Of a stretch of 64,000 bases of DNA, positions 1-64,000 are shown one piece after another (position 1 is the first letter of the stretch; each line of letters begins with the position of its first letter). The translations under genes and the position numbers were made by a program. The notes below the pieces were generated by a model, which was not told the origin of the DNA, made no database searches, and saw nothing but the letters and a program-made list of their open reading frames with translations. This DNA comes from Pseudomonadota bacterium. Lineage in GTDB: Bacteria; Pseudomonadota; Gammaproteobacteria; JAADHS01. The DNA lies in contig JAKACW010000001.1 in the NCBI GenBank assembly GCA_021821045.1, positions 1-64,000 on the forward strand. The letters are read 5' to 3'.

Positions 1-79
1 CGATCCACTGTTGGCGCGGCGCCTCATGACCAAACGAACCCACTTCGCCCTCGAATATCTGGCCTTCTGTCAGCGACAT
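1..79 (-). CDS. Unknown protein, N-terminal fragment cut by the left edge
   Basis: An ATG on the minus strand at 79-77 is preceded by a good AGGAGG ribosome site about seven bases upstream and opens a frame that stays open to the window edge (26 codons). The visible N-terminus reads MSLTEGQIFEGEVGSF and continues HEAPRQQWI. There is no signal peptide or membrane segment in this piece. The family cannot be recognised from so little. A possible promoter with a phased direct-repeat operator lies about 250 bases upstream (324-368). Confidence 0.5.
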   Translation of the reverse strand, partial: MSLTEGQIFEGEVGSFGHEAPRQQWI

Positions 80-260
80 GCACAACCTCCTAGGACCGCA
101 TATGAATTATAAATATAGGGTTGATGACAAAACCGCGATCACGCAAACGCTCGGACCTAAGGAACCTTTGATTGACTCCAAGCAAGGCGTCCAAGGATCG
201 GAAAGAAGCAGTCAATCAGACATCTTTTGATTCAGCGAATGGCGATCACGCTTCAAAGCA

Positions 261-280
261 CGCCCCCTTCGTTGGGGGCG
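261..280. other. Perfect GC-rich hairpin, possible terminator
   Basis: A seven-base-pair perfect stem (CGCCCCC / GGGGGCG) with a six-base TTCGTT loop. It lies about 200 bases past the stop of the minus-strand TPR lipoprotein gene. On the minus strand it is followed by only a short TTT, so it is a weak candidate intrinsic terminator; it could also act as a leader structure for the gene at the left edge. Confidence 0.3.
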
Positions 281-323
281 GACTCGGCAGACCCTACTTG
301 TTGTCTGAGCTCGAGCACGCGCT

Positions 324-368
324 ACAGTAGCACAGGGCCTCGATTGTTTTGTGACAGTTTTGTAACAA
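324..368 (-). promoter_or_regulatory. Putative PhoB box and -10 upstream of the left-edge gene
   Basis: Read on the minus strand: TTGTTAC-AAAA-CTGTCAC (368-351) is a tandem repeat with an 11-base period, followed by a degenerate third unit (346-340). A TACTGT hexamer (329-324) starts ten bases after that third unit. The 7-4-7 architecture and the first two units fit the Pho box consensus CTGTCAT-N4-CTGTCAC. This is inference from sequence; the only downstream gene is the partial one ending at 79. Confidence 0.5.
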
Positions 369-483
369 CGCTCGAGGCGAATGTAAACGGTGTTCCCAAC
401 GCCGGCAGCGTGTCGCGTAAACCACTGATTTTCAGATATCGCTCCGTATACATAGGACACTGCCGTCGTGGCCAGCCGTTGGG

Positions 484-2880
484 TCAAGAATTCTCAAGCG
501 AAGCCAACGTCGTGACCGCCTCCTCGCGCCCGCTAAATGGCGTTTCCGCTTGAACCGCGTCACCCAGATGCGCCCGCGCCTGATCCAAGTTCCCCTTCCT
601 ATAGTGAGCCATGCCAAGATGGTATTTCAGAAGGGCGGATGACGGTACCAATCGCAACGCCTTTTCCAAACTGACGATGGCGTTATCGAAATCTCCGCGA
701 TGATAGTCCACCCAACCCACCGTATCCAGCACCGATGGATCGCCGCTGGCAGCAAGAGGCTCAACCAGCTCCTTGGCACGGTCCAATTCCGCGCGACTCG
801 GCTCTCCCACCGTCGTCAACATCGCTAGATTGTTGCGCGCAACGGCTTCATCCGGGTGCGATTTCAAGATGGCTTCATATTCGTTCCTGGCGGCCACGAA
901 GTCTTGCTTGCGCGCTTCGTAAAAGGACGCCAACGCATAGTGAATCTTTAGATCACCGTCCGTCGCCTCGATCCCAGATTTCAGCGTCTTTAACGCCGCC
1001 TCGTCGTCGTTTCGCTGAAGCTGAATTCCGGCCATATTGAGATGCGCGGTCGCGAACTTCGGGTTTATCGCTATAACACGCGCGAATCGTTTCGCCGCTT
1101 CAACATAGTTCTTCTCGGCAACCAGCAACTCGCCTTTGGCATTGAGCGCTATGAAGTCGTTCGGGCTCGTCTTGATTACCCCGTCGACCACTTCGTGGGC
1201 ACCTTTCATGTCACCTTGGTCCGCCAGTGTCTTCACAAGCATCAAGAATGGCTCGACAGCACCTGGATTCTTCTCATGGGCCGCTCGAAGCCCCGCCACT
1301 GCTTGGCCTTTTTCGCCCTTTGCCTGCGCAAGCAACGCCCCGTAGTAGTCCGCCACCCCGGTCTTGTCATTGTTTCGGCGAAGTTGGTCTATTGTCGCTT
1401 GGGCCTCATCAAACCGCTTGTCCGCAATTAGATAGGTTAGCAGCAGCTCCGTTATCTGGCGGCTTTCCGGCGCAGTCTTGCTCGCCAACTTCAGCTCCTC
1501 GATCGCGGCGTCCTTCGCATTCGCTTCGGTGTAGAGGCGCACTAGCTGTAACCTGCTTGCCGTGTCCAAGGGCGCCACGGTGAGCAGCTTCTTGAGCGTG
1601 TCGATGGTCAACTCTCGCTCGTCGTTGGCGAGATGCGCCTTAGCAAGGTTGCGCAATGTGCTGGCCGATTCGGGCTCATCACGCAAGATCGCTCGTAAAT
1701 CAGCGATAGCACTCACCGGATCGTCCTGCGCCAAGTAGATTGCCGCGCGCAGCTCCAGTGCGCTTCGATCCCGGGTGTTCTCCTTCACTACTTCATCAAG
1801 GAGTCGCTTAGCTTCCGCAAGCTTCTCTTGCCCAACGCGGAGTTTGGCCAGTTCCACACGCGCCTTCAAACCCGCCTGGCTCGTCTTGTGGCGATCAACG
1901 AGCTGCAACAAAACTTTTTCCGCTTCCTCACCGCGCTTTTGGGATGCGAGAAATTGCGCGCGACCAAGCTGCAATTCCCAGTTCTCGGGCTCTCGGCTCA
2001 ACATCGAGTCAAACTCCTTTTCCGCCAGTTGCGGTTCACGCTGTTTGGCCAGAAAATCGATCAGGACCAGCTTCGCAGACGTGCTGTCCGGAATGGCAGT
2101 GACCATGTCGCGCAACACGGTCTCCGCCTCATCAAGCCGCTTTTTGCCGGCATAGTATTTCGCAAGTCGAACGCGATGCTGAGTGTTTGCGGGATCCGCG
2201 TCGATGGCACCTTTGACCGCAGCAATCGCTTCGTCGTCGTCACCGGCCCGTGTTGCCACGTCGGCCAGAACGAGCCACAACGTCGAATCCTCAGAATGCG
2301 TTTTAATCGCGCTTTTGACCAACTCCATGGCTTGGCTGTATGCCTGCTTATTGGTCAACATAGAGACGTAGACCAGCGTTGCATCGAGGTTGGTGGGATC
2401 CGCCATAAGAGCCGCTTTCACGTCACGCTCGGCGCCTTCCGCATCGCCTCGTCTCGATTTCACTCCAGCGCGAACCGTCAAAGCGATCGAATCGCTGGCA
2501 CTCACGGCTAGAAGTTCATCCGCCAAAGGAGCCGCCAGATCGACGGCACCGTTGCTAAAATATAGCTTCGCCAAATGCCGCTTGGCATCCACGTGCTGCG
2601 GGTCGAGTTCCAAAGTCTTACGATACAATCCCACTGCGGAACGAACATCACCCAATTTTTCGAAAGCTTGGCCCATATTGTAGTTGGCAGACACGTGCAT
2701 TGGATCCATTTGAAGCACATTCTTGAACTCCACCCGTGCCTTCTCCAGGTCGCCGTCAGCAAGATGCTGCATTCCACGATCGAAGTGCTTGGTCAAGCGC
2801 TCCTCTTTTCCGCCACACGCGCCGACCGCGACGCTCAGCGCAATGACGACGCTCAGTGGTGCAAGCTTCTTTAACAGCAT
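484..2880 (-). CDS. prsT: TPR-repeat lipoprotein of exosortase/EPS systems (PrsT-like)
   Basis: A 798-residue exported lipoprotein. The start at 2880 (MLLKK) gives a clean lipoprotein signal ending in the lipobox VGAC; the in-frame ATG at 2895 would add five unnecessary residues. The rest is tandem tetratricopeptide repeats with recurring A-x-Y-x-x-A and L-x-x-x-P patterns (for example LDPQHVDAKRHLA and INPKFATAHLNMA). TPR lipoproteins of this type (PrsT) accompany PEP-CTERM/VPLPA exosortase loci and are thought to help EPS assembly or secretion in the periplasm. It is the last gene of the exosortase operon, 18 bases after the phosphoglycosyltransferase gene. The exact role is unknown; the match to the family is by context and architecture. 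Confidence 0.85.
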   Translation of the reverse strand: MLLKKLAPLSVVIALSVAVGACGGKEERLTKHFDRGMQHLADGDLEKARVEFKNVLQMDPMHVSANYNMGQAFEKLGDVRSAVGLYRKTLELDPQHVDAKRHLAKLYFSNGAVDLAAPLADELLAVSASDSIALTVRAGVKSRRGDAEGAERDVKAALMADPTNLDATLVYVSMLTNKQAYSQAMELVKSAIKTHSEDSTLWLVLADVATRAGDDDEAIAAVKGAIDADPANTQHRVRLAKYYAGKKRLDEAETVLRDMVTAIPDSTSAKLVLIDFLAKQREPQLAEKEFDSMLSREPENWELQLGRAQFLASQKRGEEAEKVLLQLVDRHKTSQAGLKARVELAKLRVGQEKLAEAKRLLDEVVKENTRDRSALELRAAIYLAQDDPVSAIADLRAILRDEPESASTLRNLAKAHLANDERELTIDTLKKLLTVAPLDTASRLQLVRLYTEANAKDAAIEELKLASKTAPESRQITELLLTYLIADKRFDEAQATIDQLRRNNDKTGVADYYGALLAQAKGEKGQAVAGLRAAHEKNPGAVEPFLMLVKTLADQGDMKGAHEVVDGVIKTSPNDFIALNAKGELLVAEKNYVEAAKRFARVIAINPKFATAHLNMAGIQLQRNDDEAALKTLKSGIEATDGDLKIHYALASFYEARKQDFVAARNEYEAILKSHPDEAVARNNLAMLTTVGEPSRAELDRAKELVEPLAASGDPSVLDTVGWVDYHRGDFDNAIVSLEKALRLVPSSALLKYHLGMAHYRKGNLDQARAHLGDAVQAETPFSGREEAVTTLASLENS

Positions 2881-2898
2881 GATGAAAATCTCCAATTG

Positions 2899-4542
2899 TT
2901 ACGGTTGCAGAACGCCCTGCATTGCAAAAGCCGAAAAAGCCACCGAAGAAAAGATGCGAATCTGCAGAGGCTTGAGCCCGCTCTCGTGCAACACAAGTTC
3001 GATCGCATAAAAGACAACGATCAACTTGGCGATAAACTCTCCATACTGAACCTGGCTAAGGAATGCTCCCGGCAAAGCCGGGATGGCGAACGCCGCGAAA
3101 ATCACCAGGAAATCAAGCGGCGTCATCTCGAAACGGCGCTGTACCGACCAGCGGAATCCGACAATGACTGCCAGCGCAAGAAGCACGAAATAGAGATCGA
3201 AAGCCTGCTTGTGTTGATCGAAAATATTGAACCCAGTTTGCAGCGCGAACACCACCAAGGCACCGAGAAGGTAAAGCGCGGTCCGTTCGAACCAACTGAG
3301 TTCATCGGAACCCCGTTGGACCAGCAGCACGAACAGCACGACGACCAATACGAAGATGCCTAGCGCAGCCGTGTCAGGAACTGCTGTTCCAACAACCCCG
3401 ACCACGGCGGTAATTAACGCCAAGCTAAGGGCTGCGGCGCGGCCTGAAGCAGCCGCCAGCCACCTCGTAAGCCTTGGCAGAGACACGCCAAAGAAGATCG
3501 GGTCGCCAAGCGAGCTACTCTGCTCGTGCTCCGCCCGCCGCCAGCCGAGCGTCAACGGAAAATGGATCGCGGTCAGCACCGCAATTCCCGTGCCCAAGAA
3601 GGTAACAATAACGGTCAAGTCAGACTCGAAGCGCAGGTAGTACGCCAGCAACACGAAACCGGACTGGACAATATAGGCCACAAGCACCGCTTCGCTGTGG
3701 TGAAAACCAAGATCAAGCAGCTTATGATGCAAATGGTTCTTATCGGGCGAGAACGGCGACCGACCGGCCCGAATTCTCTGCACCATAACCGATGCCGTAT
3801 CCAACAGCGGCCATCCCAGCAGCATCAGCGGCAAGGCCGGGCTCAGGGGCGCAGTTGGATGTTGAGTAACCATGATCGCCAAAACGCCCGCCGCGAAGCC
3901 GAGAAACTGGCTTCCGCCGTCACCCATGAATATCCGAGCGGGATGAGTATTGAAGCGCAGAAATCCCAGAATACTGCCCACAGCAGCCAGCGCGATGAAG
4001 ATTACGGTCGCATTCTCCGTCACGAAGGCCAATACCGCCACCGCGCCAATGGACAACATGGCCGTACCGCCCGCCAAGCCGTCCAATCCGTCGCTCAGGT
4101 TTATGGCGTTGGTCACCCCGAGAAGAAAGAGGACCGTCAGTGGGACGGTGAGAAATAGCGGCGCCGATCCATCTCCAAACAGCGGCAAAGTATTCGCCAT
4201 GACATGACCGTATCCGATGACGACGGCCACCGCGACGGCTTGGCCAAAGAATTTCAACCGATAGTCAAGGTTGGCGCGATCGTCCCATAAGCCAAAGCCG
4301 AGTATGATCAAGGCACCGATCAGAAACGCGACCACCTCTCGCGCAACGGGCAACCAAATGACAATCGGCACCAGAGCCCCGACAACGATCGCGATCCCTC
4401 CGATGCGGGGCACCGCTTGGGTATGCACCTTGCGATCGCCGGGCATGTCCACAAACTGCCACCGCTGCGCGTTGCGTATAAGCGGTGGAATAAGCAGCAT
4501 CGTTACGAACATCGCCATCAAGAAGTTGAGCAGCAGAGCCAC
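2899..4542 (-). CDS. WecA/MraY-family undecaprenyl-phosphate sugar-1-phosphate transferase with C-terminal extension
   Basis: A 547-residue polytopic membrane protein. It should transfer a sugar-1-phosphate (probably an N-acetylhexosamine) from a UDP-sugar to undecaprenyl phosphate, starting the EPS repeat unit. Family motifs are present: WDD at 86-88, NLSDGLDGLAGG near 148-159, the FMGDGGS loop near 205-211 and HLHHKL near 270-275. WecA proteins end near residue 350-370; this one carries about 180 further hydrophobic residues (FVLVVVLFVLL and later spans) that I cannot assign. It lies 11 bases downstream of the exosortase gene, so the two are co-transcribed. Confidence 0.88.
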   Translation of the reverse strand: MALLLNFLMAMFVTMLLIPPLIRNAQRWQFVDMPGDRKVHTQAVPRIGGIAIVVGALVPIVIWLPVAREVVAFLIGALIILGFGLWDDRANLDYRLKFFGQAVAVAVVIGYGHVMANTLPLFGDGSAPLFLTVPLTVLFLLGVTNAINLSDGLDGLAGGTAMLSIGAVAVLAFVTENATVIFIALAAVGSILGFLRFNTHPARIFMGDGGSQFLGFAAGVLAIMVTQHPTAPLSPALPLMLLGWPLLDTASVMVQRIRAGRSPFSPDKNHLHHKLLDLGFHHSEAVLVAYIVQSGFVLLAYYLRFESDLTVIVTFLGTGIAVLTAIHFPLTLGWRRAEHEQSSSLGDPIFFGVSLPRLTRWLAAASGRAAALSLALITAVVGVVGTAVPDTAALGIFVLVVVLFVLLVQRGSDELSWFERTALYLLGALVVFALQTGFNIFDQHKQAFDLYFVLLALAVIVGFRWSVQRRFEMTPLDFLVIFAAFAIPALPGAFLSQVQYGEFIAKLIVVFYAIELVLHESGLKPLQIRIFSSVAFSAFAMQGVLQP

Positions 4543-4553
4543 AATGACTCCCT

Positions 4554-6143
4554 TCAGCTCGGGATATACGGATCGAGTTCGCGACCGACGTCCGTGGCAA
4601 ACTTGGTAAGCAACTCGTCAGCCGATTCAACGTCGCCACCAGGAGGGATAACCGTCGTAAGCCGCACTAATGCGCCATCGGAACGATTCCGCGTCAGAGA
4701 ATCCCAGAACAAGTACCACTTCACCAGATATTCGTTGGTTACAACACGCCCTCGTTGCTGAAACCAGTAGTAGACGAGTTGTTTCTGCTCGCCCTTTTCA
4801 ATAAGCGCCCGATTAACTTGCAGGGGCGCGCCACCCGGACCGGCACCAGGAACCTCAATTTCGTTAAGATCGCTGATGCGCCAGCCGCCGCCGGGGATGC
4901 ATGAGCGCGGCGAGTGGACCGATTGACCTTTGCGCTGGGAGCCATAATAGGCGACGTATAAATTGACGGGCTGGGGCGACCCGCCGAGCCGATAATCGGC
5001 CAGCAGGTAGTCGTCGAATTTCAAAGCATCTACATAGATCTTTTCCAGCCGTCCGGCTTCACCGCGCCAAGACGCAAAGTTCCCTGGAAAACCAATGAAC
5101 TCGGCGCGCTGCGGCATCAGCTCCGTGCGTTCGGGCTTGACGACCATAAAGCCCGCGATAAGCGCCAACAACGCTATCCCTCCGACCAGGGGTGACTGAA
5201 TTGTGCGGGCCTGGACATTGGCGGCCGCTACCTTGGCTGCCGAGATCGGCGGCAAACCGAACACGCCGCGAAACGGCTTCCTCGTGCCCACGAACGTCAA
5301 CAACCACATCTCGAAAAACAATAGGGACGTGCACGCCATAAACACGACCCAGCCTTCGAAGTCGTGCAAGAAACCCTCGGCCATCTCGGGTCCCCACCTA
5401 TCCACGGTAACCCCGATAACACCGATACGAAAGCTGTTCATCAGCACCGTAATGGGAATGGTCGATAGAAACACGACCAAGCGCTTCCAGAACTCAACTC
5501 GGTATAGGTACGCGGCAATAAAGCCAAAGGTCATCAGCGGAAACAGATAGCGCAGCCCGCTGCAGGCCTCCACTACCTGGAGCTGGTAGGCTCCAAGGTC
5601 AATCACGTTTCCTTCCGCCGAGACGCTAATGCCCAAGAGGCGAATGACTGCAACGCCCAAGTCCGATGAAACCAGCTGCAGCTTAGCGGACAATCCCTGG
5701 TACAAAAAGTCCGGCAATGGAATCATGAACGCGAGAACGAGCAACGGCGCCCACAGCGAGCGGAACGCCCGCCAACCAAATGCGGCAAGAACAAGGCCAA
5801 CGACGACCACGAGGAACGCGTAATGAACAACAATATAGAGCGTGGCGAGTTCTCCCACTATGAGCAAAAACGCGCCCATTAGCACTATCGCAAAACCGTA
5901 CCACGTGCCCTTGAATTCAATGGTGCGCAAAAAAGGCCACTGCTGCCAGACAAAAAACAGGGAGACAAAGGGCACAAGGTAACCGTAGCTGTACTCCTCG
6001 GAGCTACCCCATTTAGTCAGCAGAAACCCCAGCCCGTCGGAGAACGTCACCCCGACCAAGGCGGCAGCAACGAGCAGCGCTGTCCACCACGGCCGCGTTT
6101 CTTTCCATATGGTCGAAGTGGACGAAAGCGCTAGGGTATTCAT
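4554..6143 (-). CDS. xrtD: Exosortase D (VPLPA-CTERM-specific) fused to EpsI domain
   Basis: A 529-residue protein. Residues 1-290 form a multi-span exosortase with the full catalytic set: Cys194 in EACSGLRYL, Arg239 in NSFRIG and His260 in FLHDFEGW. Residues about 315-529 are an EpsI-like domain with the signature HSPRSCIPGGGW (410-421). This exosortase-EpsI fusion is typical of XrtD, the transpeptidase-like enzyme that cuts C-terminal VPLPA tails. Two proteins with such tails are in this window (C-termini near 50278 and 53931), which supports the assignment. It heads the unit xrtD, phosphoglycosyltransferase, prsT. A PhoB-like promoter (6195-6228) lies about 50-85 bases upstream of the ATG at 6143. 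Confidence 0.92.
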   Translation of the reverse strand: MNTLALSSTSTIWKETRPWWTALLVAAALVGVTFSDGLGFLLTKWGSSEEYSYGYLVPFVSLFFVWQQWPFLRTIEFKGTWYGFAIVLMGAFLLIVGELATLYIVVHYAFLVVVVGLVLAAFGWRAFRSLWAPLLVLAFMIPLPDFLYQGLSAKLQLVSSDLGVAVIRLLGISVSAEGNVIDLGAYQLQVVEACSGLRYLFPLMTFGFIAAYLYRVEFWKRLVVFLSTIPITVLMNSFRIGVIGVTVDRWGPEMAEGFLHDFEGWVVFMACTSLLFFEMWLLTFVGTRKPFRGVFGLPPISAAKVAAANVQARTIQSPLVGGIALLALIAGFMVVKPERTELMPQRAEFIGFPGNFASWRGEAGRLEKIYVDALKFDDYLLADYRLGGSPQPVNLYVAYYGSQRKGQSVHSPRSCIPGGGWRISDLNEIEVPGAGPGGAPLQVNRALIEKGEQKQLVYYWFQQRGRVVTNEYLVKWYLFWDSLTRNRSDGALVRLTTVIPPGGDVESADELLTKFATDVGRELDPYIPS

Positions 6144-6194
6144 TTTATATCAATCGGTTACGAGCTTATTGCGCTCTTTCATTGTGAGTGGGAG

Positions 6195-6228
6195 AGGCTA
6201 TCAGGCATACGTGACAAACGTATTACAC
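6195..6228 (-). promoter_or_regulatory. Putative PhoB-dependent promoter of xrtD
   Basis: Minus-strand GTGTAAT-ACGT-TTGTCAC (6228-6211) is an 11-base-phased direct repeat. Exactly ten bases later comes TAGCCT (6200-6195), a TANNNT -10 element. The same TAGCCT at the same spacing occurs at 20523-20556. It would give a leader of about 45 bases before the xrtD start. Confidence 0.55.
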
Positions 6229-6305
6229 CACCGACCAGCAGGAAGATTGAGATTGCGCAGAGCTAGCGGACTGAGCACGCATAGACCGCGTCAAGACGCC
6301 GCTTC

Positions 6306-7052
6306 TCACGAGGAACGCAACACGGTCAACTTCTCCCGCACAACTCGCATCGCGAAAAGTGGCAATGCCGTCTGTCGAATGAGTCGCGCGGGCTGCGACA
6401 GCAATCGATAAAGCCACTCAAGATTCAGCACACAAAACAATTTCGGCGCCCGACGGACCTTGCCGGCCAACACGTCGAAGGTGCCGCCCACGCCCTGGCA
6501 GACCTTGACCTGTAGACGATGCAGATACTTGCCCATCCACAATTCTTGGCGCGGACTACCCAAGGCGACAAACAGAATTTGGGCGCCTGAGTTGTTGATC
6601 GCTTCGATTACTTCATCCATTCGGCTCTCGGGAACGTAACCGTCCTGCGCTCCGACAATCCTCAGGTTCGGATACAGCGAACGCAAACGGGCCTCGGCCA
6701 CACGGTTTACCTCCGGCGCAGCACCGTAGAGATAGACTGTATAGCCCTTTCGCTGCGCCAAGTCACAGATTGCCGGCATTAACTCCGAACCGGGCACTCG
6801 CTGCAATCGTTTGTGCCAGAGCAAACGGGCCGCAATCACGGCGCCTATTCCGTCGGGAATAAGAAGTCCGGCACCCTGGATTGCATGCAGCAAGTTCGCG
6901 TCATGGCGTGCCTTCATGATCTTCTCGGGATTGACTGCGATGATGGCGCGGGGGCTGTCGCCCTGCACCAGCGTATCGACTGCTTCAACCGCCGAACTCA
7001 TGGTTACACAGTCCATTGGCACACCCAAGATGTCAACGCGATCCGGCATCAT
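6306..7052 (-). CDS. WecG/TagA/CpsF-family glycosyltransferase (GT26)
   Basis: A 248-residue cytosolic, membrane-associated glycosyltransferase that adds the second sugar, typically ManNAc or ManNAcA, to a lipid-linked N-acetylhexosamine. Family motifs are visible: NPEKI near 41, PDGIG near 66, RVPGSEL near 85, GSPRQELWM near 165 and GVGGTFDVLAGK near 188. The start at 7052 has GGGAGG five bases upstream and overlaps the preceding heparinase gene by 20 bases, so translation is coupled. A ManNAc-type substrate fits wecB and wecC in the same window. Confidence 0.88.
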   Translation of the reverse strand: MMPDRVDILGVPMDCVTMSSAVEAVDTLVQGDSPRAIIAVNPEKIMKARHDANLLHAIQGAGLLIPDGIGAVIAARLLWHKRLQRVPGSELMPAICDLAQRKGYTVYLYGAAPEVNRVAEARLRSLYPNLRIVGAQDGYVPESRMDEVIEAINNSGAQILFVALGSPRQELWMGKYLHRLQVKVCQGVGGTFDVLAGKVRRAPKLFCVLNLEWLYRLLSQPARLIRQTALPLFAMRVVREKLTVLRSS

Positions 7053-8976
7053 TCAACACCTCCCTAACCCTGTGAATGTGGGCCTCCTCGATTCGAGTAT
7101 CCTGTTGCGGCTCGCCGAGCCGCAACACTGTCAAGAACTCATGGGGCAACTGCCCCGTGTACTCCATACGTACTACGCATGCTGCGGACCGCTGGCCGTA
7201 CGAGTCGGACCGCCAGCCGACCGTTTCATCACCTTGCGCCCGCAATAGCGCTGTCCGTCCTCCGCTTAGCGCAATACGGATTCGACCGTCGCTTGCGCTC
7301 ACAATCGCGCCGTCAGTGTCTTCCCGAACGGGCAGGCCTAGGTGCCAGTTCAACTCAAGACGCCGCACATCCGAGCCAAGCAGTCGGTCCAGAACGATGC
7401 ACGTTCCGCGATCCGCGTCCCAAAGAACGGCACGGCGATGAATTACACCGATACTTTGATACCCATCGTGTTCAGCGGCGAAGGCCACAACAGATGGATC
7501 GTTCACACTCAGCTGCAGATACCGCGCGCTATACGGCCGCGACCACATGAATGCCGATTCCTGTCGTGCTTGATCCGCTCCCTCGACCACCACAGTGTTG
7601 TGTGCTCGCGTGCTGCGAAAATACCGACGCCAGCGCATATCGCCCGTGTAGGTGTAAGTTCCGGGATCCACAAGTACGGCCTGCCCCCCCACTTTTAAGA
7701 CCAGCGACAAGGCGTCCGCATGGCCATGTCCGCACGAGGGAAACATACCCAGAGAGCCATGATCGAAGATAATCTCGACGGGCTCCTCCTCACACATGGA
7801 ATTGATCAACGTGTAGCCGGACTGTTCGAATGTCGATACGGTGTTAGGCGTCCGTGAGTTCGGCCCGTGTCCGTCAGTTTCCGCGAAGGCCAAGCGCAGA
7901 TAGGGAGACAATGCGTAGCCGCCGTCACGATCTCCTATTTGGGGCAGATCCTCTGGCGCGCGCGAGAAAGCGGTCAAAAAGCGGCGACCCCGCTCAACCG
8001 CCTCGGCAACTCCTTCGGGCACACTTTGACCGACATGCCGCAGCAACCGCTCCGTCAAACCAAGCAGGTCCACCACAAACAACAAGTACCAGAACGCCTG
8101 CTCAATGCTGCCCCCGTCGGCCAGTATTTGCCTGCGCGCTTCCTTGTCGAGGATTTCCAGTCCCCGCTCGCGCCACAACGCGGCTTCTTTGAATTCCGGA
8201 AAGAGCGTTCCCGCATAGACCAAGCCAACACACTCGGCGATGGTGTGATTTCCCGCAGAGGAGTGCAGAGATAATCGGCGGAAAATGAAGCGCGCATGGG
8301 ACTCCATCAGAGCCGCGACACGACCCCAAATGTCCTCCTCCGCCGGAATATGGTTCCGCGCGATATCGAAGGCATAACAAACGGACAAGATCCTAAGGCC
8401 GCATTCCATCGCTGAAATGTAGTGCACACCGATAAACGGGGGGTTCTGTTCATACCACGACGTGAATACGTCCTTTAACGCGTGAACGGCATCACGCGCC
8501 CGCTTTCCCTCGGTGGAGCGCGCCGTCAACGCCAGCGTTACCATGTCCTGCAAGCGGCCCGGCTCCCACACGAGCCTAACGTCGCCGTATGCATTTCCCT
8601 CACGGTAGGGAATGGAGGCGAAGAATGTCCGCGGCCAAACCTTGCCCGTATCCGGCGCCACATGCCAAGCTGAATCACCGCCGTGCCACGACCACGCGCA
8701 ATTCATCGCACGGCCCCGTCCCGCCAACAACTCGTCCACGGCTGCCGCGGCGGGATCAAAGTCCCACGGCAACTCAGGGACTTGCGACGTTTGCGACCGG
8801 CAAAACGCATACGCCGAACCGCTCCGCGAGCTGCGAAAAGGGCTCGGAAGGATCATCTGGCGGGCATGCATCTGCTTGACGACCAATTGCTCGCCGACGC
8901 GGTGCATAATCTCCGCCGGCGACATGACGCTGAGCCGCCTCACGTACCAATTGATTCTGTCCAGTCCCGCCAGCAT
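7033..8976 (-). CDS. Heparinase II/III-family polysaccharide lyase-like protein
   Basis: A 647-residue protein. The N-terminal 350 residues form the alpha-helical toroid of alginate/heparin lyases (HYISAMECGLRILS, HSSAGNHTIAECVGL). The C-terminal half is the heparinase II/III beta-sandwich (DHGSLGMFPSCGHGHADAL, then VDPGTYTYTGDMRWR). Members in EPS clusters cleave or edit uronic-acid-containing polymer. There is no obvious signal peptide, so its compartment is unclear. It lies between the bi-domain oxidoreductase and the WecG-type gene; this trio recurs in bacterial EPS loci. Confidence 0.85.
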   Translation of the reverse strand: MLAGLDRINWYVRRLSVMSPAEIMHRVGEQLVVKQMHARQMILPSPFRSSRSGSAYAFCRSQTSQVPELPWDFDPAAAAVDELLAGRGRAMNCAWSWHGGDSAWHVAPDTGKVWPRTFFASIPYREGNAYGDVRLVWEPGRLQDMVTLALTARSTEGKRARDAVHALKDVFTSWYEQNPPFIGVHYISAMECGLRILSVCYAFDIARNHIPAEEDIWGRVAALMESHARFIFRRLSLHSSAGNHTIAECVGLVYAGTLFPEFKEAALWRERGLEILDKEARRQILADGGSIEQAFWYLLFVVDLLGLTERLLRHVGQSVPEGVAEAVERGRRFLTAFSRAPEDLPQIGDRDGGYALSPYLRLAFAETDGHGPNSRTPNTVSTFEQSGYTLINSMCEEEPVEIIFDHGSLGMFPSCGHGHADALSLVLKVGGQAVLVDPGTYTYTGDMRWRRYFRSTRAHNTVVVEGADQARQESAFMWSRPYSARYLQLSVNDPSVVAFAAEHDGYQSIGVIHRRAVLWDADRGTCIVLDRLLGSDVRRLELNWHLGLPVREDTDGAIVSASDGRIRIALSGGRTALLRAQGDETVGWRSDSYGQRSAACVVRMEYTGQLPHEFLTVLRLGEPQQDTRIEEAHIHRVREVLNDAGSR

Positions 8977-9014
8977 CGGATCGTTTTACCTGAACAATGT
9001 TTCAGAAATTCGAT

Positions 9015-11237
9015 CTACCCCGCGGCTTGCAACTGGGCGGCCAGGGAATGGTTTCGCTCTGCCGCATGCTCACGAACGAACGGCAGGCGAATCGGCTGCT
9101 TCTGCCGCAACGACTCAATTACCGCAAACGTCGCCAATGTGGACGCGTAAATGTCGGTGAACGGAATCGGCGGTTCAGCTTTTCCAGCGGCTGAAGCCAT
9201 GAAAGCGCTCACCATCGCGGCTTGTCCCTTGTCCTGATTGATTAGAGCGTGCCTCTTTGCCTTCCCCGCAAAGGTTTCTATTTCCTTGAAATCCCGAATG
9301 ATCCAACTGCACCCCGCTTGGTAGACTTCAATGTACTCTTTGCCCATTGCCTTGGATCCGTTGGCGAAATAGCACACGGTACCCACCGAGCCATTGCTAA
9401 ACGTCAGCGTAATGGTCAGCGTGTCATGTATCTTTGCCGGATCCGACAGCGCCGACGCATAGACTTCCACCGGCTGCGCACCGGTCAACCACAGTTGGAA
9501 ATCGATAAAGTGGCACACCTCGCCGATAATCCGCCCCCCGCCAATGGTTGGATCCTGAATCCAGGAATCCGGCGGAATCGCGCCGGCATTGACGCGATAG
9601 ATGCAGCTAAGGGGGACGGCTTTAAGCTGAGCCTTCATCTGTCGTGCTAACGGCGCGAAGCGACGATTAAAGCCGACGCAAAGTACCCGCGCACCGTCGC
9701 GGCCATTCTGCGCCAGTTCGTGCAGTGCCGCGATTTCGCCCAGTTCTTCCGGAAACAAGCAAAGCGGCTTCTCCACAAAAACGTGCTTGTTGGCCTCCAG
9801 CGCCCGCTTGACATAGTGCGCGTGGGAGTCGTGGCGCGTGGCGATAAAAACGGTGTTGATGCGCACGTCCTCCAGAAGCGTCGCCTCGTCCTTGGCACAA
9901 AATTCGAATCCATACCGCTCGGCCACCGAGCGAGCGCTTGTTCCCGAGGCCGTCAGCACCGCAACCCTCGCCCCTTCATCAGCCGCCGGCAGATTGGGCA
10001 GCAGATTGCCCATCGCGTAGCTGCCCGCGCCAATAAACGCCACGCCGACGCGCTGCGCCGTGGCCTTGCGAGCAGGGCCCACTCGAATGGTTTCCAGCGT
10101 CAAAGGCTTCTCGACGTCGTACCGGATAAGAATACCCAGGTACGGCTCTGTGCGCCGAGTAATTAAATCATAGGCCTGGGGGGCGTCCTGGAGGGCAAAA
10201 CGATGTGTGGTGAGATACTCGATATCAATCTTGCCGCTCTGTACCATCTGCTGAAACGCCTGCATGTTGCGCCTTTCAGTCCAGCGCACGTAGCCGATCG
10301 GATAGTCGACGCCCTTCTCCTCGTAGTTCAAATCATAGCGCCCCGGTCCGTAGGAGCAGGACATCTTCAAGTTCAATTCTTTTCGATAGAAATAGGGATC
10401 GCGATCAAATCCCGTTGGGACCGCACCGACAACCACGGCCGTACCGCGTTTTCTCAGCACTCGTCCGGCGAAGTTGATCGGTTCCAGACTGCTTGTCGCC
10501 GCCGTGATAATCACGGCGTCGACCCCCGCGCCGTCGGTAAACACATCGATGGCTTCAGCGGACGCCGGCGATCCGCTGCGCAGCACCAGGTCCGCGCAGT
10601 GCTGCGTCGCAAGCGCCATCACCCGTTCGTCGAGATCCATACCAACCACACGCACGCCGGCAGCCCGCAATAGCAGGCAGGTCAACTGACCGAGCAGCCC
10701 CAATCCGATAACCACGCAGAATTCGCCCAACCTCAAGTCCGCCTGTCGAACGCCCTGCAAAGCAATGGCGCCCAGCGTGTTATACGCCGCCAAATCCAAT
10801 CGGGCGTCCCGCGGCAGCGGAACAACGAGATTCTTGGGGACGCTGATCAGCTCTGCGTGATTGGCATATCCCACACCGGCGCAAGCAACTCGGTCACCAA
10901 CGGCAAAGTCCGTAACGTCGGGCGCCACCGCCACGACCTCACCGGCGCTCGAATAGCCCAGTGGCGAATAGGCGTCAAGCTTCTTCATTACGGCGCGGTA
11001 CGTCTGCACGGGCCCCTGTTGGCGCAATACGTCGAGCACTTGCTTGACTTGCTGCGGACGCTCTTTTGCCTTCCCGATAAGGCTCTTGCGGGCGGTTTTG
11101 ACCGTGCTCGCCTCGGTGCCGGCGCTAATCAATGAGAAATGATTGCGCACCATCACCTGTCCCGGCCCGAGTTGCGGCGGGGCAACTTCCAGTACTTGCA
11201 TTGCGCCGTCTTTTAGTTTCTGTGTCAGTTGATCCAT
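9015..11237 (-). CDS. Bi-domain oxidoreductase: zinc-type alcohol dehydrogenase fused to Gfo/Idh/MocA
   Basis: 740 residues from the ATG at 11237, chosen because GAGGGG lies just upstream; the frame extends further 5' but only into low-quality sequence overlapping the polymerase gene. Residues 1-370 are a medium-chain dehydrogenase with a Rossmann loop (GLGLLGQL) and an AGEVVAV core. Residues about 390-740 are a Gfo/Idh/MocA NAD(P)-dependent sugar dehydrogenase (FIGAGSYAMGNLLPNLP, and VFVEKPLCL with the conserved EKP). These fusions occur in EPS clusters and probably oxidise or epimerise an NDP-sugar or a polymer-derived sugar. The substrate is unknown. Confidence 0.87.
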   Translation of the reverse strand: MDQLTQKLKDGAMQVLEVAPPQLGPGQVMVRNHFSLISAGTEASTVKTARKSLIGKAKERPQQVKQVLDVLRQQGPVQTYRAVMKKLDAYSPLGYSSAGEVVAVAPDVTDFAVGDRVACAGVGYANHAELISVPKNLVVPLPRDARLDLAAYNTLGAIALQGVRQADLRLGEFCVVIGLGLLGQLTCLLLRAAGVRVVGMDLDERVMALATQHCADLVLRSGSPASAEAIDVFTDGAGVDAVIITAATSSLEPINFAGRVLRKRGTAVVVGAVPTGFDRDPYFYRKELNLKMSCSYGPGRYDLNYEEKGVDYPIGYVRWTERRNMQAFQQMVQSGKIDIEYLTTHRFALQDAPQAYDLITRRTEPYLGILIRYDVEKPLTLETIRVGPARKATAQRVGVAFIGAGSYAMGNLLPNLPAADEGARVAVLTASGTSARSVAERYGFEFCAKDEATLLEDVRINTVFIATRHDSHAHYVKRALEANKHVFVEKPLCLFPEELGEIAALHELAQNGRDGARVLCVGFNRRFAPLARQMKAQLKAVPLSCIYRVNAGAIPPDSWIQDPTIGGGRIIGEVCHFIDFQLWLTGAQPVEVYASALSDPAKIHDTLTITLTFSNGSVGTVCYFANGSKAMGKEYIEVYQAGCSWIIRDFKEIETFAGKAKRHALINQDKGQAAMVSAFMASAAGKAEPPIPFTDIYASTLATFAVIESLRQKQPIRLPFVREHAAERNHSLAAQLQAAG

Positions 11238-11250
11238 ACGCCCCTCGATG

Positions 11251-12753
11251 TCAACTTCGAAGCAATCCCGTCTTCTGTATTTTCGCGTCCGCCAGCGGAC
11301 CACCGCGCCTTGTCCCGACCCGCGCCAGAGACAGCCCCTGCGGGTAGCGCAGTATTCGCACTGCGGTAAACGATGCCGCTTGGTCCTCACACTGCGACTC
11401 GCGGGTTGGCTGTCGCACGCTGACCTGCGCCAACGCGAAGGACACACCGATCATCGCCCACATGTACCATGCCGACGTGGTGTAGCTCAGCGGTCGGAAC
11501 GGAAAGGAATACAAGACGTACATGGTGACCAATGTGAAAGCCAAGTAGTGAATCAATCTGTCGTCCGCACTGTCATGGGCGCGCGCCAGCGAGTGAGCGC
11601 GCAGCAACAACAGTATCAGCAGCAGGACGTAGACGATCAGGCCGACAAAGCCGTTGCGGCTCAATACATCCACATAGTCAGAATGAGCCACCGTGGACTG
11701 AAAATTGCCAAGCAGCAATTCGATACCTGAGCGGTTGACGATCTCGTTAAGGGCCTCCGCCCACTCGGCGCCCCGATTATTGCCCAATCGCTCGAAGTCG
11801 CCCAGACTGATGTCATCGCTCAAGCGCGACGTCTCGTTGGAGACTAACCCCGAGTCGCTGCTACCCACGTCCTTCAACGCCGCGATATCGCCCTCGAACC
11901 GCAGCAGCAGTCTCTCGTAGGAAGCACCCACGCCTAATACGAGCACTAACCCAATCACGGCAATCGTTCCCACTCGGGCTTTGCCCCGTTGCACCATTAG
12001 GGTGTAGATGATGACAAAGATCGCCAAGAGGAGCATGGCGGAGCGGGAAAGACTGAGATAAACCAGGTACAAATCACAGGCGACCACCACCGCAGCGGCA
12101 CAAAACCACAGCACCCGCCGACGTTCGACCAAATGGAAAGCGAACACAGTGAACACAAGGCTGTAGAGCGCGACGTTGGCCAAGGCACCCGGATCAAAAT
12201 ATAGACCGCGTTCCCGCAGGTCCGTCGTTGAGTCGACGACGATCGCTTGAGACTCACCGAGTTCGCCGAGCAAGGCGCCAACATCTGCCTTGGTTCCGCC
12301 GTATCCGAGCTTGATCGCTATGACATTCACGATAACAGCGATCGCTGCACCAACTGCCACCGAAAAAATAAATGGAGAAACATCGCGGTACTGATGCGCA
12401 ATCACGGCAATGTAGGCCGCGACGAAAACCAGATAGGAGTCCAACAACCGTATCGAGAAATCGATGATCGCAACAGGCGTGAAATACGGATTGAGGAACA
12501 TGCCGAGACACATCGACACGGCGTTGATTCCCAGAAACACTTTAAACAAACTTGCCAAAGGGGGTGCCCCATGAGTGTCGCGCAGAAGAACGAAACCAAA
12601 GTATAGGATGATCACCACGCCAACCACATGGGCCAAGGCGATTCGAACGCCGCCAACCATAACAAATTTGGACCAGAATAGGTCGACGACCGGCTTGGTG
12701 AGAAACAGCAGCAACAAAGCCGCCCCGATTCGGTCGGGAATCTCTTTGAACAT
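11251..12753 (-). CDS. O-antigen ligase / Wzy-type polymerase family membrane protein
   Basis: A 500-residue inner-membrane protein with about ten to twelve hydrophobic spans and a large periplasmic loop around residues 270-350, the Wzy_C (O-antigen ligase) layout. It probably polymerises the EPS repeat units. The C-terminal 60 residues after the last span (from VRQPTRESQ) are hydrophilic and basic. It sits five bases downstream of a GT4 gene and 13 bases before the bi-domain oxidoreductase, so it belongs to the same operon. Polymerases diverge strongly, so the call rests on topology and context. Confidence 0.75.
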   Translation of the reverse strand: MFKEIPDRIGAALLLLFLTKPVVDLFWSKFVMVGGVRIALAHVVGVVIILYFGFVLLRDTHGAPPLASLFKVFLGINAVSMCLGMFLNPYFTPVAIIDFSIRLLDSYLVFVAAYIAVIAHQYRDVSPFIFSVAVGAAIAVIVNVIAIKLGYGGTKADVGALLGELGESQAIVVDSTTDLRERGLYFDPGALANVALYSLVFTVFAFHLVERRRVLWFCAAAVVVACDLYLVYLSLSRSAMLLLAIFVIIYTLMVQRGKARVGTIAVIGLVLVLGVGASYERLLLRFEGDIAALKDVGSSDSGLVSNETSRLSDDISLGDFERLGNNRGAEWAEALNEIVNRSGIELLLGNFQSTVAHSDYVDVLSRNGFVGLIVYVLLLILLLLRAHSLARAHDSADDRLIHYLAFTLVTMYVLYSFPFRPLSYTTSAWYMWAMIGVSFALAQVSVRQPTRESQCEDQAASFTAVRILRYPQGLSLARVGTRRGGPLADAKIQKTGLLRS

Positions 12754-12758
12754 AGGCT

Positions 12759-13970
12759 CTACGCCTCGCCCCCGGCATCGGGTGTAGGGCTGATGTGCGG
12801 CGTGCCCTGAACCACGACGTCCCGCGGAAGCAACACAGCGTCAAAGACGTTCACCATCCGCTCGGACATGCTTTCTTCGGTGAAGTGTTGCTCGTAGCGC
12901 TGGCGCCCGGCCTGCCCCATAGATGCGCGAAGCCGTTCATCGCCTGCAAGCAACAACACTTTCTCCGCAATGGCTTGGGGCGACTGCTTCGCAACGAGAA
13001 ATCCAGTCTTACCGTGGCACACGGATTCACTGATCGCCGCGTGATCGGTCGAAATCACCGGCAGGCCGGCGGCCATCGCCTCGACAATCACCCACGGGTG
13101 CCCCTCGAACGGGTAGTAGGTGGGAAAGACGAAAATGTCGCTGTTCGCGAGAACCTCCAACTTATTCTGGCCGGAGATCCGCCCCAATACGCGCACAGGC
13201 AAACTCGGATTCTTATCTACAAAGGCCTCAATCTCGGCCCGCGTGTCGCTTTCCGTCCATTCACCCGCAAACACAAACTCTATAGCCGGGAAGCTCGCCA
13301 CCACTTGCGGAACCGCGTGAAGCACATCCAGGACACCTTTGCTTCGGTTGAAATTGCCAAAAAATAACACGCGGAGTCGCGCACCAAGCGCTTGCCGTTT
13401 TGACATGTCCGGAAAGTTGCGCCCGTTCGGAACCACGTAGATCCGCTCCGCCGGCAAGATCCCCTCGAACATATTACGGAGAGAGTCGCCGAGCACAATC
13501 TGCGCGTCCACCAATCCATGAACCCGTTTGACATACCAGCGGGTCAGCGCGCTTGCGGACTGCAACCACTGACGAAAATAACCACCGCGAAGGTGACTGA
13601 TCACCCGCCGTCCGAAGAGCTTCGCAATAATGATGTAAACGGAGTCCTTGAGGTAGCCAAGTGTGGTTTGGCTTATAGGAACGTAGACCGCCTGGGGGCG
13701 GTGACGGATCAACATCCAAAGCAGCACGACATAAGACCAAAGCGGCAGGACAATATTCCAGAAATCTACGGCGCCGAGCTTGTCCATTTCGCGATGGTCG
13801 GAATTGTCCAAATGCAGCAGCCTGTACTCCCGCGCCAGGCGCGAACGAAGCAAGATTTCCGTTGCCAATGTGGGCCCCATATACGGTGGTGGCACGGGAC
13901 CAATGAAGATCACCTTCGCCTTATATTCACCCGCGTTCATCATTTCCGCTCCACCACTCCGGCCAGTCAT
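12759..13970 (-). CDS. GT4 (GT-B fold) glycosyltransferase
   Basis: A 403-residue retaining glycosyltransferase of the EPS pathway. The N-terminal domain begins VIFIGPVPPPYMGPT. The C-terminal domain has LRVLFFGNFNRSKGVLDVLH and the nucleotide-binding block IFVFPTYYPFEGHPWVIVEAMAAG with its conserved E-x7-E. The start at 13970 overlaps the stop of the upstream gene (ATGA), suggesting coupling; MMNAGEYKAK at 13943 is an alternative start. The sugar donor cannot be told. Confidence 0.85.
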   Translation of the reverse strand: MTGRSGGAEMMNAGEYKAKVIFIGPVPPPYMGPTLATEILLRSRLAREYRLLHLDNSDHREMDKLGAVDFWNIVLPLWSYVVLLWMLIRHRPQAVYVPISQTTLGYLKDSVYIIIAKLFGRRVISHLRGGYFRQWLQSASALTRWYVKRVHGLVDAQIVLGDSLRNMFEGILPAERIYVVPNGRNFPDMSKRQALGARLRVLFFGNFNRSKGVLDVLHAVPQVVASFPAIEFVFAGEWTESDTRAEIEAFVDKNPSLPVRVLGRISGQNKLEVLANSDIFVFPTYYPFEGHPWVIVEAMAAGLPVISTDHAAISESVCHGKTGFLVAKQSPQAIAEKVLLLAGDERLRASMGQAGRQRYEQHFTEESMSERMVNVFDAVLLPRDVVVQGTPHISPTPDAGGEA

Positions 13971-15241
13971 GCAACTGAACGCCGTTTATGCGATTGACCG
14001 ACGACCGCCTCGATCTTGTCCGCAAATGCCGCGGCGGAGCACTCCAGTGACGCGCGTTGCTCGATCAAGCGCAGGCCCCGTTCGCCCATCTGCCGCGCCG
14101 CCAGAGGATTCTCCAAGAGCCAGTTGATCTTGCTAACCGCCGCCTGCGTGTCGTTGAAGTCGGCGACCAAACCCGTAACGCCCTCTTCGACCAAGTCCTC
14201 TGTCGCCCCGGCGTTGGGAGACGCGATGCAAGGCACCCCGCAAGCCATGGCTTCAACCAGCACCAATCCCCAAATGTCGAAGTCGGTCTGAAACAAAAAT
14301 CCACTTGCGCCCGCTATCAGCTCGGGAAGTTCGCTCTTCTGCTTGAAGCCGTGAAACTTCACTGCGGACTCCAGCCCATGGTCGCGGGCGAAGCTCTCAA
14401 GGGCATGTCTCTCGTCACCATCGCCCACCACATCGAGAACGAAGTCATTGCGCCGCGATGCCAATTCCGCAGTGCACTTGAGCAGGGCCATTACATTCTT
14501 TCGTTGCGTCAGGTAGCCGACGTACACGAGGCGCTTGGGCTGCGCAACAGCCAGCTCCTTACGGGCGCGAATCTCCGCCGCTCGGTCAGCGAAAAAACGG
14601 GTATCGACGGAATTGATGCCGATAGCAATGTCACTCGCGCGCGCGCCTAGCGTGGTCAAGTATTTCTTTGCTCTTGTGCCGTAGGCAATGAAGCCCGAAG
14701 CCTTGGCGACCAGCCACCGGCGATGCAGCGCCCGCACCCGCCATCGCACACCCCTGCTTTGACCCACGTCGCCGCTCCAAATTATGTAAGGCAACCGTGT
14801 CAGAAAGTTGTAAAGGCGCAACTTCGTGGTAGCAAAGGAGAACCCATTGCTTACCACGACGGTGGGCTCCAACTGCTTGAGCGTAGCGAACAGCGGGCTA
14901 TATGTGAAAACCGGATTCTCTCCCTTGCCCCGGAATGCTTCGTTGGTACGCAGAATACCAAAACCAAACTTGCATTGATTCAGGTCCACGAGGGACCTGC
15001 GCGCCGCGTAGCCTGCCGCCCCAAACAACACATAGAGTCGAATACCTTTTGCGGCGAGCATGTCATGGAGTAAGTTGAAGAGCGGAATCCGATAGTGGTT
15101 GGGAACATTCGTTATTAAGACCACCAGCGGCGCTGTTCCGAAACTCGCCTTGGGGGCGGTGTCACCGCCAGGCGTCGTGAGACTCGCCTGTCCGCCCGTG
15201 TAAACAGACGATTCAACCAATGGCGCACCAACTTCGCTCAC
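13967..15241 (-). CDS. GT4 (GT-B fold) glycosyltransferase
   Basis: A 424-residue glycosyltransferase. The first 40 residues are low-complexity; the GT-B N-domain then starts at VVLITNVPNHYRIPLFN. The C-domain shows LVYVGYLTQRKNVMALLKC and the donor-binding block FDIWGLVLVEAMACGVPCIA. It overlaps its neighbours on both sides by four bases, so it is tightly coupled in the operon. It probably adds one residue of the EPS repeat; acceptor and donor are unknown. Confidence 0.85.
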   Translation of the reverse strand: MSEVGAPLVESSVYTGGQASLTTPGGDTAPKASFGTAPLVVLITNVPNHYRIPLFNLLHDMLAAKGIRLYVLFGAAGYAARRSLVDLNQCKFGFGILRTNEAFRGKGENPVFTYSPLFATLKQLEPTVVVSNGFSFATTKLRLYNFLTRLPYIIWSGDVGQSRGVRWRVRALHRRWLVAKASGFIAYGTRAKKYLTTLGARASDIAIGINSVDTRFFADRAAEIRARKELAVAQPKRLVYVGYLTQRKNVMALLKCTAELASRRNDFVLDVVGDGDERHALESFARDHGLESAVKFHGFKQKSELPELIAGASGFLFQTDFDIWGLVLVEAMACGVPCIASPNAGATEDLVEEGVTGLVADFNDTQAAVSKINWLLENPLAARQMGERGLRLIEQRASLECSAAAFADKIEAVVGQSHKRRSVA

Positions 15242-16902
15242 CTTAGGCCTCCTGCAATCATTCTTGGCAGCAGCGCATGCGCCCTCGCAGAGGGCTCGCG
15301 CTGTCCAACCGCGCGCTCACTTGCTTTTCCCAACAAGCTGTCCACGACGGAAAGATACAAACGAGTTGATGTGGCCAAATCCGTGCTGGGATAGAACGGC
15401 TGCACGCCCCGGCTAACCCTCTCGACAAAATCAAGGTACATGCGTTGGTGACCCTTATCGCGATACCAGCAACGCTTCACGTTGTTTCGCCCGCCGAGCA
15501 GCCGCTCGAATCTCATAAAGTCGTCGACCTTGACTGTAAGATCCCCGCAGCGGATCTCGATATATTCCTGAACGCCGCGCAGCCCATTGCCCCGGTCGCT
15601 GGCGACGATGTTCAACAGCGACCCATTACCAAATCGGATGGAGATGGCAACCTCGTCGGCGACAAAATGGGCCGACGCCGCAACAGTGGCAACCTCGATC
15701 GGGTTACTCCCGATTAGAAAAATACCCAAGTCCAACCAATGGCTTACATTGCCGGTTATGCGCGTGCCTTGCGTTGGCCAGTAGTACCAATGAGTGAATG
15801 GAATGTTGAGTTCCTTGACGATGCAGGTCATGGTTACCGGCTCGCCCAGCGCATGCAGAGTTTCACGCAACGCACTGAGATACGGCACGTGGCGGCGGTT
15901 GTAGCCGATTTCGATGAAATGCCGGCTTTCCTGCCGCAACTGGAGCAACCGCTCAAGCTGCTCATGGGTCGTCACCGGCGGCTTTTCGATGAAGATTTTG
16001 GCACGCGGATTCGCCTTCAACGCGGTTTCGGCTACCTCGAGGTGGGTCGAGTGATACGTCGCAACGACCAACACGGGGTTCGCGGAAGCGGCGATCAGGT
16101 CCGACACGTCATCTACCTGAGAGGCCCAATTCGCAAACCCAAAACGCGAGCCGATTTCAGCCGCCGTTACGGGATTGATGTCGACGACCGTACAACGTTG
16201 AAAAGGAAGCAGCGGAAGAATGTAGGCACAAGGGTACGCACCGGCGCCTATCAGGAACAGCTGTGGCCTGCCTTCGTCTGAACCTGGCTTTGCGGCCCTG
16301 ACCGCTCCCGAGGCGACTTGGCGCACTGGCTTGCTCAGGGAACGAGTTTCGGAGTACTCGGGCTGATCGGGCAGTGCTTGCCATTCGTCCAACGCGGCCC
16401 CAGCCGTAAAGCTCAGCTTTCGCCCGGAGAATGGCGAATAAAAATGCAACTCGCGCAAACTCTGTGGATGCCATTCCAACCACGTCCGCAACCGCGCGAG
16501 AATGATTCTCGCGCCTGCTTCATCCGGTGCGTCGACGCACATAACCTCAGGAAAGCTCATTCGCTCTAAGTCGGGGCTCGGCTGCGGGCCGGCGGCCACC
16601 ATCAACGCGCCATCACCCTCGCGCCGACCGATGGCCACGACCACCCGAAGCCGCTGGTTTATTTGGTGGTGGAGGCGGGACGCACGAATCTTGTTTAGCG
16701 TAAGCTGCAATCCTTCGCGCAGAGCGAAGAAAGCAAGCTTGTGCCAGCGATGCTGGAATACAAAGCGGCTTTCCCCGCTGTCAGCAGGAAGCGCCAGCTC
16801 AACGAGGTGATCTACGTCGAGGCGCAGGTGACCACCAAAAGCCGCCGGACACGGCACGACCGGCTGACGGCGGCGCAAAAGCAAATCAATGGCCCTTTTC
16901 AC
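15238..16902 (-). CDS. Gfo/Idh/MocA-family oxidoreductase with an extra N-terminal domain
   Basis: 554 residues. The dehydrogenase begins only near residue 213 (LFLIGAGAYPCAYILPLLPF) and has the EKP motif (IFIEKPPVTTHEQL) and the later GYNRRHVPY and NVSHWLDLGIF blocks of the family. The first 210 residues, rich in His and Arg, form an additional domain with no motif I recognise. It is the most upstream gene of the minus operon running through the two GT4 genes and the polymerase to xrtD. A phased-repeat promoter (17071-17104) lies about 170 bases upstream. It probably acts on a sugar nucleotide. Confidence 0.82.
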   Translation of the reverse strand: MKRAIDLLLRRRQPVVPCPAAFGGHLRLDVDHLVELALPADSGESRFVFQHRWHKLAFFALREGLQLTLNKIRASRLHHQINQRLRVVVAIGRREGDGALMVAAGPQPSPDLERMSFPEVMCVDAPDEAGARIILARLRTWLEWHPQSLRELHFYSPFSGRKLSFTAGAALDEWQALPDQPEYSETRSLSKPVRQVASGAVRAAKPGSDEGRPQLFLIGAGAYPCAYILPLLPFQRCTVVDINPVTAAEIGSRFGFANWASQVDDVSDLIAASANPVLVVATYHSTHLEVAETALKANPRAKIFIEKPPVTTHEQLERLLQLRQESRHFIEIGYNRRHVPYLSALRETLHALGEPVTMTCIVKELNIPFTHWYYWPTQGTRITGNVSHWLDLGIFLIGSNPIEVATVAASAHFVADEVAISIRFGNGSLLNIVASDRGNGLRGVQEYIEIRCGDLTVKVDDFMRFERLLGGRNNVKRCWYRDKGHQRMYLDFVERVSRGVQPFYPSTDLATSTRLYLSVVDSLLGKASERAVGQREPSARAHALLPRMIAGGLR

Positions 16903-17070
16903 AAATTTTGCTCAGTTGACGCCTGACAATCTCGCACAGCCTGCCGCCATCGCGGGCAGCAGCACATTAGGAACTCGCCTAGCACCGCCACTGTCACGAA
17001 GTTCCGCGTTGCGCTGGTCGATCTGGGTGCGGTCAGTCGCCATTGGAGTTATGAGTGGTATTGGGCGCCA

Positions 17071-17104
17071 AGTCTAGGAGTGTTTGATTACGAAAACATG
17101 ACAA
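17071..17104 (-). promoter_or_regulatory. Putative PhoB-dependent promoter of the oxidoreductase-glycosyltransferase operon
   Basis: Minus-strand TTGTCAT-GTTT-TCGTAAT (17104-17087), then ten bases, then TAGACT (17076-17071). It lies in the 239-base gap 16903-17141, where I see nothing else. The leader to the ATG at 16902 would be about 160 bases. Confidence 0.45.
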
Positions 17105-17141
17105 AACGCAACGCGAGGCATATCGGCCGCCCCGCGATGGC

Positions 17142-17723
17142 TTAGCGGGGACGCCGCCCCACTTGGCGAATCGGGGAACCCGCGTAGATTCCGAATGGCT
17201 CAGTGTTTGACTTGGCAAGCACAATCGAATTGGCACCGATTACAGCACCTTGAGCGATTTGGGCGCCCTTAAGCACCGTAGTGGACGCCCCGATCCACAC
17301 GTCCTCACCTATGGCGACGGGCGCCGAGACAAAACCTTGCTGTGAAATGAGGCAACCGGCGCGTGCCTCATGGTCGCTGTCGCGTATCGAAACGTTCTCC
17401 GCGACTTGCGTATGCGCGCCCACCAACACCGACTCGTGGGCGCTTATGACCACATTATGCGTAAGATGTACGTAATCCCCAAGGAAGAGACGGGCATTGT
17501 CGGCCACCCATAGGGACACGCCATAACCGAAGCACACGCCGTCCCCCACTTCAATATTGCCATGGGGTGGCCTATGGAACAGCGGCCACCGCTTGCACTT
17601 TAAGCCTTTGCCGACGGGACAGCCGTGCAGGCGCAGATAACGCCGCAATAAGGCGCCGCGCAACAACGTCGTCGACTCGCGCAGCCAAAGTTCAGCCTTC
17701 GAGAAAAATGCCACGAACCCCAT
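17142..17723 (-). CDS. Left-handed beta-helix (hexapeptide) acyltransferase
   Basis: A 193-residue acyltransferase with hexapeptide repeats from about residue 55 (IEVGDGVCFGYGVSLWV, ... VAIGEDVWIGASTTVLKGA, ... AVIGANSIVL) and the usual C-terminal AGSPIRQVGR cap. The likely reaction is O- or N-acetylation of a sugar by acetyl-CoA, in the WcaF/xenobiotic acetyltransferase group. Its position between a membrane acyltransferase and the oxidoreductase points to EPS decoration. Confidence 0.85.
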   Translation of the reverse strand: MGFVAFFSKAELWLRESTTLLRGALLRRYLRLHGCPVGKGLKCKRWPLFHRPPHGNIEVGDGVCFGYGVSLWVADNARLFLGDYVHLTHNVVISAHESVLVGAHTQVAENVSIRDSDHEARAGCLISQQGFVSAPVAIGEDVWIGASTTVLKGAQIAQGAVIGANSIVLAKSNTEPFGIYAGSPIRQVGRRPR

Positions 17724-17811
17724 TTCTAATTTTGCGGCGGATGCAGCCTAAACCCCCGATAAGCAACAAGGGCGGCATTTTACCATCACCTTTGGAACAA
17801 CGATGCTTCAA

Positions 17812-18870
17812 TCAATTGAACACCAACTCATAGGCGCGCCTAGCGCGCCAATCGTGGCGAATGGTTGCGTCCAAGACCCATAACGAGACTAACAACACAG
17901 AAAATACAATCGCGAAATCAATCACAAAAGGAACGTCCACGGCCGTAGCGCGAGCAATCCCATGCCAGCTCCAAATCACGCCCATCTGCCAGATATAGGC
18001 CACCAACGAATAGCGGCCGCAGAGCCGCAACAATCCCTCAAGGTAGGGTGCGCGACGAACAACAGGGTAGAGCAAATAAGATGTCCCCAGAATGCCGGCA
18101 ATGCCTAATAAATAGGTGTGCAAATGAATACGACTGAATTCGTATTGGAAAACTAGCATGTAGTAGGTGGCGATGGCCCCAACCGCGACTACCAGGAGTT
18201 GCGCCCGTTTTTGTTTCGACGCGACTGCCTGACCAAACGCCTCGTGGCGTAAGATTACCCCGCAGACATACCCCCCGACCCCACACAGCACGACCCATAC
18301 GTTGGTCGGCAACGTATAACCGGACTCCCCCATCAGCCCGATACCCAATACCAGTGCCGCACCCAGGTACAGCCCCGTACGACCAGAAACCAGGAGTATC
18401 GGCGAAAGCATCAGCATGTAGGCGATCCCCAACAACACCTCAAACGAAGACAGGTGGCCGCCTCCCGCAGTCAGCACGGTCCAAACGTACTGCCAGTCGA
18501 AGGGACCAGGATAACGGGACAAGCCCGCTTCTATGATGAGGAGATTGAGCACCCCAAACACCAGCAGCACTTTTATGCCTCGACGGCATAAGCGAATGCT
18601 GTAAAAACGTGGGGCATTCATGAAGCGGGGCGCGTAATGCAGCGCGACAATCAAACCACTGATAAAGACCCAGCTACCCCCGATGAAGTCGAGCGCGCGA
18701 ATAACGTGAGACATCGTCGGCTCGGGGATAAACAAAACCGAACTGTGGAATACGACCATCCCGACGACTAGCATTCCTTTGACAAAATCGAGACCTTCGT
18801 CACGGCAATGCGGTCGCTGCGGCTTCGCAGGTCCACCTGACTCGTTAACATTCTGCTTGCTGGTCAACAT
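17812..18870 (-). CDS. Acyltransferase-3/OpgC-like multi-span membrane protein
   Basis: 352 residues from the ATG at 18870, which has a GGTGGG stretch upstream and lies inside the predicted transcript; the ATG at 18894 has no ribosome site. After a short polar N-terminus comes LDFVKGMLVVGMVVFHSS, resembling the first helix of acyltransferase-3/OpgC/DUF1624 proteins, then about ten hydrophobic spans. It probably moves an acyl group across the inner membrane onto a glycan. A phased-repeat promoter with a strong TATAGT -10 lies just upstream. Confidence 0.7.
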   Translation of the reverse strand: MLTSKQNVNESGGPAKPQRPHCRDEGLDFVKGMLVVGMVVFHSSVLFIPEPTMSHVIRALDFIGGSWVFISGLIVALHYAPRFMNAPRFYSIRLCRRGIKVLLVFGVLNLLIIEAGLSRYPGPFDWQYVWTVLTAGGGHLSSFEVLLGIAYMLMLSPILLVSGRTGLYLGAALVLGIGLMGESGYTLPTNVWVVLCGVGGYVCGVILRHEAFGQAVASKQKRAQLLVVAVGAIATYYMLVFQYEFSRIHLHTYLLGIAGILGTSYLLYPVVRRAPYLEGLLRLCGRYSLVAYIWQMGVIWSWHGIARATAVDVPFVIDFAIVFSVLLVSLWVLDATIRHDWRARRAYELVFN

Positions 18871-18912
18871 CGCCCACCGAAACCAAATCAACATGAGAAA
18901 TCGTGAAGAAAT

Positions 18913-18946
18913 GACTATAGGTGGGAATTCTTACTGCGGCGTTACA
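18913..18946 (-). promoter_or_regulatory. Putative PhoB-dependent promoter of the membrane acyltransferase gene
   Basis: Minus-strand GTGTAAC-GCCG-CAGTAAG (18946-18929), ten bases, then TATAGT (18918-18913), which matches TATAAT at five of six positions. The second half-repeat is degenerate. The predicted transcript would start near 18906. Confidence 0.45.
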
Positions 18947-18975
18947 CTGCACAAGACATTCGAGTAGCGCGCCGC

Positions 18976-19009
18976 TGGCAACAAAATCGTCATAGTTGAT
19001 CACCATAAT
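18976..19009 (+). promoter_or_regulatory. Putative PhoB-dependent promoter of the 19034 methyltransferase gene
   Basis: Plus-strand TGGCAAC-AAAA-TCGTCAT (18976-18993), ten bases, then CATAAT (19004-19009), matching TATAAT at five of six positions. It is divergent to the site at 18913-18946, so this short gap serves two promoters. Confidence 0.5.
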
Positions 19010-19033
19010 GTCTCCATATTTGGAGGCATGAGC

Positions 19034-19663
19034 ATGACAACACAGGTTAACCTGGGCTGCGGCACCCACACGCCCTACGATTGGATCAACGTCGACTATG
19101 CCTTTGGAGCGCGGATTTCACGGCTTCCTGTGGTTTCCTCATTGATTCGTCGCCTCAACGTGCTGCGCACGGACTGGCCTGACGGCATCGTCATCCACGA
19201 CTTGCGGCAGACTTTTCCTTGGGCCGACAATTCTGTGGACCATATCTACAGCTCACACACGCTCGAGCACCTCAATAAGCAGCAAGGCCGTCACTGCCTA
19301 AAGGAGTGCTTTCGGGTGCTTAAACCCGGCGGGGTTCTGCGTATCGTGGTGCCGGATCTGGACGCGTTCGTCAACTACTACACGTTAGGCAGAATCAAGG
19401 CGGATGATTTTGTGGATGCCCTGGGCGTATGCTACGTCCCTGACAACGCAAGCCTCCTCAAAAGGCTCTCCGGCCCTTTCGTGAGCTTTCCGCATAATTG
19501 CATGTATAGCGCACCCCGACTGCTGGAGATCCTGCGAGAAACCGGTTTTTCCGCCGAATCCAAAGCGCCATTCGAAAGCGCCATACCGGGCATACACGGC
19601 ATCGAACTCGCGGATAGAACCGTCGATTCGATTATTTGCGAAGCGCAAAAGCCGCCGCGTTGA
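19034..19663 (+). CDS. SAM-dependent methyltransferase
   Basis: 209 residues from the ATG at 19034, which lies seven bases after GGAGG; the ATG at 19028 is too close to that site. Class I methyltransferase: motif I VNLGCGTH at the very N-terminus, an acidic post-I residue in WINVDYAF, and the motif II/III region SVDHIYSSHTLEHLNK, then LRIVVPDLD. This short type is common in sugar and EPS clusters and probably methylates a sugar hydroxyl; the substrate is unknown. It is related in layout to the protein at 26742-27380. Confidence 0.82.
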   Translation: MTTQVNLGCGTHTPYDWINVDYAFGARISRLPVVSSLIRRLNVLRTDWPDGIVIHDLRQTFPWADNSVDHIYSSHTLEHLNKQQGRHCLKECFRVLKPGGVLRIVVPDLDAFVNYYTLGRIKADDFVDALGVCYVPDNASLLKRLSGPFVSFPHNCMYSAPRLLEILRETGFSAESKAPFESAIPGIHGIELADRTVDSIICEAQKPPR

Positions 19664-19667
19664 CCGC

Positions 19668-20474
19668 CTATGCCGGCTTGCGCAACACGAAAAACACCGA
19701 GGTCGGACCGATTTTCTGTAACGTTCGAGTACGGTGATAAGTCCGGTTGAAACTCGACAGGGAACACAGCGCGGTGTCAAGGCGTGTCGCAAGGTTGCTG
19801 TTATAGGGCGCTTTCGCGACCTTCCCCAGAATCCGCCGGGTCAGCGGAAAGATACACGGCGTTGCCTTGACGATTTCGAAGTCCGCCCTGCTGACCATTT
19901 CTCTAAACAGGTCGAATGGTATGCCTCGCTCTCGCTTCGTCAAACCATGGCGCGGCTTCGACCAGTCACCCATAGAGACAATAGGCTCCCGGATAAGTGC
20001 ATAACCACCGGCAGCCAAGCAGCGATGAATCTCACCCAGGACAAACGACACATTGGCAATGTGATGCAGAACACCGAAACTCGTAACCAGATCGAAGGTG
20101 TCATCCGCAAACGGCAGCACGCCATCGACTCGCGGTTTGACGTATTCCACGGGCACCGACTCATAACGGGTCACTTCAAAAGCATCCGACGGATCAACCA
20201 CCACCAACTTGCCGATCCGGTCTATGATCGGTTTAAACTCATCGCCGTACGCGCTGCCCAGGCCGAGTACTTGCTCTAAGCGAGGCCTCGATATGTAGCG
20301 AAAGCCATGCATTGTATTGAGGGCATGGTAAGTGTAGGTGTACTGAGAGCGGTCCTTGTGGCCCTTGTCCGCATAGCCTTCTTTCTCGTCGGCGTACCAG
20401 GCGGCGAGCTGATCGGGATCGAAATCGTCGCCGTAGAGCCTTTGGCCGGAAAAATATGCGTTGAAGTCATTCAT
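19668..20474 (-). CDS. SAM-dependent methyltransferase
   Basis: 268 residues. The class I fold has LGLGSAYGDEFKPII in place of a strict GxGxG motif I, VVVDPSD as the acidic loop, and LVTSFGVLHHIANVSFV followed by GGYALIREP. It converges with the plus-strand methyltransferase ending at 19663, four bases away. The ATG at 20474 lacks a strong ribosome site. A phased-repeat promoter lies 49-82 bases upstream. Probable role: methylation of an EPS sugar or precursor. Confidence 0.78.
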   Translation of the reverse strand: MNDFNAYFSGQRLYGDDFDPDQLAAWYADEKEGYADKGHKDRSQYTYTYHALNTMHGFRYISRPRLEQVLGLGSAYGDEFKPIIDRIGKLVVVDPSDAFEVTRYESVPVEYVKPRVDGVLPFADDTFDLVTSFGVLHHIANVSFVLGEIHRCLAAGGYALIREPIVSMGDWSKPRHGLTKRERGIPFDLFREMVSRADFEIVKATPCIFPLTRRILGKVAKAPYNSNLATRLDTALCSLSSFNRTYHRTRTLQKIGPTSVFFVLRKPA

Positions 20475-20522
20475 GATTGGAAATCAAAGTGATTGGGGAG
20501 CCAAAGGTCCAAAACCTTCGTA

Positions 20523-20556
20523 AGGCTAAACACGCTACGTGACCGTTTGATGACAA
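20523..20556 (-). promoter_or_regulatory. Putative PhoB-dependent promoter of the 19668 methyltransferase gene
   Basis: Minus-strand TTGTCAT-CAAA-CGGTCAC (20556-20539) is one of the best 7-4-7 matches in the window. It is followed after ten bases by TAGCCT (20528-20523), identical in sequence and spacing to the xrtD promoter element. Confidence 0.58.
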
Positions 20557-20572
20557 CAGGCCAACTTCAAAA

Positions 20573-20607
20573 TTCACGAACACTTGTCACAAGAAAGACC
20601 ATATACT
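20573..20607 (+). promoter_or_regulatory. Possible PhoB-like promoter of the large beta-helix/SGNH gene
   Basis: Plus-strand TTGTCAC (20584-20590) with a poor upstream partner (20573-20579), followed after 11 bases by TATACT (20602-20607), a good -10. If real, the TTG codon at 20584 cannot be the start codon of the following gene. Confidence 0.3.
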
Positions 20608-20706
20608 TGCCGCACTAAAGAACTCTACTGGGTTCCAAACCCTAATAATACCGACAGCGAACCGGGTTGCCAGCCGCTCGCCAAAGCGATCCTAAAGTCA
20701 CACACC

Positions 20707-23700
20707 GTGAACAGCCGACAGATCATTCCAGCGCGGACGCGCGTTGTTCGCATCACCATGCTGTCGCTGCTATTGTTTGCAATGGCACCCTCGTTTGTTC
20801 TTGCGGCCGACTACTACGTCGACGGCATTTCCGGCAATGACGCCAACAATGGCTCAGCAGATGCACCGTGGCGAACCATCGGCAAAGCCTGGGCCACGTT
20901 GGTCCAGGCAGCGTCACAGCATACCGTTCATGTCGCACCCGGTGAGTATTTTGATGAAGGCGCCAGTGAAACAAACTTATGGGGCGGCGCCGGCGCGAAC
21001 AGCACCCTGGTTTTCGCAGCCCAGGGCGGTACCGCCGAAGTGCGCTTTTCGGCCACGGCGCCTCGCAGCTACGTATTCCGCGGAGCGGCTGCAAGCACGG
21101 GCACCACTGTCTTTCGCAACATGCGCTTCAATCAGTCGGTGTTTGCAGACGGCTCTCCGATTAGCTCGGACAAGTCTTTCTTTTACCTTGATACCGCGAT
21201 CAGCCTAGAGTTTGAAGACATCGAAGCCTTCGGCGGAAGCCGGTTCATCGGCGGTGTCGGCCCCGCCGGCTCCAAACTGGCCTTTCGCCGCGCCTACTTA
21301 CACGATATGCGGGACGTTCTGCGCTTCGCCGGCGAAGACTTGTCCATCACCGCGAGCTTCTTCCGCAACACAATTCTCTATCCCGCTCTCACCGGAAAGG
21401 CGAAGGCGGTCACACTCATCAACAACACGTTTCTTTACACCACCGTGGTCGACCTCGAAAGTAGCAGCTATGGCAATGTCACCATCATAAACAACATTTT
21501 CTACGGACCCAGTTCGATGCCGAATTTGCGAAACATCATGGACGGACTGGAGGTACACCACAACTTGATCTTTAATCCCGCAGCGCCGTCCCCACGCACT
21601 TCGCTGGCCTATACCCGTTTGAGGCTTTCCGGCCCGGCTGTACCAGCGGACTTCATCCAGGACGCCACCACCTACTACTTCGACCCCGGATTCGATTTCG
21701 ACAATCTACCCGCACTACAACCTGGTTCGTTTGCCATCGGCCGCGGCGTCGATGCGGGCATCCCCATGGGCATCAACCAAGTCAGTTTCGACAACGCCGG
21801 GTTAGCCATGCTTGGCGCTTGGGCACCGCCCACTGGATCGAAACAAATCATCGAACCGACAGCAAAGAGAATCATGTTCGTCGGCGACAGTATTACCTAT
21901 GGACTGAACGTCGACGCGCGAGTGGCCTATCCCAACTTGCTCGAGGCTGATGCAGACATGGCCTCTTACAGTTTCGTCCACATGCCGGGGCAGCCGGATC
22001 GGCACCTCGGCATTTCCGGAACGACATCGGACACCGTCCATGTGATGGCACAGGAGTTTGCGGTTGCAGAACAGGTTGATACGGCGGTAATCATGATCGG
22101 GGTCAACGACCTCAACGCCGGCCGCGGTCCGGACCATGTCGCCAGGCAGATCAAGGCGACCTTAGCGGCCTTGAAGGATCTCGGGGTCATGAACATCATT
22201 TACGCCGGCACCAATATTCAAAGCGCAAGCGCAACCGTCCCCAATACGGTTGGGACCAATGCCGTTGAATCCGCGGTGGGTGAATACTGCGAGCAGGCCG
22301 GCTGCCGCTACGCGCGCGTTTCCCACAAAATGCAGAAAATCTCAGGATGGAACGGCGATGTTGGCGGCCTCTACGTAAGCGATGATCTGCATCCGAATGA
22401 AGCCGGGCACGCCGTGATGGCGGCCGTACTCAAGCCGCAGATACTCGCCAAACACGCCATAAACAAAGACAACGCAATTGCAAACTACCCGCTTATCGCC
22501 GCCGCGGCGACCGCGGTTCCCTACGGCTTGGTCGTCGCGGGAGACAATGTCGTTGTCGATCACGCTACCATTGTCGGCTTCGCCCAGGCCAACATCGTCG
22601 CGCAGGGCGAAAATTTCCGCTTGCGCAATTCGATTTCAATTGCCCCGCTCCACGGTGCGACGCTCCGCCGCGGCTTGCAGGCGGGGCCGCTCGCGCTCTA
22701 TGCCGAAAACAGCGTCCTCAACATTGCGCCGGACGGCGTCATGCAAGGTGGTTTTTTGGTCGCCGACGCCGTACTTGACCCGTCCTCCCTGCGCCCACTC
22801 GCCGAGTCCCCGACGGTCGATGCGGCCCAAGACACGGCGCCTGCTCAGCAGGACGCGTCCGGCTTGCCCATTGTCGGCACGGCCGATATCGGCGCCTTGG
22901 AGCTCCAACCCGCGTTGCGGTTCGGCGTGAATGCCCTGCAGCCGCAATCCAAGGTGCGCGTCTACGGCGACGGCGCGTATCGAATCCTGGAGGCGGGTGT
23001 TGCCGGGCAGCCGGTTCAACTTGATATCCAACCGTCGACCCGCTTCAATGCGAACGACCATGGATGGATGTGGGACCTCGCCGTCCCCCGGTGGGACACC
23101 ACAAGCGGCGGCGAACGACATTTCATCCTCGACGACTCGCGCCCGGTGCAATCGCCGCTGACAGTGAGAATCGGTCAACTCGCTCCTTCGGCCTTTTACC
23201 GCGTCACGGCGGGAACTGAGACGCTTACTGACGTGCTCACCGACGCCGACGGCATTCTAACGTTTCAGCACCGACCTCCGTCCGAGTCAATCACGTTTCT
23301 CGTCTCGACAACCCCAGCTTCGCTCGACACCGACGCCGATGGACTCTCCGATGTTTGGGAAATGAAATTCTTCGGCGACCTCGCCACGGCCGGCGCCGAC
23401 ACGGACTACGACCAGGACGGCCTACCGGATGGCCGCGAATTCGCGTTAAGAACTCGTCCGGACAATTCCGACTCCGACGGCGACGGCGATTCCGATGGCG
23501 CCGAGGTACAACACAACGCCGATCCGCTTTCCCCGGCCGACACGGTGGCGGCACACCGCCCAGCGAAACCTTCCGCTCAACCGCTTACGGCGCCGTTACC
23601 TCTGAGTGGCGCCGGCTTGAGCGGAAGCCCATTCGCCGACATTGATGAACCAGACCGCCAAGTCGCACCTCATGCCGACTGGGAGATCGCCGGCGACGGT

Positions 23701-24522
23701 CAGTTTGAGGACACTGCGCTGATTTACCGAAACACGCTCAGCGCGACTGAAAATATCGAGCCTCTGTCCCTGCCGCCCCTGCTCCTTGCGCCCGGAAAGT
23801 CCTATTTTGTGAGGCTCCGGCACATCGACAGCTCGGCCTTGGACTCGCCCTGGAGCGATGTGTTGACCGTCACCTCACAGGCCATCGATGAAAGCGACAC
23901 CAACGGCGACGGCTTGACCGACTCACTGGAAGTCGCGGGCCCCACCGATGTAAACCAAAACGGCGTGCCCGATGAATCGGAAGGTATCGTCGCATTCCAC
24001 GACACAGAGTCCGGCGGTATCTTTGGCATCGCGATCCAAGATGGTACGCTGGAACGACTGCACGGCTACGCCGTTGACGATCCAAGGGGTAGCGACGGCA
24101 ATGTGGTCGTGCGGTTCGTATTCGGCGCACTCGGCCTTCGCGTGAAGGCAGTGCGAACAGGCGTGGCGACCAACACCGTCACCGTCATCCTTTATGCACC
24201 GGCCGCGCCGGCGGCAGCCAATCCGTGGCGTGCGCTGGATGGCGCCATCGACGTGGCGCAGACTCTGGATGGGCAAGTCGTTACATTTAGTGTCGAGGAC
24301 GGCGGAGCCGGAGATCAGGATGGTGTTCGCAACGGCATCATTGTGCACAACGGCGCGCTGGCCGAGACTGCTTCCAACGGCTCCGACACGACGCCGTCGC
24401 CTGCTCCCGATGGCGATGCTGCTGCGCCTCCAAGCGGCGATTCCGGTGGCGGCGGGGTATTGTTCGGATTGCTATTTATGGTCGGAATCGGCCTGTCTAT
24501 ACGACACCTTGGTGCGCACTAA
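20707..24522 (+). CDS. Giant exported beta-helix protein with inserted SGNH hydrolase and Gly-rich C-terminal sorting-like tail
   Basis: 1271 residues from the GTG at 20707, chosen because it gives a signal peptide (MLSLLLFAMAPSFVLAA core); neither it nor the TTG at 20584 or ATG at 20758 has a good ribosome site. Residues 35-370 begin DYYVDGISGNDANNG, a right-handed beta-helix start. Residues 385-590 are an SGNH hydrolase (GDSIT with Ser395, then GVND, then DDLHPN). Helix-like repeats resume after it, followed by calcium-binding DxDxDG stretches (DTDADGLSD, DSDGDGDSDG) and a choice-of-anchor-U-like domain. The C-terminus is GGGG, a hydrophobic segment and RHLGAH. It probably deacetylates or edits EPS at the cell surface. 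Confidence 0.8.
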   Translation: MNSRQIIPARTRVVRITMLSLLLFAMAPSFVLAADYYVDGISGNDANNGSADAPWRTIGKAWATLVQAASQHTVHVAPGEYFDEGASETNLWGGAGANSTLVFAAQGGTAEVRFSATAPRSYVFRGAAASTGTTVFRNMRFNQSVFADGSPISSDKSFFYLDTAISLEFEDIEAFGGSRFIGGVGPAGSKLAFRRAYLHDMRDVLRFAGEDLSITASFFRNTILYPALTGKAKAVTLINNTFLYTTVVDLESSSYGNVTIINNIFYGPSSMPNLRNIMDGLEVHHNLIFNPAAPSPRTSLAYTRLRLSGPAVPADFIQDATTYYFDPGFDFDNLPALQPGSFAIGRGVDAGIPMGINQVSFDNAGLAMLGAWAPPTGSKQIIEPTAKRIMFVGDSITYGLNVDARVAYPNLLEADADMASYSFVHMPGQPDRHLGISGTTSDTVHVMAQEFAVAEQVDTAVIMIGVNDLNAGRGPDHVARQIKATLAALKDLGVMNIIYAGTNIQSASATVPNTVGTNAVESAVGEYCEQAGCRYARVSHKMQKISGWNGDVGGLYVSDDLHPNEAGHAVMAAVLKPQILAKHAINKDNAIANYPLIAAAATAVPYGLVVAGDNVVVDHATIVGFAQANIVAQGENFRLRNSISIAPLHGATLRRGLQAGPLALYAENSVLNIAPDGVMQGGFLVADAVLDPSSLRPLAESPTVDAAQDTAPAQQDASGLPIVGTADIGALELQPALRFGVNALQPQSKVRVYGDGAYRILEAGVAGQPVQLDIQPSTRFNANDHGWMWDLAVPRWDTTSGGERHFILDDSRPVQSPLTVRIGQLAPSAFYRVTAGTETLTDVLTDADGILTFQHRPPSESITFLVSTTPASLDTDADGLSDVWEMKFFGDLATAGADTDYDQDGLPDGREFALRTRPDNSDSDGDGDSDGAEVQHNADPLSPADTVAAHRPAKPSAQPLTAPLPLSGAGLSGSPFADIDEPDRQVAPHADWEIAGDGQFEDTALIYRNTLSATENIEPLSLPPLLLAPGKSYFVRLRHIDSSALDSPWSDVLTVTSQAIDESDTNGDGLTDSLEVAGPTDVNQNGVPDESEGIVAFHDTESGGIFGIAIQDGTLERLHGYAVDDPRGSDGNVVVRFVFGALGLRVKAVRTGVATNTVTVILYAPAAPAAANPWRALDGAIDVAQTLDGQVVTFSVEDGGAGDQDGVRNGIIVHNGALAETASNGSDTTPSPAPDGDAAAPPSGDSGGGGVLFGLLFMVGIGLSIRHLGAH

Positions 24523-24557
24523 TCGCAACCATTCGCCCCCTGCGGGCACGCTCGCGG

Positions 24558-25373
24558 CTACGATTTGGTGTTGAACCGCAAACTCCACCAGTATTTTTTG
24601 AGTGACGAGAATACGCGGTCCGGCAGAACCCTTCGCAGCACGCGAGTGCGCAGATCTTTTCCCCACTGCAATCCATACATGGCGGTGAAGCGGTAGGCGG
24701 CGTAGGGCAGCCCGAAGTACTGACGATGGACACGGAATGCTTCAGCAAAAATTCGCCGCGAGTGACTGGCACCGCCGGTACGCATGACGGCTAGCGGCCG
24801 CTCGAGGTAGAAAAAGCGTTTGCCCGCCAGGTGCAACCGCAACATAAATTCGTAGTCGGCCACCAATCGGTAGCTGTCGTCGTAGAGATCGGTTCGGTAA
24901 ACGCGCTGCGCGACGAAGACCGCAGGATGATGCAGAGTACTTCGGCTTTTGAGCCCGCCGATATCGGCCTTAATCAAGCGGCGCTGCCCCGAGCCGTCAT
25001 GGAGCAACAGTTCCATGTCCCCGTAAACCAGGTCGACGTCGTGCTCCACAAAAGCGGCAACGACATCCTCGATCACTGTTTCATCGTGATAACAGTCGTC
25101 ACTGTTGAGAATGGCAACGATCTCGCCGCGCGCTCGCCGCACCCCTTTATTAAACGCATCGTAGATCCCGCCGTCCGGCTCCGAGATCAACACAGCAATG
25201 TGATCACGGTAGCGGTCGAGGATGTCCAGCGTCCCGTCCGTGGACCCGCCGTCAACGATTATGTATTCGATGTTGCGGTAAGTCTGGCCGATCACGCTGC
25301 GAAGGGTATCCTCCACCGTCTTGGCCGAATTGTAGGTCGCGGTGACAATGGACACTCGCGGCTCGTTGATCAT
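24558..25373 (-). CDS. GT2 (GT-A fold) glycosyltransferase
   Basis: 271 residues from the ATG at 25373, which follows GGGAG at good distance; the frame extends upstream without domain content. Typical family 2 motifs: VSIVTATYNSAKTVEDTL, IIVDGGSTDGTLDIL, ARGEIVAILNSDDCYHD (the metal-binding DD) and later VYRTDLYDDSYRLVADYEF. It should add one sugar from an NDP donor to the lipid-linked EPS repeat at the inner face of the membrane. Most similar in layout to WcaA/WcaE-type colanic acid transferases. Confidence 0.87.
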   Translation of the reverse strand: MINEPRVSIVTATYNSAKTVEDTLRSVIGQTYRNIEYIIVDGGSTDGTLDILDRYRDHIAVLISEPDGGIYDAFNKGVRRARGEIVAILNSDDCYHDETVIEDVVAAFVEHDVDLVYGDMELLLHDGSGQRRLIKADIGGLKSRSTLHHPAVFVAQRVYRTDLYDDSYRLVADYEFMLRLHLAGKRFFYLERPLAVMRTGGASHSRRIFAEAFRVHRQYFGLPYAAYRFTAMYGLQWGKDLRTRVLRRVLPDRVFSSLKKYWWSLRFNTKS

Positions 25374-25490
25374 GATGCTTGCTCCCAGACCGGCCGGCAT
25401 AAGGAAAACGGGCCAACCGTTGGCTACGAATTGTAACAAACTTCGCGCAGAACCAGCAGTACGACCTCGGCCCAAAGGAACCGGCCCACC

Positions 25491-25524
25491 ATATTACAGT
25501 CCTGTAACATACATTCGCTAGACT
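25491..25524 (+). promoter_or_regulatory. Putative PhoB-dependent promoter of the acyltransferase-3 gene
   Basis: Plus-strand ATATTAC-AGTC-CTGTAAC (25491-25508), ten bases, then TAGACT (25519-25524). The same bases can also be read on the minus strand as ATGTTAC-AGGA-CTGTAAT, but no -10 follows there. The predicted transcript start falls at or next to the ATG at 25531, so the mRNA would be leaderless or the gene starts later. Confidence 0.45.
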
Positions 25525-25530
25525 CGCCGT

Positions 25531-26676
25531 ATGGGCGCACTTCGTGTCATTCTAGCCTTGGCGGTTGTCATAGGCCACTCCGATGCTTTTCTCGGCCTTC
25601 GTCTAACGGGCGGCTTGGTGGCGGTGGAGATCTTTTTCATCATTTCCGGCTTCTACATGGCCCTGATACTTGATACCAAGTACACCGGTCCGGGCAGCTA
25701 CCGCCTATTCATGTCCAATCGCCTGCTGCGCCTGCTGCCGGTTTATTGGGCCGTGGCCGCGCTGACTGTGACCGTGGCGCTTGTTGCCATCTTTTTTGAC
25801 GGCGGCAACGGACGCCTGGCCTCATATTTCGAGCACGGTGCGTCCATTGGGGCGGCATCCCTATGCTACCTTGTGCTGACTAACGTCATCCTGTTTGGGC
25901 AGGACCTCGTGATGTTCCTCGGTCTGGATAGCGCGACCGGCGCATTGTATTTCACGCCCGACTTCAAACAAACCGACCCCCAACTGCACAGTTTCCTTCT
26001 TGTACCCCAAGCTTGGACCTTGGGCATCGAATTGATGTTCTATTTGATCGCCCCATTTATTGTGCGGCGGCGCCTGTCAGTCCTGTTCGCGTTGATCGCC
26101 TTAAGCCTTGCCACGCGCGCAGCGATCTACCTCGCCGTAGGTACACACGATCCTTGGACCTACCGATTTTTCCCGTGCGAACTTGCCCTGTTCCTTTTGG
26201 GCGTAGTCGGCTACCGGCTTTATGTCCGCTTGTCCAAAGTCAATTTGATTGCGCCCGCCGTCTACTGCATCGTGTTCGGATTCTTCGGCGTCGTCTTGTG
26301 TTACCAGTTCATTCCGAACATCGGTCCGTACGTACAACTGGTCAATTGGACCCTATACGCTCTGGCGGCGGTCGCTATCCCGCTGATTTTCCGCTTAACG
26401 TCCGGATGGAAGTGGGACAGCCGCATTGGCGAGTTGTCCTATCCCATTTACGTGGTTCACATTCTCATCATTGAGTCGGTCACGCCGTTGGTCACACGAA
26501 GCGGGTTAGACATGTATCTGGGCGAATTCGCAGTTGTACTCTCGGTACTCGCCAGTCTGGTACTGGTGAAATACGTGGCCGAGCCAGTTGAGGATTTGCG
26601 CCGCGCGCGCGTCAAGCGAATCATGAATCGGACGCGCACGCCACTGGCCGCGGGCGCCCTAGCCGACGCTGGATGA
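25531..26676 (+). CDS. Acyltransferase-3 (OafA-like) membrane O-acyltransferase
   Basis: A 381-residue integral membrane protein of about ten helices. The N-terminus MGALRVILALAVVIGHSDAF holds the conserved Arg and His of the family; VAVEIFFIISGFYMALIL and RLLRLLPVYW are further hallmarks. It transfers acyl groups, usually acetyl, to glycans. No ribosome site precedes the ATG at 25531. It overlaps the next methyltransferase frame by ATGA. Likely role: O-acylation of the EPS repeat. Confidence 0.85.
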   Translation: MGALRVILALAVVIGHSDAFLGLRLTGGLVAVEIFFIISGFYMALILDTKYTGPGSYRLFMSNRLLRLLPVYWAVAALTVTVALVAIFFDGGNGRLASYFEHGASIGAASLCYLVLTNVILFGQDLVMFLGLDSATGALYFTPDFKQTDPQLHSFLLVPQAWTLGIELMFYLIAPFIVRRRLSVLFALIALSLATRAAIYLAVGTHDPWTYRFFPCELALFLLGVVGYRLYVRLSKVNLIAPAVYCIVFGFFGVVLCYQFIPNIGPYVQLVNWTLYALAAVAIPLIFRLTSGWKWDSRIGELSYPIYVVHILIIESVTPLVTRSGLDMYLGEFAVVLSVLASLVLVKYVAEPVEDLRRARVKRIMNRTRTPLAAGALADAG

Positions 26677-26741
26677 TCGAGAATATCCGCCGGCACGGAA
26701 TATTGCATTTTGATGACACCGACCACCATTGGGGGAAAGAA

Positions 26742-27380
26742 ATGATTTCGGGACGTATTGCCTACCTAAAGCAAGAAACACGGCGCTCTTTGGGTTTCGT
26801 GAAACGACGATTTCAGCCCCCCCAGTGGCCAACGAACGCTGATGGAAAACTGCTTCTACATATTGGCTGCGGCGAGATAAACAGTCCTGAATTCGTCAAT
26901 GTGGACGCGCAGCCCTATCCTCACGTCCATGTGATCAAGAACGATGTCACCAATTTGCCAATGTTCGAAAGCGGGTCGGTTGATCTCGTCTATATGTGTC
27001 ACATCCTTGAGCATCTAACAGCTACTGAGTTATCCGCCACATTGACCGAAATGAAACGCATACTCAAACCAAATGGTGTTCTGAGGGTATCGGTGCCCGA
27101 TTTCGACCGCATCATCGATATCTACCAGGATGCGGGGCGCCAAGTCCAAGCCATTAGGTCGCCACTGTTAGGCAGTCACCTGAACGCCTATGATGTTCAC
27201 CATTTGGTGTTCAATCAGGAGTGGCTCTCGACCCAATTGAAACAAGCGGGGTTCTCGTTAGTGCGCGAATGGGATCCGGAACGCTGCGAATACCATGAAT
27301 TTGAGGACTGGGCCTCGAAGAAGATTGTCTACGGCGGCAAGGAATATCCAATCAGTCTGAATCTCGAAGCTGTGAAATAA
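26742..27380 (+). CDS. SAM-dependent methyltransferase
   Basis: 212 residues from the ATG at 26742, which has a strong GGGGGAAAG site; an in-frame ATG at 26673 overlapping the upstream stop is the alternative. Motif I is LLHIGCGEINSPEFVNVD, followed by SVDLVYMCHILEHL and LRVSVPDFD. It is the same short class I type as 19034-19663, with which it may share ancestry. Probably methylates an EPS sugar. Confidence 0.82.
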   Translation: MISGRIAYLKQETRRSLGFVKRRFQPPQWPTNADGKLLLHIGCGEINSPEFVNVDAQPYPHVHVIKNDVTNLPMFESGSVDLVYMCHILEHLTATELSATLTEMKRILKPNGVLRVSVPDFDRIIDIYQDAGRQVQAIRSPLLGSHLNAYDVHHLVFNQEWLSTQLKQAGFSLVREWDPERCEYHEFEDWASKKIVYGGKEYPISLNLEAVK

Positions 27381-27495
27381 CCGCGAGCGATTCTTTCAAC
27401 CAACCCGGAACCAGTTTCTAAACCCATTGAAATCCTCGACTACAGCAAACCGTAACCGGTCGCGGTTCCCTTCGATTTTGGATAAACGTAAATCG

Positions 27496-30400
27496 ATGGG
27501 GCCAGCATCCGCCGTCGCATTCCGGGCCCTGTGCACGGCCTTCCTGCTATTCCTGTCCGCATGCGGCAGTGGGAGCGCTACCGACACGACCGTACCGATT
27601 GTTGGTTCCCCCGAGTCGCCGGAGGGCGGCGGTGACAACGGCGCGCAGCCGCCCGGCGAAGACTCAAACCCAGATCCGATTGACGCGCCCGATGCGCCGG
27701 AGTCTGTTCCGGCAGGTGCCGAATTGCTCGTGGACATCGATTTCACCCAAGCAATGCTTCCACCAGGCGCAACGTTTGAACGTGCAAGTCCGGCATACTT
27801 TCGCAACCACCGTGGCGAAGTGCAACAGGTGGCACAGAACGAGGCCATATTCGCCGGAGCAAGACGAGAGGAGAATCTCAACCCTGACTCACTGAGCCTC
27901 GCAGACTGGGAAACCAACGGCGCTGCGATCAGCCAAAGCATCGCCACGCCGACGAACGCCTTCGGCCACATCAAGAAGCAGTTGGACATCGACGAGAAAC
28001 CGGGGGAACGATACCGCTATGCCGTGCGCGTTTCCGCCAGCGAAGCCGGCCAGATCTTCAGATTGCGCCACAACCCGATTGACGGTATCCCGACGGACCT
28101 CGACATCGTGGCAGCGGACACCAATCCCCTCGAATACTCTCTTCTGACACCGCCCTACGATCAGGACCGTTCCACTTATCTTGTCATTTACCCCGACATC
28201 GCCGGCACGCGCCCCCTCACCGTCCACCAGGTTGGCTACACTCGCGTTGCACAGGGCATCGACTCGACGCCGGCCGACCTGGTCGAGGGCAGCGCCGTGT
28301 TTACCACCAGCAACGGCCGCTCCAGCGATCCCGCCACCGGCAAGATTGTCGCGGGCCCGGGCCAAGACATTCGCCGGGCCAAATTCGCCCGCGGCATGAG
28401 CATCGGCGATTCCATTAGTGACAACGTCTTCATCGGCTACCAACTCGCCGTCGGCGAAGCGCTGGGAAGTACGGTTTACAAGTGCGGTCGCGAGGGCGAC
28501 ATGATGTGGGAGATTCGCGAGCGGTTCGCTCGTGACGTCATCGAGATCTACAACGGCGGGTCCAGTCCCTTGCAGGCCGGCGACATCCTTCGGGGGGAAA
28601 GCAGCGGCGCGAGCGCCACCGTGACAGCCGTCGTTCTGCGTTCCGGGACATGGGAAACGAATAACGCCGAAGCGCAAGTTTCAATCGAATCTGGCCAAGG
28701 AAGCTTCGAACACGGCGAAGCGGTCACGGTAGACGACTTGCGAAGAGCTGGACGGGTAAACTTGCGCTCGGGCCATGTGGACGTCATCGACGGCCAACGC
28801 AGCGCGCCGCGATCCCGTCCCGAGTGCGGCCTCACCGGTGCCCATGGGCCGTTCGACTACGTGATTCTGCAAGGTGGGATCAACAGCATCACCCGCGCCG
28901 CGCCCTCTGTGCGCAGCATCGTCGACGCCGGCGGCGGTGACTATTTAGTCACCGTGGAATGGAGCGGAACTACCGCGCCGATGACCGCTCAGGGCCGTTA
29001 TAAATGGGCTTCGACTGGCGGCGAAACCGTCACACTCAGTGGAATCATGCCCGACGCCTTCAATGGCACATGGAGTTACAGCCATCCCGACTCCACTGAC
29101 GCTGCGGCCGCTTTCCGCATTAGCGGCCTGCCCGGCGGGCTGACGTACAGCGGCGGCGGTCGCCTGCACCTCAACGAAATCGAAAAACAGATCAAGAACG
29201 ATTTCGCGGCGTTGGTGGACGAGGCAAGCGCTCACGGCATCGAGAAGATTCTTTTGATCGGCCTCATGCCCTACGACTTTTCGACCCCGAGCCGCACGCC
29301 CACCATGGAGACTTGGATGCGCGGCATCAACGATTATCTGCAGAACACACTTTCACCGGCACACCCGGAAGTAACGTACATCAATGCCATGGGCTTGTTC
29401 GAAGACCCTGCCGCGGCGTTTCGATGGCTTCCGAATCGCTCGGATGACGGCGTTCATCCGAGCCGCAATGGCTACCTGGAGCTGGCCGGCGAGGTGATCA
29501 AGAACCTCTATAACGCGAGGTTCACTGGCGTAGAGGGACTGGAAGTGGCGCCCGGGTTCAGCAACCTGTGCAACTGCAACGCATTTCCCCAGGAGGCGGC
29601 AAGGACGCGCGAGTACGCTGACAACGATACGGTGGCCACTTTCGATGTTGTCGCGACCACCGGCTCAATGGATGGTCCTTACTTGGAAATCGTGGACGAG
29701 ATCAACGGCGAGCCGGTGGCTGAGATTCTGCGCCGCTCCGGACTAGGGCGCTTCGGCGCCGTAACGGCCTACAAGACATCGCGCAATTTCACACTTGAAC
29801 TGCCGCTGTTCTACGCCGAGGCGACGCCCACGGCGACTGCCGACCACCATGTCTCCCTCTACTATCTCGCCGCGCCCGATTATTCGGCAAAAGAAGCCAA
29901 CCCCCGCTTCCAGACCCGCGTTTCCGCGGCTCAATCGGGCTTCCGGTCGCCATTCGACTTTCACAAGCCGCTGTTCGTCCGCTACGTGCAGGTTCTTTCC
30001 GACGCCCCGGCGGGCCAGCGCCTGGCCATTCAAGCGCACAGCGGCTCGGCGGACTTTTACTTCGTCATGCCGCAACTGACGCAAGGCGGCGCGCCCATGC
30101 CGGATCTGCCGACTTTCGGCGCCGCCGCTGCACGGGAAGCGGATCGTTATAGCGATGCATGGCCGGAGGGACTCGCGAATGGTTTTTCCCGCGTGGACAG
30201 CTTTGCGCTGGAGAGCGCCGCGGACGATATCCGCCCCGAGGGGAAGAATTGGATTTGGCGCATCGAAGAAGGAGCGAACTGGCTGGGCGTCTACGTCGAT
30301 CAAGGCGAGCCCCGGTTCATCTTCGAGAAACAAGTCAACGGCGTCACGACAACCGCGACGATCGACTATCGGTGGCGGCGTGGTGAAGTGCTGGCCGTCG

Positions 30401-30651
30401 CCGTGCGCCAGTCGCCGACCACGGGGATGACGATCTTCGTCAACGGTCGGGCCGGATCCGTGGAATCAAGTGTCGACGGCCGCGGCAGCATGGGCGACGC
30501 GCCGGCACGCTGGTATGCCGGTACGCGGGATGGCGCTCAACTGTGGATGAAATACCGTGGCGTCAAGACCTGGCGCGGGGAACTGGACGACACGGCGCTG
30601 TTGCAGCACACCGAAGGCGCCCTGCGCCCCAACGCAAACCCAGCAGAGTAA
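27496..30651 (+). CDS. Large lipoprotein with SGNH hydrolase and LamG-like domains
   Basis: 1051 residues from the ATG at 27496 (the TTG at 27427 is less likely). A lipoprotein signal ends in LSAC, followed by a Gly/Pro-rich linker. The SGNH hydrolase has GDSIS with Ser306, LQGGIN near residue 455 and DDGVHPS near 655. Between the first two blocks sits an insertion with SSGASATVTAV, and another follows before the third block. The C-terminal 250 residues look like a concanavalin/LamG fold (FEKQVNG, IFVNGRAG). It is likely a membrane-anchored esterase acting on acylated EPS. The last 89 bases overlap the convergent gene ending at 30563. Confidence 0.75.
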   Translation: MGPASAVAFRALCTAFLLFLSACGSGSATDTTVPIVGSPESPEGGGDNGAQPPGEDSNPDPIDAPDAPESVPAGAELLVDIDFTQAMLPPGATFERASPAYFRNHRGEVQQVAQNEAIFAGARREENLNPDSLSLADWETNGAAISQSIATPTNAFGHIKKQLDIDEKPGERYRYAVRVSASEAGQIFRLRHNPIDGIPTDLDIVAADTNPLEYSLLTPPYDQDRSTYLVIYPDIAGTRPLTVHQVGYTRVAQGIDSTPADLVEGSAVFTTSNGRSSDPATGKIVAGPGQDIRRAKFARGMSIGDSISDNVFIGYQLAVGEALGSTVYKCGREGDMMWEIRERFARDVIEIYNGGSSPLQAGDILRGESSGASATVTAVVLRSGTWETNNAEAQVSIESGQGSFEHGEAVTVDDLRRAGRVNLRSGHVDVIDGQRSAPRSRPECGLTGAHGPFDYVILQGGINSITRAAPSVRSIVDAGGGDYLVTVEWSGTTAPMTAQGRYKWASTGGETVTLSGIMPDAFNGTWSYSHPDSTDAAAAFRISGLPGGLTYSGGGRLHLNEIEKQIKNDFAALVDEASAHGIEKILLIGLMPYDFSTPSRTPTMETWMRGINDYLQNTLSPAHPEVTYINAMGLFEDPAAAFRWLPNRSDDGVHPSRNGYLELAGEVIKNLYNARFTGVEGLEVAPGFSNLCNCNAFPQEAARTREYADNDTVATFDVVATTGSMDGPYLEIVDEINGEPVAEILRRSGLGRFGAVTAYKTSRNFTLELPLFYAEATPTATADHHVSLYYLAAPDYSAKEANPRFQTRVSAAQSGFRSPFDFHKPLFVRYVQVLSDAPAGQRLAIQAHSGSADFYFVMPQLTQGGAPMPDLPTFGAAAAREADRYSDAWPEGLANGFSRVDSFALESAADDIRPEGKNWIWRIEEGANWLGVYVDQGEPRFIFEKQVNGVTTTATIDYRWRRGEVLAVAVRQSPTTGMTIFVNGRAGSVESSVDGRGSMGDAPARWYAGTRDGAQLWMKYRGVKTWRGELDDTALLQHTEGALRPNANPAE

Positions 30652-32572
30652 ACATAGGCCAAAACACGGCGCCGCCGCCTCCCGCGGCACCTCCCATGGT
30701 CCCATTGCTTGCAGTCGTTGTAACGGTCTCCGTTCCGGAGGGATCGGGTTGAGCGCCACCCGTGTCGGACGTCACCTGGTTCGAGAGTGTTGTCAGGGTT
30801 TGGGACTGACCGAGCGAAACAATCGGAGCTTCGTACTCGTACGCGCCAATGTCGTGCGCCGTGCCCTTGGGCGCGGCCGAACCGGCCAAGTCAAGCGTTA
30901 ACCCAACATCTTCCCCAGCATCGATTGCTGGAGAAGATTCTTGAAGCCGAAAATCCAACTGAGCGGCATTGACAAACCGCGGATCGGCGCCGAAGGAATT
31001 GGGATCGAACAAGCTCGCCGCGTTGCTGCTGAGGGATACTCCGGGCAGCAGGGCACGCCATTGAGCCAGCGTTATCAATCCGCCGCCCAAACGGGCATAC
31101 ATGGACAAGTCGCTCGTCCCAGCCGGGTGGTAAATGTTGCGATCGAAATTCAGCACCGCACCCACGCCGGAAAACACATCCACATGGCGACAGGAGCCCG
31201 CCGCGGAGGTGCAACGGGAAGACGCCGGATCGAACTGAAAGATGTTATTGCGCGCAATCACGGTGGGTGCCGCTGTGGGCAGATAAATTCCGGCCCGGCA
31301 ATTGATGCCGACGTTGTTGTAGAGCGTCTGCGCGCGGGTGTACGCAAGCCGAAAACACTGGTCGGCATCAAAGACAACGTTGTTGCTGATTTCGATTCCG
31401 TCTGTCGTGTTGGCGGTGAACGCCTCTTGCCCCCACGTCCCGATGCCATGGGCTACGCCGCCGCCAAGTGCGTGAATGTTGGAGATGATGTTGCGGCTAA
31501 CGACGTGCCCCCAGGTATTCTGGCCGTTCCACGCATGAATGGTGACACCCGAGCCGGCGTTGGCGCAGATGTTATCCTCGACGACACCGCCGTGGCCACC
31601 CATGACACCAACGCAGTGGGCGTCGCCATTGTGAGCCCGCACGCCGATATCGTGAATATAGTTACCCCTCACCACCAAGTTGTTCGCGGTCCAGTTGGGA
31701 TCCTGCGCGGTGCTGGTGGTGTACACGCCGTTCTCGCCCCAACTGAGTTCGCTGTCGATGAGTTCGAGGTTCTGAACGTTGCGCCCGACGTGCATCAGGT
31801 AACCCTCCCCGTAGCGGATATCGACATTCTGAAATCTAACGTGGTCCGTCGGCACGTCGCTGAAGCGGAAAAACCAATGGGGATTGTACAGCTTGAGGTC
31901 GCGCAAAGTGACGTAGCGCGTGCCAACGAGCTTCCATTCGTAGCCGTAGCGGTTGGCAAAGATCCGGTTGTGCGGAGCGCCGCCATCGGTAAGATGAACG
32001 TACAGCTTATCGTAGCCGCTGTAGCTCGGACTGAAGAAGGAACCGGCGATCTGCGCCACTTCGGTCAGGTCGTCGGCGCGCTCCAGTACCGTCCAACTCG
32101 TTGGACCGATATCCTGAAAGAACCATTCGGGGTAGGCACTCCCAGGAAGGACGATACTCCACACGCCGCCGCCCTCGTTGGTCCAGGCGACGTGGGCCAA
32201 TTTATAGGCGCCCCATACGGTGCCCGGATCAGCGGGACAGTCCCCGCGTATGGTGACACGCGCGCTGTCGCTGCTTCCCGAGGCGGGCACGATGTCCGCT
32301 TGCGTGTCGATGTAGTTGCCGCTGGAGACAGTATGCAGGTGCAGCCCGCACACGTAGAGACTGTCCCCCGCCGTGACGCCGTTCGATCCCCACACCACGT
32401 TGGTCAGGCCATCCCAGGCATTTGCATAGTCGACGCCGTTCTCCGTGCCGTAGCTGCCGCCCGCCGGCCGCACATACCAATCTGCGGCGAATCCGTTCGA
32501 GAAACCGGTCAGGAGAACAATGCCTCCCGTCACCAGAAAGGCGCCGAATCGGCGCCGAAAAAAACGCATCAT
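30563..32572 (-). CDS. Exported right-handed beta-helix protein with GGGG/hydrophobic C-terminus
   Basis: 669 residues from the ATG at 32572 (a TTG lies at 32587). The signal peptide runs to FSNGFAA, then DWYVRPAGG. Parallel beta-helix character is clear from repeated N-x-[IV]-x-x-N steps (NNLVVRGNYIHDIG, EDNICANAGSGVTI, VSRNIISNIH, ISNNVVF). Such folds bind or cleave acidic polysaccharides. Near the end is a GGAAGGGG run, a hydrophobic stretch FWPMFTLLGL and basic residues, resembling a GlyGly-type sorting tail. A further 15 residues follow it, inside the overlap with the convergent gene. It is the last gene of the operon from 39863. Confidence 0.78.
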   Translation of the reverse strand: MMRFFRRRFGAFLVTGGIVLLTGFSNGFAADWYVRPAGGSYGTENGVDYANAWDGLTNVVWGSNGVTAGDSLYVCGLHLHTVSSGNYIDTQADIVPASGSSDSARVTIRGDCPADPGTVWGAYKLAHVAWTNEGGGVWSIVLPGSAYPEWFFQDIGPTSWTVLERADDLTEVAQIAGSFFSPSYSGYDKLYVHLTDGGAPHNRIFANRYGYEWKLVGTRYVTLRDLKLYNPHWFFRFSDVPTDHVRFQNVDIRYGEGYLMHVGRNVQNLELIDSELSWGENGVYTTSTAQDPNWTANNLVVRGNYIHDIGVRAHNGDAHCVGVMGGHGGVVEDNICANAGSGVTIHAWNGQNTWGHVVSRNIISNIHALGGGVAHGIGTWGQEAFTANTTDGIEISNNVVFDADQCFRLAYTRAQTLYNNVGINCRAGIYLPTAAPTVIARNNIFQFDPASSRCTSAAGSCRHVDVFSGVGAVLNFDRNIYHPAGTSDLSMYARLGGGLITLAQWRALLPGVSLSSNAASLFDPNSFGADPRFVNAAQLDFRLQESSPAIDAGEDVGLTLDLAGSAAPKGTAHDIGAYEYEAPIVSLGQSQTLTTLSNQVTSDTGGAQPDPSGTETVTTTASNGTMGGAAGGGGAVFWPMFTLLGLRWGAGRLRCAATAPCRPVPRARS

Positions 32573-32687
32573 TTTCGCTCTGACCAACCAAGAAAGTTAC
32601 TCCAGGTTGGCGAACGAACGGGATGAAAAGCTAAGGAACTAGGTCACAAAAATGGGAAATCCGACGCACGTTCGGAATCGACCAAGG
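32573..32687. other. Short gap with a lone TGTGAC half-site
   Basis: 115 bases between the asnB-like stop and the beta-helix gene start. It contains GGTCAC-AAAA (32642-32651), which resembles one half of the phased repeats elsewhere, but no second unit in 11-base phase and no convincing -10. I assign no function. Confidence 0.2.
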
Positions 32688-34589
32688 TTAAAACCATTTC
32701 TCCAGCCAATTGATGAGAAAATAAACCGTCCACAGACTGCCGACGACGTGCTTGTTGCCGGCGCGGTATTGGCTCACGAGGTCCGTCAGTCGCTCGGCGT
32801 CGAATATTGGAAACGCCTCGCAGACCGTTCTCTTGCGGCTTTCGACCGCGCCCACGATGTCGTGCCCAATCCAGTCCTCAATCGGCACGCAAAACCCCTG
32901 CTTGCGCCGGTAGAGGATGTCCTTCGAGAGAACCGGTTCGAGCGCTTTCTTGAGCAGATGCTTGGGTTCGCCATCCAGGTACTTCCATTTGAACGGAACC
33001 GACAGCGCAAGATCCACGAAGCGGGAATCGAGAAACGGCGAGCGGGTTTCCACCCCATGAGCCATGGCCAGACGGTCGCTGCGAAACAAAAACCTCTCTA
33101 TATCGACAAACCGGTAGCCGACATAGCACATCCAATCCAATTCGGTGAGATACTTGTTGTTGCGCCGATGCCGCTCGAACTCACGCCGATAGCCCGCAAT
33201 CACCGCGTTGGAACTGCTCGCGGAACTTCGCGCAAGAAACTCACTCCGCAACATCACTTGCTTGACGCTTTCCTTGAGCCCGCTGGCCCCCGGCCAGAAC
33301 AGCTCCTCGCCCTTCTCGGCCCGGCGCAAGATCTCCGCTGCCGGGGAATAGGGGCGGACTTTCTCAACGATGTCGGCGACCCCGCGCTTGAGAAGCGTCG
33401 GCAAGCGGCTGTAGACGCGATAGGCAGGCGTCAATTCGATGTATTTGCGATAACCGCGATAGCCGGCGAACAGCTCGTCGGCCGCATCGCCAGTCAACAC
33501 GACCTTCGTGTCATGACCCCGCGCCAATTCCGCCAAAAAGTAAATAGGAATCGCCGTAGTGTCGGATAACGGCTCATCAAAGATTTCGACGATATGACTG
33601 ATGAAGCCCGAAATCTCCTCGCGCGCTACCGTTTTCTCATGGTGATCGGTGTTGTAGCGCTTCGCCACGGCGGCAGCATGAGCGCGCTCATCCGCCTCGG
33701 CCACACCCTCAAAGCCAATGGAAAACGTCCTTATGGGCTTATCGGTTTGCTCGGCCATCAAGGCCAGCATCGCGCTCGAATCGACGCCCCCGCTGAAAAA
33801 CAAACCGACGGGTACGTCGCTTACCATGCGGTAGCGCACCGCGGTGCGCAACTCGCTTAGCACGCGCTCAGCCAAGGCCGCTTCGCTCAGTGCGGTGCAG
33901 TCCGTGTAGCCGATATCCCAGTAGCCAGCGTAGTGCGAAATCCCCTGGCGGGTCACCCGCATACTGTGGGCCGGCAAGAACTTCTTGATGGCTTTGAAAC
34001 CGGTATACGGCGGCGGCATAAGATTAAAGGTCAGAAAGTGATATAGCGCCTCTTCGTCCAGTTCGGCGCGAACCCAGGGCAGGGTTAGCAGCGCCTTTAC
34101 TTCCGAACTGAAGGCGAACACACCGTTTCGTTCCGTGTAATACAGGGGCTTCTTGCCGGAGCGGTCACGGGCCAGAAAGAGTTGCTCTTTCCGTGCATCC
34201 CACAACGCGAAGGCGAACATGCCGTTGAAGTAGTCGACGCAGCGCTCGCCGAACCTGGCGTACATCTTGAGAATAGTTTCAGTATCGCTTGTCGACCGGA
34301 AGCGCTCACCGGGCAGGTACTGCTCGTTCAGCTCCCGATAGTTGAAAATCTCGCCGTTGAAAACGATGACATTGCCCCGCTCGTCCATCATCGGTTGGTG
34401 ACCCGAAGGCGACAAATCGAGAATGCTCAATCGCCGATGCCCCAAGGCCAGACCATGGTCTTGGCTGAGCCAGACACCGCCGTCATCGGGACCGCGATGG
34501 CGAATAGCGTTATTCATCGCCGCGACCAATCCCTCGTCCGGCAGGACCGAACCATTGGCGGACACCAAAAAGCCGTTAATTCCGCACAT
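32688..34589 (-). CDS. asnB: Asparagine synthase (glutamine-hydrolysing)
   Basis: 633 residues from the ATG at 34589, required because the N-terminal nucleophile Cys of the glutaminase domain must follow the initiator Met (MCGINGF). The glutaminase domain (1-200) shows RHRGPDDGGVW and GHRRLSILDL. The synthetase domain has the PP-loop LFFSGGVDSSAMLALM and TGDAADELFAGY. It amidates aspartate or, in EPS loci, possibly a sugar-linked carboxylate such as a uronic acid. It overlaps the upstream GT4 stop by 14 bases. Confidence 0.92.
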   Translation of the reverse strand: MCGINGFLVSANGSVLPDEGLVAAMNNAIRHRGPDDGGVWLSQDHGLALGHRRLSILDLSPSGHQPMMDERGNVIVFNGEIFNYRELNEQYLPGERFRSTSDTETILKMYARFGERCVDYFNGMFAFALWDARKEQLFLARDRSGKKPLYYTERNGVFAFSSEVKALLTLPWVRAELDEEALYHFLTFNLMPPPYTGFKAIKKFLPAHSMRVTRQGISHYAGYWDIGYTDCTALSEAALAERVLSELRTAVRYRMVSDVPVGLFFSGGVDSSAMLALMAEQTDKPIRTFSIGFEGVAEADERAHAAAVAKRYNTDHHEKTVAREEISGFISHIVEIFDEPLSDTTAIPIYFLAELARGHDTKVVLTGDAADELFAGYRGYRKYIELTPAYRVYSRLPTLLKRGVADIVEKVRPYSPAAEILRRAEKGEELFWPGASGLKESVKQVMLRSEFLARSSASSSNAVIAGYRREFERHRRNNKYLTELDWMCYVGYRFVDIERFLFRSDRLAMAHGVETRSPFLDSRFVDLALSVPFKWKYLDGEPKHLLKKALEPVLSKDILYRRKQGFCVPIEDWIGHDIVGAVESRKRTVCEAFPIFDAERLTDLVSQYRAGNKHVVGSLWTVYFLINWLEKWF

Positions 34590-35730
34590 AACTCTCGCCA
34601 TCTGACGCCGCCACAACTTGGCGGTATATGTCGCTCATGCGCCGCTCCATGGCCTCGATGCTGAAATTGGCAGCGTGGGCAATGCGCCTTTGCTTGCCAC
34701 GCTCCGCTTCCTCGGGATGGTCGCAATAGAAGAGCAGGCGGGCGGCCAGATCATCAACGCTGCCGACTATGTTGTCGGGCTCCACGCCCGCGATGATCTC
34801 CACCAATCCGCCGCCGTCGTTGAATACAATGACTGGTTTGCCCAAGGCAAGCATCTCAACGGCGACCAAACCAAATGCTTCGCCTTGAGACGCAATCACG
34901 CAGACGTCCATCAAGCTCTGGTAGTAAGACACATCTTGCTTGTAGCCGGTAAACACGATGGTGTCGTCCAAGTTGCGCGCAGCTACCAGGTCTCCGAGAG
35001 GCTGTCGTTCCGCACCGTCGCCGACAATCAACAAGAGCACATCGTCACGCTGCAGCCGCAACAGCGAAAACGCCTCGATTAACCGATCGATGCGTTTGAC
35101 GGCCGCAAGTCTTGATGCCGTCCCAACTACCGTTTTGCCGGTTAGGCGCGACTCGACTAATGGGTCATTGCCGACAATCGCTGCGCGGCCCACTGCAGCA
35201 CCATTGGGCACCACCTGTTTGCCGACACGCCCTAGACTGTACATGTCCATCGCCACTCTTTCCGTAAACCTGGAATTGGTGCACAACACTTCGACACAAT
35301 GATTGAGAAAGGCTCTGAGCAAGCGCCTATTTAGCATCTCGCTGCGTTTGAGTTTGCGACCCATCCCAAAGTTGCCATGCTCAAAATATACGATTCGCTT
35401 GCGCGCCAGCAGAACCGTGAGTGCGATAAAAGGGTTGAAGTCATGCATGTGCACCAAATCCGCATCCTTCAGCGCGCGATACAGTCGCCAGTACTTGGCT
35501 GGATTCAGATCGAACCCGCTGTTAAGGCCGCAGTAATGGACCGGCGCGCCGGTGGCGGCGTAATGAGCTGAGAATGGCCCTTCCCCTTGCCCGACCACAA
35601 TTGCCGGCCGGATCGTTCCCGCCGCAACCTGCGCTGCCACCAGATCGGAAAGCACGCGTTGTATCCCGCCGAAAGCGGCCGACCAGGTGATGTGAACGAC
35701 CCGAGGCCGGGCGTTAACTGTTTTAGTCAC
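34576..35730 (-). CDS. GT4 (GT-B fold) glycosyltransferase
   Basis: 384 residues. The N-domain starts VVHITWSAAFGGIQRVLSDL. The C-domain has VVGTASRLAAVKRIDRLIEA and the donor-binding block ASQGEAFGLVAVEMLALGKP. It is in the operon with the flippase upstream (37 bases) and asnB downstream (overlapping). One sugar of the EPS repeat is the likely product; donor unknown. Confidence 0.87.
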   Translation of the reverse strand: MTKTVNARPRVVHITWSAAFGGIQRVLSDLVAAQVAAGTIRPAIVVGQGEGPFSAHYAATGAPVHYCGLNSGFDLNPAKYWRLYRALKDADLVHMHDFNPFIALTVLLARKRIVYFEHGNFGMGRKLKRSEMLNRRLLRAFLNHCVEVLCTNSRFTERVAMDMYSLGRVGKQVVPNGAAVGRAAIVGNDPLVESRLTGKTVVGTASRLAAVKRIDRLIEAFSLLRLQRDDVLLLIVGDGAERQPLGDLVAARNLDDTIVFTGYKQDVSYYQSLMDVCVIASQGEAFGLVAVEMLALGKPVIVFNDGGGLVEIIAGVEPDNIVGSVDDLAARLLFYCDHPEEAERGKQRRIAHAANFSIEAMERRMSDIYRQVVAASDGESYVRN

Positions 35731-35767
35731 TTGTCAATCCGCCTTGTTCTGCTACTTATCCGATCGA

Positions 35768-37276
35768 CTACGCTGGTCGTCTCAACCAGCCAATCACCCT
35801 GGCAGGATGAACAGCGGCGGAATAGACGGTCGCCAGCGCGTACAGCGAGGGCACAAGCACATGCATCCAAATCGACTGGTTTTCGACTCCACCGAATAAG
35901 CCAAGAAACGTCACGGCGGAAAAGAGGTAGCCGCTGCAGCAAACGGTCACAACCAATGCGTTGCGTCGTCCGATGCCCTGTGGAAGGCCCAATTCGTAGT
36001 CCCTGTGAAAGCGCGCCCAGATGTAAATGCTGCCAGCGGTCATAGCCACGGCCCAGCCCAAAACGACCCCAACGCTTCCCCAAGCGGCGCCGAAGGCGAA
36101 CCCAAGCACACCATTTGCCACACCTAGCAGGACGTGGCCCGTCACGGGCGGCCGCAGGTTGCCGATCCCCATGTAGGCAAAATATGCCGGCACCGACAAG
36201 TTGTTGGCCATTAGCGCGGCACAGACAATTAGCCCGAATACGACGAACTCTTCGTTGTAGGAACCGAGCCAGACAACGGAAACGAACGGCATAGACGCGG
36301 CAATGCCACCGTAGAAGAGAACAGTCACCGGAAGCACCATGTCCATGGCCTTGGTATAAGCCGGACCAATTCGCTCCGGCTCCCGCTCCTGCAGCTCACT
36401 GAATATCGGCACGACGACCTTGTTTGCGTTCACCAAAATCGCCCGCAACTGTGACAGCAAGCGGCTGACCATTTCGTAGAGACCGGTGGAGGCCAGGCCG
36501 CCGAAGTGGGTGATGAGCGCCTTCGTCAGGGGATCAACCAAGAACTGGATGATCGCGATAGTCTGGAGCTTGACGCTGTACGAGAAGATCTCTTTCAACA
36601 CCGACCAATGGGCTCTGACCGGCAGGTACGGGAGCTGCGGCAGTTCGCGACGGCTCGCCAGCCAACCGGCGACAAGCACCACTGCACCTTGAACGACCTG
36701 AGCCATCGCAACGCCCACCAAGCCATAGCCGCCCACCCAGGCCAGGCTGAGGCCAAGATAGAGACAACTGCCAGCAATCTGAATATAGGCCCGGGTGTCG
36801 AAACGCTGGCAGCCCTCCAGTCCCGATGAGGCCATCGCACCCACCATACTGAGCCACAGCGAGACGAAGGCGAGCGGCAGAATGTCCAAGCCGACGGCGA
36901 GAAATTCACCGTGCAAGAGCGTCGGCAAGAACATTGCCGCGAGGGGATAGAGTGCGACGCCTATCGCGGCAATGACCACTGACGTCACCACCACCGCCGT
37001 CGATGCCACCTGCGCCGCGCGCGGCCGGTCGTCCCGCGAACGGTGCATGGCCACATACTTAACAACCGTCCCGGTCAATCCCAGTTCGGCGAAGCGCGCC
37101 ACGCCCACGGTCGCCAACACTAATGACCACACGCCAAGCGACTCAGCACCCAGTTCGGTGAACAGGTAGCGGTATAACACAAACAGTATCACGCCTGAGA
37201 CAATAACTTGTCCGGCTGACAGTATGGCGTTCTTTCTCGCGCTTGCGGGTTGCGCCGCGCCGTTGGTCACACTCAT
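35768..37276 (-). CDS. Wzx-type polysaccharide flippase (MOP superfamily)
   Basis: A 502-residue membrane protein with about 12-14 spans and an N-terminal helix starting ILSAGQVIVSGVILFVL. It should flip the undecaprenyl-linked repeat unit across the inner membrane. The ATG at 37276 is preferred over the GTG at 37288. It lies 13 bases downstream of the glycoside-hydrolase-like gene. With the Wzy-like protein (11251-12753) and the Wzz-like protein (46289-48052), the window has a complete Wzx/Wzy set. Confidence 0.85.
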   Translation of the reverse strand: MSVTNGAAQPASARKNAILSAGQVIVSGVILFVLYRYLFTELGAESLGVWSLVLATVGVARFAELGLTGTVVKYVAMHRSRDDRPRAAQVASTAVVVTSVVIAAIGVALYPLAAMFLPTLLHGEFLAVGLDILPLAFVSLWLSMVGAMASSGLEGCQRFDTRAYIQIAGSCLYLGLSLAWVGGYGLVGVAMAQVVQGAVVLVAGWLASRRELPQLPYLPVRAHWSVLKEIFSYSVKLQTIAIIQFLVDPLTKALITHFGGLASTGLYEMVSRLLSQLRAILVNANKVVVPIFSELQEREPERIGPAYTKAMDMVLPVTVLFYGGIAASMPFVSVVWLGSYNEEFVVFGLIVCAALMANNLSVPAYFAYMGIGNLRPPVTGHVLLGVANGVLGFAFGAAWGSVGVVLGWAVAMTAGSIYIWARFHRDYELGLPQGIGRRNALVVTVCCSGYLFSAVTFLGLFGGVENQSIWMHVLVPSLYALATVYSAAVHPARVIGWLRRPA

Positions 37277-37289
37277 GTCTCGACCCACT

Positions 37290-39374
37290 TCAATTCATGG
37301 CAAAACGCGCGCCGCGGAGCGCGCTGACCAGGTCGTCGGCTTGGCCTCGGCGACTTTGGCACGCAATAAACCCGTCACGAATGCCGCTAATGCGCGACCC
37401 TTGCCCGTTCGCAACGGGATAGGGGTTTGTCATACGGTCGAAACAGATCCAATCGCGGTTCCAGGATACGGGCAACCGCGCGCCGCGCGGCTCGGCGTCC
37501 TTAAACAGCAACACGACGATGGAGCGGTCATCGGCGCGATCGAAGCGCCAAGCTGTTGCAACATCCGCGCCGATGGATGGAAGGTTGCTCGCCGTTCGCG
37601 TCCCATCAAGAAGCCAAGCGAGTGCGGCAAACTGCACCGCCAACGGCTTGGGGCTGCCGTCATGCTCGAACAGAGAGTAGATGTTCGTGTTACCGACATA
37701 GCTAGCCGTATAGTGGAAAATCTTCGAGACACCCATTCCAAGTGTCTCGGCGACAGCGCGAACCAACTCGGTATTTTTGTCGTACCAATAGTCCGTGGCT
37801 AGGGGTTCCTTCTGCCAGGCCGGCACGGCATTGGCGTAAAAGGGGAAATTGTGTACGGCGATACCGGGCGCCCACAGTTCGTCGATGCCTTTTCTCGCGG
37901 CGAAATCACGCACCGGCGCGAGCAGCCGCGGCAAATGGTATGCGTTGACACCCAAGATATCGGCATAGGATGCCGGCATATGGTCGAACACCTCGCGAAA
38001 GGACTGATCGAGGCTATTCAAGATCACCTGCGCGGACGGATCCGCGCGCTTCACTGCCTCGTAACCGACCTTGTGCCACTGCGCATACTCCTTCATATCG
38101 GTCCAGCAGTCGCGCTTGTACGACTTTTCGCGCACATCCCATATCTCATCGCCAATGGTCCAGTGCTTCACGCTGCCACGGTAGTGCTCGACCATGCGGC
38201 CAACGTAGCGGCCCCACAATTCGCGCCGCTTCTCCCTCGAATACTGTCGGGCCCACGTCGGTGTCTGGCACGGCTCAAGCGTGAACATCATTTCGAAGCC
38301 GTGCGCCTTGGCCAGTTCCACGTCGGCGTCGTACCAGAGAAACTTGCCTTGTTCTTTCTCCACCAAGCTCCAATAGTTCAGGCGCGCATTGGAGGTCAAG
38401 GTGGCAATCCAGCGGAACCCCAGGCCCGACAGCACCGTCAGCGACTCGGGCGCGATGGTCGCGTAGGCGCCAAAGCGGGCGAACTGAGGCGGAACGGATC
38501 GCGCCGGCCTGAGATAGGCCAAGTGAACCTCGCTCAACGCATCGCCGCCGGCCCCCTGTTCAAGCGTCACACGGTAAAGACCAAAGTCAGATACGGGAAG
38601 CTCCACTTTTTCGACCAGGCCGGACTGGGGCTGGATGTTGAGCACCACGGGGACACTGGCTACCTCGGCGCCGTCAACCGCAAACACTCTGACCGTGTAG
38701 GACAGCGCCGCCATGGCATTGCCGCCGTTGTAGGCGCGCAAATTCACATAGGGAGTTGCACCGCTAAAGAATAGGTGGCCGGGCCTGTCCACGGCGATAC
38801 CGGCCACAGCCGCGGCTTCATCACGCGCGCCCGCTGCGGCGATGACCACATCGTCGAGCCAGAGGTGCCCCGGGCTTGAACTTCTCACGTTGATGCCCCA
38901 GTAAACACCCGTCGACGCTGCGGCCTGGAATGGCAGTCTCAAACGCGACCACTCCCTGCCGACACTGAAATGCCGCTCCGCAAGCACCTTGGCGGTGTCG
39001 TCGCCAATCCCGGCGGTCGTGATATACAACCGCCCGTCGCGACGGTCCTCGCTGCGCACCCAGACAGACAATTCGTACTGCTTTCTTTTGGCCGCCGCCA
39101 CCGGGACGGCGCTGCGAAATCCGATACCATCGATCGTAACCGGCGCGGTCGAGTTGGCGAGGCGGGAGAATGGAATCTTGGCGCTGACCAGACCCTCGGT
39201 TTTAGTTGTCATATCCAGAGTCACGGCAGCGGGACCGGAAATATACCAGCGCTCAACGGCAAAGCGGTGATCGACCCCACCTTCGAATCCTCCGTTGTAG
39301 AAGAGGTTTTGGGCTGATGCCGCGTTACCCCATATATTTAAGAGCAGCAATAGCACGCCGATTAGAGCCGACAT
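37290..39374 (-). CDS. Exported glycoside hydrolase-like protein with N-terminal carbohydrate-binding module
   Basis: 694 residues. The signal peptide ends near GNAASA, then QNLFYNGGFEGG starts a CBM-like jelly roll (about 25-190). A second beta domain follows, then from about residue 310 a TIM barrel of clan GH-A character (FGAYATIAPESLTVL, MMFTLEPCQTPTWA). At the usual acid/base site the sequence is TIGDEIWD, so Asp409 replaces the standard Asn before Glu410. I cannot find the usual strand-7 nucleophile Glu; the matching region reads LWAPGIAVHN. It may be an unusual hydrolase or a sugar-binding relative acting on the EPS in the periplasm or outside. Confidence 0.7.
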   Translation of the reverse strand: MSALIGVLLLLLNIWGNAASAQNLFYNGGFEGGVDHRFAVERWYISGPAAVTLDMTTKTEGLVSAKIPFSRLANSTAPVTIDGIGFRSAVPVAAAKRKQYELSVWVRSEDRRDGRLYITTAGIGDDTAKVLAERHFSVGREWSRLRLPFQAAASTGVYWGINVRSSSPGHLWLDDVVIAAAGARDEAAAVAGIAVDRPGHLFFSGATPYVNLRAYNGGNAMAALSYTVRVFAVDGAEVASVPVVLNIQPQSGLVEKVELPVSDFGLYRVTLEQGAGGDALSEVHLAYLRPARSVPPQFARFGAYATIAPESLTVLSGLGFRWIATLTSNARLNYWSLVEKEQGKFLWYDADVELAKAHGFEMMFTLEPCQTPTWARQYSREKRRELWGRYVGRMVEHYRGSVKHWTIGDEIWDVREKSYKRDCWTDMKEYAQWHKVGYEAVKRADPSAQVILNSLDQSFREVFDHMPASYADILGVNAYHLPRLLAPVRDFAARKGIDELWAPGIAVHNFPFYANAVPAWQKEPLATDYWYDKNTELVRAVAETLGMGVSKIFHYTASYVGNTNIYSLFEHDGSPKPLAVQFAALAWLLDGTRTASNLPSIGADVATAWRFDRADDRSIVVLLFKDAEPRGARLPVSWNRDWICFDRMTNPYPVANGQGSRISGIRDGFIACQSRRGQADDLVSALRGARFAMN

Positions 39375-39395
39375 TGGTTTGGTCCCACCCGGTGA

Positions 39396-39863
39396 CTAGC
39401 CAGACAACACTGGATCGGTGGCGACTGCGAAACCCGCTGGAACCACCGCGACGGGGCAGGTTGCGCCCTGGACCACGCTGCGGCACACGCTCCCCATGAA
39501 CAACTCGCCGACAACACCTCTACTAGAGGCGCCCAAAAGGATGTAGCCCGCCTTGAGACGCTGGGCATGTTCGAGAATCTTCTCCGCTGTCGCCCCTTGC
39601 ACCAGCAAAGAGGTCACTGCAAGCCCCGAGTTAGCGAACTCTTGCCCCAGTTCGTTCAAGCGCCGGTGCTCCTCCCGATAGTGTCGCGCCTGGGCATCGC
39701 GAACCGTGTCGGGCCCGGCCTCGTAGCCAACGAACTCCGGATCGGGCGCGGCCACATGAAGTAGCCAAACATGGCCGTTTAGGCGTGACGCCAACTCGCG
39801 GGCCGCGCGAACCACGCCATCGGTAACTGGCGAAAAATCGACCCCGACGACTATGGTTGTCAC
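39396..39863 (-). CDS. Universal stress protein (UspA family)
   Basis: 155 residues in a single Usp domain. It begins TTIVVGVDFSPVTDG and has the ATP-binding signature G-x2-G-x9-G-S/T as GASSRGVVGELFMGS near residue 115, so it is likely of the nucleotide-binding type. It is the first gene of the minus operon leading to the GH-like protein, flippase, GT4 and asnB, an unusual companion for EPS genes. It suggests stress-linked expression, but its role here is unknown. Confidence 0.88.
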   Translation of the reverse strand: MTTIVVGVDFSPVTDGVVRAARELASRLNGHVWLLHVAAPDPEFVGYEAGPDTVRDAQARHYREEHRRLNELGQEFANSGLAVTSLLVQGATAEKILEHAQRLKAGYILLGASSRGVVGELFMGSVCRSVVQGATCPVAVVPAGFAVATDPVLSG

Positions 39864-40017
39864 TTAATGGACCCCTCTCACGCAAAAAATCCGCTAGGTC
39901 TTGGAACGACCTCGCGGCGGCGAGTTTAACCCAGCCGTTAGGCGGTTTCCAAGCGTTTCGCCGACGCAACACGGCGGTCAGGACGCACCGCAAAAAGTGG
40001 GGCGCAGATTGCCGCGA

Positions 40018-40051
40018 CGAGCGATTTTCTGTCACATTCCTCTGGGATACT
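40018..40051 (+). promoter_or_regulatory. Possible PhoB-like promoter of the MBOAT gene
   Basis: Plus-strand CTGTCAC (40029-40035) is a perfect half-repeat; its upstream partner (40018-40024) is poor. After ten bases comes GATACT (40046-40051), four of six matches to TATAAT. It lies in the 270-base divergent gap between the Usp and MBOAT genes. Nothing else is recognisable there. Confidence 0.3.
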
Positions 40052-40133
40052 ATATGGTCTTTGTCATTATCGCCTGCCGCGATGGGCACCCAAGCCTCGT
40101 GACGACCGGGGTGCCACAGACTCGAACTGAACC

Positions 40134-41804
40134 ATGCTATTTAATTCACCCGAATTTGCGATCTTCTTCCTGATCATTTTCTTCGCCTATTGGTCCTTGC
40201 GGAAGAGGCTAACCCCGCAGAATCACCTGTTGCTCGTGGCCAGCTACGTATTCTACGGTTGGTGGGACGTCCGGTTTCTGTTCCTCATCGTCCTTACCAC
40301 CGTCATAGACTACTGCGCTGCACTGTTGATCGACAGAGGCGCCCTCACGGTGCGGCAGCGCGTCTCCGCAAGTACATTTCTGATCGTCTGCGCGCTGCTA
40401 TTCGTGGTGCCGCAATGGCAAGCTCTGTGGCTCACCCGGGAGGGCTTGGCGTATTCGCTGCATGTCGACTGGAGCATGCTGTTCGATAACCCTTTCGGGT
40501 GGAAAGTTCTTGGCGCCACTCTTACCGCCATCGCACTTGGCAATGCGGTCTATCCCTTCGTGCGCAACCTTTCCGAAGGCGCGCTGCGTAAGCTCATCGT
40601 AACGGCTAGCATCGTCGCGAACCTGACGATATTGGGCTTTTTCAAATATTTCAATTTCTTCGCCGACAGCTTTGCGGAACTGTATGTGCGAATCCTCGGC
40701 GTTCAGCCCGACTGGGTCACACTTAACATCGTGCTGCCCGTGGGAATTTCCTTTTACACCTTTCAGACCATGAGCTACACCATCGATGTCTACCGCCGCG
40801 ACATGAAGGCGACGGACAGACTAAGTGAGTTTGCGACCTATCTGGCGTTCTTTCCCCAACTGGTCGCCGGCCCCATCGAACGGGGCGCTCATCTGTTGCC
40901 CCAGTTCCAACGTCCGCGCCATTGGCCCTCACGGGAGCAAATTCGCGAAGGGGTTTGGCTCATTTTCTGGGGCTTATTCAAGAAGCTTGTCATCGCCGAC
41001 AATATGGCGACCATCGTCAATCGCAGCTTCGAGCCGTTCGATAGTCTCTCGTCAACGGTCGCGCCCACTGACGGGCTGACTTTGCTCGTCGCGCTCTACG
41101 CCTTTGCGCTGCAGATATACTGCGATTTCTCCGGCTACAGCGACATCGCCCGCGGGACTGGAAAGTTGCTCGGCTTCGACATCATGGTGAATTTCAGGCT
41201 GCCCTACTTCGCCACCAGTCCGTCCTCGTTTTGGCGCCGCTGGCACATCAGCCTGTCGACCTGGTTGCGGGACTACCTATACATTCCCCTCGGCGGGAAT
41301 CGCGGCAGCCCCTGGATGACCTATCGCAATTTAACGCTGACAATGGTGTTGGGCGGACTGTGGCACGGCGCGGCATGGAACTTCGCCTTGTGGGGACTTT
41401 ATCACGGACTGCTCCTGAGCGTTTACCGAGCGCTGAATCTACGGACCGAACGGGGCGCGTACCGCTGGTGGACCCTCGGTGCGATGGGCCTGCTCATGTT
41501 TCATTTCACCTGCATCGGTTGGCTGTTGTTTCGCGCCCAGAACGTCGAAACCATCGGCATCTTTCTGGAAAGCATCATTCTGCATCCTGTTGCTTCCGGT
41601 CAGACCTTCAGCGATCTCAAGGACATCTTGTTTTACGGTTGGTTTCTGCTGCTGTTTCAGGTCATCCAAGAAAGAACAAACGATTTGAACCCAATGCGCA
41701 GGTGGCACTGGTTTTGGCGCCTCAACGTGTGGCTGTACATCCTGATGTCGTTGTGGACGCTATCCAGCGCGGGCGGGCAAGAATTCATCTATTTCGCATT
41801 TTGA
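40134..41804 (+). CDS. MBOAT-family glycan O-acyltransferase (AlgI-like)
   Basis: A 556-residue polytopic membrane protein starting MLFNSPEFAIFFLIIFFAYW, the usual AlgI-type N-terminus. The MBOAT hallmark GGLWHGAAWNF carries the conserved His411. Other blocks include GISFYTFQTMSYTID, FPQLVAGPIERG and QIYCDFSGYSDIARG. It passes an acetyl group across the inner membrane for O-acetylation of the exported polysaccharide. Its partner is the SGNH protein four bases downstream. Confidence 0.93.
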   Translation: MLFNSPEFAIFFLIIFFAYWSLRKRLTPQNHLLLVASYVFYGWWDVRFLFLIVLTTVIDYCAALLIDRGALTVRQRVSASTFLIVCALLFVVPQWQALWLTREGLAYSLHVDWSMLFDNPFGWKVLGATLTAIALGNAVYPFVRNLSEGALRKLIVTASIVANLTILGFFKYFNFFADSFAELYVRILGVQPDWVTLNIVLPVGISFYTFQTMSYTIDVYRRDMKATDRLSEFATYLAFFPQLVAGPIERGAHLLPQFQRPRHWPSREQIREGVWLIFWGLFKKLVIADNMATIVNRSFEPFDSLSSTVAPTDGLTLLVALYAFALQIYCDFSGYSDIARGTGKLLGFDIMVNFRLPYFATSPSSFWRRWHISLSTWLRDYLYIPLGGNRGSPWMTYRNLTLTMVLGGLWHGAAWNFALWGLYHGLLLSVYRALNLRTERGAYRWWTLGAMGLLMFHFTCIGWLLFRAQNVETIGIFLESIILHPVASGQTFSDLKDILFYGWFLLLFQVIQERTNDLNPMRRWHWFWRLNVWLYILMSLWTLSSAGGQEFIYFAF

Positions 41805-41808
41805 CGAT

Positions 41809-42897
41809 ATGGCCATATCATCATTAATACGCAACCTTAGTCGCCCGGGAGTATTCGTGCTTGTAGCTGTCGCGTGGACATTGGTGGCGGCCGAGCTGTT
41901 TCTGCGAGCCTTTGCGCCGGTGCCCATGCTGCCGCGGTTCGTCGAACCGACCTATTATGGCGTTCGCGGCAATTCCCCCGACATGCAATTCTTGCATCGG
42001 ACGCGGGACTACGAGATCCAAATTCGCATCAATAAACAAGGCATGCGCGCCGATCGTGAGTTCACTTACGAAAAGCCGCCGGGGGTTACTCGCATTGTAG
42101 TACTGGGAGATTCGTTCGGTCTCGGCTATGAGGTGGACTTGCAGAACACCTTTCTCAGCCGGATGGAACAGCGCTTGACGGCAGCGGGGCGAAAAGTCGA
42201 AGTCATCAATCTCAGCGTGTCGGGGCATGGCACGGCGGAGGAACTCCTGGTTCTGCAAAACGAGGGCCTAAGATACTTCCCCGATCTTGTGCTGTTGGTG
42301 TGGCACGAGACGGACTATCAGAACAATGCGGAATCAAGACTTTTTCGACTGGACGAGCGGGGGCGATTGGTGCGAGAGGCGCAGTCCTACCTGCCGGCCG
42401 AAGCCATTCGCGCGTTTTTGGCCAGGATCCCCGGTTACCAGTGGCTCTCGACCCACAGCCAGGCCTTCACGTTTTTGCGCGAAAAAGGCGCAAGCTGGTA
42501 CAAAATCGTCACGCGATTTCTTAGCGGCAGTCAGCGCTACCCCGCCCTGGACGAGATAAACGTCGCGCAAGTCGAGTACCCGCCCGTCGTTCCAGAGGGT
42601 GAAAAACGCCTGGCTCTGGCGCTGCTGCAGCGTATAAAAGAGGAAAGCACGACTAATGGCGCAGCCCTACTCATACTTGACGTCCCTGTGCGCATCTCGC
42701 GAAGCGAGTTCTATTCTTCCTTTCCCCGGGGGGATGAAGGCGCGCCACTTTACTTCAACGTCGTGAACCCCATCCCGGTGTTCGAACAACATGAGGGCGA
42801 ACTTCTTTACTGGGAACAGTCCCACGGTCATTTCACCCCGCTGGCCTGCCGTTTGGTGGGCGAGGAGCTGGCGACGGCCATCCTGACAGTGCTGTAG
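41809..42897 (+). CDS. Membrane-anchored SGNH hydrolase-fold protein, partner of the MBOAT
   Basis: 362 residues with an N-terminal membrane anchor (VFVLVAVAWTLVAAELFL) and then a periplasmic SGNH domain. Block I is VVLGDSFGLGYE with Ser102, block II INLSVSGHGTAEE, block III LVWHETD where Asn is not obvious, and block V QSHGHFTPLACR. In alginate-type systems such proteins (AlgJ/AlgX) hand the acetyl group from the MBOAT to the polymer; that role is inferred from adjacency. It converges with wecB, whose stop is 12 bases away. Confidence 0.82.
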   Translation: MAISSLIRNLSRPGVFVLVAVAWTLVAAELFLRAFAPVPMLPRFVEPTYYGVRGNSPDMQFLHRTRDYEIQIRINKQGMRADREFTYEKPPGVTRIVVLGDSFGLGYEVDLQNTFLSRMEQRLTAAGRKVEVINLSVSGHGTAEELLVLQNEGLRYFPDLVLLVWHETDYQNNAESRLFRLDERGRLVREAQSYLPAEAIRAFLARIPGYQWLSTHSQAFTFLREKGASWYKIVTRFLSGSQRYPALDEINVAQVEYPPVVPEGEKRLALALLQRIKEESTTNGAALLILDVPVRISRSEFYSSFPRGDEGAPLYFNVVNPIPVFEQHEGELLYWEQSHGHFTPLACRLVGEELATAILTVL

Positions 42898-42909
42898 AAG
42901 CAAAGAAGC

Positions 42910-44094
42910 TTATTTGCCAACGCCGATTGCTTGAAACGCGCCGCTGCTGATTGTTCCGGTGCTCAGGCCCAGCAGATAGGCAATGCGCTTGCTCGCCAAG
43001 CCGTCGCCGTAGGGGTTGTGCGCCGTGCTCATTTTTTCGTAAACCGCGGGATCCGAAAGCAGTTCTTCCACGTTGGAGATGATTCGCGCGCGATCCGTAC
43101 CCACCAGGCGAACCGTTCCCGCGTCGACCGCTTCCGGGCGCTCGGTGACGTCCCGCATAACCAGCACCGGCTTCCCCAAAGATGGCGCCTCCTCTTGCAC
43201 CCCGCCGGAGTCGGTCAATATCAAATCCGATTGATCCATCAGCCATACGAACGGCGCGTAGTCCAGCGGACTGATCAGGTGAACGTTCTCCAGACCACCT
43301 AGTACGTCGTTGACCGGCTTCTGCACATTGGGATTGAGGTGCACGGGATAAATAAAATCCCAGTCTCTGTAGTTGTGGGCGAGATGACGTATGGCTTGGC
43401 ACAAGTCCTTAAACCCTTGACCGAAGTTCTCACGCCGGTGGCCGGTGATGAGGATCAGTTTGCGCTGCGGATCGCGAATCGTCGCCACGAGTTCGGCCCC
43501 GAGCAAGTCCGTCCAAGTCGTTTCATCGTATGCCGCGACTTGGCCACGAACGTGAAACAGCGCGTCGATGACCGTGTTTCCCGTCACCCAGATTTTTTCC
43601 AGCGGGATGTTTTCCTTGAGCAGGTTGTTCATGGACCTGTCGGTCGGCGCGAAGTGATAGTCCGCGACCCGGCTCACCATGGCACGATTGGCCTCTTCCG
43701 GGAAAGGCGCCCACAGATTGTGAGTGCGCAACCCCGCCTCCACGTGCCCGATGGGTACGCGCTCATAGAACGCTGCCAGTGCGCCGGCCAAACACGTTGT
43801 CGTGTCGCCCTGAACCAGCACAATGTCAGGGCGCTCGCTGCGCAAGACATCGCGCAGGCCAAGCAAAGCCCGGGAGGTGACATCGAAGAGATCCTGTCCC
43901 GGCGCCATGATGTTCAGATCGTGATGCGGCGTGATATCGAAAAGGTTCAACACCTGGTCCAACATCTGCCGGTGCTGCGCCGTAACGCAGACTCGCGATT
44001 CGAACGCGGGATCCGCATCCAACGCCTTCACCACCGGCGCGAGCTTGATGGCCTCGGGCCGCGTACCGAAAATGGACAGAACCCGTACGGTCAC
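42910..44094 (-). CDS. wecB: UDP-N-acetylglucosamine 2-epimerase
   Basis: 394 residues, the normal length. It converts UDP-GlcNAc to UDP-ManNAc. Motifs seen: [18 protein letters not shown] at the N-terminus, [46 protein letters not shown] and [11 protein letters not shown]. The start overlaps the wecC stop (ATGA), so the pair is coupled. Cytosolic; it supplies precursor for wecC and for the WecG-type transferase at 6306-7052. Confidence 0.95.
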
Positions 44095-45296
44095 TGAATT
44101 ATTCCGCGGGTGTCGATGAGGATTTTTTCTTTAAGCTCTGCGGCTTTGAGCTTGCGAAACGGCTTGTGGTCCACGAGCAACAGCAGAATGTCCGCCTTTT
44201 TGATCACTTCGTGGTGGGGAAGCAAAGGAATCTCTGGGTGCTCCTCCAGATTCGGCTCGCTCACCAGAATCTCGCCCACACCGTCGCGAATCAATTGTTG
44301 AACAATGTGCAATGCCGGCGATTCCCGCAGGTCGTCGACATCCGCTTTAAACGCCAGCCCCAGGCAACCGATGGTCGGGCGGTGAAACTTCGCCGCAACC
44401 CGTTTGACTTTATCGACTACCCAGCCGGGTTTGGCGTCGTTAACCTCGCGCGCCGTGCGCACCAGTCGCGCCAGATCCGGCGCCCCGGCGACGATGAACC
44501 ACGGATCAACCGCGATACAGTGGCCGCCCACCCCCGGTCCGGGCTGCAGGATATTCACCCGGGGATGGCGGTTGGCGAGACTGATCAGCTCGCCCACGTT
44601 GATCTCTTCCTTGTCGCAGATGAGGGACATCTCATTGGCAAAGGCGATATTGACGTCGCGAAACGCATTCTCGGTGAGCTTCGCGAGCTCGGCCGTTCTG
44701 GCGTTCGTGGCAATGACGTCACCGCGCACGAAGGACTCATAGAACTCAACCGCTTTGGCGGTTGACGCCTCGTTGATGCCACCGACCAAACGATCGTTTT
44801 CGATCAATTCGACCAAAATACGCCCCGGCAGCACGCGCTCCGGACAGTGGGCGACAAAGACGTCCTCATCGACGTCATGCCCCGCCTCGCGAAGAATACG
44901 CGCCACGACGTTTTCGGTCGTGCCGACGGGACTGGTGGATTCGAGAATGACCAAGTTGCCCGCTTTAACGTAAGGCGCAATGCGCTTGGTGGCCTCTTCA
45001 ATGTAAGAGACATCCGGCTGATGGCCCTCCCGGAAGGGCGTGGGTACAGCGATGATGAACACATCCGCTTCACATGGCTCGAGGCCGGCGGTCAAATTGC
45101 CCGATTGCACGGCCGACTTGACGAGAATATCCAGGTCCGGCTCGACGATGTGGATCCCGCCACGGTTGATCGTATCAACAACTCTTTGCGATACATCATA
45201 GCCATAGACGGAAAAACCTTTAGTTCCAAGCAATGAGGCCGTGGGAAGCCCTATGTACCCTAACCCCACAACACAGACTTTTTTGTTTGCACTCAT
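44091..45296 (-). CDS. wecC: UDP-N-acetyl-D-mannosamine dehydrogenase
   Basis: 401 residues from the ATG at 45296 (MSANKK). It oxidises UDP-ManNAc to UDP-ManNAcA with NAD in two steps. The N-terminal Rossmann motif is [16 protein letters not shown]; the catalytic Cys lies in [13 protein letters not shown]; the C-terminal domain shows [20 protein letters not shown]. WecC rather than a UDP-Glc dehydrogenase is favoured by direct coupling to wecB. A phased-repeat promoter lies about 95-127 bases upstream. An acidic EPS is implied. Confidence 0.93.
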
Positions 45297-45389
45297 TTGC
45301 ACGCACCGTTGTTTGCCCAGAGACCGGCCCTTTCGCGATCTGGTTCGTTCGCAAATACGAACTCGTCAGAGCGGATGTCACCACGATCA

Positions 45390-45423
45390 ATCCTAATCTT
45401 GATTTATAACAATTGTGTGACCG
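45390..45423 (-). promoter_or_regulatory. Putative PhoB-dependent promoter of wecC-wecB
   Basis: Minus-strand CGGTCAC-ACAA-TTGTTAT (45423-45406), ten bases, then TAGGAT (45395-45390). It fills much of the 137-base gap before wecC and gives a leader of about 85 bases. Confidence 0.52.
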
Positions 45424-45433
45424 CTGGCTGCAG

Positions 45434-46264
45434 TCACTTCTTTTTGCGAGCGCCTTCGGGACTTCTGTTCAGAACCGTGCCGAGGATGGGCACGGTGCCA
45501 ATGAGACCCATTGCTTTGTTGAGGTCCTTGTGCCGCGTCTTCCCCTCGCATACCACCAATAATGCGGCATCGATGTACGGCGCAAACATGATGGTCTCGT
45601 CGCCCTCGAGCACGGGCGGAACATCGAATATGATGATTCTCTTGGCGTAGCGGGACTTCATTTCGTCGACCAATCCCACCATCCGGGGCGAGGACAACAA
45701 CTCGGACGCCCCGGTGATGCTGTCCCTGCCGGGCAGGAATACGAAACGCGCGATTTCCGGATTGACCAAAATCCGATCCAAGGAGACGTTGTCCAGCAGA
45801 TAGTCGCGAAGGCCAAACTCCGGGGTGTAGTCGAAATAGCGGTGCACGCTGGGCGAACGGAGGTTAAGATCCACCAGCAAGACAGTGTGGTTGACCTCTT
45901 TGGCCATACTTAGGGCGAGATTGATCGCCGTCAACGTAGTGCCTTCAGCGCTGTGCGGGCTGGTTACAGCGAGTGTCGTCCATTCATGTTCCGCCATGCG
46001 CTGTAACACTTGCGTACGAAGCACCTTGTACGCCGTCGTCGCTTCGTGACCGGGGTCGTTGACAATGATTCGATTCCTGGTCAGCACGGCGTCCGCCACC
46101 TTGATCTTGCGCGTTTTTGAATAAACGATTCCCTCAGCGCGCTCCTGCTCACCCGACACTTCGACGGCAAGAGGACCGCTGAAACTTCTGGTCTCACGCA
46201 ATGCGGCGACCTGGCGGTCCTCACGCGCTCTCTTCAGCGTCTCTTTGATAGGTTCCATATTCAT
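45434..46264 (-). CDS. CpsD/BY-kinase-like ATPase with degenerate P-loop
   Basis: 276 residues in the CpsD/CapB/EpsG layout, the cytosolic partner of Wzz-type co-polymerases. The fold is recognisable: VTSPHSAEGTTLTAINLALS at 100-119, VLLVDLNLRSPSVHRYF at 128-144, IIIFDVPPVLEGDE near 213. The Walker A lysine is absent: the expected GK[ST]T reads GTT (Thr109 in place of Lys). The A-prime motif has Asn134 in place of the usual second Asp, and there is no C-terminal tyrosine cluster (it ends LNRSPEGARKKK). It is therefore probably a non-catalytic regulator of chain length. It lies 24 bases after the Wzz-like gene. Confidence 0.8.
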   Translation of the reverse strand: MNMEPIKETLKRAREDRQVAALRETRSFSGPLAVEVSGEQERAEGIVYSKTRKIKVADAVLTRNRIIVNDPGHEATTAYKVLRTQVLQRMAEHEWTTLAVTSPHSAEGTTLTAINLALSMAKEVNHTVLLVDLNLRSPSVHRYFDYTPEFGLRDYLLDNVSLDRILVNPEIARFVFLPGRDSITGASELLSSPRMVGLVDEMKSRYAKRIIIFDVPPVLEGDETIMFAPYIDAALLVVCEGKTRHKDLNKAMGLIGTVPILGTVLNRSPEGARKKK

Positions 46265-46288
46265 TTCGTGCTCCGAAAACGGACCGTC

Positions 46289-48052
46289 TTAAACGCCGAG
46301 GCGTTGCAGAATCGAAAACCACAACACGTCTAACGGGCGAAAAAACAAGTGCATCCCCGCGAGCGTCACCGCCGCCGCCATGACTACAACGCCGGATATT
46401 ATGAATTGCCGCAGCCGGGCTTGGCGGATGTCATCAACCGTGTAGATTTGCGGAACGGCCGCCAATGGGGCGACGTTCACAGCCGCCACAACGCCCGCCG
46501 TACCCCGGACCGTGCCGTCTAGCGCTCCCGCCAGAACACCCACACCGATCCCGGCTCCGAGCGACATGACCAATCCAATGGCCAGCAGCGCAATTCGGTT
46601 TGGCTTGATCGGCTGCCCCGGGGCCTCGGGCGGCTCGATGAGCGTGAATCGTTCGCCTTTTCGGTCGGTCTCGAGCGACTCTCCTAATTCGGCTTCCATC
46701 TGCTTGGCTTTGAGTTCGCGGTATTTCGTCCACGCATTCTCATAGTCGCGTGTTAGAGCGCTGAGCTGCCGCTCCACACCCGGCGCTTCAGTGAGTCTTT
46801 TCTCATACCCTGCGAACTTTGCCGCCAGTGCTTTCTGCTTTTCTTTGAGCGACGCCATTTCGATCTCCGTCGCCTGTAGCTGGGTTCTGAGCTGAACCGC
46901 CGCCGGATTCATGCTTTCAAGCCCCGGTAACACCGCTTCGGTTTCTGCGGATTCTTTGGCGACTTTGAGCAGCTCCGCGCGGGTTTGGTTCACTTCCTTT
47001 TCCAGACGTATGACATCGGCATGACTTCCCGAGTAAAGCCGCCGCAGCTGCTCTAGCTCGACTTCCGCCTTGTCCAAGCGCGAGCGCAACTGTTGTCGCA
47101 ATTCCACATTCGCCTTTCCGCTCCCCACGGTCGCCTCCAACGCGGCGATCTGCTTTTCCAGGCGCACAAGATCCGGATGACCATTACCGTACGTCGACGA
47201 GAGGGTAACGTATTGGGTTTTCGCACGGCTCAGCAGTTCAGCCGGATCCGCCGAGTCTGCAAGGTCCCCGCCCCCAAAGGCACGCGACGCAAACTGCGCT
47301 AATTGCGATTCGAGATATATCTTTCTTTCACGCACCGCCGCCAACGCGGTTTCGGTATCCGACAGATCCCTCTCCGTTCGCTCCAGCAGCTGGACATTGA
47401 CTTGGGACATGTCGGGCATGGCGGCGAGGTTCTCTGTCTTGAACTTGGCCAGTTCGCGCTCAAATGTGCCGATCTGCGCAGCAAGCTTGGCAGTTTCATC
47501 CGCAAGAAAGGATGACGTTTGCGCGGCCATTTCAGTACGCCTTTTCAGGTTGGCGTTTAGATACAGACTTACCAACTCGTTGGCCACTTTTTGCGCCAAA
47601 CCCGGGTCCTGGTACTCAAATGAAAGGTTGAAGGCTATGGCGGCCCGGCTTGCCCGGCCGCTGCGCGGATCAATGACATCGGCGCTGATCATCTTCAGAT
47701 CGATACGATCTCGCATCATTTCCACGATGACTTCAGTGGGCTCCTTGGCGCGGTCGTCGGGAAACAGTTTATAGGTATCGACAATACGCATTAGGTTCGA
47801 TCGGGTCATCACCTGCTGACTGATTATTTGAATCCGCTGGTCGGCGTAGCTTGTGACCGTGCTCCGCACCAAATCTTGGGGTATTTCCTGTTGCTCGATG
47901 AGAATCGTCGCCGTGGAACGGTAAACAGGCGGCAGCACAAAGGCAATCACGGTAAACGTCGTCAGCACCAGGAACGCGACAAGCAACGCCCACCACTTGT
48001 TTCGCAGAAGGGCGTGCAACAAATCCAACGGTGTTTTCGCGTACTCAGCCAT
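46289..48052 (-). CDS. Wzz/GumC-type polysaccharide co-polymerase
   Basis: 587 residues. The N-terminal Wzz domain starts DLLHALLRNKWWALLVAF with the first membrane helix, then PPVYRSTATILIEQQ. Residues about 190-440 are long coiled coil. A second helix lies near 495-515, and a third, unusual, near 555-575 (IISGVVVMAAAVTLAGMHLF). It controls EPS chain length and docks to the outer-membrane channel. No kinase domain is fused; the degenerate CpsD-like protein is separate and downstream. Confidence 0.9.
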   Translation of the reverse strand: MAEYAKTPLDLLHALLRNKWWALLVAFLVLTTFTVIAFVLPPVYRSTATILIEQQEIPQDLVRSTVTSYADQRIQIISQQVMTRSNLMRIVDTYKLFPDDRAKEPTEVIVEMMRDRIDLKMISADVIDPRSGRASRAAIAFNLSFEYQDPGLAQKVANELVSLYLNANLKRRTEMAAQTSSFLADETAKLAAQIGTFERELAKFKTENLAAMPDMSQVNVQLLERTERDLSDTETALAAVRERKIYLESQLAQFASRAFGGGDLADSADPAELLSRAKTQYVTLSSTYGNGHPDLVRLEKQIAALEATVGSGKANVELRQQLRSRLDKAEVELEQLRRLYSGSHADVIRLEKEVNQTRAELLKVAKESAETEAVLPGLESMNPAAVQLRTQLQATEIEMASLKEKQKALAAKFAGYEKRLTEAPGVERQLSALTRDYENAWTKYRELKAKQMEAELGESLETDRKGERFTLIEPPEAPGQPIKPNRIALLAIGLVMSLGAGIGVGVLAGALDGTVRGTAGVVAAVNVAPLAAVPQIYTVDDIRQARLRQFIISGVVVMAAAVTLAGMHLFFRPLDVLWFSILQRLGV

Positions 48053-48113
48053 AAATTCCGATTCTCAACTCTAGCGCGTCAAATTAACAGTCCAAAGGCC
48101 TCGAACAACGCTG

Positions 48114-49286
48114 TCAGCGGGACCACGTGTATGCCGGCCACTCATACGACACGGTTACAATGACCGCGTTGGAAAATGCCAGCGTGTCGGCAACGGCGTC
48201 ATCGCGGCGCGAGTATATATAACTTCCCTGAAGCCGCCAGTCCTCAGCCAGAAGCCAGTCGGCGCCGACCGTTGCCCGCGCAAGAGCGTAGTCCACCGGC
48301 GACCGAGTTGCGCCCAACGACTTCGTATCCAGAAGGCCCAGACTGGCGCTGCACCGCAAACGCTCCTCGAATTCATGGCCGTAGCTCAACGTACCGCTGT
48401 ACTGTTCCAACAAAACGCCGGCACCGCTGGGCACCAGTGACTGCGACACCGCAAGCGTCACCGAGGAACGGTTCGTCACCAGCGACCTAACGCTAAGTTC
48501 GTAAACACCGCCAGCATCATCCTCGTCAAAGTCCCCACCGGCCACGCTGAGCTTCTGAACCGTATATCGCGCACCGAGAGAAGCGCTGTAAGTCGTACGA
48601 TCGGACAGCGCACTGCGGTATTGCGCATTAAGCGCAATGTTGTCCGTCTCGGTTCCTTGCGTGGGCGCCCTCTCTCGGCTCCACGACAAGCTCATACCTA
48701 CCTGCCGATCATCCGCCAAATCCTGGGAAACACCCGTTGCCACTGTCCTGAAGTCGAAATCGTAGAGACCAGTCAGTTCCTCGCCTTGATAGTCCGTACT
48801 GCTGTAACTCGCGCGAGCCCACAACTGGCGCTTCTCCGACAAGTCGTAACTGACGTTGGGTTGGACGCTGAGGGAGTTGCGCCGTTTGTCTGCTTCGACG
48901 AAACCCGTACTTTCGAGCTCACTCGTCAAAGTGGACTCGGCGCGGAAACCGCCGTCCAAACCGACGCCGCCCCACTGAAAAAGTTGGCTCGCATCAAAGT
49001 TGACATACTGCGACGCACGATCCAAATCGTTGCTTCGGCGTGATTGCCTGTCACGAAATCCCGGACTAACGCCGAGCCTTCCCGTGTCGTTCTCAACCGC
49101 CATTACCACCGAGCCGCTAGTAAGCACCGAATCGACACTCTCGGGATTGGTCGGCGCCAATGCAATGTTGTCGTTGACTTCCAGCGACGCGCTCACGCTT
49201 GGATCGACCGTCCACTCGGCGCATTGGCCGAAGGGCGCGAATAACATCGAAACCGTGACAAAGCACACACGACAGCAAAAGCGCAT
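48114..49286 (-). CDS. Outer-membrane beta-barrel protein of the EPS/exosortase locus
   Basis: 390 residues from the ATG at 49286. The signal peptide ends near FGQCA, then EWTVDPSVSASLEVNDNIAL, a start typical of the outer-membrane barrels that accompany PEP-CTERM/EPS systems. The rest is alternating aromatic/polar beta-strands (LWARASYSSTDYQG, TYSASLGARYTVQ), ending with VTVSYEW. It may form the outer part of the EPS export route together with the Wza-type protein. Weakly conserved family; assigned by topology and place. Confidence 0.75.
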   Translation of the reverse strand: MRFCCRVCFVTVSMLFAPFGQCAEWTVDPSVSASLEVNDNIALAPTNPESVDSVLTSGSVVMAVENDTGRLGVSPGFRDRQSRRSNDLDRASQYVNFDASQLFQWGGVGLDGGFRAESTLTSELESTGFVEADKRRNSLSVQPNVSYDLSEKRQLWARASYSSTDYQGEELTGLYDFDFRTVATGVSQDLADDRQVGMSLSWSRERAPTQGTETDNIALNAQYRSALSDRTTYSASLGARYTVQKLSVAGGDFDEDDAGGVYELSVRSLVTNRSSVTLAVSQSLVPSGAGVLLEQYSGTLSYGHEFEERLRCSASLGLLDTKSLGATRSPVDYALARATVGADWLLAEDWRLQGSYIYSRRDDAVADTLAFSNAVIVTVSYEWPAYTWSR

Positions 49287-49371
49287 GGTCCTGTACACGA
49301 CGTCGCCGACAACTATGGACGGTCAAGCTGCGCAGCCAGCCGAGCACCGACGCTCCTTCGATCCGCGATAA

Positions 49372-49926
49372 TCACGGCACCACAACCACGTCGCCACTTC
49401 GCAGCACAATGTTTTGTTCCAGATTTCGCCCCTTTTCGACTTCGACATAATTAAACGGGATAGCTTGCTGTTTGCCGTCCGCGCGGCGTAACACAAACAC
49501 CTCTTCGAGCGCGGCGAAGCGCGACATGCCACCGGCGATACTGAGGGCCTGCATGACATCGACGAACCCGGTCAGGGCCACCTCCCCTGGACGGTTAACC
49601 TTGCCAATAACGTAGACTTTGTTGCCTTCCAACTTGGCCGCTGCTACGGTGACTACCGCGTCAGGCAGGTAGGTCGCAAGCCCTTTGGCGATTTCCGTTC
49701 GGACCTGCTCCACAGTTCGTCCCTGGGCATCGACTTCGCCGGCCAAAGGGAAGGAGAATCGACCGTCCGGGCGAATCAACACCGTTTGCTGCAGATCGGG
49801 CTCTTTCCACACGGACACGCTGAGTACATCGCCGGGTTGAAGAAAATATTCACGCGAATCGGCGATGCTGCCGGTCGCGAACAGGCTGGCAGCGCACCCC
49901 ACAATAAATACGACCATCGCTCGCAA
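49372..49926 (-). CDS. Polysaccharide export protein (Wza-type, Poly_export/SLBB)
   Basis: 184 residues. The start is uncertain: TTG at 49926 lies seven bases after GGAGGGAG and fits best; ATG at 49917 is too far from it, and GTG at 49953 lies before it. A signal peptide ends near ATGSIA. The Poly_export domain starts YFLQPGDVLSVSVWKEPDL; the SLBB domain has VYVIGKVNRPGEVAL and LSIAGGMSRFA. It forms the periplasmic/outer-membrane channel for the EPS with the Wzz-type protein two genes downstream. It heads the unit 49926 to 45434. Confidence 0.9.
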   Translation of the reverse strand: MRAMVVFIVGCAASLFATGSIADSREYFLQPGDVLSVSVWKEPDLQQTVLIRPDGRFSFPLAGEVDAQGRTVEQVRTEIAKGLATYLPDAVVTVAAAKLEGNKVYVIGKVNRPGEVALTGFVDVMQALSIAGGMSRFAALEEVFVLRRADGKQQAIPFNYVEVEKGRNLEQNIVLRSGDVVVVP

Positions 49927-50047
49927 AGTACTGCTCCCTCCAAATAAAATCACGCAATTGTAGCGTTAGTAGATTGCAAAGAAGTGAAAAGCCAGAATAT
50001 TTGCTCCAGCCTACAAACGTCCTACAAAGTCATTGCATGACGGACAT

Positions 50048-50081
50048 AAAGTACCGGGATATTGTTATATTTTTGTTACAG
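50048..50081 (-). promoter_or_regulatory. Putative PhoB-dependent promoter of the Wza-Wzz operon
   Basis: Minus-strand CTGTAAC-AAAA-ATATAAC (50081-50064), with a further weak unit upstream (CTGAACC, 50092-50086), then ten bases, then TACTTT (50053-50048). The leader to the 49926 start is about 115 bases. Confidence 0.52.
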
Positions 50082-50120
50082 AAGGGGTTCAGAGCGATCG
50101 CAGCACCCGGGTGGTGGCGT

Positions 50121-50159
50121 CAAAAAAGGCGCCAGTCGTCCCAAGCGGGACGACTGGCG
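50121..50159 (-). terminator. Strong rho-independent terminator after the VPLPA-tailed gene
   Basis: Thirteen perfect base pairs (arms 50130-50142 and 50147-50159) around a four-base loop. On the minus strand the stem is followed by CC and then six T (50127-50122). It lies about 120 bases beyond the stop at 50278 and separates the ribbon-helix-helix/VPLPA unit from the Wza operon promoter. Confidence 0.9.
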
Positions 50160-50277
50160 GAGGGGGATGGAGTCCATTCGATTTTCTTCTCACCCCGGAA
50201 GACTGCTTCGCTCGCCGACCCGCTGTGCCTCAGCGGCGCGCGGAAGAGTTCAGATCCTAACAGCGTGCCCCGTCCGG

Positions 50278-50847
50278 TTAGGCTGGCACGGGCCCCCGTG
50301 CTCCCAAGCCCAGGTTTAATGTGGGCAGGGTCCCGCCTTTTCCAGTTACTACAAGAACCACGAGGCCGGTAAATAACAGTAACAGTGCGGACGGCAGCGG
50401 CACGGCGGCAGGACCGAACGCCGTGACTTGCACACCGTAGAGGCCAAGCCCGAACGTCTCGCCCGCATCGCCCATAAGACTCGCGTAGTACGTACCGGGC
50501 GCCGCGGCCTCAAACTCAAAGCTGCCCGAGCCGAATACAGACCCTAGGCCAAGCTGGTCTTCGACAAAGGTCGAGATGCTCAGACCAATCGTGCGAAAAC
50601 TCTCAGGAAAGCCAAAGTCGGCGAGTTTGGCGGTATAGGTTCCCGCTTGTGCAATGGTGAAGGGAGTAACCTTGGTGAAACCGCCGGCAGTCGCTTCGAC
50701 TGAGAGCGGGGAAAGCCCCCCGGGACCGGCACCCAGGAAACCGACATCCTCATAGACGATGGTGGCCGCCGATGCGTTGGTGCTCATTACTCCGATTGCC
50801 GCTAGCGCAGCGAATCCCGCCGCTTTGAAAAATCCACACTTGCTCAT
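50278..50847 (-). CDS. Exported protein with VPLPA-type exosortase tail (atypical end)
   Basis: 189 residues from the ATG at 50847, six bases after AAGGAG. A signal peptide ends near NASA. The body is beta-rich (YTAKLADFGFPE, GTYYASLMGDAGE), similar to other short PEP/VPLPA proteins. Near the C-terminus is FGPAAVPLPSALLLLFTGL, the VPLPA recognition motif plus a hydrophobic segment. The usual Arg/Lys cluster right after it is missing; instead 22 mostly neutral residues follow (TGKGGTLPTLNLG and on). A likely substrate of XrtD. It lies 26 bases downstream of the ribbon-helix-helix gene. Confidence 0.75.
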   Translation of the reverse strand: MSKCGFFKAAGFAALAAIGVMSTNASAATIVYEDVGFLGAGPGGLSPLSVEATAGGFTKVTPFTIAQAGTYTAKLADFGFPESFRTIGLSISTFVEDQLGLGSVFGSGSFEFEAAAPGTYYASLMGDAGETFGLGLYGVQVTAFGPAAVPLPSALLLLFTGLVVLVVTGKGGTLPTLNLGLGARGPVPA

Positions 50848-50873
50848 CACTCGCTCCTTGTTCCAATTTAGTG

Positions 50874-51413
50874 TTAGTTGATTGAAGGTAGAAGGTCGCC
50901 CGGAATCAGGCTCGCCTCGTCTTTGTCCTTTGCCGCCGCGACGCTGCGAGCCTCGGCCCTGCGTTCGCCCGCCGACACGACGTACTTGTCATAGAGATAA
51001 CGGCGCAGCAATTGCGAGGGCGGTAAACCTTCACGGTTGTCCTCCACCAACTCCTTGAGCCGCATATAAAGGTAGTTATCCTGCAATCCCCACATCGCCA
51101 GAAGCTCGATGTCGTCTCGATCAACGCGCCGGTCATCACCGGTGACCGCGCCGTTGATGATGGCGTCGAGCCGATCCGTATCCAGTTCGAAGTAGGTCGT
51201 CAGCTCACTACCGAACTCCACAAATACCGGAACCAAGTCTGAACCGGTGGTATGCGAATCCTGCAACGGAGTGAGCTTCGTCAAGCTGCTGCGAACTGCG
51301 AAGCGGAATACATCAGACTCACGCACCTGCAAACGCGCCGCGATTTCCCTAATACGACGCAGATCAGATGCGCTCATTCGCACAGAGATGTTTTGCTTTC
51401 TCTGACTACTCAT
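50874..51413 (-). CDS. Ribbon-helix-helix domain protein, putative regulator
   Basis: 179 residues. The first 50 (QNISVRMSASDLRRIREIA, VRESDVFRFAVR) look like a ribbon-helix-helix DNA-binding domain. The remainder is acidic and helical (DRRVDRDDIELLAMWG, LRRYLYDKYVVSAGERR) with no recognised family. No partner toxin gene is adjacent. It is co-transcribed with the VPLPA-tailed gene downstream and has the phased-repeat operator at 51474-51518. It may regulate sorting substrates or the neighbouring lipid gene; the function is unproven. Confidence 0.65.
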   Translation of the reverse strand: MSSQRKQNISVRMSASDLRRIREIAARLQVRESDVFRFAVRSSLTKLTPLQDSHTTGSDLVPVFVEFGSELTTYFELDTDRLDAIINGAVTGDDRRVDRDDIELLAMWGLQDNYLYMRLKELVEDNREGLPPSQLLRRYLYDKYVVSAGERRAEARSVAAAKDKDEASLIPGDLLPSIN

Positions 51414-51473
51414 AGCCTAGTGTTCCTTCCCTTAGTGGCACGCGGTCGTCGTTCTGCCCGCGTTCGAGATGCA

Positions 51474-51518
51474 AAGTTACTCGTATATTGTGACGAAGCA
51501 GTGACATTTTTGTTGCAG
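51474..51518 (-). promoter_or_regulatory. Putative three-unit PhoB box and promoter of the RHH-VPLPA operon
   Basis: Three heptamers in strict 11-base phase on the minus strand: CTGCAAC (51518-51512), ATGTCAC (51507-51501) and TCGTCAC (51496-51490). After ten bases comes TAACTT (51479-51474). The leader to the ATG at 51413 is about 55 bases. Confidence 0.6.
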
Positions 51519-51552
51519 AATGACCGGGTTACGTGATCTCTTAACGGTCCGG

Positions 51553-51570
51553 ATGTCATGCGTTTATCAC
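51553..51570 (+). promoter_or_regulatory. Additional PhoB-like box in the divergent region
   Basis: Plus-strand ATGTCAT-GCGT-TTATCAC in 11-base phase. No -10 element follows at the usual distance, so it could be an upstream auxiliary site for the promoter at 51593-51626. Confidence 0.4.
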
Positions 51571-51592
51571 GCACAATGCACACGGCGTCGAT

Positions 51593-51626
51593 CTGTAACA
51601 TTTCAGTCACGCAGCCGCCCTATTTC
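51593..51626 (+). promoter_or_regulatory. Putative PhoB-dependent promoter of the OlsF-like gene
   Basis: Plus-strand CTGTAAC-ATTT-CAGTCAC (51593-51610), ten bases, then TATTTC (51621-51626). The leader to the GTG at 51683 is about 50 bases. Phosphate control of ornithine lipid synthesis is well established in other bacteria, which fits. Confidence 0.58.
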
Positions 51627-51682
51627 CGTAACAGTGACCTGTCATTCTTTTGCGCGACAACATCACGGCATGCAGGTAAAAC

Positions 51683-53518
51683 GTGAACGAGCGCAACGAA
51701 CGAAACCCCTTCAGGATCAACGGACAGCCAAACTTCGCGGGCGATCCGGCGTGGCGCCAGTGGGTGGAAGTGACGGTCGAAAAGATCTTTTCTTTGGATC
51801 GACTTAACACGATTTACGGCAGGTTCCCCACCGGACTGACGGTGGATCAGTTCCTGGATCAAGTCATTCGCGAACTGCGGCTGAACTATCGCGTCGCCCT
51901 GGGCGAACCGTCGAACATTCCGGCGCAAGGGCGTTTGATCATTGTCGCGAACCATCCCTTCGGGGCTTTGGAAGGAATCGTCCTCGGACATTTGATCCGG
52001 AAAATTCGCCCGGATGTTCGCTTCGTCGCCAACTATTTACTGAATCGCGTACCGGAGCTGTCTGAACTTTTTTTCCAAGTAGATCCGTTCGGCGGAATGG
52101 GTGCCCACAGTCGAAGCTTTGCCGGTATTCGACAAGCCCGCGAATGGCTGGAAAAAGAGGGCTGCCTGGTTCTTTTTCCCGCGGGAGAAGTGTCCCATCT
52201 GAATTTGCGCGATGGCCTGGTCTCCGATCCGCCGTGGAACTTGGGCGCCGCGCGGCTGGCGAGGGCGTCACTCGCGCCGGTCCTACCCATCTATTTTCAC
52301 GGCACTAACAGCGCCATGTTCCATCTCGCCGGCCTGATCGAACCGCGCCTTCGCACCGCGCTGCTGCCACGGGAGTTAATCAAGAAAGCAGACCGAACGA
52401 TTTCCCTTGCGGTGGGTGACTGCGTCGGCGGAAAGAAAATCGAACAGATCGCCGACGATGGGGCACTGACGGATTTTCTGCGCGCTCAGACCTATTTCCT
52501 GGGTCGCCGTTTGGCCGCGGGCAAGCAGACAAAAATGGCCAAACCGCGCTTGCTTTCTCCCCGTGCGGCGGCGCCCATCCCGCCGCCCCGTGATAAAACG
52601 CAAGTTGCCGCCGAAGTTGCCGGACTGAGCACTCAACACCTCATGCTGCAAGACGGAGCCTTCGACGTGTATGTGGCACAGGCGGGGGCCATTCCAGTGG
52701 TGATGCAGGAGCTTGGGCGGCTGCGCGAAGTGACGTTCCGCGCCGCCGGCGAAGGAACCTTGCGCGAGCGGGACATCGATCTGTTCGATGCGTACTACGA
52801 TCACATCTTCATTTGGGACAGAAAGCAGCAGGAACTGGTCGGCGCCTATCGTGTGGCCCGAACGGATGACGTAGTGCGGCGCTACAAGATACGGGGATTG
52901 TATACCCAGACCTTATTCCACTATGGCGAGCCATTTCTGGAGCAATTGGGGCCAGCGATCGAACTGGGGAGGTCGTTTGTGCGCAGTGAGTATCAGAAGA
53001 GCTATGCGCCGTTGCTGTTACTATGGAAAGGTATTGGACGATATTTGTGCGTTCACAATCACTACAAGACACTGTTCGGGCCGGTCAGCATCAGTCAGTC
53101 TTATGCTCCCCTGTCTCAAGCCCTCATGGTGGAGTTTCTTAATAATCATCACCCGTACCCCGTCGCCCCGAACGCGGTAAAAGGGCGCAGACCGTATCGC
53201 GCGGCGACCCACCCACGCGCACAGATCGAGCCGCGCATCGCCCGCTATCTCGACAGCGACGAGCTTGGCGCCATGGTCTCCTCGATTGAGCCAGACGGCA
53301 AGGGCGTGCCAGTACTCTTGCGCCATTACTTGAATCTCGGCGGAGAGATCGCGGCGTTCAACGTCGACAAGCGCTTCAACAACTGCCTCGATGCACTGCT
53401 GATCGTCGACGTGACAAAAGCGCCCTTAAATGCCCTGCGCCGCTATATGGGCAAAGACGCGGCCGACCTGTTCCTGGCGGGTCACCGGGAGGACGCCGGG
53501 ATCACCCTTGCGTCTTAG
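51683..53518 (+). CDS. olsF: Bifunctional ornithine-lipid synthase-like acyltransferase (OlsF-type fusion)
   Basis: 611 residues from the GTG at 51683, preceded by AGG. Residues 75-280 are a PlsC-type O-acyltransferase: NHPFGALEG (His91) and FPAGEVS (165-171). Residues about 315-590 are an OlsB-type GNAT N-acyltransferase: LVGAYRVARTDDVVRRY and AIELGRSFVRSEYQKSYAP. In OlsF enzymes the C-terminal half N-acylates ornithine from acyl-ACP and the N-terminal half adds the second acyl chain, giving a phosphorus-free membrane lipid. That activity is inferred from domain order; the amino acid could differ. Upstream lie two plus-strand PhoB-like boxes. The gene converges with a small gene, overlapping by four bases. 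Confidence 0.8.
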   Translation: MNERNERNPFRINGQPNFAGDPAWRQWVEVTVEKIFSLDRLNTIYGRFPTGLTVDQFLDQVIRELRLNYRVALGEPSNIPAQGRLIIVANHPFGALEGIVLGHLIRKIRPDVRFVANYLLNRVPELSELFFQVDPFGGMGAHSRSFAGIRQAREWLEKEGCLVLFPAGEVSHLNLRDGLVSDPPWNLGAARLARASLAPVLPIYFHGTNSAMFHLAGLIEPRLRTALLPRELIKKADRTISLAVGDCVGGKKIEQIADDGALTDFLRAQTYFLGRRLAAGKQTKMAKPRLLSPRAAAPIPPPRDKTQVAAEVAGLSTQHLMLQDGAFDVYVAQAGAIPVVMQELGRLREVTFRAAGEGTLRERDIDLFDAYYDHIFIWDRKQQELVGAYRVARTDDVVRRYKIRGLYTQTLFHYGEPFLEQLGPAIELGRSFVRSEYQKSYAPLLLLWKGIGRYLCVHNHYKTLFGPVSISQSYAPLSQALMVEFLNNHHPYPVAPNAVKGRRPYRAATHPRAQIEPRIARYLDSDELGAMVSSIEPDGKGVPVLLRHYLNLGGEIAAFNVDKRFNNCLDALLIVDVTKAPLNALRRYMGKDAADLFLAGHREDAGITLAS

Positions 53519-53775
53519 TTCGCCCGCGCCAGTGTCGTCGACATGCTGCGCAGACTGACGCGACCGTCGACATCGTGGATGATCACGGTAGCGTGGAGCG
53601 TCTGGGCGCGCATCGACTGACGCAGAGCGGCGAACTCATCATCCAGATTGACGGCTGACTGGGCATTTGCCAGCTGGATTTTGGTACCAGCGACGAATAC
53701 GGTCTGTGCCTGCGTTTCGGTCGCAACAAGAGCAGACAGCAACGCGGCACAGACCACGAAACGAGTCATTTTCAT
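53515..53775 (-). CDS. Small exported protein, unknown
   Basis: 86 residues from the ATG at 53775, which follows AAGGAG. A signal peptide (MTRFVVCAALLSALVATETQA) is followed by a short mature part of about 65 residues with TVFVAGTKIQLANAQSAV and ATVIIHDVDGRVSL. I do not recognise the family. The stop overlaps the convergent OlsF-like stop. The 155-base gap upstream holds one lone GGTCAC half-site and no clear promoter. Confidence 0.6.
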   Translation of the reverse strand: MKMTRFVVCAALLSALVATETQAQTVFVAGTKIQLANAQSAVNLDDEFAALRQSMRAQTLHATVIIHDVDGRVSLRSMSTTLARAN

Positions 53776-53930
53776 CCTTCTTCTCCTTGTTTGAGCGGGC
53801 AAGCGCCCATTGCAGGAGATAGCGGACGAAAAGTCGTCGAGAAAAGGCGTTAGGTCACAAAACCCCTATTTCAGGAATTGCCTCAGCCGCAGAGATGAGA
53901 TTGTAATATTTCGCGGTAATGCAGCGAAAG

Positions 53931-54638
53931 TTACGCTATCCGCAGGTTTCGCCGGCGGCCAGAAAGGCCCAAACCGACGAGGGCGGAGCCAAGCAGCCAC
54001 ACTGCTGCGGGAACCGGCACCGCAAACGAACCATCGGGACGCACGATAAAATCGGTGATGGTGAGAATATTGTTTGTCATGTAGTCGTTGAAATTCAGCG
54101 CGTTTGCGTAGGCAACGACGTCGTTGCCCGCCGTCTTGCCGTCTTTGGCATAAAACACACCCCATACCGGCGCGCGATCAGTCACCATGGTGTAATTGAC
54201 CTGACCGGCTGTGCTGCCGAAGTCGAATTTCACACCGTACATCGGATTGGGCAGCCCCGGGTTACCCATCGACGAATCCCACGTCTGCGGCCCTTCCGTC
54301 GGCGTGCTGGTTCCGCCGAGGATATTGAATTGCTCAGCGTCGTTGGTAACTTCCAAAATGAAGTGCGAGACGTCTTTGATTTGACTCGGGCTGTTGGTCA
54401 CGTCTACATCGTAGTTGTAGGTCCACGTCCCGTTGCCGTTGTTAACAATATTCCACGATATGGCAAACCCGCCGTTATCCCACTGCTCCGTTGCGTCGAC
54501 CCCTAAATTCAGCGGCGATGAACGTGACCCGGTAAGATATGCGCTCGCATCCGTTCCCCAAAGCGCGGCATGCACAGGTCCAGTCATTCCTATGGACGTC
54601 ACGCCGACCATCGCCACTATCAAGCTATGCTTATACAT
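53931..54638 (-). CDS. VPLPA-CTERM sorting-domain protein
   Basis: 235 residues from the ATG at 54638, preceded by AAGGGAG. A signal peptide ends near PVHA, then ALWGTDASAYLTG. The secreted part is beta-rich (NGTWTYNYDVDVTN, VSHFILEVTNDAEQF), like choice-of-anchor PEP-CTERM proteins. The tail is canonical: VPVPAAVWLLGSALVGLGL then GRRRN, the motif-hydrophobic-basic arrangement cut by XrtD. This is the clearest exosortase substrate in the window. Function at the surface is unknown. Confidence 0.88.
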   Translation of the reverse strand: MYKHSLIVAMVGVTSIGMTGPVHAALWGTDASAYLTGSRSSPLNLGVDATEQWDNGGFAISWNIVNNGNGTWTYNYDVDVTNSPSQIKDVSHFILEVTNDAEQFNILGGTSTPTEGPQTWDSSMGNPGLPNPMYGVKFDFGSTAGQVNYTMVTDRAPVWGVFYAKDGKTAGNDVVAYANALNFNDYMTNNILTITDFIVRPDGSFAVPVPAAVWLLGSALVGLGLSGRRRNLRIA

Positions 54639-54813
54639 GACCAATACCACTCCCTTAGACTCGCTGTTTAACACGTGCGACTCAGCCTGGACGCAGCCAG
54701 ACCCGCTCCTTTTCGTGCCGCAAGCTGGTATTCAGTCGGTTCCAAGTCGATACCGAAGGAAACTTGCCCGCAAACTGGTAATACTTCGCCTTTTAATGCC
54801 GTTTCGTGCTTGC

Positions 54814-54858
54814 ACAATAACGTGCGATTGTGACCGGATGATTAAGTTTTTGTGTCAG
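54814..54858 (-). promoter_or_regulatory. Putative PhoB-dependent promoter of the VPLPA-CTERM gene
   Basis: Three heptamers in 11-base phase on the minus strand: CTGACAC (54858-54852), a degenerate ACTTAAT (54847-54841) and CGGTCAC (54836-54830). After ten bases comes TATTGT (54819-54814). It lies in the 244-base gap 54639-54882; the leader would be about 170 bases. Confidence 0.5.
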
Positions 54859-54882
54859 GCTTCTTGGATACTGATCACCGGA

Positions 54883-55449
54883 CTAGGCCATCCAGTCCAG
54901 CACCAGCGGAAAAATCCAAGCGTCGGCCACTTGCACCACTACCAAACCTAGAATCGCACCGGCCACAACGTCAGAGACATAGTGCAGACCCAAAATCACT
55001 CGCGACAACGCGACACAGACGGCGAACGGCACGACGAATGGCATCAGCCCAGGGTGGGCCGAACAAACAATCAACGAGAATGTCACCGCATGCAGAGTGT
55101 GACCGGAGGGAAAACTGAACTCGTCCAGGGGCGCAGTGCCGCGTGTGATCCGAGGCGAAACGGCACAGGGACGCGGTCGACCCGTGCGCTCTTTGAGAAG
55201 TTTGTAGATGGCCAGCGCGATTAATCCCGCCACAAACATCTTCGCCGATGTCTGCAAACCCTCGGCACCGAACAGCAGTGGCAGCAACTGCATCAGCGTG
55301 TACCAGAAAACACCGTCGCCCAGTCTGCTGATTCCGGCGAAGAACGCTTTGATGCACTGGGTTTGGCAACCCCGATTTACCGAAACGGTAAGGGCAAGAT
55401 CCGCGTCGATGACCCGATTCGCCAGAGCCGATTCCCGTATCGAAATCAT
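54883..55449 (-). CDS. PAP2-family membrane phosphatase
   Basis: 188 residues from the ATG at 55449, which follows GGAGGG. PAP2 motifs: KLLKERTGRPRPC (motif 1), FSFPSGHTLHAVT (motif 2 with catalytic His) and SRVILGLHYVSDVVAGA (motif 3). About five hydrophobic spans. Such enzymes dephosphorylate phosphatidic acid to diacylglycerol or undecaprenyl pyrophosphate to the monophosphate. Both would fit: lipid carrier recycling for EPS, or diacylglycerol supply for the GT4 encoded just upstream. Confidence 0.87.
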   Translation of the reverse strand: MISIRESALANRVIDADLALTVSVNRGCQTQCIKAFFAGISRLGDGVFWYTLMQLLPLLFGAEGLQTSAKMFVAGLIALAIYKLLKERTGRPRPCAVSPRITRGTAPLDEFSFPSGHTLHAVTFSLIVCSAHPGLMPFVVPFAVCVALSRVILGLHYVSDVVAGAILGLVVVQVADAWIFPLVLDWMA

Positions 55450-55481
55450 GGCGTGGCCCTCCACACTGTTTTGCTCGATAC

Positions 55482-55537
55482 ACTATCGGCCGGCGACGTT
55501 ACAATACGGCGACGATTTGATGAATTTTTGGTGACAG
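55482..55537 (-). promoter_or_regulatory. Possible multi-unit PhoB box upstream of the PAP2 gene
   Basis: Four heptamers in strict 11-base phase on the minus strand: CTGTCAC (55537-55531), AATTCAT (55526-55520), TCGTCGC (55515-55509) and TTGTAAC (55504-55498). The first and last are good, the middle two degenerate. GATAGT (55487-55482) lies ten bases further. The leader to the ATG at 55449 would be about 25-30 bases. Confidence 0.42.
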
Positions 55538-55552
55538 CGGTCCCGCTGTCAC
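55531..55552. terminator. Near-perfect palindrome abutting the GT4 stop codon
   Basis: GTGACAGCGG, a TC spacer, then CCGCTGTCAC: ten-base arms directly after the stop of the minus-strand GT4 gene. No T-run follows on either strand, so it would be a weak terminator. It also contains a CTGTCAC heptamer in each arm, one of which is the first unit of the phased array above. Confidence 0.35.
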
Positions 55553-56743
55553 CTACGAAGCTTGCGCCGACATGGCTGCTCGCAGATAGGCCTCGAATTC
55601 GGTGACAATGGCCTGCCAGCTGAATTTTTCCGCAGTGGCCGGGGCCAACGCACCCAAGCGGCGCCTCAAGTCCGAGTCCGCCGCCAATTTTACGACTTCG
55701 TCCACGAACGCATCTTCGCGGCCGAGAGGCACCGCGATACCATTTTCTCCCGTTCGCACCGCGATCCGCGCCGCTGCATAGTCAAAAACAACCACCGGCA
55801 GGCCGCTGGCCATGGCTTCCAAGGTGACATTACCAAACGTCTCACTTGCGCTCGGAAAAACAAACACATCGCCCGAAGCGTAGATCTGCGCCAACGCTTC
55901 GCCGTGCCGTTCGCCGTAAAAAATCAGATCGGGATATTCTCGTTCTAAACGAGCTCCATCGGGTCCATCACCGACTAACACGAGGCGAGCCCTTGGGGCC
56001 ACTTCGCGGGCTTTTTGCGCCGCGCGCACGGCTAGGTCGATATTTTTCTCCCCCGCCAACCGGCCTACGTAAAGCAGCAGCGGATCTTGCGGATCGAAAC
56101 CAAGCGTGCGTCTCAAGTCCTCGCTGCGTTTGCATGGATGGAACAAGTCCGCGTCAACGCCGCGGCCCAGCGTCCTCGGATTATTGATGCCGAAGCGCCG
56201 CACGACGGCCGCTTGACTCTCCGTGGGAACGAGCGTGGTGGCGGTGCGATTATGGAAGTAACGGAAATAGCGGGTAATGGCCGGTTCGAGCCAGCCGATG
56301 GAATAGTGTTTGCTGTACTGCTGAAAGTTGGTGTGAAAGCCGCTCACGACCGGTATCCGCCGGCGCTGCGCTTCCTTCAATGCGGAGAGTCCCAGCGGGC
56401 CTTGAGTCGCGACGTACATGACATCAGGCAGATGTTCTCGCCGCCACAGTGCGGCCATTACGCCGCCGGCGGGAAGGCCCATGCGCATCGAAGTGTAACC
56501 GGGGATCGGCATGCCGGTGACATAGCGGGCCTTGACCTTGGGATAAGCCCCGACGCCCCGATCATGCCGAAACGGCGTGATCAATTGCACGGCATGGCCG
56601 GCATCAACGAGTCCGTCCGCCAATCGGCCCAGGGTCATGGCGACGCCGTTGGTTTCCGGCGGGAAGGTCTCCGACACCAGACAGACCGTCAGAGACTCTC
56701 GGGTAGGGAAGGTCGGGCCGCGCTCACGCACCTTATCAAGCAT
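55553..56743 (-). CDS. GT4 glycosyltransferase, possible diacylglycerol glycosyltransferase
   Basis: 396 residues. The N-domain begins VCLVSETFPPETNGVAMTL, the SqdX/MgtA/PimB-like signature with the glycine-poor NGVA loop. The C-domain has PLLLYVGRLAGEKNIDLAV and VFVFPSASETFGNVTLEAMASG. Members with this N-terminus often glycosylate lipids. Position upstream of a PAP2 phosphatase and near DgkA and ornithine-lipid genes suggests a glycolipid product; an EPS role is the alternative. The ATG at 56743 has no clear ribosome site; a GTG at 56731 is also possible. Confidence 0.82.
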   Translation of the reverse strand: MLDKVRERGPTFPTRESLTVCLVSETFPPETNGVAMTLGRLADGLVDAGHAVQLITPFRHDRGVGAYPKVKARYVTGMPIPGYTSMRMGLPAGGVMAALWRREHLPDVMYVATQGPLGLSALKEAQRRRIPVVSGFHTNFQQYSKHYSIGWLEPAITRYFRYFHNRTATTLVPTESQAAVVRRFGINNPRTLGRGVDADLFHPCKRSEDLRRTLGFDPQDPLLLYVGRLAGEKNIDLAVRAAQKAREVAPRARLVLVGDGPDGARLEREYPDLIFYGERHGEALAQIYASGDVFVFPSASETFGNVTLEAMASGLPVVVFDYAAARIAVRTGENGIAVPLGREDAFVDEVVKLAADSDLRRRLGALAPATAEKFSWQAIVTEFEAYLRAAMSAQAS

Positions 56744-56766
56744 ATGCGCAAGTTTCGGTTAGTTTT

Positions 56767-56784
56767 GTTAAGGATTGATGACAA
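56767..56784 (-). promoter_or_regulatory. Weak PhoB-like box upstream of the GT4 gene
   Basis: Minus-strand TTGTCAT-CAAT-CCTTAAC in 11-base phase, only 24 bases before the ATG at 56743. No -10 lies at ten bases; a TATGCT is found later, overlapping the annotated start. This is the least certain of the listed boxes. Confidence 0.3.
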
Positions 56785-56807
56785 TTCGGCCAATTGCCGC
56801 AACGCCG

Positions 56808-56841
56808 CTGTAACAAAAACTACACATCTGCGCGCTACAGT
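56808..56841 (+). promoter_or_regulatory. Putative PhoB-dependent promoter of the OlsB-like gene
   Basis: Plus-strand CTGTAAC-AAAA-ACTACAC (56808-56825; second unit degenerate), ten bases, then TACAGT (56836-56841). The leader to the ATG at 56871 is about 23 bases and holds the GGAG ribosome site. Confidence 0.5.
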
Positions 56842-56870
56842 TCCCCAAAAGGAATTGTGGAGACTCACTC

Positions 56871-57677
56871 ATGCACAACAGAGCACTTATCGCCCAACTG
56901 GCCGCGCTCGAAGTCCAGGGATCCAATATGACGGTCGGAATCGCCACCCAGCCGCAAATGATCCGTGCGTGTGAAACCCTATGCAGTTACCACGTCGGCG
57001 GGAGGAATCTCGCGGTCCTGCCGGACCGCAGTCATACGCGCCACCGCAGCTATCTCGCCGCGTGGAATACCATCACCGACCAGGTCATCGCGGCGGTGCC
57101 GCTTATCGACCCCTATCCCATCAGCACCCGATTCGGCGTAGCGAGCGAATTCGACAGCCGCGGCTTGCTGTCGGCGCTGCAAGGATGGGTGGTGGAACTC
57201 GGCACCATCTGCGTTGTGCCGGAATACCGCGGCCGCCCGCAGATACTGCGCCGACTTATCAAAGAACTGAATGCCCATTTCGTCCGCATGAATATTTCCC
57301 ACGTCATCACGTTGGGTCGCGTGCCGCGCCGGCTGGGCGACAACACCTTGCAGGCTATTATTGGCCGTGCCCGCGCAAGTGCCACGATGCCGTTTCTTCC
57401 GGTGCGCCCTTGGGTGGCCCACCCGAGCATCGAACCGGACCGATCCAAACCACCGCGCATCCCGTCGTCTATCAAGACTTGGCTGCGCGCCGGCGGCATC
57501 ATTCATCCCGTCCCGTCCTGGAACGCGTCCACGAACGTGGCTGCGTTCCTGATGTATATGAATGTCGCGGCGCAACCGAAGCTGGACAGCAGAAGACGCC
57601 CCGCGTTGCGGCGTCTTGAATGCGACATCAACTACGAGCCCGAAGACCGCCCATTCTTGGCCTGCGCCCTGAAGTAA
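56871..57677 (+). CDS. OlsB-like / exosortase-associated GNAT N-acyltransferase
   Basis: 268 residues from the ATG at 56871 (GGAG eight bases upstream). The diagnostic block is VVELGTICVVPEYRGRPQILRRLIKEL at about 107-133, written here in parts: ELGTICVVPEYRG then LRRLIKEL. It matches the acyl-ACP-dependent N-acyltransferases OlsB and the PEP-CTERM-associated acyltransferase group. It could make lyso-ornithine lipid or another N-acyl amino acid. The N-terminal 40 residues lack the usual family features. It is separated from the OlsF-like gene by about 3.3 kb, so the two are probably not redundant copies. Confidence 0.65.
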   Translation: MHNRALIAQLAALEVQGSNMTVGIATQPQMIRACETLCSYHVGGRNLAVLPDRSHTRHRSYLAAWNTITDQVIAAVPLIDPYPISTRFGVASEFDSRGLLSALQGWVVELGTICVVPEYRGRPQILRRLIKELNAHFVRMNISHVITLGRVPRRLGDNTLQAIIGRARASATMPFLPVRPWVAHPSIEPDRSKPPRIPSSIKTWLRAGGIIHPVPSWNASTNVAAFLMYMNVAAQPKLDSRRRPALRRLECDINYEPEDRPFLACALK

Positions 57678-57704
57678 CCGCTGAGCCCCGGCCGCTGAAG
57701 ATTC

Positions 57705-58070
57705 TCAGGCGTCGAACAACACCAACCACCACACCACCGGCACGGTGACCAGCGACACAAACACCGCGGCCGAGCCGATGTCTTTGGCGCGCCGCGCCAG
57801 GTCGTGATCATCCTCGCTGATTCGATCGACAGTGGCTTCTACCGCCGAGTTCATCAGTTCCGTTATCAATACCAACAGCAGACACCCGACCATAAGCGCG
57901 CGCTCGATGCCATTGTGACCCAACCATATGGCAATCGGCGCGAGAATCACAAATAAGGTCAATTCGATTCTAAACGCTTCCTCGAAGCGCAGCGCGTCAC
58001 GAAAGCCGGCCATGGAGAAGCCGAATGCCTTGATGACATGCCGAAGACCGCGGACGTGGTTATAGCGCAC
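57705..58070 (-). CDS. dgkA: Diacylglycerol kinase (DgkA)
   Basis: 121 residues from the GTG at 58070, which follows GGGAG at eight bases. Three membrane helices. Family blocks: GLRHVIKAFGFSMAGFRDA, EEAFRIELTLF, and the catalytic region ITELMNSAVEATVDRIS with ARRAKDIGSAAVF. It phosphorylates diacylglycerol to phosphatidic acid at the inner membrane, recycling diacylglycerol. It converges with the OlsB-like gene, which fits a lipid-remodelling cluster. Confidence 0.93.
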   Translation of the reverse strand: MRYNHVRGLRHVIKAFGFSMAGFRDALRFEEAFRIELTLFVILAPIAIWLGHNGIERALMVGCLLLVLITELMNSAVEATVDRISEDDHDLARRAKDIGSAAVFVSLVTVPVVWWLVLFDA

Positions 58071-58091
58071 TGCTTCTGCTCCCGATAAGAA

Positions 58092-58113
58092 TCGCGGACA
58101 TGTCCGCTCCTAC
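58092..58113 (-). repeat. REP-type palindrome, copy 1
   Basis: Minus-strand GTAGGAGCGGACATGTCCGC followed by GA: a GTAG head and the perfect palindrome GCGGACATGTCCGC. This is the layout of RAYT-associated REP elements of Pseudomonas and relatives. It overlaps the stop codon of the coiled-coil gene. No RAYT transposase gene is present in the window. Confidence 0.7.
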
Positions 58114-58811
58114 TGGTCGTCTACTGCAGCGCTCATGTTGACTTCCACTTCACCCTTCATCTTGTATCGATACTCGGAAACCAGGTTCTCCATCTCCACC
58201 CTCTTGAGCTTGGTCATGGGCTCCTTCTGCATGAGAGAATCCCACACGCCTTTGTTCTCGTAAAGATCGAGCACTTCGGTGCCCATAGTGAACAACTGGT
58301 TGTTCTTTTCGGCGCAGCGGTCGTAATCCGCGGCCTTGGTTTTGAGCGCGCTGGTGAGCTTGCTTTTCTCGGCTTCCACGGTGCGCAAGTTCTGCACCAA
58401 TTCCTTGTATTTGTCGACGATCTGCTGAATTTTGTCGTTTTGTTTTTCAATGTACTCGCGCAGTTTGGCGTCCGTCTCTTGATACTTGGTCAAGCTCGTC
58501 TGCGTCGACTCTGTTTTGTTTTTCGCGGCTGCGATTTCCTTCTTCAACTTCTTCTCCTGCGCGACGGCGTCATCCAGTTTTTTCTGCAGTTCGTCGTTTT
58601 CCCGCTGCAGCCGGTCGCGCTCCGCAGTCAACTGCTGCATTGCGGCCTGCACTTGCGCCCCGACCCCGCCGCCCGCGTCACGGCGAGTCGTTTGGGCATT
58701 CACCGCCGTTGCCGCAAGCGCATTTAGGATCAGCAAGCCCAGGCAAATGTAAATAATTTTGGTGTATGTCCAAAATGGCTGAGTCTCAATTGGTGCGTCA
58801 CGCGTTGCCAT
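58110..58811 (-). CDS. Membrane-anchored coiled-coil protein, last gene of the TonB operon
   Basis: 233 residues. An N-terminal membrane helix (IIYICLGLLILNALAATAV near 14-32) is followed by a long coiled coil, about 55-170 (LTAERDRLQRENDELQKKL, KLREYIEKQNDKIQQIVDK). The C-terminal 50 residues are less charged. I do not recognise a named family. It follows the porin gene by nine bases and shares the operon with ExbB, ExbD and TonB, so it may help the TonB complex or porin reach across the periplasm; that is inference. Confidence 0.8.
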   Translation of the reverse strand: MATRDAPIETQPFWTYTKIIYICLGLLILNALAATAVNAQTTRRDAGGGVGAQVQAAMQQLTAERDRLQRENDELQKKLDDAVAQEKKLKKEIAAAKNKTESTQTSLTKYQETDAKLREYIEKQNDKIQQIVDKYKELVQNLRTVEAEKSKLTSALKTKAADYDRCAEKNNQLFTMGTEVLDLYENKGVWDSLMQKEPMTKLKRVEMENLVSEYRYKMKGEVEVNMSAAVDDQ

Positions 58812-58820
58812 CGTGTCCTC

Positions 58821-60611
58821 CTAGAACTTAGTTGAAATGTCCAACTGCACAGTGTCCACGCCAAACGGCGCGTAATCGATAGCATCCGCGGTTAGGTAAC
58901 GCAACGTCACCCAAGTATTGTCCGCGATGCCATACTCACCCTTCAGGGTGTAACCCTTGGCGTCGGTTCCGCCGAGATGGAAGTCGGAATCGGTAAAAGC
59001 GTCAACCACCGCGTCTCGCTCCAACCGTTTATAAGTGAACTGAACACGCCAGCGCCGTGGATACGTCACTTGCGGCCAGCCCACAGTGATGCCCACTTGG
59101 TATCCGCTTGTCCGTTCTTCCACCTCCTGGCCAACCCGCGAGGCCACCTCCGCAGCATCAAAGGCCACATTTTCCAGATAGTCGAGACTGAGGATGACAT
59201 GGTGCGGGGCAAAGTTGGAGAAATCCGCCGCGAATGTAATCGCGGCCACGGCGTAGTCCGACGCTAGTGCCGCACGGTAGGCGGTTGCCGTAGCCGAGTT
59301 GGCGATATTGAAGACAGTGTTACCCTTTTGGAAGAACTGCGGCGACGTATAGTTCAGATCCGTGTTGCCGACGGTCGTGTTGCGGCGGCCGACGATGTTC
59401 TCATAGTCGAAATAGGACATGGCGACCGTGTAGGTAGATTGGTTATTGGCGATGAACTCGAACCCGACCTGCGCGCCGTAAAGCCACTTGTCATCCTCAG
59501 ACAACTCCACTTCCTGTAGAGGAAACGCCCCCGCGGTTACAAACATGACACGGTCGTGCTCGGTCAAGTCCATCAGATCGTCACTGCTGCGGAGGTTGAA
59601 GCGATAGGTTCCGGCCAGACCGTCGAAATTCAAGTCGTCGTCGAACAGAAGGTCCGTCGTGAAAAACGGATTAGGCATGCGCCCTCCGCTAAGCGTCATA
59701 AAAGTGAACCCGTTCAGATCGAAGTCGTCGTAGCGCAAATAGGCTTGGTCCCAGGCGACGGTGAACCCATTGAAGCTGTTACCCAAGGTTTGATTGGTCG
59801 AAACGGGATCACTCGTTCCGCCAGTGGCTAAGCGAAAGGCCGTCTTTAGCTTCGGCGTAATCGCGGCCTCGACGCCCACGCGGGCGCGAATGCGCAGGCG
59901 CTCGCGATCCTCGGTGGTATTCAGGTAAGCGTCATTCCCGGCCGCCGCGATGTCGCCTGTCTCATTAATCTTGTTGTAGTTGAAATAGGAAAAGGCCTGG
60001 TTCCCAGTGGCGAAGTCGTCCATTTGTGCCCGCAAACGAAAATCGCCCTTCACCTTAATGCGATCCACCCACTCCGGCGTGACGCCGGGCATTCCCCAGC
60101 GTTCCTGCTTGGCCTGGGACAACACACCGTCAATGGTGTCCTCTCGCAACCCGGCACGAACTTCATCACGAATTTGATTCTTGACGTTTTCCGGGACGTA
60201 TGGCACGCGAATGATCTTCTCGCCGGGCTTGGGCCCGGCCTCCTCGACCACCTGGGGCTGTTGCGCTTCTTGTTCCGCGCTATCGACGATGGTCTGCACT
60301 TGTTCAGGCGTGAGCGTGCCCTGCTCGATCAAAGTATTCAGCACGGCGCGCAGCGTCGCGTCCAGTTCACGCACATTGCGCTGTTTTGGCGTTACCGGGG
60401 GCGGGCTGGACGGCGCTGAGGCTTCAACCGCTACGCTTTGTCGTTCCTGTGGCGCCGGATCGCCAGGTGGCGTCGCTTCGCTTGGCTGGGCGGAGGCGGC
60501 CTCTGTCGGCTGCGCCGGTACCGATTCCTCTTGAGCCCAGGCTAACCATGGAGTTGTGAAGAATTGAATGCATCCCAGCGTCGCAATCGTAAGAATCTTT
60601 TTCTGCGTCAT
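58821..60611 (-). CDS. Putative porin with N-terminal coiled-coil/linker
   Basis: 596 residues from the ATG at 60611. A signal peptide ends near WLAWA. Residues 30-190 are a Pro/Ala/Glu-rich linker and helical segment (ATLRAVLNTLIEQGTLTPEQV). The remainder is a 14-18-stranded barrel of the putative-porin type: VKGDFRLRAQMDDF, RLRIRARVGVEA, FMTLSGGRMPNPFF, and a final VQLDISTKF with C-terminal Phe. It is encoded downstream of tonB. The substrate is unknown; phosphate or oligosaccharide are possibilities only. Confidence 0.83.
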   Translation of the reverse strand: MTQKKILTIATLGCIQFFTTPWLAWAQEESVPAQPTEAASAQPSEATPPGDPAPQERQSVAVEASAPSSPPPVTPKQRNVRELDATLRAVLNTLIEQGTLTPEQVQTIVDSAEQEAQQPQVVEEAGPKPGEKIIRVPYVPENVKNQIRDEVRAGLREDTIDGVLSQAKQERWGMPGVTPEWVDRIKVKGDFRLRAQMDDFATGNQAFSYFNYNKINETGDIAAAGNDAYLNTTEDRERLRIRARVGVEAAITPKLKTAFRLATGGTSDPVSTNQTLGNSFNGFTVAWDQAYLRYDDFDLNGFTFMTLSGGRMPNPFFTTDLLFDDDLNFDGLAGTYRFNLRSSDDLMDLTEHDRVMFVTAGAFPLQEVELSEDDKWLYGAQVGFEFIANNQSTYTVAMSYFDYENIVGRRNTTVGNTDLNYTSPQFFQKGNTVFNIANSATATAYRAALASDYAVAAITFAADFSNFAPHHVILSLDYLENVAFDAAEVASRVGQEVEERTSGYQVGITVGWPQVTYPRRWRVQFTYKRLERDAVVDAFTDSDFHLGGTDAKGYTLKGEYGIADNTWVTLRYLTADAIDYAPFGVDTVQLDISTKF

Positions 60612-60652
60612 TATCCTTAGCCTTACCAGATCGATGTTCTTCTCGGTCAAAT

Positions 60653-60674
60653 TCGCGGACATGTCCGCTCCAAC
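60653..60674 (-). repeat. REP-type palindrome, copy 2
   Basis: The same palindrome GCGGACATGTCCGC with the TCGC / GCTCC flanks as copy 1, but GTAG is changed to GTTG. It lies between the tonB and porin genes, where it could form an mRNA hairpin that sets their relative expression. Confidence 0.65.
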
Positions 60675-60682
60675 AACCTCTC

Positions 60683-61339
60683 CTACAACCGCGAGGTGAT
60701 CTTAAGCCGCACGGGCTGCGGCATGTCCTCCGGCGGCCGCTCTGCGACATGCCCCAACTCCATCAGCGCAACTTTTAGAGACTTATCCACTGACGTGTCG
60801 CCGGTGGAGTTCACAAGCTCTACCTTGTCGATAGCACCGTCCGGCGAGATCCAAACTTTCACTTTCACCGAGTATTTCTTGCTCCGAATGTCGCTGCGGT
60901 CATACAGGAAGTCCTGAATCATTTGGGTAACGACATTGCCGTAATAAGCAAAGCGGTCTCCGCCGCTGCCTACGAGTGAACGGCCGCCTTTGTTGCCGAG
61001 CAAGCCAAAAGCGTCTGCACCGCCGACACCGTCGGCATCCAGCCCCAGCAGGTCCCCCATCGGCGGTTCGTCGCTCGGCGCCTCAGGAACATCTTCAGGG
61101 ACGGGCTCTTCGATCTTGACCTCCTCGATCTCCGGTTCGGGCGGCTTTTCGATCTTCGGAGGCGGCGGGGGTGGCGGCGGCGGCGTAATAAGCGAAATCT
61201 GCTGCGCTACCTTCTTGTTCGATGGCTGGCTATCGAGGAAATTGGAAATGACGATAACCAAGCCAACACACACCACGCCGACGACGACAGCCGTGGCGAT
61301 CATGGGCAGGAATCGGATCCAGCGGCGTTTTTCTGTCAT
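60683..61339 (-). CDS. TonB-family energy transducer
   Basis: 218 residues. A single N-terminal helix (ATAVVVGVVCVGLVIVIS) is followed by a proline run of nine and a Pro/Glu-rich spacer (about 55-95), then a C-terminal TonB fold (KYSVKVKVWISPDGAIDKVEL, ending MPQPVRLKITSRL). It couples the proton motive force harvested by ExbB/ExbD to an outer-membrane partner. No TonB-dependent receptor is in the window, only the porin next to it. Confidence 0.88.
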   Translation of the reverse strand: MTEKRRWIRFLPMIATAVVVGVVCVGLVIVISNFLDSQPSNKKVAQQISLITPPPPPPPPPKIEKPPEPEIEEVKIEEPVPEDVPEAPSDEPPMGDLLGLDADGVGGADAFGLLGNKGGRSLVGSGGDRFAYYGNVVTQMIQDFLYDRSDIRSKKYSVKVKVWISPDGAIDKVELVNSTGDTSVDKSLKVALMELGHVAERPPEDMPQPVRLKITSRL

Positions 61340-61378
61340 GACATCCGAGCGCGACCTACGCCATCCACCAACGCACGT

Positions 61379-61783
61379 TTATTTAACAAGACGCTGCGTA
61401 ACCAGCCCCAATTGGGTGATCTCAAGCCGCCCCAACAAATCCAAAACATCCACAACGAGCTGATACTGAATCGAGGCATCGGCTTTCAGAACGACAGGCA
61501 GTTCCGGGTTGATCGACTTGTACTGGGCAAGTCGACTTTCCAGCTCCGACATGGTTACCGGATAGGTATCCAAAAAGATGGTGCCGTCCTGCGTGATAGT
61601 GACGGACTTGGTTTGAGGTTTGGCCAGACTGGGCGCGGCGCTGGCCTTGGGTAAATTCACCACGATGCCCTGCACTGTGGCGGTGGTCATAATGATAAAA
61701 ATCACCAACAATACGTACGCCAAGTCCAGCATTGGCGTTATGTTGATTTCATCGTAAAGCTTATCGTCACTCTGAACCTGCAT
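61379..61783 (-). CDS. Biopolymer transport protein ExbD/TolR family
   Basis: 134 residues from the ATG at 61783. The helix has NITPMLDLAYVLLVIFIIMT with the conserved Asp that carries protons. The periplasmic domain shows VVNLPKASAAP, VTITQDGTIFLD and VVLKADASIQYQLVVDVLD. It pairs with the ExbB-like protein 18 bases upstream. Confidence 0.93.
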   Translation of the reverse strand: MQVQSDDKLYDEINITPMLDLAYVLLVIFIIMTTATVQGIVVNLPKASAAPSLAKPQTKSVTITQDGTIFLDTYPVTMSELESRLAQYKSINPELPVVLKADASIQYQLVVDVLDLLGRLEITQLGLVTQRLVK

Positions 61784-61801
61784 TACATCCGCCCCCAACC
61801 C

Positions 61802-63607
61802 TTAACGTCCGTAGTGTTCCGCCAACCGGCTGATGAACTCATCGACAAACACGTGCATGTCGGCCACGATCTCCTTGATGCGCGATGCAAGGTAGTTGTA
61901 GCCGAACAGGGCCGGAATCGCTACGCCCAGCCCGGCGACTGTCGCCACCAGCGCGGCGGCAATCCCCGGCGCGATGGCGTTGACGTTGACATCGCCGCTG
62001 GCTGCAATGGCCGCGAAGGTAATCATTACGCCGACGACGGTGCCCAGCAGACCCAGGAAGGGACCGCCGCTGATGGCGATGGTTAGCAGCACCATTTGAC
62101 TGTTCAGTCGCTGCGTCTCGCGAACCAAGGTCGCGTCCAGTCCGGCACGAATGGTTTCGATCGCCTGGGGGGAAAGATTCGCCGCTTGCGCGCCTACCGT
62201 TGCGCCCACACGGCGTTGTAGGTCTTGTATGCCGGCATGGTAGATGCGGTAGATGCTCGAGCTTTGAAAGTGGTCGTGCTTGCCGAACAAGGCCTGCGCC
62301 AGGGGCGACGACGCTTCGAGTTGCTTCGCTTCTTCGTCCTCTTCCGCATCCAGCGCCGTCGGATCACCTTTGAGTTTGCTGAACTGAGTCAGAAACGACC
62401 GGTTGTCGCGACGAACTCGGTTGATGTAGACGCCCTTGCCAAACATGACCAACCAACTTATGACCGCCATGACAACCAAGATCGCGATTACGACCCAGCC
62501 GTCGATCGTGACGTTCTGAAGAATGACGCCGAAATAGGACGTACCGCCGGATTCACCTTGCTCGTCTTCGCCATAAGCAAGAAGTGGGCTGTCCGGGGTC
62601 TGCGCCATATAGGACGCCCGTATCCAGTTGGCATCCCGCGCCACATTGCTGACTTGGGCTTCGTCCAACTCGCCAACAAAACCAAGGGTGCCGTCCGTGG
62701 CTGCGCCGAATGACAGCGCTCCTCCAAACTCTTGCTCGAACTTGACCGCGATGCCGGCGGCTTCCGCCCCATTGACATAAAGCGCCAACTTGTCCGCGGT
62801 CAAGCTAACGACAACATGCTGCCAGGCGCCGTCCGGAATGACGGCAGGCGAGGTCTCGTAGCTCTTCGCGCCGGAGTAGCGGGCGCGCAGCTCGTTGCCT
62901 TTCATCTCCAAGACCAGTCCGTTGTTGCCGTCTTGCCATTGGGCCACGTAGGCGTTGCTCTGCGACTGCCCGGACTTCAACCACAGCGAGAGGGTCAAGC
63001 CGTTCTTCGGGTCTGCCCGAAGCGCGGGGCGGTTTTCAAGTTTAATGCTCGATGAGCCATTGAACTGCACGCCACCGCCGATGAACGAGGCGGACACCAG
63101 CGAGGCGGTGGTGCTGTCGGGATGGTTGGCGAATGAACTGCGGTCCTGCACTTGCGCGCCGTCAAAGTGGTAGACCAGCACCTGGCGCGGATCGAACGTG
63201 GCGGCAGCCTCTTGACCGTCCGCCGCGGCGGCGTTGCCATAGTACATCCAAATCGATTCGCCCATGCTGGCCCCGGCGACACTCGGCAGTTTGACCCAGA
63301 CGAATGCCAGGCCATTAACGGGATCGATACGTTCGATGTGGTGCTTGAGGGGCGTCTTGTCGTCGCCCGCGACGAAACGCAAATCGGCGCCGGCCGCGTT
63401 CATGTCCTGGAAAAACGGAAAATTCCCCGCATGCAAACGCACCAGCACGGGAAAGTCAGTGAGCGTTGCGGGTAGATTGGCGCCCTGTGCCGTGGTGTTC
63501 AGGCTGATCTGCTTGCGAAACGACCACTCGTCCTGCCACCACGCCTGCGCCAGCATCGGCAGACTCATCAAAACGAAAAAGAACAACGCAATCCGTTGTC
63601 GCGGCAT
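61802..63607 (-). CDS. DUF2341-LamG-ExbB fusion (MotA/TolQ/ExbB proton channel)
   Basis: 601 residues from the ATG at 63607, which has GGAG nine bases upstream; ATG at 63622 lacks a site. A signal peptide ends near LAQA, then a DUF2341 domain (WSFRKQISLNTTAQG to about 130) and a LamG/concanavalin domain (about 150-330; LTLSLWLKSGQ, LALYVNGAEAAG). After a linker and a membrane helix near 375 comes the ExbB/TolQ channel (FLGLLGTVVGVMITFAAIA and PGIAAALVATVAGLGVAIPA). The channel is thus joined to a periplasmic sugar-binding-like module. First gene of the operon down to 58110. Confidence 0.85.
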   Translation of the reverse strand: MPRQRIALFFFVLMSLPMLAQAWWQDEWSFRKQISLNTTAQGANLPATLTDFPVLVRLHAGNFPFFQDMNAAGADLRFVAGDDKTPLKHHIERIDPVNGLAFVWVKLPSVAGASMGESIWMYYGNAAAADGQEAAATFDPRQVLVYHFDGAQVQDRSSFANHPDSTTASLVSASFIGGGVQFNGSSSIKLENRPALRADPKNGLTLSLWLKSGQSQSNAYVAQWQDGNNGLVLEMKGNELRARYSGAKSYETSPAVIPDGAWQHVVVSLTADKLALYVNGAEAAGIAVKFEQEFGGALSFGAATDGTLGFVGELDEAQVSNVARDANWIRASYMAQTPDSPLLAYGEDEQGESGGTSYFGVILQNVTIDGWVVIAILVVMAVISWLVMFGKGVYINRVRRDNRSFLTQFSKLKGDPTALDAEEDEEAKQLEASSPLAQALFGKHDHFQSSSIYRIYHAGIQDLQRRVGATVGAQAANLSPQAIETIRAGLDATLVRETQRLNSQMVLLTIAISGGPFLGLLGTVVGVMITFAAIAASGDVNVNAIAPGIAAALVATVAGLGVAIPALFGYNYLASRIKEIVADMHVFVDEFISRLAEHYGR

Positions 63608-63677
63608 TAGTAGTTTCTCCATTGACGGCACGCGAATCAGGGGATTCGAAAGACCCGTTGCATGTTCTCTGGAAATT

Positions 63678-63695
63678 GTTGCAGGAACATTACAA
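63678..63695 (-). promoter_or_regulatory. Possible PhoB-like box upstream of the ExbB operon
   Basis: Minus-strand TTGTAAT-GTTC-CTGCAAC in 11-base phase, about 70 bases before the start at 63607. The -10 position reads GAACAT, a poor match, so this site is less certain than most. Confidence 0.38.
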
Positions 63696-63760
63696 AAGCC
63701 TTGATAGCAGGCTGTTGTTTCGAACAGGAGAATCTGAAACGTCAAAGAAATCCGACACGG

Positions 63761-63801
63761 GAGTGAGCATGGTCGCGCAACAATCGCGATTATGCTCACT
63801 C
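63761..63801 (-). terminator. Long hairpin directly after the right-edge gene
   Basis: Ten perfect base pairs (63761-63770 with 63792-63801) extend inwards by seven more (two of them G-U) to a seven-base loop. It starts at the base after the TAA of the minus-strand gene at the right edge. On the minus strand a T-rich stretch follows only after about eight bases, so termination is likely but not textbook. Confidence 0.55.
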
Positions 63802-64000
63802 TTACGGAACATCCTCCAAGCCGAATCCTTCTACCACCACTTCCAAGAACGACAACGCTTGATCGGATAAGGGTGTTTCCGAAGCCTGGTCTGCCGCCGA
63901 ACCGACGTTTGAAGCGAGTGACGATTCCGCGTCCTTGGTCACCGAACTGGCCACGCCGCTCACGCCGGTCAATCCGGCGGCGATGCTGCTATCGCCCACG
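63802..64000 (-). CDS. C-terminal end of a protein running off the right edge
   Basis: The visible 65 codons end at TAA 63804-63802. The sequence is Ala/Ser/Gly-rich (GLTGVSGVASSVTKDAESSL) and ends SFLEVVVEGFGLEDVP. Ends of the LEV-x-V-x-GFG type occur in large secreted filamentous-haemagglutinin-like proteins, but the fragment is too short to be sure. It is followed by a hairpin terminator and then the ExbB operon. Confidence 0.5.
   Translation of the reverse strand, partial: VGDSSIAAGLTGVSGVASSVTKDAESSLASNVGSAADQASETPLSDQALSFLEVVVEGFGLEDVP

Follow-up and report, generated by a model that had tools for sequence, protein, structure and literature searches.

We identify, in a 269-bp gap between two divergently transcribed genes of a gammaproteobacterium, two back-to-back candidate promoters of the type activated by PhoB, one facing an operon headed by a gene for a ribbon-helix-helix (RHH) protein and the other a gene for an OlsF-like aminolipid synthase. 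While a PhoB-controlled olsF is ordinary, a probable phosphate switch over a cluster of the exosortase XrtD and its VPLPA-type substrates, with a conserved Pho-boxed RHH gene, is new. Many environmental bacteria possess exosortase systems, yet little is known of when and why they are used; to our knowledge, the control that has been described for them is by PrsK/PrsR with RpoN. In the literature that we searched, in which subscription journals are poorly covered, we found no report of PhoB control of exosortase or PEP-CTERM genes; VPLPA-CTERM was named in a single paper, and ribbon-helix-helix proteins and exosortases came up together only in a review of an archaeal model.

The window, by which we mean the whole stretch of DNA analyzed, covers the opening 64 kb of C120, a contig of 116 kb that makes up 2.6% of the 4.5-Mb genome; genes and their starts were called with a simple custom caller based on codon usage. 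The gap is bounded by divergent gene starts at 51413 (minus strand, ATG) and 51683 (plus strand, GTG). The features in and beside it are:

51414 to 51682, no strand: divergent intergenic region of 269 bp with two PhoB-type candidate promoters
51490 to 51518, minus strand: triple Pho box of the RHH operon, CTGCAAC-aaaa-ATGTCAC-tgct-TCGTCAC
51474 to 51479, minus strand: -10-like hexamer TAACTT, 10 nt past the last unit of the triple box, with a predicted start near 51467
51593 to 51610, plus strand: double Pho box of the olsF-like gene, CTGTAAC-attt-CAGTCAC, 72 nt from the start codon
51621 to 51626, plus strand: -10-like hexamer TATTTC, 10 nt past the double box, with a predicted start near 51633
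51553 to 51570, plus strand: weak third box, ATGTCAT-gcgt-TTATCAC
50874 to 51413, minus strand: RHH protein of an XrtD-associated family, with a tentative RHH-like fold match at its N-terminus
50278 to 50850, minus strand: divergent candidate for a VPLPA-CTERM-type exosortase substrate, next in the RHH operon
49372 to 49953, minus strand: exopolysaccharide export protein, downstream in the operon, with its own boxes at 50064 and 49973 (both minus)
51683 to 53518, plus strand: OlsF-like bifunctional aminolipid synthase, with an acyltransferase (PF19576) and a GNAT domain (PF13444) in one protein

To score the boxes we used a matrix built from Pho-box units of E. coli, which serves as a yardstick rather than a curated model, and we set the scores against 35.5 kb of intergenic DNA from elsewhere in the genome (background sample of 286 kb). 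The double box at 51593 (plus) scores 16.4 and has no equal in this background, while the triple box scores 11.9 and would turn up 0.008 times in 269 bp of such DNA, as against 0.02 times for the pair at 51501 (minus). When the gap is shuffled by a Markov model, two matches this good are seen in 0.03% of cases, and among all places of the window on both strands 51593 (plus) ranks fourth and 51501 (minus) eleventh. The box at 51553 (plus) scores 6.1, is expected 0.24 times by chance, and is without a -10-like hexamer at +10. Given these background expectations (no equals, 0.008 and 0.24), two of the boxes stand whereas the middle one does not by itself, and it is probably nonfunctional alone. 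The initial annotation had described three phased boxes forming the densest cluster in the window. Its three-unit box on the minus strand is borne out in coordinates, 11-bp period and rarity, and the two plus-strand boxes are also right in coordinates and period, but only that at 51593 lies beyond chance. The phasing holds inside each box but not between the plus-strand boxes, whose starts are 40 bp apart and thus no multiple of 11. Nor is the gap the densest cluster: with two matches scoring at least 8 it comes third, behind 49954-50277 (four) and 1-483 (three). Otherwise, a search of the gap for inverted and direct repeats recovered short two-copy matches only.

No sigma-70 pair of -35 and -10 elements was found in the gap. 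PhoB-activated promoters of E. coli, such as that of phoA, carry their -10 element at the spacing from the box seen here. The E. coli Pho regulon promoters (phoA, pstS) share with the gap units of 7 bases, a period of 11 bp, the absence of a -35 element, and a -10 element 10 nt past an 18-bp box; unlike them, the gap has two such promoters back to back, one for an exosortase-substrate operon and one for an aminolipid enzyme. The hexamer on the plus side, TATTTC, is a weak one. When boxes outside genes on two contigs (C120 and the first 40 kb of C133) are pooled, TAnnnT stands at offset 10 after 11 of 47, with a mean of 0.85 per offset; the 47 are not all independent, as some are overlapping registers of one triple box. 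In other genomes the same hexamer follows at offset 10 after 7 of 27 boxes.

The two promoters are part of a wider concentration of boxes, to which the initial annotation did not reach. Twenty of the 55 near-consensus boxes of the genome fall on C120, where 1.4 are expected, and a box in the sense orientation is present at 21 of the 50 promoter regions of this contig (42%) as against 3 of 166 elsewhere (2%). Column-permuted matrices hardly ever attain the box density of C120. The middle box at chance level and the commonness of single 7-base units could be read as a sign that A+T-rich intergenic DNA has produced the repeats by chance. We consider this very improbable: intergenic G+C is 54% on the contig and 55% elsewhere, yet the density of matches is about 28 times higher (3.1 versus 0.11 per kb); the -10 spacing stands out without recourse to the box matrix; and boxes recur upstream of RHH orthologues. 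The pattern is that of a 116-kb stretch of envelope genes which appears to be phosphate-controlled, with the gap as one corner of it.

The genome encodes a PhoB that scores above the curated cut-off. In its DNA-binding domain this protein differs very little from E. coli PhoB, to whose solved structures it can be aligned almost residue for residue; the recognition-helix region reads ERTVDVHIRRLRKAL here and DRTVDVHIRRLRKAL in E. coli PhoB. The same type of box is found upstream of pstS (TTGTCACagaaCTGTCAC) and pstC (TTGTAACaaaaCTGTCAT, with TATCCT at +10), and phoB itself is preceded by a weaker box. The proposal that the boxes act as PhoB switches on both genes beside the gap is well supported by these pst and phoB boxes, the -10 spacing, the orientation of the boxes and the box at RHH orthologues, and we regard such control as highly probable. 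Since the genome encodes about 15 near-full-length relatives of PhoB, a sister regulator is conceivable: another response regulator of the OmpR/PhoB family with the same repeat preference could bind the boxes and answer to a different signal, for example envelope stress, a reading with which the crowding of boxes on one contig, rather than their spread as in the classical Pho regulon, would agree. At pstS and pstC, however, the boxes are identical in type and the -10 spacing is the same, and the recognition helix is conserved; this makes the alternative unlikely and favors PhoB.

The RHH protein does not match any Pfam family. Its structural model is of good confidence (mean pLDDT 85.5). Over 38-45 columns, the ~44 N-terminal residues can be superposed on CdbA, CopG, Arc and AmrZ, with TM-scores by target length of 0.62-0.70 and rmsd of 1.9-3.9, but with E-values above 1, poor figures that reflect the shortness of the domain and its modelling as a monomer, with the strand unassigned. 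An RHH-like fold may be shared with these four proteins, unlike which the present one continues for a further ~130 residues of no known family. We recovered the family in 11 of 368 other genomes of the class; XrtD is present in 40 of the 368, and 10 of the 11 belong to these 40 (P about 8e-10, with kinship between genomes ignored); in a phylum-wide draw of 398 genomes only the copy of the source genome was found. Judged by these sequence searches, the gene belongs to a hitherto undescribed family that is nearly confined to genomes with XrtD. In three of the genomes (G317, G309 and G012) an orthologue of the VPLPA-type substrate candidate comes next after the RHH gene, with 'VYEDVGF' in G317 and G309 and a more divergent sequence in G012; in the former two a polysaccharide export gene follows, in the same order as in the source genome. 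Far relatives of the RHH protein are present in genus g275 of family f91 (G377-G384; L155-L161), several with a long N-terminal extension and two (L159 and L160) with an in-frame TGA within the matched stretch; no Pho box was found at these far relatives, which were left out of the orthologue counts.

Two genomes of the same family as the source gave no match to either the olsF-like or the RHH protein, so that the gap is not comparable between close relatives, and no relatives of the olsF-like gene were found in the contigs of the genome itself. The RHH promoter can be followed further afield. Upstream of the RHH orthologues a sense Pho box with a Markov P of at most 0.003 is present in G012, G239, G102 and G120 and in G092, G213, G375 and G395, the last four of which are one family; weaker boxes are seen in G371, G157 and G313, and none was found in G317, G309 and G249. 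The conservation in relatives that had been called for as a check is therefore seen at most RHH orthologues and in at least five other families, but not in the last three genomes. Several of these boxes are followed at +10 by TAGNNT (TAGCAT, TAGCCT, TAGCGT, TAGTAT and TAGGAT). Two wider propositions were rejected: 1) conserved Pho control of XrtD itself, as a significant box was found in about 3 of 30 genomes (the present one, G309 and perhaps G247); 2) Pho control of olsF-like genes as a general feature, as their boxes are weak or absent in most of the other genomes of the class that have such genes (best in G046, 10.5). Given that the RHH gene is boxed in most orthologues and XrtD only rarely, these comparisons suggest that the RHH gene may be the conserved entry point of phosphate into the XrtD system, whereas the spread of direct boxes across the whole cluster may be a feature of this lineage.

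The same comparisons bear on whether only the olsF-like gene is under PhoB, with the minus-strand triple box incidental and the RHH operon controlled otherwise. The plus-strand box is the stronger of the two, and PhoB-dependent olsF is already known from Vibrio cholerae (PMC12186959). The rarity of the triple box in background intergenic DNA, the TAACTT at +10 and the retention of a box by RHH orthologues of several families nevertheless leave this reading with little probability, and we favor control of both genes.

Whether the RHH protein is itself a second regulator of this region or of the XrtD system, as had been suggested, is more evenly poised; we regard it as plausible. It has an RHH-like N-terminus in the model, co-occurs strongly with XrtD and is encoded beside VPLPA-type genes in the three genomes named above. 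The alternative that it is merely co-transcribed, and acts elsewhere or has another role, is a serious one, though we lean slightly away from it. In its favor, a simple k-mer comparison, less thorough than a full motif search, recovered no operator shared by the upstream regions of RHH genes, and the long C-terminal part belongs to no known family.

The products of the two transcription units were also expected to be an exosortase substrate and an ornithine-lipid enzyme, switched on together. The pairing is reasonable; the identities are less exact. The candidate substrate matches TIGR03370 with 12.3 bits, below the cut-off of 25.35 (its orthologue in G309 reaches 20.9 bits), and its sorting signal is divergent, with a C-terminal VPLPS motif and a hydrophobic stretch. 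The olsF-like protein matches NF052615 with 431 bits (E 5.5e-129), short of the equivalog cut-off of 620, and so it is OlsF-like only and its exact lipid product uncertain. The closest described counterpart is olsF of Vibrio cholerae (VC0489; PMC12186959), likewise an aminolipid synthase of the OlsF type whose production in low phosphate is controlled by PhoBR; unlike the present gene, it has no exosortase system reported next to it, and the protein encoded here falls below the OlsF cut-off.

Elsewhere in the window lie the following genes of the sorting system:

4554 to 6143, minus strand: VPLPA-specific exosortase XrtD (TIGR04152, 573 bits, above the cut-off of 400)
6211 to 6228, minus strand: Pho box of XrtD, with TAGCCT 10 nt downstream
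53931 to 54674, minus strand: second VPLPA-CTERM protein, above the TIGR03370 cut-off, with a box at 54841 (minus)

C120 holds both VPLPA proteins of the genome that exceed the cut-off, together with two weak candidates (50278-50850 and 100850-101707), and all four have a box upstream of the gene or its operon. The contig also encodes PrsT-type, tyrosine-kinase, chain-length and export proteins. Two of its proteins have a sulfotransferase domain (L027:16818-17600 and L028:1325-2128), and it is a thought that a sulfated surface polymer might be produced in phosphate famine. Three TPR proteins carry a glycosyltransferase family 41 (O-GlcNAc-transferase-like) domain (L027:13180-15480, L027:17702-20000 and L028:12512-14317), and a triple Pho box (81680/81691) marks the start of the one that begins at C120:81702. 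An operon at 58110-63799 codes for a DUF2341/laminin-G/TolQ-like fusion, a TolR/ExbD-like protein and a putative porin; its Pho box at 63678 (minus) lies inside the called start, so the true start is probably further in, and the operon is also boxed in G317 and G092 (L088:5169-7403; L102:14089-16415). A second GNAT protein with PF13444 (56871-57677), with a Pho-box-like repeat at 56808 (plus), resembles those N-acyl amino acid synthases for which a link to exosortase systems has been described.

From these features we infer the following course of PhoB binding, activation and transcription start. On phosphate depletion, phosphorylated PhoB would occupy the triple box at 51490-51518 and the double box at 51593-51610, where it would substitute for the absent -35 elements and bring RNA polymerase to the -10 hexamers that lie 10 nt beyond. 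Transcription of the minus strand would supply the RHH protein, the VPLPA-type substrate and perhaps the polysaccharide export protein, and that of the plus strand the OlsF-like enzyme for a phosphorus-free aminolipid. The gap would be one node of the 116-kb cluster of XrtD, substrates, polysaccharide genes and sulfotransferases, largely under the same control, so that membrane and surface would be rebuilt together in phosphate famine. The RHH protein, turned on by PhoB, would most plausibly serve this surface system as a regulator of the second tier.

Two known systems offer partial parallels. The PEP-CTERM/exosortase system controlled by PrsK/PrsR and RpoN (PMC1569441, PMC9850573) likewise groups the exosortase with polysaccharide genes and with the surface proteins that are sorted; here, by contrast, the exosortase is XrtD, the substrates are of the VPLPA type and the promoters are Pho-boxed. 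The link between phosphate, Pho boxes and exopolysaccharide production is one that the present cluster has in common with rhizobia. As far as we know, descriptions of the rhizobial PhoB-exopolysaccharide connection include no exosortase or sorted substrates. In rhizobia it is PhoB that controls the exopolysaccharide (PMC3131613, PMC3233446).

More tentatively, and with real doubt, the system might be a conserved relay of two steps in which PhoB switches on the XrtD-associated RHH regulator and this in turn controls the exosortase and its VPLPA substrates, such that phosphate famine would govern a dedicated programme of protein sorting and surface polymers, with direct boxes additionally spread over the 116-kb cluster in this lineage. 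The predicted Pho switch at the XrtD-associated RHH gene, kept across families, provides a concrete and testable signal for the VPLPA/XrtD branch of exosortase systems, and it would tie the exchange of phospholipid for phosphorus-free lipid to the rebuilding of the surface coat.
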